The notes under the pieces were generated by a model. That model did no database searches. It was not told the origin of the DNA and worked only from the letters and a program-made list of their open reading frames with translations. The translations under genes were made by a program, and so were the position numbers. From a virus, in the IMG/VR virus record IMGVR_UViG_3300034142_000023, positions 1 through 20,812 of that record: a stretch of 20,812 nt of DNA, one strand, 5' to 3'. Shown here piece by piece: positions 1 to 20,812 of this stretch (position 1 is its first letter; each line of letters opens with the position of its first letter).

Positions 1-1
1 T

Positions 2-202
2 TTCACTTTGGTGACTGTAGATCTTCCACTTCCTAAGGGAATGGACATGGCGGCTCGCGCTTCTAGCGCAAAAGCTGGTTTGTCTATCCGTTTGGTTCGT
101 GGCTACGACATCACAAACGATAAGTTCATCTCTCGTTTAGATGTTCTTTACGGATGGAAAGCTATCCGTCCAGAACTTGCTTGCCGTATCCAGGGCACGT
201 AA
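2..202 (+). CDS. P22-like major coat protein, C-terminal end (5' truncated)
   Basis: This is the last 66 or so codons of an open frame that runs off the left edge of the window. The end of the protein (SIRLVRGYDITNDKF, then SRLDVLYGWKAIRPELACRI) resembles the C-terminus of the P22 coat (gp5-type) family as I recall it, where an LVRGYD-like stretch and a closing DVLYG..A.RPELA.R segment are usual. In that family the protein forms the icosahedral capsid shell. Position supports the call, because a gp4-like and a gp10-like gene follow, as in P22. No start codon lies in the window; the in-frame TTG near position 8 is internal. A strong terminator follows directly. The family call is by recognition only, on a short fragment. 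Confidence 0.75.
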   Translation, partial: FTLVTVDLPLPKGMDMAARASSAKAGLSIRLVRGYDITNDKFISRLDVLYGWKAIRPELACRIQGT

Positions 203-210
203 GCGATTTC

Positions 211-249
211 GAGCGGGGGCCTACGGACGGGTGCCCCGCTCTTTCTTTC
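211..249 (+). terminator. Rho-independent terminator after the coat gene
   Basis: An 8-bp perfect stem GAGCGGGG (211-218) / CCCCGCTC (234-241) encloses a 15-base loop and is followed by a pyrimidine/T-rich tract (TTTCTTTCT). It begins 8 bases after the coat stop codon. It would reduce read-through from the highly expressed capsid genes into the tail-completion genes, so that coat is made in excess. The next gene has its own strong ribosome binding site but no obvious promoter, so the terminator is probably partial or overridden by late antitermination. Confidence 0.8.
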
Positions 250-273
250 TCTTAAATACACAAAGGAGCTTAA

Positions 274-975
274 GTGAGTACTGTTAGCGATTTGATTAAA
301 GATTCACTTAAACTTATCGGGGCTATTGCCAGCGGCGCGTCTCCATCCTCTGCGGAATCAGCAGATGCTTTGCGTGCGCTAAATCGTATGCTCGGAACTT
401 GGAGTAACGACGGTCTCATGATTTACGAGCGATCTAGAGAGTCCTTTCCTCTTGTCGCGTCTCAAGCCTCTTACACTTTCGGACTTACCGGCGAATTTAA
501 CTCTAGCAGGCCTATGTTAATCGAATCAGCTGCTGTCTTAAGAGATGGCTCTGAGTACGCAGTCACTATTATCAATAACCAAGAATGGGCATCAATCTCT
601 CAGAAGAGCACGCGCTCTTCATTCCCAACTAAACTCTATGTTGAGGGATCCTATCCTTTAGCGACTCTCTCGCTCTGGCCTGTGCCGAGTGAGGTGAATA
701 ATTTAATTCTATACACGAAAAAACCTCTGGCTCAGTTTGCCTCAGTCAATGATGTGGTCTCTCTTCCTCCGGGATACGAGGACGCGATCGTAAATAATCT
801 AGCCGTGAGATTAGCTCCGGAATTCGGCAAGCCTTTAGATCCTCTCATCATGGCGTTCGCGGATAAATCTCTCGCGAGCATTAAGAGAAAGAATATCAAA
901 CCTGTTTACATGAAATCTGACACAAGCGGTATGGCCTCTGGTGGTCACAGCTTTAACGTTATCACAGGTGAATAG
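274..975 (+). CDS. P22 gp4-like tail accessory / DNA-stabilization protein
   Basis: A 233-residue protein of the P22 gp4 type, which assembles under the portal after packaging to keep DNA in the head and provide the platform for gp10. The N-terminal pattern (VSDLIKDSLKLIGAIASG, then SADALRALNRMLGTW and a GLMIYERSRE strand) is the recognisable signature; a later PPGYEDAIVNNLAVRLAPEFG helix is also typical. Length is of the order expected for the family. The start is a GTG at 274 chosen because AAAGGAGC lies 4-5 bases upstream and the N-terminal helix begins right there. The stop TAG is immediately followed by the ATG of the gp10-like gene, so the two are translationally linked. In P22 proper gp4 also has a muramidase-like role; I see no catalytic motif I would assert here. 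Confidence 0.8.
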   Translation: MSTVSDLIKDSLKLIGAIASGASPSSAESADALRALNRMLGTWSNDGLMIYERSRESFPLVASQASYTFGLTGEFNSSRPMLIESAAVLRDGSEYAVTIINNQEWASISQKSTRSSFPTKLYVEGSYPLATLSLWPVPSEVNNLILYTKKPLAQFASVNDVVSLPPGYEDAIVNNLAVRLAPEFGKPLDPLIMAFADKSLASIKRKNIKPVYMKSDTSGMASGGHSFNVITGE

Positions 976-2514
976 ATGAAGTTTCAAGGATTCGTCGGCC
1001 CAGCTTACACATTAAAATCTGTTAATGTCGACTGTCAGCGATGCGTGAATCTGTATCCTGAGATTATCGAGTCTGGTACTGGCAAAGAAGGACAAGTCGC
1101 TTATCTTAAAAGCACACCAGGTCTTCGCAAGCTATTTACCGTAGGTGATGGTCCTATCAGATTAATTCTAGCTGATGATCCTGCTGTTCGACCTTTTAGT
1201 CCTCCTAATCGCGTCTTTGTTGTAAGCGGGAATAAAATATTCAGATGCGCTTACATTGTAGGAACTGACACTTGGGAAACTCTAGAGCTCGGCGAGCTTG
1301 AAACTAGCACTGGCCCAGTCAGAGGCGTTGTTTACGACATTTCAGTTACAGATACTTATATGGTGCGAGCAGTATTCGTTGATGGCGATCATCACTATGA
1401 ATATTTCCAGCGAAAATTTGCCGAAGACCCTGTCGACGAGGAAGTCTTCGAATCTGAAGATGATGGCGGATTTACTGCGACACCTAATCCAACGCACGTT
1501 GTTTGGCTTGATGGTTACTTTATTTTCACAGAAAAAGACACAAACAAATTCTGGGTCTCTGCCCACGGCAACCCATTTGTCGACGCTTTAGACTTTGCAT
1601 CAGCAGAAGGCGATCCTGATAAAATCGTGTCTATCATAGCGAACAACCGCGATCTTTGGATATTCAATGAAAAGACAACTGAAGTCTGGTCGAACACCGG
1701 AAACGCAGCCTTTCCATTTGAACGTGTCTCCGGCGGGTTCATCGAAAAGGGCTGTGTTGCTCCGAATAGCGTAGCTAAAATTGAGGGTATAATCTTCTGG
1801 CTCGGTCGCGATGAAGCGGGTCAAGGGGTCGTTTATGCGGTACAGGGCTTAACTCCCGCAAGAATCTCAACTCATGCAGTTGAGCAAGCAATCTCGTCGT
1901 ATGCCGATATTTCATCTGCGACGGCTTTCACTTATCAATCAAACGGACATTCCTTTTATATTTTGAATTTTGCAGAAGCGACTTGGGTCTATGATTTCTC
2001 AACTAAACTTTGGCACGAGCGAGCATTTACGGGCGACGATGATCTAGAGAGACACCGCGCGGACTGCCACGCATTCTTCCCTGATTTTAGCTTACATCTG
2101 GTCGGTGATTATGAAACCGGCGACGTGTATGCGCTTGATGACGAGTATTACACTGACGATGAGACGGCGATCACGCGATTGCGAGTCGCACCTCATGTGA
2201 GTAACAGTAAAAAGCGACTGTTCTGCAAATCACTAGAGATCGATATGGAAACAGGCGTCGGCTTAGACGGTGCGGTCTTAGGATCGGACCCTCAAGTTAT
2301 GATGGATTTCTCTGATGATGGTGGCCACACGTGGTCGTCAGAGTCTTGGGTATCTGCTGGCGGCAAGATCGGCGGAATCGGTGACTTTATGAAGCGCGTG
2401 ATTTGGCGCAGGTTAGGTTGTTTTTATGACCGAGTATTTAGAATCAAGATCACAGATCCAATTCCAGTAACAATTCTTGGTGCTGAGATTGATGTCGAGC
2501 CGGGGAATAACTAA
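976..2514 (+). CDS. P22 gp10-like packaged-DNA stabilization protein
   Basis: A 512-residue structural protein resembling P22 gp10, the hub of the tail machine that binds gp4 above and the tail needle and tailspikes below. The opening (GFVGPAYTLKSVNVDCQRCVNLYPE, with the pairing of a GPAY and a Cys-rich NLYPE segment, residues 6-28) and the STPGLRKL stretch near residue 46 are the recognisable family features. The rest is a series of beta strands with repeated VVSG/WLDGYFIFTEKDTNKFWVS-like blades (around 180-200), as expected for a propeller-like body. It starts directly after the gp4-like stop and overlaps the next start by one base (TAATG). Gene order coat-gp4-gp10 matches P22-like phages. 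The assignment is by recognition and context, not by alignment. Confidence 0.8.
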   Translation: MKFQGFVGPAYTLKSVNVDCQRCVNLYPEIIESGTGKEGQVAYLKSTPGLRKLFTVGDGPIRLILADDPAVRPFSPPNRVFVVSGNKIFRCAYIVGTDTWETLELGELETSTGPVRGVVYDISVTDTYMVRAVFVDGDHHYEYFQRKFAEDPVDEEVFESEDDGGFTATPNPTHVVWLDGYFIFTEKDTNKFWVSAHGNPFVDALDFASAEGDPDKIVSIIANNRDLWIFNEKTTEVWSNTGNAAFPFERVSGGFIEKGCVAPNSVAKIEGIIFWLGRDEAGQGVVYAVQGLTPARISTHAVEQAISSYADISSATAFTYQSNGHSFYILNFAEATWVYDFSTKLWHERAFTGDDDLERHRADCHAFFPDFSLHLVGDYETGDVYALDDEYYTDDETAITRLRVAPHVSNSKKRLFCKSLEIDMETGVGLDGAVLGSDPQVMMDFSDDGGHTWSSESWVSAGGKIGGIGDFMKRVIWRRLGCFYDRVFRIKITDPIPVTILGAEIDVEPGNN

Positions 2515-3023
2515 TGGGAGTATTTACAGCACTCCTTAAAGTTCCTTCACGAGATAAATTCATGGGAGCCGACGGCATCCCTGTTCCTGCGTGGCTTCAT
2601 TTATTTGAACTCATCAGAGATAGATTAAATCCGCTGGGGCTTGAGCAATCGTTTGAACTCGTAAATAACAAATCGACTGCGGATAATATCGTTGGGCTTA
2701 CTTTCGATTCAGCAACCATCAGTCACGCGATCGTCGAGTATCTGATTCAGCGAGTGACAACCGGCACTGGGGCGACTGAGCTCGTTCAAGCCGGGATTTT
2801 TCATTTAGTCTTTAAACCTACATCTAACACGTGGGAGATCGTCGCCGTCGGTACTCCGGGGCCTAGTAGCTCTGGGATTACTTTCTCAGTCACAGCAACA
2901 GGACAAGTAAAATACACGTCGTCGAATATCACAGGGACTGCATCGATCTCTCGAATCGTTTGGCGATCACGCACAATCAGCGCAAAGCACTCTACTTATT
3001 CACAAGCCGGAGCCAGATCGTGA
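2514..3023 (+). CDS. Small beta-rich virion-associated protein (unassigned)
   Basis: A 169-residue protein whose ATG overlaps the upstream stop. It has an N-terminal segment with a helix containing WLHLFELIRDRLNPLG (about residues 27-42). A beta-rich region follows, with NKSTADNIVGLTFDSATISHA and, near the end, GITFSVTATGQVKYTSSN. Similar TFSVTAxGQVxYTSxNxxG ends occur, from memory, in structural proteins of Burkholderia/enterobacterial podoviruses, so I expect a virion component. It sits where P22 encodes its tail needle (gp26), but I see no long coiled coil, so I do not call it a needle. Its stop overlaps the GTG of the next gene (GTGA), which indicates coupled translation. Function unknown. 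Confidence 0.6.
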   Translation: MGVFTALLKVPSRDKFMGADGIPVPAWLHLFELIRDRLNPLGLEQSFELVNNKSTADNIVGLTFDSATISHAIVEYLIQRVTTGTGATELVQAGIFHLVFKPTSNTWEIVAVGTPGPSSSGITFSVTATGQVKYTSSNITGTASISRIVWRSRTISAKHSTYSQAGARS

Positions 3024-3370
3024 CAGAAATTAAAAATACGCTTTATGCGAAATACATTTACGCAAAAGAAGGCACTGAAGTCATCGAGGATGAGCTCGGG
3101 TTTTATATTTATAAGGTCCTCGGCAAAGAGTGTTACATCGCTGACGCTTACACAGTGCCGGAGGCGCGATGCTCTGGGCAGACAAGAAAAAGAACAGAAC
3201 AACTCGAGAAGATTGCAAAGGCTAGAGGCTGCGATTTTATCTCAGCAAAAATTTACATCGCAGATGCGGATGCTTCAAACACACTAATGGCAGCGCTTCG
3301 TATCGGTTTTCGTATAGCCACGGCTGACGCAAGAAACTTAATCATCGTTAAAGATATCAAGGGAGAATAG
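3020..3370 (+). CDS. GNAT-fold-like protein at the P22 gp14 (head assembly) position
   Basis: A 116-residue protein. I start it at the GTG at 3020, not at the upstream TTG. The GTG overlaps the previous stop as GTGA and has CGGAG seven bases upstream, whereas the longer form would run deep into the preceding gene. The core has the order of an acetyltransferase-like fold. A strand (YIADAYTVPEA) is followed by a GQ turn with basic residues (RCSGQTRKR, reminiscent of the acetyl-CoA-binding R/Q-x-x-G-x-G/A loop). A long helix, a second strand (CDFISAKIYIADADAS) and an AALRIGFRIA helix-strand come next. In P22 the gene between the needle and ejection genes (gp14) encodes a head-assembly protein with a GNAT-like fold. 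The same slot suggests the same role; enzymatic activity is not implied. Confidence 0.6.
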   Translation: MTEIKNTLYAKYIYAKEGTEVIEDELGFYIYKVLGKECYIADAYTVPEARCSGQTRKRTEQLEKIAKARGCDFISAKIYIADADASNTLMAALRIGFRIATADARNLIIVKDIKGE

Positions 3371-3373
3371 ATA

Positions 3374-4231
3374 ATGGATTCAATGGGTGGGGTTTTTGAT
3401 AACTCAGGTACATTTTCAAATTGGCTATCAGACCCGATGGACTTGTCTGGCGAGCGAGGAGGAAAAACAGCGGCGGCGGCTCAAACACACGCAGCCAACC
3501 AAGCTGATGCTACTCTTCGTTACATGTATGACACTCAACGAAAAGACTTAGCGCCTTCTAGAGAGATGGGCTTAAGAGCTGCAGCGCAGATTGAAGATCC
3601 AAACTTCATGAAGAATTGGCAGAAAGATCCAGGTTACGAATTCCGCTTAGCTGAGGGTCAAAAGGCTATCAACGCATCAGCATCAGCGCGCGGTATGGGA
3701 AACTCAGGCGCTACCATGAAAGCACTCACGCAGTACGGACAAGATCACGCGACAAACGAATACAACAACGTTTACAATCGCAACTATCAGAGATTGTCAG
3801 GCTTAGCCGGAATCGGAAACGCATCAACTCAAACTGGAGTAGGTGCTGCTGGACAATTCGGAGCTGCTTCGTCATCTAATCAGATTGGTCTTGGCAACGC
3901 GATGGCAGCTCAGCAAGTGGCGCAGACTGCTGGAAAACAACAGATGGCTGGAGCTATTGGCGGCGCGATATTCTCGGACTCTCGATTAAAAACTAACCTC
4001 GAAGAAATCTCAGCTACAGATCTTGCTGAAATGCAAAAGCATCTTAAAGCATACGCATTCAATTACACCTCTGCTGAGTTCGGTGACGGCGACTGGGTCG
4101 GCGTTATGGCTCAGGATTTAGAGAAATCAAAGCTCGGTCGCACACTTGTTATCGAAGATGAGTTTGGAAATAAGACTATCGATCAAAAGAAAGTTCTCTC
4201 TATGTTCCTCGCAACTCTGGCGGTGAAGTAA
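3374..4231 (+). CDS. gp7-like DNA ejection protein with C-terminal S74-type autoprocessing domain
   Basis: A 285-residue protein. Residues about 60-150 (APSREMGLRAAA, DPGYEFRLAEGQKAIN, SARGMGNSGATMKALTQYGQ, EYNNVYNRNYQRLSGLAGIG) match the pattern of podoviral ejection/DNA-transfer proteins of the P22 gp7 type, which leave the virion and help DNA cross the envelope. An Ala/Gly/Gln-rich stretch (150-199) leads to SDSRLKTNLEEI at 201-212, and VGVMAQDLEKS plus a short DQKKVLSMFLATLA helix complete it. This is the layout of an S74 intramolecular chaperone, which in other proteins cleaves itself between Ser and Asp (here S201/D202). The ATG at 3374 has AAGGGAGA upstream. Its stop overlaps the next ATG. 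Finding S74 on an ejection protein rather than a fibre is less usual, though I believe it is known. Confidence 0.7.
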   Translation: MDSMGGVFDNSGTFSNWLSDPMDLSGERGGKTAAAAQTHAANQADATLRYMYDTQRKDLAPSREMGLRAAAQIEDPNFMKNWQKDPGYEFRLAEGQKAINASASARGMGNSGATMKALTQYGQDHATNEYNNVYNRNYQRLSGLAGIGNASTQTGVGAAGQFGAASSSNQIGLGNAMAAQQVAQTAGKQQMAGAIGGAIFSDSRLKTNLEEISATDLAEMQKHLKAYAFNYTSAEFGDGDWVGVMAQDLEKSKLGRTLVIEDEFGNKTIDQKKVLSMFLATLAVK

Positions 4232-5328
4232 TGGCTCAATTAGACAGTAGTATTTATTTTCAAGGCCAAGGCGCGCTTGCAAGGGGATTTGAGCAGGGCT
4301 TGTCTATGGCAGATATGATGCAGAAAAGAAAAGCTGCACAAGCTGCGACTGAGCGAGAGTCAGGCATGGAGAAAGCTTACGCTGCAGGGCTCGTAACCGG
4401 ACCTGACGGCGTTGCAACTTACGATGGCACAAAGACAATGTCAGCACTCGCTGGCGGTGGCTTCGGGAAAGAGGCAGCTGCTTTTGATAAGAATCTGAAA
4501 GCTGATCAAGCGGTTCAATCTAAAGCGAAAATGGAAAAGCAGTTGCAGCAGATCGATATCACTTCCCGGTTGTTGGGTTCTGTAAAAGATCAGCAGTCAT
4601 ATGACTTCGCAAAAACGGAGGCTGCAAAATACGGAATTCCTGTCGAAGGAATGCCGATGACTTACGATCCAAAACAGATCGAGTTCATGGCAGGCCAAGC
4701 TCTTACGATGAAAGATCGCATCAGCAATCAGTTCCAACAACAAGCTGCAGAAAGAGACGAGAGACGGGTCAGTATTGCTGAAAGAGAGTCACGTAATAAG
4801 TCAGCAAGCGGCGAGAAGCTCCCGATTGATAAAAAGAAATTCGTTGAAGCTCTTTCTTCTAAGAACGCAAGCAAGGCTTCAATCAAAAGTCAGATCGATG
4901 CGGTTATGTCTAATTGGGATAATCTATCAGAAGATCAGAAGGTTTCTCAGGGTGGGCAATTACTTAAGACTTTGAACTCTGCCGAAGGAGCTGATGCTAT
5001 CGGGGTTGAAGAGGCAAAGCGTCTCGGATCTAAATTAGAATTCGCATACGGAAACTTTAGAAACTCCAACCCAACTCAGTTCGGACGCGATCTCGATGGT
5101 TTCAAGGAGCAAGCGCGATTAACATCTGAAGCAATTGGAAAGTCTGTACAGACCAACCAGGCTCAAGTTGACGAAGCGATGGGTCGCAAGTCTGCTGCAA
5201 AACCTCAGACACAAGCCCCTCACAATGAAGCTGTAATGTGGGCTCATAATAATCCGAAAGATCCAAGATCTGCAGAAATCTTAAAACGAAATGGAATTAA
5301 GCCTGGCACAGCTCAGGGGGGCTTGTAA
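4231..5328 (+). CDS. Probable internal virion / DNA ejection protein (gp20-like position)
   Basis: A 365-residue, Ala/Gln/Lys-rich, mostly helical protein with no signal peptide or membrane segment. It opens with a FQGQGALARGFEQGLSMADM segment (residues 10-29) of the kind seen at the start of podoviral internal proteins. Coiled, highly charged helices occupy the middle (about 165-190, AAERDERRVSIAERESRNK). It ends with EAVMWAHNNPKDPRSAEILKRNG, a short W-A-x-x-N-P-x-D-P-R motif that recurs in phage internal proteins. It lies between a gp7-like and a gp16-like gene with one-base overlaps on both sides (TAATG), the slot of P22 gp20. Shorter than P22 gp20. The role in DNA delivery is inferred from composition and position. 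Confidence 0.55.
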   Translation: MAQLDSSIYFQGQGALARGFEQGLSMADMMQKRKAAQAATERESGMEKAYAAGLVTGPDGVATYDGTKTMSALAGGGFGKEAAAFDKNLKADQAVQSKAKMEKQLQQIDITSRLLGSVKDQQSYDFAKTEAAKYGIPVEGMPMTYDPKQIEFMAGQALTMKDRISNQFQQQAAERDERRVSIAERESRNKSASGEKLPIDKKKFVEALSSKNASKASIKSQIDAVMSNWDNLSEDQKVSQGGQLLKTLNSAEGADAIGVEEAKRLGSKLEFAYGNFRNSNPTQFGRDLDGFKEQARLTSEAIGKSVQTNQAQVDEAMGRKSAAKPQTQAPHNEAVMWAHNNPKDPRSAEILKRNGIKPGTAQGGL

Positions 5329-7082
5329 TGGGTTTCGATCCTGATGCATACCTAAAGCAGACTCAAGCGCCAACACAGGGTTTTGATCCCGACGCGTACT
5401 TAAAAGAAACTGCTGCTCCGGTCCAAAAAGAATCTGGCGGTGTTTCTGCCGTTCGTAAAGCTGTCCAGGGGGCCACTGCGGGGTTTTCGGACGAACTTGC
5501 TGGCGGAGTTGAGGCGATCGGACAAGCGCTAGGTAAAAAGGGTGCTGGCGGCGCATACAAAGATATCGCTGACGACGACCGGGGCCCAACGCTCGACTGG
5601 GAAGTGTTGCGAGATGCTTACAAGCGTGGGCGTGATCGAGAGCGTGATGTCCTTAAGAAAGACTCTAAAGACAATCCTAAGATATCGGCTGTCGCTGAGC
5701 TCGGCGGAACTTTAATCTCGCCTGTTAATAAAATCATGCCTGGGGCTTCGATCGTAAAGCAAGGAGCTGCGAGCGGTGCAATTATGGCCGCTGGCGGAAG
5801 CGAAGCCGAATCGGTTGGTAAACTCGCTGCTGATACAGCGGCGGGAGGAATCTTCGGAGCCGGTCTTGGCAAAGCAGCGCAAGTAGCTTCCCCACTAATT
5901 CAAAAGGGCGTAAGCAAAGTCGGGTCTGCTGCAGGAGATTTAGCCGAACGCTTCGGAGTGCGCGCGCTCGGTGGAGAGCGAGCAACCATAGACAAACTCG
6001 GTATAAAAAAGTCTAAAGAGGCAGCACGACAAGCGATCGACGAAGGGATCTTTAAATTATCTGAATCGACCGAAGATCTTGCGCGTAAGAACGCAGCAGT
6101 AAAAGCTCGCGGCGGCAAGATGATGGGCGATGTTTACGATCAGATCGATGCTCAGGGAGCAAGTACTTTCAACCCTCAGAAAGTAGCTGAGAAAGTTAAT
6201 GAAGAAGTCGGCGGATTTTGGAGAAGCGCAATCAATAAGGGTGAGACCAAGCAGTTTGAAAACACGCTCGAGTCTATCCTCGTTCGGGGCGAATCTAACA
6301 TCCCGATGCGTGAGGCTCAGGCGCTAAAGAACGAGATCGACAAAGTAGCGAACTGGAAAAGCAAAAACCCTCCAACTGACAAAGAGCAGATTGCCAGAAG
6401 TGCAGTCGAAATTATTAAGAATACAATCGATGAATCTGCTGCCGCTGGAGCTGAAACTATCGGTACTAAAGGACTTAAAGAAGCACTTGATCAGGGAAGA
6501 AAGCTCTACGGCAACGCTAGCACTGCTGGAACCTTTATTAAAAATAAAGTGAGCCGCGAAGCTGGGAATAATCTGATGGGTCTCACTGATTGGATCGCAG
6601 CATCTGGAGCTGGCTCTTACGGAGCTGCAACCGGCGATGTCGAAGGTGCCGCAGCTGCATTTCTGGCTAAAAAGGGTTTACAGAAATACGGGCTTAAAGC
6701 AGCTACACTCGGTTTCGATAAAGTTTCGAAGGCTCTTGCGAAAGCGCCGGAATTTGCGGCGCTCTTAGAGAAAAACCCTGCAGCATTTAATGCAATCGTT
6801 AAGAAGTTTGAAGCCCCAGGTGCTATTGAAAGGTTTCTTCCTAAAGCCGCAGAGAATGACGATCCGCCAACTAAAGGCCCACAGAAATGGGCTAACGACG
6901 GTATCGAGATGATCTTGAAATCAGATCAGTCAGATATCGATCGCGAGACTTTAGAGAAATTAAAAGAAACCAAGCGCGGACAGATGCTTTTAGAAGAGGC
7001 GTCGAGCGCGAAGAATAAAAAAGCCATGGAATCAGTACTCAAAAAAATCAGATCAGCATCATCATCGAAGGGGGCCGAGTAA
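5328..7082 (+). CDS. Probable large DNA ejection protein (gp16-like position) with N-terminal FDPDAYLK repeats
   Basis: A 584-residue protein. Its first 26 residues hold two exact copies of GFDPDAYLK (2-10 and 18-26), a short repeat often seen at the start of phage internal proteins. A hydrophobic, Gly/Ala-rich region follows (about 130-195: GGTLISPVNKIMPGAS, AASGAIMAAGG, AAGGIFGAGLGKAAQVA), which could insert into membrane. The central part is charged and helical (200-400). A second small Gly/Ala patch (around 425-450, DWIAASGAGSYGAATGD) and a Lys-rich helical C-terminus complete it. Its length is close to that of P22 gp16, and the position after the gp7-like and gp20-like genes agrees. I infer that it is ejected with the genome and helps form the trans-envelope conduit; there is no enzymatic motif that I recognise. 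Confidence 0.6.
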   Translation: MGFDPDAYLKQTQAPTQGFDPDAYLKETAAPVQKESGGVSAVRKAVQGATAGFSDELAGGVEAIGQALGKKGAGGAYKDIADDDRGPTLDWEVLRDAYKRGRDRERDVLKKDSKDNPKISAVAELGGTLISPVNKIMPGASIVKQGAASGAIMAAGGSEAESVGKLAADTAAGGIFGAGLGKAAQVASPLIQKGVSKVGSAAGDLAERFGVRALGGERATIDKLGIKKSKEAARQAIDEGIFKLSESTEDLARKNAAVKARGGKMMGDVYDQIDAQGASTFNPQKVAEKVNEEVGGFWRSAINKGETKQFENTLESILVRGESNIPMREAQALKNEIDKVANWKSKNPPTDKEQIARSAVEIIKNTIDESAAAGAETIGTKGLKEALDQGRKLYGNASTAGTFIKNKVSREAGNNLMGLTDWIAASGAGSYGAATGDVEGAAAAFLAKKGLQKYGLKAATLGFDKVSKALAKAPEFAALLEKNPAAFNAIVKKFEAPGAIERFLPKAAENDDPPTKGPQKWANDGIEMILKSDQSDIDRETLEKLKETKRGQMLLEEASSAKNKKAMESVLKKIRSASSSKGAE

Positions 7083-8105
7083 ATGGCAGCAGCTCTACCA
7101 TGGATTAAGCCTCAATTCCCGGACGACAACGGGAACCCGCTTCCGGGCGGTAAGGTCTGGACTTATCAAGCCGGTACTTCGACGCCGATCACGAGTTACA
7201 CAGACTCAACGGGCTTAGTCCCGAATACGAATCCTCTAATCTTAGATTCTGCTGGGCGTGGTGATATATGGCTGATGCCAGGATCTTACAAGATTGTTTT
7301 AATGGACGCTGACGATGTTGTGATCTGGACGAAAGATAAAGTAAAACCTGCCGATGGTGGTGGCGGTGGTATCGTCGATTCCGATTACGTCTATGAGGGA
7401 TACTCGGCGCGATTCTCAGAGAATATCCTTACGACAGGACTTAGCGACACTCTAGCTCAGATCTTAGATCTTCAGTATACAGGTCCGGCAATTTCACTTT
7501 CTGGCTCTGGTAGTACGACGATCAGAGAAAAAGGGACGAGCGTTGCCTCTACATCTTTAACAGCGACTGTTACGAAGCGCTCTGACCCGATTGCTGCGGT
7601 TCGCTTCTATCAGGGTGCTACTCTCATTGACACGAATACAGGCACGATTCCAACCGGCGGTGTTGAGGCTCATACTTACAGCACACCATTTACAGATACG
7701 ATTTCCTTCAGTGCTCAGGCAGACGATAACGGAGCCACAGGCGGACCTACGACGGTCACTGCAGGAGTTACGTTTACTTTCGTGTATCCTTACTACCACG
7801 GGGCAGGTGCTGCGGCATTATCGGCTTCGGGCGTTGGCGCTCTTACTAAGACGCTGATTGTTTCAACTGCAACGGTCACGAAAACGATCACAGTCAACGG
7901 ATCTCAGAAAATGTTCTTCGCTTATCCTGCAAGTTACGGGGCGCTCACTTCGATCCTTGACGTGAACAACTTCGATGTTTTCCCAGATTGGACTCTTCGA
8001 ACGGAGAACATTACGGGACTCGACGGGGCTGCTGTTTCTTATCGCATCTATGAATTTAACAACACTGCAGTTGCTGGGGATTACTTCTTCAGCTTTAGGA
8101 GGTAG
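7083..8105 (+). CDS. Tail fibre/tailspike-like protein with phage head-binding-type N-terminus
   Basis: A 340-residue protein. Residues about 8-85 (KPQFPDDNGNPLPGGKVWTY, AGTSTPITSYTDSTG, NPLILDSAGRGDIWL, GSYKIVLMDADD) are the typical beta-structured adaptor that anchors tailspikes and fibres to podoviral tails. It reads like the receptor-binding-protein N-terminus found in many P22/T7-like phages. A Gly-rich hinge (91-95) follows, then Thr/Ser-rich beta strands. These include an Ig-like segment (about 135-235) with TSLTATVTKRSDPIAAVRFYQG and a TGGPTTVTAGVTFTFVYPYY end, then a final beta domain likely to face the receptor. Start ATG 7083 directly follows the previous stop. Host recognition is inferred; no depolymerase or lyase motif is visible. 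Confidence 0.75.
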   Translation: MAAALPWIKPQFPDDNGNPLPGGKVWTYQAGTSTPITSYTDSTGLVPNTNPLILDSAGRGDIWLMPGSYKIVLMDADDVVIWTKDKVKPADGGGGGIVDSDYVYEGYSARFSENILTTGLSDTLAQILDLQYTGPAISLSGSGSTTIREKGTSVASTSLTATVTKRSDPIAAVRFYQGATLIDTNTGTIPTGGVEAHTYSTPFTDTISFSAQADDNGATGGPTTVTAGVTFTFVYPYYHGAGAAALSASGVGALTKTLIVSTATVTKTITVNGSQKMFFAYPASYGALTSILDVNNFDVFPDWTLRTENITGLDGAAVSYRIYEFNNTAVAGDYFFSFRR

Positions 8106-8107
8106 CC

Positions 8108-9118
8108 ATGGCAGGTATTAAGGTTTCCTCCAGCTTCGATCGTCAAGTTGCTTTACCGCTAGACGATAGCTTTATTAAAGCCGATACGACGGCAAGAGAC
8201 GCGATTGCGACTGGGGTCCGATACGACGGCTTGCTCGTTTATACAGTCGCAGATTCTACGCTCTGGCAGCTTCAAGGTGGCATCACGAATGCTCACTGGG
8301 TAGAACCAGCGGGTAGCGACGCTACGAAAGCAAATCTCGCAGGCGGGAATACTTTCACGGGCACTCAGAACTTTTCGAATGATGCGATTTTTGCGGCCTA
8401 CCTAAAAAGATCTACTGCACTTTCTATCATCGCGAATTCCGGGGGTGGACAAGCAAGCGCAACAGTGATTACGAAAGATATTAACCGCGTCACAACTGTT
8501 GCGGTGGCGGGCGACTCCGTAAAGCTTTCTTCGATCGCGACTGTCATCGGCGTTGGAGCTAGTATCTTTATCCAAAATGATGGGGTCGCAGACCTTCATG
8601 TTTTTCCGGCAAGTGGGGAATTCATAAATGAGCTCGCGGCTAATATAGCAGTTGTAGTTAAGCCCGGATCCAACATTATTTTCTTCGCGATCTTTACGAA
8701 TACCTGGAAATCGTTCTCAGGCGGCGGAGCTTTGCCGCTTACTACTAAAGGTGACTTGTTAGGCTTTACGACAGAAGCTGCAAGACTTGCGGTGGGAGCA
8801 GACGGAAAGATTTTAAAAGCAAATTCCGCGACTACCACGGGGCTTGAGTGGGGCGACGCTCCCGTTGCTAACGTGATCAGGGCTGGCAGAGCAACGCTCG
8901 CATCTACAGATCAAACGAAGTCCGTTACTTTCAGCTCGGCCCTCGCGAGTGCTAACTACGCTCTCACTTGTAACTTCGAGAACACGACGGACACAGATCC
9001 GTTTTTCATTCAGCACTTCATATCAGCGAAATCGACAACCGGGTTCACTGTGAAATTCAGCGTTCCCACAGACTCGGCTAACTATGTCCTTAACTGGACT
9101 GCGATTGAAAATGCATAA
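8108..9118 (+). CDS. Second tail-fibre-like protein
   Basis: A 336-residue, Ser/Thr/Ala-rich beta protein preceded by a near-consensus AGGAGGT five bases before its ATG. It begins with a segment about residues 19-70 (DDSFIKADTTARDAIATGVRYDG, LVYTVADSTLWQL) that resembles modules in other fibre proteins. Two linkers commonly seen in tail fibres follow: GNTFTGTQNFS (about 84-94) and LTTKGDLLGFTTEAARLAVGADGKIL (about 211-236), ending in TGLEWGD. The last 85 residues (RAGRATLASTDQTKSVTFSSAL..., FTVKFSVPTDSANYVLNWTA) look like a compact beta sandwich at the tip. It may trimerise with or hang from the preceding adaptor protein. Receptor binding is inferred. The stop overlaps the ribosome binding site of the secreted-protein gene downstream. 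Confidence 0.65.
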   Translation: MAGIKVSSSFDRQVALPLDDSFIKADTTARDAIATGVRYDGLLVYTVADSTLWQLQGGITNAHWVEPAGSDATKANLAGGNTFTGTQNFSNDAIFAAYLKRSTALSIIANSGGGQASATVITKDINRVTTVAVAGDSVKLSSIATVIGVGASIFIQNDGVADLHVFPASGEFINELAANIAVVVKPGSNIIFFAIFTNTWKSFSGGGALPLTTKGDLLGFTTEAARLAVGADGKILKANSATTTGLEWGDAPVANVIRAGRATLASTDQTKSVTFSSALASANYALTCNFENTTDTDPFFIQHFISAKSTTGFTVKFSVPTDSANYVLNWTAIENA

Positions 9119-9128
9119 AGGAGCTTTC

Positions 9129-10799
9129 ATGAATTATTTCTTAAGATACTTTCTAACCACAGCTTTGATCTTCTCCGGCATTCCTTTGCAAGCACAGACT
9201 GCGATCAAAGGACCTGCTCTTATCGAGGGGACAACGACCGTCACGGCAGCTTCGGGAACTACAACGCTGACCAAAGATTCTAACCCTGTGCAAATCATCA
9301 ATGGCACTTTAGCTCAGACAATCGTTTTGCCAGCAGCTACCACTTTGCCAGTTGGAAGATCTTTCGAGTTTTACTCAACGACTACGAAAGTTGTCACGAT
9401 CAACGCAAACGGCGGGACTCTTCTAAAGAATCTTTCGCCGAATGAGAAATCTAAATTCAGACTCACAGCGAATGGCACTGCTGCTGGAACTTGGGCAGTC
9501 GAGAACAACGCTGCTGTGAATGTGGCTCAGGCGACTTTTTTCGGAGGCATGGATCAAGCTGGTGCTTCTGGATGTAATTACACAGAAAACACGTCAACGA
9601 GCGAAACTGATTTCAAAGATCTTGGAACAGGGACGGGATGCTCGGCTTGGACAATTAACACCGGCGGCACGGGAACAGTCGCGGCGGTTGGCACAAATGA
9701 TCACCGACTAACAGCTTCGGGAATGGGCGCGGGATATTATGAAATTCAGATCCAAGGAGGGCCTTGGGCTGATTCTGCGGGAACTGTATGTAACTTTAGA
9801 CTAAGTGACGGGACTAACACCTATCAACCGCAGACACTTTTTGCCGGAAGTTCTTCTACCGTTTCGCCAACGCTAACCTATGGTGCTAATTACAGTACCG
9901 CGCCTGGAACTCTAACTTTCAAAATTCAGGCAGCGGATTCCAGCTCTGGCGGTTGTTGGATCTACAATGGAAATGCCGGACGTAACTTATCATGGAAAAT
10001 TAAATACTTTCCCTCGCAATCTCAAGCTGTCGTTAAGATGGACCAGACGAACTATGACTGGCGTTCATACACTCCGACTTTTACTGGATTCGGAACTCCG
10101 ACGAATGTTGAGTGTCAGGAAAAGCGAGACGGTGCAGATAATTTAATCCGCTGTAAATTTACTCCGGGCACGACAACTCCAACCGAAGCAAGAGTGTCTC
10201 TGCCGACAGGATTAGTGGCTGCTGGGACTTCAATAATTCCAAGCATTCAAGTCGCGGGCGATTGGACGGGGACAACGGGGATACCAGCGGGACCTGTAGT
10301 CCTCATTGAGCCGGGGGTTGCATATGTAACTTTTGGATATATGAATGCGACCTACTCAGGCTTATTTAAGCAAAACGCCAATAACATGACCGGAAGTAGT
10401 CCGCTTTCATTTACTGCGCGGGTTCCAATTTCAGGATGGACTGGAAATCAAAACGCTCCTCTCATTTCCGGCGGAGTGACTTCATCAAGTACGGGATTAG
10501 AAAATTTAAACCGTGCTCGCATTAGCATCACGGGAGCCTCAACCTGCACTTTCACTCAAACGGGTGACTGGGTTCTGAGCTGCACTGCTAGTTCTAAGAT
10601 CGCAACTGTCACTTTTAAAGCAGGCTACTTTTCAGGCGCCCCGGATTGTTGGGGAACAACTCAGGGGTCAGTCGGCGATACGCACTTTCGATATGACGGT
10701 GGCTTGCCGACCACAACATCAGTTGTTTTTAGAGCTGCTGACAATACCAATACGGCACAGAACGAAAACGTCTCGCTGTTTTGCTTGGGGCCTCGCTAA
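9129..10799 (+). CDS. Secreted, cysteine-rich beta protein with Sec signal peptide (unknown function)
   Basis: A 556-residue protein. I start at ATG 9129, which has AAAGGAG six bases upstream; an upstream TTG would extend into the fibre gene and bury the signal peptide. Residues 1-22 are a clear signal peptide (two basic residues near the start, a hydrophobic core FLTTALIFSGIPL, and a QAQ cleavage region). The mature part is Thr/Gly/Ser-rich and beta-like, and carries ten cysteines (for example GCNYTEN, TGCSAW, GGCWIY, STCTFTQTGDWVLSC, PDCWGT, LFCLGPR), suited to disulfides outside the cytoplasm. Residues about 20-115 (TTTVTAASGTTTLTKDS, TIVLPAATTLPVGRSFEF) look like a fibre-type domain. A phage structural protein should not need Sec export, so this may act at the infected cell's surface. 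Its stop overlaps the ATG of the next gene. Confidence 0.7.
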   Translation: MNYFLRYFLTTALIFSGIPLQAQTAIKGPALIEGTTTVTAASGTTTLTKDSNPVQIINGTLAQTIVLPAATTLPVGRSFEFYSTTTKVVTINANGGTLLKNLSPNEKSKFRLTANGTAAGTWAVENNAAVNVAQATFFGGMDQAGASGCNYTENTSTSETDFKDLGTGTGCSAWTINTGGTGTVAAVGTNDHRLTASGMGAGYYEIQIQGGPWADSAGTVCNFRLSDGTNTYQPQTLFAGSSSTVSPTLTYGANYSTAPGTLTFKIQAADSSSGGCWIYNGNAGRNLSWKIKYFPSQSQAVVKMDQTNYDWRSYTPTFTGFGTPTNVECQEKRDGADNLIRCKFTPGTTTPTEARVSLPTGLVAAGTSIIPSIQVAGDWTGTTGIPAGPVVLIEPGVAYVTFGYMNATYSGLFKQNANNMTGSSPLSFTARVPISGWTGNQNAPLISGGVTSSSTGLENLNRARISITGASTCTFTQTGDWVLSCTASSKIATVTFKAGYFSGAPDCWGTTQGSVGDTHFRYDGGLPTTTSVVFRAADNTNTAQNENVSLFCLGPR

Positions 10800-10984
10800 T
10801 GAAAATAGTTTTAATCCAAGCTCTGATTATCGGGCTTGTTGTTTTTGGATTTATCTCTCTCGTCTCTGGATGTGCAACACGAGTCGCCAAAGAGGATTGC
10901 TTAGCTTCCTTCTCGGTCTCTCAACTGATTAAGGGGGAAGAATTGGATTGGGCGAAAGTGCAGCACTGGAACTGCAAAAAATAA
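10799..10984 (+). CDS. Small lipoprotein, possible lysis-cluster component
   Basis: A 61-residue protein starting at the ATG that overlaps the previous stop (TAATG). Residues 1-30 form a signal sequence with a hydrophobic core (VLIQALIIGLVVFGFISLV) ending in the lipobox LVSGC, so the mature protein of about 33 residues would be lipid-anchored at Cys29. The mature part has two more cysteines (EDCLASF near residue 38, HWNCKK at the end). Outer-membrane spanins (Rz1-like) are short lipoproteins next to holin genes, but this one lacks the usual proline richness. Its role is therefore open: a spanin, or a small phage-encoded exclusion lipoprotein. Confidence 0.55.
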   Translation: MKIVLIQALIIGLVVFGFISLVSGCATRVAKEDCLASFSVSQLIKGEELDWAKVQHWNCKK

Positions 10985-11030
10985 CAGTTAGAGACCCGCG
11001 CACAAGGACAGTGCGTGGCAAGGGGAAGCA
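10985..11030 (+). other. Short leader with a GC-rich hairpin
   Basis: This 46-base gap holds an 8-bp stem CCGCGCAC (10996-11003) / GTGCGTGG (11011-11018) with one G-T pair and a 7-base loop. The ribosome binding site AAGGGGAAGC follows and then the ATG at 11031. No T-run follows, so it is not a standard terminator. It may be an RNA-processing or translation-control hairpin. A second small hairpin (CGCCA / TGGCG, 11242-11255) lies at the same relative place before the next gene. Confidence 0.4.
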
Positions 11031-11240
11031 ATGGAATTTCAGAAGTTTGTAGAGTGGGCTTTTTTAGGAGTTATCAGCGGCGGGGTAATTTACGGAGTCT
11101 CAGTATTAAGTAAGTTACACGACGATCTAAAAGATATTAGCAAAGAGTTTGCGAAATTCACCGAGCAGCTACGTTGGCACGAGCGATGGTTAGAGCAGCA
11201 CGATACTGACATTAACGTGCATATTAAAAGAGAAAAATAA
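11031..11240 (+). CDS. Small membrane protein with N-terminal TM and coiled coil (holin or inner spanin-like)
   Basis: A 69-residue protein. Residues about 9-27 (WAFLGVISGGVIYGVSVL) form one membrane helix. Residues 28-66 are charged and heptad-like (LSKLHDDLKDISKEFAKFTEQLRWHERWLEQHDTDINVHI), consistent with a coiled coil on one side of the membrane. Inner spanins (Rz type) and XhlA-like haemolysin/holin helpers both combine a membrane helix with a coiled coil. The TM-first order favours the former, but the protein is short for Rz. It lies in a run of small membrane genes upstream of a putative hydrolase, so a lysis role is likely. RBS AAGGGGAAG precedes the ATG. Confidence 0.55.
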   Translation: MEFQKFVEWAFLGVISGGVIYGVSVLSKLHDDLKDISKEFAKFTEQLRWHERWLEQHDTDINVHIKREK

Positions 11241-11272
11241 ACGCCAATGATGGCGACACACGAGGAGATAAA

Positions 11273-11464
11273 ATGGATTCAAAACAATTGTTGGAAGATA
11301 TTAAGCCAGAAGTAAAAGGCATCGCAAAAAAGGTCTATGGATTCAGCAAGCAAGCTTTAGTGGAAGCTGCAAAAGAATCTAAGACTCCGCTTGATGACTT
11401 GGCTCTAGATGCTTTGATCAAATCATTTGAATCAAAGATCTTAGCTAAAATCGAGAGCATGTAA
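11273..11464 (+). CDS. Small helical protein near the lysis genes (unknown)
   Basis: A 63-residue, acidic/basic helical protein with no membrane segment. The C-terminal half (TPLDDLALDALIKSFESKILAKI) reminds me of small proteins encoded next to holins in many phages, which share a DD-hydrophobic-helix ending. The ATG at 11273 has GAGGAGAT seven or fewer bases upstream. It ends one base before the next ATG. Function not known; partner or regulator of the neighbouring membrane protein is a guess. Confidence 0.5.
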   Translation: MDSKQLLEDIKPEVKGIAKKVYGFSKQALVEAAKESKTPLDDLALDALIKSFESKILAKIESM

Positions 11465-11465
11465 T

Positions 11466-11714
11466 ATGTGGGTCGCTTTAGAGGAACTCTTTAAAGCGGT
11501 TCTTTTTAAGGCTACAAGCGGGCTCGTTGGATGGCGGGCTTGGCTTGCAAAGCTCTTAATTAAGTACGCGCTTAAAGCAGTTCGCAGACTGATCAATTAT
11601 GCAAAAGTGAGTAAAGAAGTAAAAGAAAACCTCAAAAAATACGAGAAGGTGATCAATGATCCCAATGCTACAGCCGACGATATTGCTGATGCTGGCGACG
11701 ATTTTCTTAAGTAG
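11466..11714 (+). CDS. Amphipathic membrane-associated small protein (holin/inner-spanin candidate)
   Basis: An 82-residue protein. The first 50 residues alternate hydrophobic stretches with Lys/Arg (LEELFKAVLFKATSGLVGW, AWLAKLLIKYALKAVRRLI) and form amphipathic helices rather than a clean membrane span. Residues 50-82 are hydrophilic and helical (SKEVKENLKKYEKVINDP, ending ADDIADAGDDFLK). The next gene, a lipoprotein, begins inside this one in another frame and overlaps it by 59 bases. That is the arrangement of overlapping Rz/Rz1 spanin pairs, so this could be the inner partner. A holin-like role is the alternative. No enzymatic motif. Confidence 0.5.
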   Translation: MWVALEELFKAVLFKATSGLVGWRAWLAKLLIKYALKAVRRLINYAKVSKEVKENLKKYEKVINDPNATADDIADAGDDFLK

Positions 11715-11961
11715 TTGCGGCGGACTTCCGAAGGTAACGCTTCATCAAATCGATACTCGCAATAACCGGGCGAATCCTTTTCTGATTACTAAATACAACG
11801 AGAACACTTGCGAGCTAGAACTTCAGCGTCAGCCGCATTTTCCTATTCTTGGCCCACAACTTCACGGAGCCGTGTGTGTTACGAGAGAGGACTATGCAAA
11901 GCTTCAGAAGAAAGCAAAGCAGGAGTGTTTGAATGCGCAGGATTTTAGTGCGCAAGATTAA
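11656..11961 (+). CDS. Lipoprotein overlapping the upstream gene (outer-spanin candidate)
   Basis: A 101-residue protein. The ATG at 11656 has GAGAAGG six bases upstream, inside the preceding gene. Residues 1-21 are a lipoprotein signal (MLQPTILLMLATIFL core, lipobox LSSC), giving a mature lipid-anchored protein of about 81 residues. The mature part includes KVTLHQIDTRNN, a Cys (ENTCELEL), VCVTREDYAKLQ and a charged C-terminus. The VCVTREDYAKLQKKAK motif with the preceding C-E-L resembles small phage lipoproteins near lysis genes. Overlap with the upstream gene and with the hydrolase gene downstream (29 bases) fits a lysis operon. Longer and less proline-rich than classical Rz1, so the spanin call is tentative. 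Confidence 0.55.
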   Translation: MIPMLQPTILLMLATIFLSSCGGLPKVTLHQIDTRNNRANPFLITKYNENTCELELQRQPHFPILGPQLHGAVCVTREDYAKLQKKAKQECLNAQDFSAQD

Positions 11962-12550
11962 GCGCTGGGCCTTGTGGCTTATGATTCCAATTCAGAAATG
12001 GTTTCAGCGTCGGGGTCGAAGAGAAACGATCATGACGAAGAAGATTGTCGGTATCCTGATGTCCGAGATTCGTCCGGGCGATATTCTCTTAAGCTACGAG
12101 GCTCAGCGTTACACGAGTATTTTTATCAAAGGGTTTTACGACCATGCTGTTATCGTCTCTTCTCGCGGGACAGTGGTTGAAGCAGTGGGTGATTACTTTA
12201 TCAACGGCTATAACGTCGGCGGAGTAAGAGAAGTACCACTCGAGGAATGGCTTTATAAGAAAGACCACGTGGCTTTAGTCAGAGTGAAAATTAAAAAGGG
12301 ACTCGTCGATAAAGCGGCTGAGCACTCACTAAAATACATCGGCAGGAATTACGACTACTGCTTCAGTAGCGAGAACGAGACAGTCTACTGCTCGGAACTA
12401 GCATACCTTTGCTACCGTGAAGTATGGCCACCGTTTTTTGAGAGTCTCGATGAGGATCGAGAAATTCTTCCACAGATGTATATCGATTTTGGGCGTTTTC
12501 TCTGGTACCTCGATGTTGTCTTAGATACCAAAGAGATGTCTTTAGGCTAA
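11933..12550 (+). CDS. Permuted NlpC/P60 (YiiX/YebB-type) papain-fold enzyme, putative endolysin
   Basis: A 205-residue protein. The ATG at 11933 has AGGAG seven bases upstream and overlaps the lipoprotein gene by 29 bases. Residues 46-156 fit the circularly permuted NlpC/P60 family: RPGDILLSY (47-55), YDHAVIVSS with candidate catalytic His71, VVEAVGDYF (Glu83), GRNYDYCF (137-144) and VYCSELAYLCY with candidate nucleophile Cys153. His before Cys is the mark of the permuted form. The N-terminal 34 residues are very basic with a tryptophan-rich hydrophobic patch (KRWALWLMIPIQKWF), which could bind membrane but is not a signal peptide. Members act on cell-wall peptides or on lipids/amide bonds. 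At the end of a holin/lipoprotein cluster, peptidoglycan cleavage for lysis is the best guess. Its stop abuts the convergent gene. Confidence 0.65.
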   Translation: MRRILVRKIKRWALWLMIPIQKWFQRRGRRETIMTKKIVGILMSEIRPGDILLSYEAQRYTSIFIKGFYDHAVIVSSRGTVVEAVGDYFINGYNVGGVREVPLEEWLYKKDHVALVRVKIKKGLVDKAAEHSLKYIGRNYDYCFSSENETVYCSELAYLCYREVWPPFFESLDEDREILPQMYIDFGRFLWYLDVVLDTKEMSLG

Positions 12551-13249
12551 TTAGAAGCTATATTTTAAGTTCAACTGAAGTCCGCCCGAATACCCAGTTC
12601 CATAGTCGTAAGCATACGCGCCAGCAGTTGAAGTTGCCGTTACACCAACAATGCGGTTCAAAACTTCCACACTTACTCGCTCAGAAGCTTGAAACCCGCC
12701 GCCGAATTGTGCGCCAAGAGCTCCGCCTACCGAAAGTGTCCCCACAGCATCAGCGCTTCTATTAAAGGTGGGTATTGAGTAATTTAAACCGAAAGGGAGA
12801 TAGAACTTTCCCCATCGATACATGGCATTTGCATATAACAAAACAAAGCTGAATGTCGGCTTTAAAACATAGACTCCGGATCCAGAAGTTCCGTTCAAAG
12901 TAAGGTTCATCGAATTGATTTTTCTCTCGCTATCATAAGACGCCCCAGCAGACCATCCCCAGTCGTTTGATTCTGACTGAGTGAAATCTATCCCTAGCCC
13001 CGCAGCGCTATCCGAATTCATTGTCATACTTCCAGTGCCAGATAAGTTTCCTGCGGTGGCGGTGATGTTTTTGAACTCAATCTTACTAGCAGAGCTCACT
13101 AGGGCGTAAACCGAAATTTTGATAGGAGAAGCAGCTTTTATCGGCTCGACTGCTGCGGGTGCGAGCGGGGCGGGCGTTGACTGTGGGGCTACATCTTGAG
13201 CAAGTGCGAATTCACAAACAGTAAGCAGAGCCATTATAAAAAGCTTCAT
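12551..13249 (-). CDS. Outer-membrane beta-barrel protein (phage-carried conversion gene)
   Basis: A 232-residue protein. The start is the ATG at 13249 (reverse strand), with GGAGG a few bases upstream; a longer start would disrupt the signal peptide. Residues 1-17 are a Sec signal (KLFIMALLTVCEFALAQ). A Pro/Ala-rich linker follows (PQSTPAPLAPAAVEP), then alternating strands such as DWGWSAGASYDSE, FVLLYANAMYRWGKFYLPFGLNY and GYSGGLQLNLKYSF. The final Phe after alternating hydrophobic residues is the standard beta-barrel assembly signal. The size suits an 8-stranded barrel, like phage-encoded Lom/Cor-type surface proteins. It is opposite to the late genes and downstream of the repressor and an XRE gene, so expression in the lysogen is likely. 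Possible roles: receptor masking/superinfection exclusion or altered surface adhesion. No terminator fits between it and the lysis gene. Confidence 0.7.
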   Translation of the reverse strand: MKLFIMALLTVCEFALAQDVAPQSTPAPLAPAAVEPIKAASPIKISVYALVSSASKIEFKNITATAGNLSGTGSMTMNSDSAAGLGIDFTQSESNDWGWSAGASYDSERKINSMNLTLNGTSGSGVYVLKPTFSFVLLYANAMYRWGKFYLPFGLNYSIPTFNRSADAVGTLSVGGALGAQFGGGFQASERVSVEVLNRIVGVTATSTAGAYAYDYGTGYSGGLQLNLKYSF

Positions 13250-13346
13250 CAATCCTCCGGTATACCTATGGGGTTGCATGAATTATGCCGTGTTTATAGC
13301 GCTCGTGATAGAGTAAACTGCCCACAGTCTAGTCATGTGACGATGA

Positions 13347-13568
13347 TTAGAGCTCTTTAAAAAAGTCGGTGGGTTTGCACTTAAGAGCTTTAGCGAGCTT
13401 CTGGATCCGCTCTGGCCTGGGCCAGTCGGTGCCGTTCTTCCATCCGTACTCTAAGAGTTGATACGACTGCAGGTTGATTTTGAGTCGATCGGCCATGGCC
13501 TGCTGGGTGAGACCGCGATCACTTCTGATAAGAGCCAAGTTTTTGCAAAATACCTGATGAATGTTCAT
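13347..13568 (-). CDS. Small XRE-family HTH regulator
   Basis: A 73-residue Cro/CI-type DNA-binding protein made up almost entirely of the helix-turn-helix domain. The pattern LALIRSDRGLTQQAMADRLKINLQSYQLLEYGWKNG (about 11-46) has the typical T-Q-x-x-x-A turn and recognition helix; IQKLAKALKCKPTDFF closes the fold. It lies between the repressor gene and the beta-barrel gene, all on the minus strand. It might control the barrel gene, whose start is 97 bases downstream. No clear ribosome binding site precedes the ATG at 13568. Binding site unknown; two TTCGAA palindromes lie about 115-135 bases upstream. Confidence 0.7.
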   Translation of the reverse strand: MNIHQVFCKNLALIRSDRGLTQQAMADRLKINLQSYQLLEYGWKNGTDWPRPERIQKLAKALKCKPTDFFKEL

Positions 13569-13806
13569 GAGTGAACAGTCTCTATCGGCGCTATTTCATC
13601 CGATACATGGTCAGTAGCCAGGTAAACGTGAGCTTTGTTATTTTCAGAGTTCTAGTGACGTTTCGGTAATGATAATTATTACATTCGAACAGGTATTTCG
13701 AACACGATCGTATAGATGATTGGCATGAGTTTACCTCTCGGGACGCAGCTGGCCCCTTTATTGAACACTAGTCTCATGCACACAAACGGAATGTAAGGGG
13801 GAAAAT
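13569..13806. promoter_or_regulatory. Regulatory intergenic region between XRE gene and an antisense ORF
   Basis: A 238-base AT-rich gap with no convincing gene. It contains TAATGATAATTATTA (13667-13681), a near-palindrome. Two TTCGAACA elements follow (13684-13691 and 13697-13704) 13 bases apart, each with a TTCGAA palindrome. At its right end AAGGGGG lies just before a GTG start (13807). It probably holds promoters for the XRE/barrel transcript on the minus strand and possibly for a plus-strand transcript. I could not define -35/-10 pairs with confidence. Confidence 0.35.
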
Positions 13807-14088
13807 GTGAGCAATATATTGAGGTTGGTCGAAGACGGTGATGTTCTCGATCTAAAAGCAAAAAGGATCTTAAAGGCGATAGAGATACGAGATGCGATTC
13901 GGGTTCCTATGAACTCGATTTCTTCTTCGCAAGAGACTGTTCGAGCGTTTCTTGAGTGGGATTTTGAGCACGTGGCGGAGCACCTGGGCGTGAGGTTGAG
14001 AGACCTGCGCCCGCCCGTATACGGCCCACAGTTGCCCGGTTCATCCGTGATAATGCTTCGACTAAATCCTGACCGCCAAGATCTCTAA
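13807..14088 (+). CDS. Possible 93-residue protein antisense to the repressor 3' end
   Basis: A GTG-started frame with an AAGGGGG ribosome binding site five bases upstream, a spacing and style seen in other genes of this window. The first 34 residues (ILRLVEDGDVLDLKAKRILK and following) are outside the repressor gene and look protein-like. The remaining 60 are read from the opposite strand of the repressor's C-terminal coding region, which casts doubt on them. Alternatively the transcript itself matters, being antisense to the repressor message, or this is a decayed gene. No family recognised. Confidence 0.3.
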   Translation: MSNILRLVEDGDVLDLKAKRILKAIEIRDAIRVPMNSISSSQETVRAFLEWDFEHVAEHLGVRLRDLRPPVYGPQLPGSSVIMLRLNPDRQDL

Positions 14089-14722
14089 TGTGAGCTTCGA
14101 AGGCTTTTAGACGCTCAAATTCTAGGGTGTCCACGGATGGACCGCTATTAAGCAAGTTGTTTTGGACCTTTTGTAGCTTCTCAGCATCTTTATCAATTTG
14201 CGCCGTCAGCTTTGGAGCTGGGCTCTGGTGGAAAGTGCGCTCCCCCGACGATGCTGCTGCCGACCGAATAAGATCTGGAGTTAGGGACATCCCAAGAACT
14301 TGACCCACAGTAAGCTCCGACATCGTTTTTAAAAGGCTTGTGAGAGCAGGCCCATCCAAATCGTCAATCTTCAATTTATCCGCACGTTCGCTTTGGAATT
14401 TTGACCAAGCTTCGACGTTTTTCCTGTTGAATTCTTCTGCCCATTTCTTTAGCACCTGGGGATCGCTGCCATCTATGAACTCCCCTTTTGCATCCAGCTC
14501 GAGGCCAAAAGATTCCGGCTGAGTGAGTTGCCAAACTTCGCAACCTAAAGCCTTCGCAATTGTAGCCCGGCTTTCCGGAGTACCTTCGGATAGGCCTCTC
14601 TCGATATTTTTGATCGTGTTAACATGGAAACCACAAATTTCTGCCAACTGCTCTTGATTCAAATTCAGAGCTTTTCGCCTTTTTGCAATGTTTATGGCCA
14701 GCAGCGGCTTTTCGGTTTTCAT
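13907..14722 (-). CDS. Phage repressor-like HTH regulator without peptidase domain
   Basis: A 271-residue protein. I start at the ATG at 14722; a longer frame to 14953 would run across the operator region and the Cro-like gene. Residues about 9-62 are an XRE-type HTH: INIAKRRKALNLNQEQLAEICGFHVNTIKNIERG, then ATIAKALGCEVWQL. The remaining 200 residues are charged and helical (KKWAEEFNRKNVEAWSKFQ; LQKVQNNLLNSGPSVDTLEF) and end in a disordered RPGAPPRAQNPTQ / Lys-Ser-rich tail. There is no Ser/Lys S24 peptidase domain, so induction would not be through RecA-stimulated self-cleavage as in lambda CI. It is divergent from a Cro-like gene with operator-like repeats between them, so it is the likely lysogeny repressor. 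The helical part may mediate oligomers or bind an antirepressor. Confidence 0.65.
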   Translation of the reverse strand: MKTEKPLLAINIAKRRKALNLNQEQLAEICGFHVNTIKNIERGLSEGTPESRATIAKALGCEVWQLTQPESFGLELDAKGEFIDGSDPQVLKKWAEEFNRKNVEAWSKFQSERADKLKIDDLDGPALTSLLKTMSELTVGQVLGMSLTPDLIRSAAASSGERTFHQSPAPKLTAQIDKDAEKLQKVQNNLLNSGPSVDTLEFERLKAFEAHIRDLGGQDLVEALSRMNRATVGRIRAGAGLSTSRPGAPPRAQNPTQETLEQSLAKKKSSS

Positions 14723-14752
14723 AAAGATTCCAGCATCTTGTAAGTTTACACT

Positions 14753-14789
14753 GTTAAAATGTACTTTCAGCACAGTAAAAATGTACTTT
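14753..14789. repeat. Two phased direct repeats, candidate repressor/Cro operators
   Basis: GTTAAAATGTACTTT (14753-14767) and GTAAAAATGTACTTT (14775-14789) differ at one base and are 22 bases apart, about two helical turns, so bound proteins would lie on the same face of the DNA. The second copy has AGTA/TACT half-sites around a 6-base centre. They lie in the 106-base gap between divergent regulators, where operators are expected. Confidence 0.6.
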
Positions 14790-14802
14790 TGCATTGCAAA
14801 AG
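14786..14802. promoter_or_regulatory. Perfect 17-bp palindrome, candidate operator
   Basis: CTTTTGCATTGCAAAAG is a perfect inverted repeat (8-bp arms about one central T). It overlaps the last bases of the second direct repeat and covers the likely -35 element (TTGCAA) of the Cro-like gene. A dimer bound here would block that promoter. A looser ACAG-N5-CTGT (14804-14816) lies between this and the -10. Confidence 0.65.
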
Positions 14803-14821
14803 GACAGAAATACTGTACTAT
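14794..14821 (+). promoter_or_regulatory. Candidate early promoter of the Cro-like gene (leaderless)
   Basis: TTGCAA (14794-14799) and TACTAT (14816-14821) are separated by 16 bases, a fair sigma-70 pair with four of six matches each. The -10 ends only seven bases before the ATG at 14829, so transcription would start at or next to the start codon. That agrees with the lack of a good ribosome binding site and suggests a leaderless message. Not proven by sequence alone. Confidence 0.45.
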
Positions 14822-14828
14822 TGAGTCC

Positions 14829-15059
14829 ATGAAGACAGTAAACCGAGCACTGATCGATGCATGGGTCGAAAAAAACGCTCCCGATGGAGTAATTAAGCTG
14901 GCGCAGAAATCGAAAGTTTCACGCCATTCAATAGCACATATACGGATCGGCAAAGTGCCGCGTTCCGAACTAATTCGCGACGCTTTGGCGATCGCGATTG
15001 GAGTCTCTGAAGTGGAACTTTTCCCGGTTGTTGGCGCAACTGAAGAAGTGGCCTCTTAG
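14829..15059 (+). CDS. Cro-like HTH regulator
   Basis: A 76-residue protein with an XRE-type helix-turn-helix: DGVIKLAQKSKVSRHSIAHIRIGKVPRSELIRDALAIAIGVSEVELFP (about 19-66). It is divergently transcribed from the large repressor gene and is the first gene of the rightward early operon, the position of Cro. The start is the ATG at 14829. An upstream extension to 14688 would be antisense to the repressor start and cross the operators. The probable promoter sits immediately upstream (see promoter entry). It likely represses the lysogeny gene and limits early transcription. Confidence 0.65.
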   Translation: MKTVNRALIDAWVEKNAPDGVIKLAQKSKVSRHSIAHIRIGKVPRSELIRDALAIAIGVSEVELFPVVGATEEVAS

Positions 15060-15186
15060 AATTGCCAGGGCATTCGTTGGCGCGAATTCCCGATCAATCC
15101 TGAGACGTAAATATCATTAAATTTAAGTTTTTAAAATAGACCGTGAAATGTCTACAGGCGGAGCTTTGCCCAAAAAGGAGATTGAG

Positions 15187-15465
15187 ATGTTCAAAACACA
15201 ACTAAGCACTCAAGATCTTGCTCAAGCGGACCGGTTTCGCGAGCGTTACGAGGATCCGCTTCCAAAGGCGGACTACTCAACGGGTGAGGGGTTTATTCGA
15301 ATCGGTGATGAGTTTTTCTCTGTCGCTGAGCTTGAGGCAGAAGCTGTGAAGCATCCTCAGCCGCGTTCCCATCCGATCAAGCCCAATCATTTTTGCCTGC
15401 AAAACGAACTCGATAAAATTAACGAATACTACAAGCGCTTTCCCGAAAGGAAAATGGTGAAGTAA
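15187..15465 (+). CDS. Small hypothetical early protein
   Basis: A 92-residue protein. I start at ATG 15187, which has AAAAAGGAG six bases upstream; the ATG at 15148 lacks a binding site. The protein is hydrophilic and mixed-charge with a compact segment (GEGFIRIGDEFFSVAELEAEAVKH, about 34-57) and a helical end (LQNELDKINEYYKRFPERK). Its stop overlaps the ATG of the ATPase gene (TAATG), suggesting translational coupling and a related role. No family recognised. Confidence 0.6.
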   Translation: MFKTQLSTQDLAQADRFRERYEDPLPKADYSTGEGFIRIGDEFFSVAELEAEAVKHPQPRSHPIKPNHFCLQNELDKINEYYKRFPERKMVK

Positions 15466-16445
15466 TGTTTAAAAAAGCCACACGAAAACAATCGAAGCTG
15501 AAACTCGCACTCACAGGCCCAAGTGGATCAGGTAAAACCATGTCTGCTCTTAGACTCGCGACTGGAATTGTCGGACCGAATGGAAAGATCGCTGTGATCG
15601 ATACTGAGAACGGGTCAGCAAGTCTCTATGCAAATAGCTTCAATTTCGACGTTTGCGAAGTTCATCCGCCATACACAGTTGAAGCCTATCAAAAAGCTGT
15701 CGATGCAGCAGAAACTGCTGCCTATGACGTGATCATTATCGACTCGATTTCTCATCAATGGGCGGGTGAGGGCGGATTGCTTGAGCTGAAAGAACAGATG
15801 GATGCTCGCGGCAATGGTGGAAGTAAAAACGGATTTGCAAACTGGGGAGCTATCACGAAAAAGCATGAGGCCTTTAAGTCTACACTGCTTCATTCTCCAG
15901 CTCATATCATTACGACGATGCGATCGAAGCAAGAGTACGTTCTTCAAGATCTTAACGGCAAGCAAGTGCCTAAAAAAGTAGGTTTGGCTCCGATTCAGCG
16001 AGACGGGCTTGAGTATGAGATGACTGTCGTTTTTGACATCGCTATGAACCATGAGGCAGAGGCGTCAAAAGACAGAACGAATCTCTTTAATGGAAAATTC
16101 TTTCAAGTGACTGAGGAGATCGGGCGTCAATTGAAGGAATGGCTGGATAGTGGTGAGAAAGTTCAAACTCCCGCGAAGCGTCCGGAACCACAGAGCACTG
16201 GTGTTTATCCTAATCCTGCGTCTATCGCCAAAGAATCCCGTAAGGTTTCTGAGGCTCAGTTAAAGCGGCTTTTCGCTATTCAGAAGAACACTGCATGGAC
16301 TCATGAAGATATTAAATTCACTTTAAAAGAACGCTTTAATCTCGAGTCCACGAAAGACCTCAACATGAATCAGTACGAGGATATTGTGAAAGCCATCGAG
16401 ACAACGCCGCCGCCTATTAACCCTGACGAACCGATGCCAGCATAG
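15465..16445 (+). CDS. AAA-type phage recombination ATPase (Sak4/AAA_24-like)
   Basis: A 326-residue protein. The Walker A motif is GPSGSGKT (18-25), followed by MSALRLATGI. VIDTENGSASLYA (44-56) and a Walker B-like DVIIIDSISHQWAG (88-101) complete a RecA-type core common in phages. The C-terminal 50 residues (VSEAQLKRLFAIQ, DIKFTLKERFNLESTKDLNMNQYEDIV) form a small helical domain that I have seen at the end of several phage recombination proteins, and a Pro-rich linker precedes it. Expected role: ATP-dependent single-strand annealing or DNA-pairing support during replication and repair, usually with an SSB, which is not in this window. It is coupled to its upstream neighbour by a one-base overlap. 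Confidence 0.7.
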   Translation: MFKKATRKQSKLKLALTGPSGSGKTMSALRLATGIVGPNGKIAVIDTENGSASLYANSFNFDVCEVHPPYTVEAYQKAVDAAETAAYDVIIIDSISHQWAGEGGLLELKEQMDARGNGGSKNGFANWGAITKKHEAFKSTLLHSPAHIITTMRSKQEYVLQDLNGKQVPKKVGLAPIQRDGLEYEMTVVFDIAMNHEAEASKDRTNLFNGKFFQVTEEIGRQLKEWLDSGEKVQTPAKRPEPQSTGVYPNPASIAKESRKVSEAQLKRLFAIQKNTAWTHEDIKFTLKERFNLESTKDLNMNQYEDIVKAIETTPPPINPDEPMPA

Positions 16446-16453
16446 GGGTAGCT

Positions 16454-16588
16454 ATGGAATTAGATGGAATATGCCCTGACTGTAAAGAGTGGACTGTCGC
16501 AGGAGATTCATGCTGCGGGCGTGGAGCGATGGTTTGCGGAATCATTATTGATGACGAGACCGCGCAAGAAATGACGGAGGACGTATGA
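16454..16588 (+). CDS. 44-residue zinc-finger-like microprotein
   Basis: A short frame starting at ATG 16454 with AGGGGT just upstream and ending in TGA that overlaps the next ATG (ATGA). It has CPDC near the start (residues 7-10), then CC (20-21) and another Cys (28), a pattern that could form a small zinc knuckle (C-x2-C...C-C/C). It then has an acidic tail (IIIDDETAQEMTEDV). Coupling by ATGA and a real binding site support that it is translated. Similar zinc-ribbon microproteins are common in phage early regions. Function unknown. Confidence 0.55.
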   Translation: MELDGICPDCKEWTVAGDSCCGRGAMVCGIIIDDETAQEMTEDV

Positions 16589-16785
16589 CACGCGAAGAAC
16601 AGCTTGCGCTTTTATTCAATCGCTACAAGCAGCTAAAAGCCATGAAAGATGCAGTACCTGAGAGTCCCATCGTAGCAAATGAATACTTTGCCAGATCTGC
16701 TGCTGTCTTAGAAAAGGTCTTTGAAGTGATCGGGCTCAAGAAACCAGAAGATGATTTTGAATTTAAGGATTTGAATCAAGGTTAA
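16585..16785 (+). CDS. Small hypothetical early protein
   Basis: A 66-residue, helical, charged protein (REEQLALLFNRYKQLKAMKDA; SAAVLEKVFEVIGLKK). Its ATG at 16585 follows ACGGAGG and overlaps the microprotein stop. It is the last gene before the structured-RNA region, and its stop overlaps an ATG that opens a 27-codon frame through that region. No family recognised. Confidence 0.55.
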   Translation: MTREEQLALLFNRYKQLKAMKDAVPESPIVANEYFARSAAVLEKVFEVIGLKKPEDDFEFKDLNQG

Positions 16786-16790
16786 TGTTT

Positions 16791-16973
16791 ACCCTGCTCG
16801 GCGCTTTGCTTTCTAGGATGGGCTTAGAGGGCACTGAGGGTGTGGCAACAATCCGCCGGGCGGGGTGATTCAATTTAGATATTTTGCCCCGCTGGTGCTT
16901 TGCAGTTTTGGGATGGGCCTGGGACGCATTGAACGATTTATTAATTAAGAACCTCTGGCGGGGCTATTTTTAG
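16791..16973 (+). ncRNA. Tandem structured RNA element with terminator-like end (candidate attenuator/riboswitch/PUT)
   Basis: Two similar folds lie in a row. Copy 1 (16791-16866): closing helix ACCCTGCTCGGCG (16791-16803) pairs with CGCCGGGCGGGGT (16854-16866), 13 bp with two G-U pairs. An inner 9-bp hairpin 16807-16815 / 16825-16833 has loop GGATGGGCT. Copy 2 (16886-16964): closing helix GCCCCGCTGG (16886-16895) pairs with CTGGCGGGGC (16955-16964), 10 bp. An inner hairpin 16901-16910 / 16920-16928 (one bulged A at 16904) has loop GGATGGGCC. The joining bases are alike (GCTT before and YTGA after the hairpin). Six inner base pairs change between copies yet all still pair. Copy 2 ends in CTATTTTT, terminator-like. 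The copies can instead pair with each other: GCGGGGT (16860-16866) with GCCCCGC (16886-16892), removing both closing helices. The 16785 frame (27 codons) is an alternative reading. Confidence 0.6.
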
Positions 16974-16981
16974 GGGGAAGA

Positions 16982-17224
16982 ATGAACGTAATCAGAGAAC
17001 TGAGACACGCAGCGAATATGTCACAAGGGGATGTTGCAAAGAAGATGGGTTACTCGAGTCCACAATTCGTTAGTAACTGGGAACGCGGGCTTTCAATGCC
17101 TCCGCCGGGATCAGTTAGGAAACTAGCCAAGGTGTTAGGTTCTGAGGACTTCGAGGATAAGTATATCGAGCACGCTGCGACTCTTCACATAGAAGATTTG
17201 AAAACTAAGATTCGGGGGAAATAA
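16982..17224 (+). CDS. XRE-family HTH regulator downstream of the RNA element
   Basis: An 80-residue protein with a textbook XRE HTH: IRELRHAANMSQGDVAKKMGYSSPQFVSNWERGLSMPP (4-41), then VRKLAKVLGSEDF. The ATG at 16982 has a strong AGGGGGAAG right after the T-tract of the RNA element, so its expression would be governed by read-through. The C-terminal tail is short and charged. It is the first of four coupled genes leading to the integrase, so it may regulate integration or excision. Its stop overlaps the next ATG. Confidence 0.7.
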   Translation: MNVIRELRHAANMSQGDVAKKMGYSSPQFVSNWERGLSMPPPGSVRKLAKVLGSEDFEDKYIEHAATLHIEDLKTKIRGK

Positions 17225-17856
17225 TGGGACAACACTTGAAGGCAGTTCTTTATAGTCGGACCGGGTTTCCGGACCTGCTAACTCCAAAAGAGGCTGCTGA
17301 TATTTGTAAGATTAGTGAGGATCGACTCATGACCCTTGCAAAGACGCGGCACGCTCCTTGTGCTGTATTGGACGACGACCAATACTTCTTTTTCAAGAAA
17401 GATATTTGTGAGTGGGTTAAGGCAAACCTGCTTGAAATCAATGACGGAAAGAGAATTCAAGTAGAGCTTAAGATTCTAGGCGATGTGGCGGCGGACCCAA
17501 TGGGAATCCCTGAGGCTCTGCGACCTTTAAGTAAGAAACTGAAAAAGGTAACATTCAGCGAGTCGGGGCCTTGCGTATATTTTTTAATCGAAAAAACCGA
17601 AGTGGTTTATGTCGGGCAGAGCGTAAACTTATTATCCCGAGTAGGGTCTCATGTATTGGATAAAAAGTTCGATCACGTCGTTTATCTATCGTTGCCAGAG
17701 GAGGTTTTGGCCGATATCGAGACCGCTTTGATTAAACACCTAAAACCAAAATTCAATCGATCCCAAAATTGCGGAACTACCGATGGTTGGCATCATCATA
17801 ATTTAAGAAGAATCGGATTACTACAAGCAGAGTTAGAGGTAGCAAATGGCAACTAA
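17224..17856 (+). CDS. HTH / GIY-YIG nuclease fusion
   Basis: A 210-residue protein. Residues about 18-68 (LLTPKEAADICKISEDRLMTLAKTRHAPC..., DDQYFFFKKDICEWVKANL) read as a MerR/excisionase-like HTH. Residues 115-180 form a GIY-YIG nuclease domain: GPCVYFLIE (116-123, the GIY position), VVYVGQSVNLLSRVGSH (127-143, the YIG position, with candidate catalytic Arg139 and His143), then DIETALIKHLKPKFN (164-178, candidate metal-binding Glu166 and the usual PKFN end). It ends with a His-rich stretch (GWHHHNL). GIY-YIG domains nick or cut DNA in homing, repair or restriction. The HTH likely targets it. It is coupled on both sides (TAATG, and an 11-base overlap with the following excisionase-like gene). 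Confidence 0.7.
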   Translation: MGQHLKAVLYSRTGFPDLLTPKEAADICKISEDRLMTLAKTRHAPCAVLDDDQYFFFKKDICEWVKANLLEINDGKRIQVELKILGDVAADPMGIPEALRPLSKKLKKVTFSESGPCVYFLIEKTEVVYVGQSVNLLSRVGSHVLDKKFDHVVYLSLPEEVLADIETALIKHLKPKFNRSQNCGTTDGWHHHNLRRIGLLQAELEVANGN

Positions 17857-18028
17857 GAAGTGGATTTCGACTAGAGAAGCGGGCGAAGAAATTTGTAGAT
17901 CAGCGCGTACCGTTCAAGACTATTGCAAGGCTGGCAAGATTCCAGCTGAGCGCTTCGGACGATACTACATGATCGAAAAGAAAGTCTGGGAAGAGTGGAA
18001 AGCCCGGAACTTCGTTAAAGCATCATAA
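17846..18028 (+). CDS. Excisionase-like small HTH protein
   Basis: A 60-residue protein composed of a winged MerR-type HTH (helix-turn-helix class HTH_17): WISTREAGEEICRSARTVQDYCKAGKIPAERFGRYYMIEKKVWEEW (about 6-51). The R-x-V-Q-D-Y-x-K-x-G-K-I-P-A turn is typical of excisionases. It lies immediately upstream of the integrase, the usual place for Xis. Its ATG at 17846 overlaps the end of the fusion gene by 11 bases. It should bend DNA and bias Int toward excision; binding sites are probably the repeats downstream of int. Confidence 0.7.
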   Translation: MATKKWISTREAGEEICRSARTVQDYCKAGKIPAERFGRYYMIEKKVWEEWKARNFVKAS

Positions 18029-18053
18029 CTAATCTCAGGCGAAGGACCGCAAG

Positions 18054-19154
18054 ATGGCAAATTCAAACATTCTGAAATTCAAAGACAAAAAGGGGAATGA
18101 ATACCCTTATCTTTATATCGATACGCTCAGCGGTGAGTTTTATGCAGTAAAGCGCATCGGCAAAGAGGTAAAGAAAAAGCCTCTCGGCAAGGAATTCGTA
18201 AAGGCCAGGGCGCAGGTCTTAAATGCCATCCAGGAGTTAGCATCAGAGAAGCCTATTCAAACGGGCAACAAGATCATCAAAGATTTCTATGAGATCATGC
18301 TTGAGGAAAAGAAGTCGGTATCAACCAAAGAGGCGACTCTTCGGAGGATGGATACCATTTGGCGTAATAACATAGCTCCATACTGGGAGTATTTAACCCC
18401 TTCGGACGTTGATCAGGATCAAATCACCAAGTTCATGACCTGGCACCGCCGTAAGCATCCTGGCGTGCAGTTTCTAAACACCTTTAAGTACCTCGGTAAC
18501 ATCTTCCAGATCATGATCGATCGGGACTTCTTAACGCCTGCAAAGCGTCCGAAGCTTGCTATTCCGAAAGATGAGCAGAAACACCACGATAAGGAAAAAG
18601 GTCGTTACATCTCAGATGCAGAGGTGAAAGCCATTCTCGATAAGGCCGATCCCGTCACCGCTTTGATGATTCGCATCTATCACGCCTGCGGATTCAGAAA
18701 GATGGAGGTTGGGAGCATTGAGAAGTCGCGGGTAGTTCTAAACGGAGATCGCTACGTTTTAAAGCTTGATACCGACGACACAAAGACCGGACTTGCCAGA
18801 GAAGTACCGCTCCCAAAGGAGATTACGTCTCTCGTTAAAGCGCAGATAGAAAGCTCTAAATCCCTTTTCCTGTTCCCAATGAAGTCTGATTCATCTCGCC
18901 ACGTTTACCCTAAAGCGATCGATGATGGCTGGATAGCTGGCAAGACCTTGGGAGAAGTAAAGGGCGCGATGAGGATCCATGACCTCAGGCATACGGCGGC
19001 TAGAAACTTCGCGACTCTTGGGATTAACCCGATTATCGCGTGCACAATCTTGGGGATGAGCCTTGCTACTTATCAGAAAGTTTATTGCAAACTGAAGGCT
19101 TCAGACCTTATACTTGCAGTAGAGCAAAGTGCTGCCCGATTGGCGGCAAAATGA
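18054..19154 (+). CDS. Tyrosine recombinase / phage integrase (unusual catalytic site)
   Basis: A 366-residue integrase. Residues 1-60 are a basic N-terminal arm-binding-type region; about 70-175 the SAM-like core-binding domain; about 185-366 the catalytic domain. Candidate catalytic residues: Arg215 (ACGFRKMEVG), Lys244 (DDTKTGLAREVPL), His309/Arg312 (MRIHDLRHTAA) and nucleophile Tyr344 (KVYCKL). The position that is normally His or Trp (LGHS in most relatives) is Met335 in LGMSLATY, nine residues before Tyr344. The ATG at 18054 has GAAGGA seven bases upstream. It catalyses site-specific integration and excision between attP and attB. It is the last gene of the regulatory run, followed by a repeat-rich non-coding region. 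Confidence 0.85.
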   Translation: MANSNILKFKDKKGNEYPYLYIDTLSGEFYAVKRIGKEVKKKPLGKEFVKARAQVLNAIQELASEKPIQTGNKIIKDFYEIMLEEKKSVSTKEATLRRMDTIWRNNIAPYWEYLTPSDVDQDQITKFMTWHRRKHPGVQFLNTFKYLGNIFQIMIDRDFLTPAKRPKLAIPKDEQKHHDKEKGRYISDAEVKAILDKADPVTALMIRIYHACGFRKMEVGSIEKSRVVLNGDRYVLKLDTDDTKTGLAREVPLPKEITSLVKAQIESSKSLFLFPMKSDSSRHVYPKAIDDGWIAGKTLGEVKGAMRIHDLRHTAARNFATLGINPIIACTILGMSLATYQKVYCKLKASDLILAVEQSAARLAAK

Positions 19155-19170
19155 CCTTAAAAGCTCTGTC

Positions 19171-19426
19171 TTGTACCGGATTTGTACCGGATTCATCATG
19201 CGAAAAACCGCAAGATCCCGCTATCACTGACAAAAATCAAAATACCAGTTGGTCTTGTACAGACCACCAATCCTTTTCTTTTAACCCAGGATCTCCGTAC
19301 TTAAGTGTATTGAAATCACTGGGTTTTTTCATGCCCAAAACCCATAAAACCTACTTTCGCATCTTACGCCTCAGCGCGAATATAAGCGTAGAGCGCCGTT
19401 TTGAATGTTTCGGATTTGTACCGGAT
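19171..19426. repeat. Three exact 11-bp repeats flanking the putative att core
   Basis: TTGTACCGGAT occurs in tandem at 19171-19181 and 19182-19192, and again at 19416-19426. The shared context extends to CGGATTTGTACCGGAT (16 bases; 19177-19192 and 19411-19426). The first pair lies 17 bases after the int stop. A related TTGTACAGA (19255-19263) sits between them. They are probably integrase arm-type or excisionase binding sites. Confidence 0.6.
19283..19329 (+). terminator. Terminator-like hairpin downstream of int
   Basis: AACCCAG (19283-19289) pairs with CTGGGTT (19319-19325), followed by more T (run of six at 19324-19329). The loop is long (29 bases) and contains the palindrome ACTTAAGT (19299-19306). 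It would end the int transcript, or might be part of the attachment core, since att cores often contain such sequences. Weak as a classical terminator because of loop size. Confidence 0.4.
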
Positions 19427-19524
19427 AACTTTTCACTCCTTTCACTTCAACAATCCTTATTTACATTTCAGAGGCCAAGGCCTGACCAATTTCTATCACC
19501 AATCTTGAACGTCCGGGGGGATCT

Positions 19525-19743
19525 ATGTTCAACGCAAAAACGCACGCCGTTGTCACGACTGGCGAGGCCGAAAGAAACTATCTTCAAAAATTACGGGAGG
19601 TCTACAACCACGAGGTCGACAGGCTCAACACGTTGCGCGGCGAGGAATATGCCCGAACAAAGAGAAGTCTTGAGCGCCAGGCTAGGTTTTACAAATGCAT
19701 TTCAGGCCACGACATCAAAGATCGCGGAGCTTACCGTGGCTAG
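19525..19743 (+). CDS. Small helical early protein upstream of replication gene
   Basis: A 72-residue, strongly charged helical protein (GEAERNYLQKLREVYNHEVD, RLNTLRGEEYARTKRSLERQARFY) with coiled-coil character. Its ATG has CGGGGGG six or fewer bases upstream. It overlaps the start of the replication gene by eight bases, so the two are translationally linked. No family recognised; a helper of replication or a DNA-binding protein are possibilities. Confidence 0.55.
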   Translation: MFNAKTHAVVTTGEAERNYLQKLREVYNHEVDRLNTLRGEEYARTKRSLERQARFYKCISGHDIKDRGAYRG

Positions 19744-20503
19744 GCATACGAACGGTTGGATTAAGCTCTATCGCAGCCTACTTGATTCCGACATTGCAAA
19801 GAATCCGAACCGACTTTCCGTCTTTGTTCACGTAATGGGTATGGCGAACCTTAAAGACACTTGGGTGCAGTGGGGAGCTAAGCCAAGACTCTGTCCGCGA
19901 GGCTCTTTAGTCACCTCACTTCGCGAACTTTCTAAGAAAACAGGAGCGGACAAGGGAAGTATCGAAAGACAGCTTAAATACCTTGCGTTAAGGGACACAC
20001 TTGTTGTCGAGACCGAGACACGTGGCACCTTCATATCTATCAGAAATTTCGAGCTTTATCAGAGCAAAGGCCTTGGTGCCGTGACAGATGAAGGACAAGA
20101 AACTGACACAGGTGCAGACACGGGTGCAGACGCAACCAGGGACTCTAATGAAGAATTAATAATTAAGAAGGAAAGAAAGAAGGAGGTAACCACTCCTTGG
20201 GCTGAAATTCTCTTTCGGATTTGGAACGAAAACAAAGGCCCGCATTTACCGAAAGCGCTCGCGTTGTCATCTGAGAGAATTAAATCTGCTAACCAACGCT
20301 TTAAAGAATTCCCTGATGAGGAGTTTTGGACCGAGGTCGTGAAGCGCATTGCCGAGAGTTCATTTTGTACAGGCAACAATGACCGGGGCTGGAAGGCCGA
20401 CTTTGATTTCTTTTTGCGACCTGGCACTCATCTCGCTGTTAACGAAGGCAAATACGACACTAAGAAAGGCGCGCCACAAACTTTTGGCGTGCTAGGGGCT
20501 TAG
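19736..20503 (+). CDS. Phage replication initiator (lambda O / DnaD-like)
   Basis: A 255-residue protein. I choose the GTG at 19736, with CGGAG six bases upstream; the long frame from 19040 is not credible. The N-terminal winged-helix region (NGWIKLYRSLLDSDI, RGSLVTSLRELSKKTGADKGSIERQLKYLALRDTLVVETETRGTFISIRNFELYQS, up to 111) matches the replication-organiser N-terminus of many phages, with a closing I-x-N-x-x-x-Y-Q. A low-complexity linker follows (TDTGADTGADA), and a C-terminal domain (WNENKGPHLPKALALSSERI, SSFCTGNNDRGWKADFDFFLRPGTHLAVNEGKY) typical of the family. It should bind the origin and recruit the helicase encoded next. The linker-coding DNA may itself be the origin. Confidence 0.7.
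   Translation: MARHTNGWIKLYRSLLDSDIAKNPNRLSVFVHVMGMANLKDTWVQWGAKPRLCPRGSLVTSLRELSKKTGADKGSIERQLKYLALRDTLVVETETRGTFISIRNFELYQSKGLGAVTDEGQETDTGADTGADATRDSNEELIIKKERKKEVTTPWAEILFRIWNENKGPHLPKALALSSERIKSANQRFKEFPDEEFWTEVVKRIAESSFCTGNNDRGWKADFDFFLRPGTHLAVNEGKYDTKKGAPQTFGVLGA
20105..20187. other. Candidate replication origin inside the initiator gene
   Basis: Two imperfect 12-bp tandem units, GACACAGGTGCA (20105-20116) and GACACGGGTGCA (20117-20128), are followed by a partial GACGCA. Then comes AT-rich DNA (AGAATTAATAATTAAG, 20151-20166) and a purine-only run (GAAGGAAAGAAAGAAGGAGG, about 20166-20185). Iterons followed by an AT-rich, purine-skewed stretch inside the initiator gene is the arrangement of lambda ori in gene O. 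The repeats are few, so this is tentative. Confidence 0.35.
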
Positions 20504-20504
20504 T

Positions 20505-20812
20505 ATGGGATTTTTAACCTCAGTCGAACACACGTTTAACGAAGTGAATCAAAGAAAGCACCTGCGTGAGGGAATTCTTAAGTTCGGCATCGAGTACCTC
20601 GACGATGCGATGGCGGGGATTTTAAAAAACGATCTAATTCTCATCGGAGCGGGCTCAGGAGCCGGTAAAACCCAAACGTGCTGTAACATTGCTAGGGCGA
20701 ATGTTGCTGCGGGTAAACGGGTGCATTACGTCGCTTTGGAGGCCGAGTACTTGGAGATCGAGCGACGGATTAAGTATCAACTTTTCGCCAAAAGCTTTTT
20801 CAATGACTCGTT
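20505..20812 (+). CDS. DnaB-like replicative helicase, N-terminal part (runs off the edge)
   Basis: The first 102 codons of a gene that continues past the window. KFGIEYLDDAMAGILKNDLILIGAGSGAGKTQ holds a Walker A motif (GAGSGAGKT, about 49-57) preceded by the usual G-x-x-x-L-D start of the RecA/DnaB core. Then NIARANVAAGKRVHYVALEAE forms the next strand and its acidic end. It starts at ATG 20505, one base after the initiator stop. The N-terminal DnaG-interaction domain of full DnaB is absent, as in short phage helicases. It should act as the hexameric fork helicase loaded by the upstream initiator. Confidence 0.75.
   Translation, partial: MGFLTSVEHTFNEVNQRKHLREGILKFGIEYLDDAMAGILKNDLILIGAGSGAGKTQTCCNIARANVAAGKRVHYVALEAEYLEIERRIKYQLFAKSFFNDS

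Follow-up and report, generated by a model that had tools for sequence, protein, structure and literature searches.

In lambdoid phages, int is controlled from the early transcript by sib/RNase III retroregulation and tL terminators, and RNase III sites lie between the early genes of phage T7. The P4 CI and P1 c4 immunity RNAs carry repeated complementary segments that cause an early stop of transcription; their C4 family is part of Rfam. How integrase and excisionase are dosed in temperate phages outside the lambda family is, to our knowledge, poorly known. The put RNA of phage HK022 is ~70 nt in all and consists of two adjacent stem-loops (PMC9378689); it lies shortly after the early promoters PL/PR, at a distance of 0 to about 270 nt. 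We compared such systems with a structured RNA element located 5' of the excisionase and integrase genes in a window of 20,812 bases (the whole stretch of DNA that was analysed, and an entire IMG/VR virus record).

The window covers a fragment of a temperate phage. P22-type virion genes (head-tail adaptor, packaged-DNA stabilisation/head closure protein, DNA-ejection protein) occupy its left part. The right part is the early region, in which a repressor-like gene is on the - strand and the remaining genes run rightward: a cro-like gene, the gene of a 105-aa protein, that of a Sak4/AAA_24-like protein and two small genes precede the RNA element, and genes for an XRE protein, an HTH_17/GIY-YIG protein, an excisionase-like HTH_17 protein, a tyrosine integrase and a DnaD-like replication protein follow it. 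Elsewhere in the window, a GC-rich hairpin GAGCGGGGGCC..GTGCCCCGCTC with a pyrimidine-rich tail (211-247) stands directly after the first ORF and is terminator-like, and the product encoded at 12551-13279 (- strand) resembles a signal-peptide outer-membrane beta-barrel protein and is without a PHROGs match. Positions 6841-6960, in a 584-aa structural ORF, and 17281-17400, in the GIY-YIG gene, are far more stably folded than shuffled sequence (z ~-3.5). Protein-guided scans gave four related phages in which the operon ends in the same way (L140/G001, L144/G002, L145/G003 and L123/G004), and a non-coding stretch is present at the place of the element in 4/4 of them. The features of the locus are given below; the outer strands of the element are named a (from 16791), b (up to 16866), c (from 16886) and d (up to 16964, then UAUUUUU).

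16585..16785, + strand: preceding small early gene, 66 aa; the RNA element begins right after its stop codon
16785..16868, + strand: possible leader ORF, 27 aa, with a TAATG overlap with the preceding gene; spans unit 1; peptide not conserved in relatives
16791..16866, + strand: unit 1; outer helix 16791-16802/16855-16866, 12 bp
16807-16817/16823-16833, + strand: inner hairpin of unit 1, 11 bp; loop AUGGG at 16818-16822, then CUGA
16860..16866, + strand: strand b, GCGGGGU; partners 16791-16797 (unit 1) or strand c
16886..16964, + strand: unit 2; outer helix 16886-16895/16955-16964, 10 bp
16886..16892, + strand: strand c, GCCCCGC; partners strand d at 16958-16964 (terminator), strand b or, weakly, the ribosome site of the next gene
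16913-16917, + strand: loop AUGGG of the inner hairpin of unit 2, 11 bp with one bulged A; then UUGA
16955..16971, + strand: 3' arm of unit 2 and U-run, CTGGCGGGGC-UAUUUUU; intrinsic-terminator-like end
16982..17224, + strand: XRE-type DNA-binding protein; homologue 3' of the element in L123 and G002
17224..17856, + strand: HTH_17 and GIY-YIG protein; Pfam scores weak
17846..18028, + strand: excisionase-like HTH_17 protein; 65% identical in L140
18054..19154, + strand: tyrosine integrase; 74% identical in L140, 38-41% in L144 and L145, 27% in L123

We found that a single RNA fold, a hairpin nested inside an outer helix, occurs here in two diverged copies, at 16791-16866 and at 16886-16964. An earlier note on this DNA had placed two such copies here and had seen the second end in CTATTTTT, followed by the ribosome site of the XRE gene; both copies are present, and CTATTTTT stands directly after the second and adjoins that site. 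The hairpin it described is also kept in both copies, but its nine-base loop GGATGGGCY includes two closing pairs, and both loops fold as the pentaloop AUGGG on an 11-bp stem. On folding, the outer helix of unit 1 gains two further outer pairs. An attenuator calls for a stable helix and, between it and a gene, a U-run; this arrangement was found at 16955-16971 in the window and also in L140 and G003. The terminator pattern scan, with its loop limit of 8, is blind to the end of unit 2. Every unit is more stable when folded as the + strand than as the - strand (-42.2 versus -23.9 for unit 1), and each AUGGG unit contains 5-7 G-U pairs, which confine the fold to + strand RNA. The element is therefore RNA, and a DNA cruciform was rejected.

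Covariation between the copies, also claimed earlier, is borne out. All 21 comparable pairs are kept through the 13 substitutions at paired bases that separate the copies, with none broken. Ten of these pairs differ from copy to copy: a single side has changed in 7 of them, and both sides in 3 (U-G to G-C, C-G to G-U and A-U to G-C). When the 9 transitions and 4 transversions were placed randomly among the paired positions, no pair was lost in 4-6 of 200,000 trials (~2e-5), with the register and the bulge chosen by hand, which favours pairing somewhat. This randomisation and the recurrence of the loop described below are the independent tests of the fold. A hand-made four-row alignment (both window units, L123 and L140), in which 15/23 pairs change on both sides, has its rows placed so as to pair and is a description of the alignment, not an independent test. 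Compared with shuffled sequence, the stability of unit 1 is exceptional (z -4.3) and that of unit 2 alone is modest (z -1.6). For the whole tandem pair z is just -2.6, and coarse 120-nt windows do not single out the element, as windows elsewhere score lower. Together with the 27- and 29-aa ORFs that cross the region, these values would suit a duplicated coding sequence or random G-rich pairing. The pair retention (~2e-5), the loop that recurs at the same place and the failure of relatives to keep the peptides make such an origin very improbable. The earlier note had held that homologs keeping the amino-acid reading and losing the base pairs would speak against the element. This comparison was run in part: neither of the two peptide readings is kept in the relatives, the loop and pairs are kept in L123, and in L140 the architecture at least is kept. 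Conserved peptides were rejected on these grounds as the basis of the element.

Phage L123/G004 has, besides its 27% identical integrase, homologues of the cro, repressor and XRE genes of the window. Its sequence 5' of the XRE gene reads AAGCUGG-CGCGUCU-[GUCUGUCGAGC AUGGG GCUCGGUAGGC]-UGGC-UUGA-...-UCGGCUU, a layout that matches the window units in the AUGGG loop, the GCUGGYGC lead-in and the UUGA after the hairpin. In 424 kb of related and comparison phage sequence, read on both strands, 125 hairpins combine a 5-base loop with a stem of 11 bp or more, and the loop is AUGGG in 3 of them: the two window units and the L123 unit. A hairpin scan of 2.6 Mb likewise gave 3 AUGGG-loop hairpins. With a model built from the two window units only, L123 4818-4889 ranks second in 31 kb (13.9 bits, E 0.26), a match that is weak by itself and falls on the predicted spot and strand. 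We conclude that L123 probably holds the same unit as the window. No U-run was found after the L123 unit, so termination is not common to all carriers. Directly 5' of the L123 unit, an ORF at 4492-4782 consists of near-perfect short glycine/asparagine/tyrosine/aspartate repeats (GNGYGDG...), and between the unit and the XRE gene a hairpin at 4900-4930, CCATGGGTTCGAATCCCATCGG, resembles a tRNA T-arm (18.2 bits with the tRNA model, below the cut-off).

In L140/G001, two strong folds occupy the same place (z -4.7 and -4.2), the second with an AUGGG loop inside an outer helix ending in UUUUU. A search descriptor that combined the loop with the stem and the outer helix, drawn up once the L140 unit had been seen, found the window units, the L140 unit and three chance matches in 2.6 Mb, and nothing more. 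A held-out model of the window units and L123 did not find the L140 unit, and the likeness is therefore architectural, not demonstrably homologous; the motif itself is common to two or three phages only. In L140 a different gene comes right after the element, whose target is therefore not always the XRE gene.

The elements of the two phages with 38-41% identical integrases are strongly folded and terminator-like, their sequences are unrelated to that of the window, and the AUGGG motif is absent from both. In G002 (a contig whose ends overlap), the helix directly 5' of the XRE gene is interrupted, measures 22 bp, encloses two hairpins and is followed by CAACAAUUUUUG (z -5.0). At 3646-3732, L145/G003 has a textbook terminator, in which UUUU follows a perfect hairpin of 11 bp. 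The 5' arm of this hairpin doubles as the 3' arm of an upstream hairpin (-45 kcal/mol); the either/or pairing of arms is convincing here. A second terminator-like fold stands at the start of the G003 excisionase gene. The presence of unrelated folds at the same place suggests that the position before xis-int is under selection for an RNA roadblock.

Since G002 and G003 keep strong folds with unrelated sequence, the strongest rival to termination is an RNase III processing site, at which cleavage of the long helices (or protection of an end by them) would split the early message from that of XRE-xis-int and determine the stability of both. Long helices lie exactly in the gene gap in 4/5 phages with unrelated sequences, as expected if helix length is all that matters, and the L145 hairpin measures about 28 bp. 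However, the window helices are broken into pieces of 10-12 bp, the kept AUGGG loop and YUGA joint are not needed by RNase III, and the last helix is followed by a U-run in 4/5 phages. We consider a processing site unlikely.

The earlier note did not recognise the element as a known class, and this agrees with our searches: the 401-nt region has no match in Rfam 15, even at E 10, and blastn against 50,697 phage records (E up to 1) gave no relative of the element. Scans of IMG/VR for the GCTTTGC/GGATGGGCY pattern returned chance matches, and among the matches listed by the first scan none folds like the element; the strict pattern had no match in genome_contigs. No such RNA element was found with the XRE relatives L120-L122 and L124, the AAA-protein relatives L126-L134 gave no match to the element model, and the full records of the relatives held no further copies. 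The motif is new, there being no Rfam family and no deposited phage matched; its functional kind, a terminator or attenuator ahead of an integration module, is in principle familiar. On the 175-kb viral contig L120, ARAGORN calls two tRNA-Pyl (CTA) genes, at 110-183 and 1975-2051.

Relatives of the window integrase were found neither in deposited phages nor in genome_contigs, and deposited phages held none for the L123 integrase. For the L145 integrase, deposited phages gave distant integrases only. Plasmids gave distant integrases only. A 21-bp repeat 3' of int, TGTTTCGGATTTGTACCGGAT, is identical in the window and in L140 (9119-9139) and is a candidate attachment-site core. Its window copies are at 19406-19426 and 19172-19192, the second being imperfect. 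An attachment site was rejected for the RNA element, this shared repeat just after int being the better candidate.

Three ideas had been put forward in the earlier note: a cis-acting attenuator, a PUT-like antiterminator and a tandem riboswitch. A riboswitch sensing a small molecule would account for the tandem copies, the like joints and the kept loop. However, it would belong to no known class, the Rfam search having given no match, the joints are short and variable among relatives, the G002 and G003 sequences are unrelated, and an int operon would be an odd target. No ligand-core pattern was found, the recurring parts being just the AUGGG loop, GCUGGYGC and YUGA in two or three phages, with the other relatives differing. 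We consider a riboswitch highly improbable.

The position of the element bears on two further alternatives. It lies ~1.9-2 kb past the start of the cro-like gene, with a stop codon right before it and a ribosome site at its end. A PUT-like antiterminator, which would bind the elongation complex and confer resistance to later terminators, shares with it tandem hairpins within a phage early transcript. However, put lies near its early promoters and this element ~2 kb past the start of the cro-like gene, no clear terminator that would have to be overcome was found inside the XRE/GIY-YIG/xis/int run, and the units consist of one hairpin nested in an outer helix where put has two neighbouring hairpins. 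Neither two adjacent stem-loops nor similarity to a deposited put-bearing phage, or to any deposited phage, was found, and unit 2 ends in its own U-run. We regard antitermination of this type as highly improbable. Alternatively, the element might be a trans-acting small RNA of ~180 nt, formed of two tandem modules with their own terminator and transcribed from a promoter inside the preceding gene. The two modules plus U-run do resemble a transcript end, and the AUGGG loops are exposed and repeated. However, a pattern scan found no promoter-like site near 16700-16790, and the element is bounded by a stop codon and a ribosome site, as a cis element would be; a small RNA appears improbable. A search of the window for an antisense partner revealed, as the only long complement, 14347-14360 on the strand antisense to the repressor gene, which is within chance expectation by our estimate.

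A built-in switch had been proposed from the pairing of GCGGGGT (16860-16866) with GCCCCGC (16886-16892), that is, of strands b and c. Their complementarity is present (duplex energy -20.1 kcal/mol), but it comes automatically with the duplication, as two similar copies will always cross-pair, and it adds no separate evidence for a switch. The forced b-c state is ~7 kcal/mol less stable than the alternative (-66.4 versus -73.3). In a growing transcript, a-b is predicted to form first and c-d next, giving a terminator-like default. The predicted duplex of strand c with the XRE ribosome site has -13.0 kcal/mol. A b-c switch in the window is possible.

Overall, an attenuator is the best of the three earlier readings, because L140/G001 and G003/L145 have terminator-like folds at this place and G003 has the either/or pairing. 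We suggest, with a probability of about 0.45, that the element is a conditional terminator (attenuator) that restricts the share of early transcription extending into the excisionase and integrase genes. We infer termination, a switch and a trigger that would work as follows. The element would act in cis as a structured RNA within the rightward early transcript, between the early/recombination genes and the XRE-GIY-YIG-xis-int run. By default, unit 1 would close (a-b), then unit 2 (c-d), and the polymerase would stop at UAUUUUU. If unit 1 were kept open, b could pair with c, unit 2 could not close, and transcription and XRE translation would go on. Candidate openers of unit 1 are a protein that recognises the AUGGG hairpin, a translating or stalled ribosome and an antisense partner. 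As c may also pair with the XRE ribosome site, the freeing of d and the exposure of this site would coincide. The 27-aa ORF across unit 1 would permit a ribosome-controlled version, but its peptide is not kept in relatives; a protein reading the AUGGG loops is equally possible.

A wider proposal is that the element represents an undescribed phage RNA family, with a nested hairpin and a kept AUGGG loop in single or tandem form, serving as the sensor of a gate on xis-int transcription. The AUGGG loop would then bind a phage or host factor, and integration or excision would be decided at transcript elongation and not at the promoter. We consider this generalisation doubtful at present. If a structured RNA gate does operate here, it would be of use as a compact regulatory part and could point to the factor that binds it.

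With HK022 put, the element shares its nature as a phage early-transcript RNA and a tandem hairpin pair, at ~70-80 nt per unit. In contrast to put, its fold is nested, it has no sequence similarity, it ends in its own U-run, and it may lie further from a promoter. The P4 CI and P1 c4 RNAs are likewise phage RNAs with repeated complementary segments, whereas the window element has no C4 match in Rfam and no known antisense partner and lies outside the immunity region. As in lambdoid int control, an RNA structure beside int would set integrase yield from a long early transcript, but here the structure is 5' of xis-int and terminator-like, not a 3' processing site. Attenuators of the trp- or L10-leader style resemble the element in having alternative pairings that free or close a U-run hairpin before a gene and, possibly, a short leader ORF. 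They differ in that the window arms enclose a further AUGGG hairpin, come in two tandem copies and stand mid-operon, not at an operon start; the explicit version with a shared arm is seen in G003/L145.
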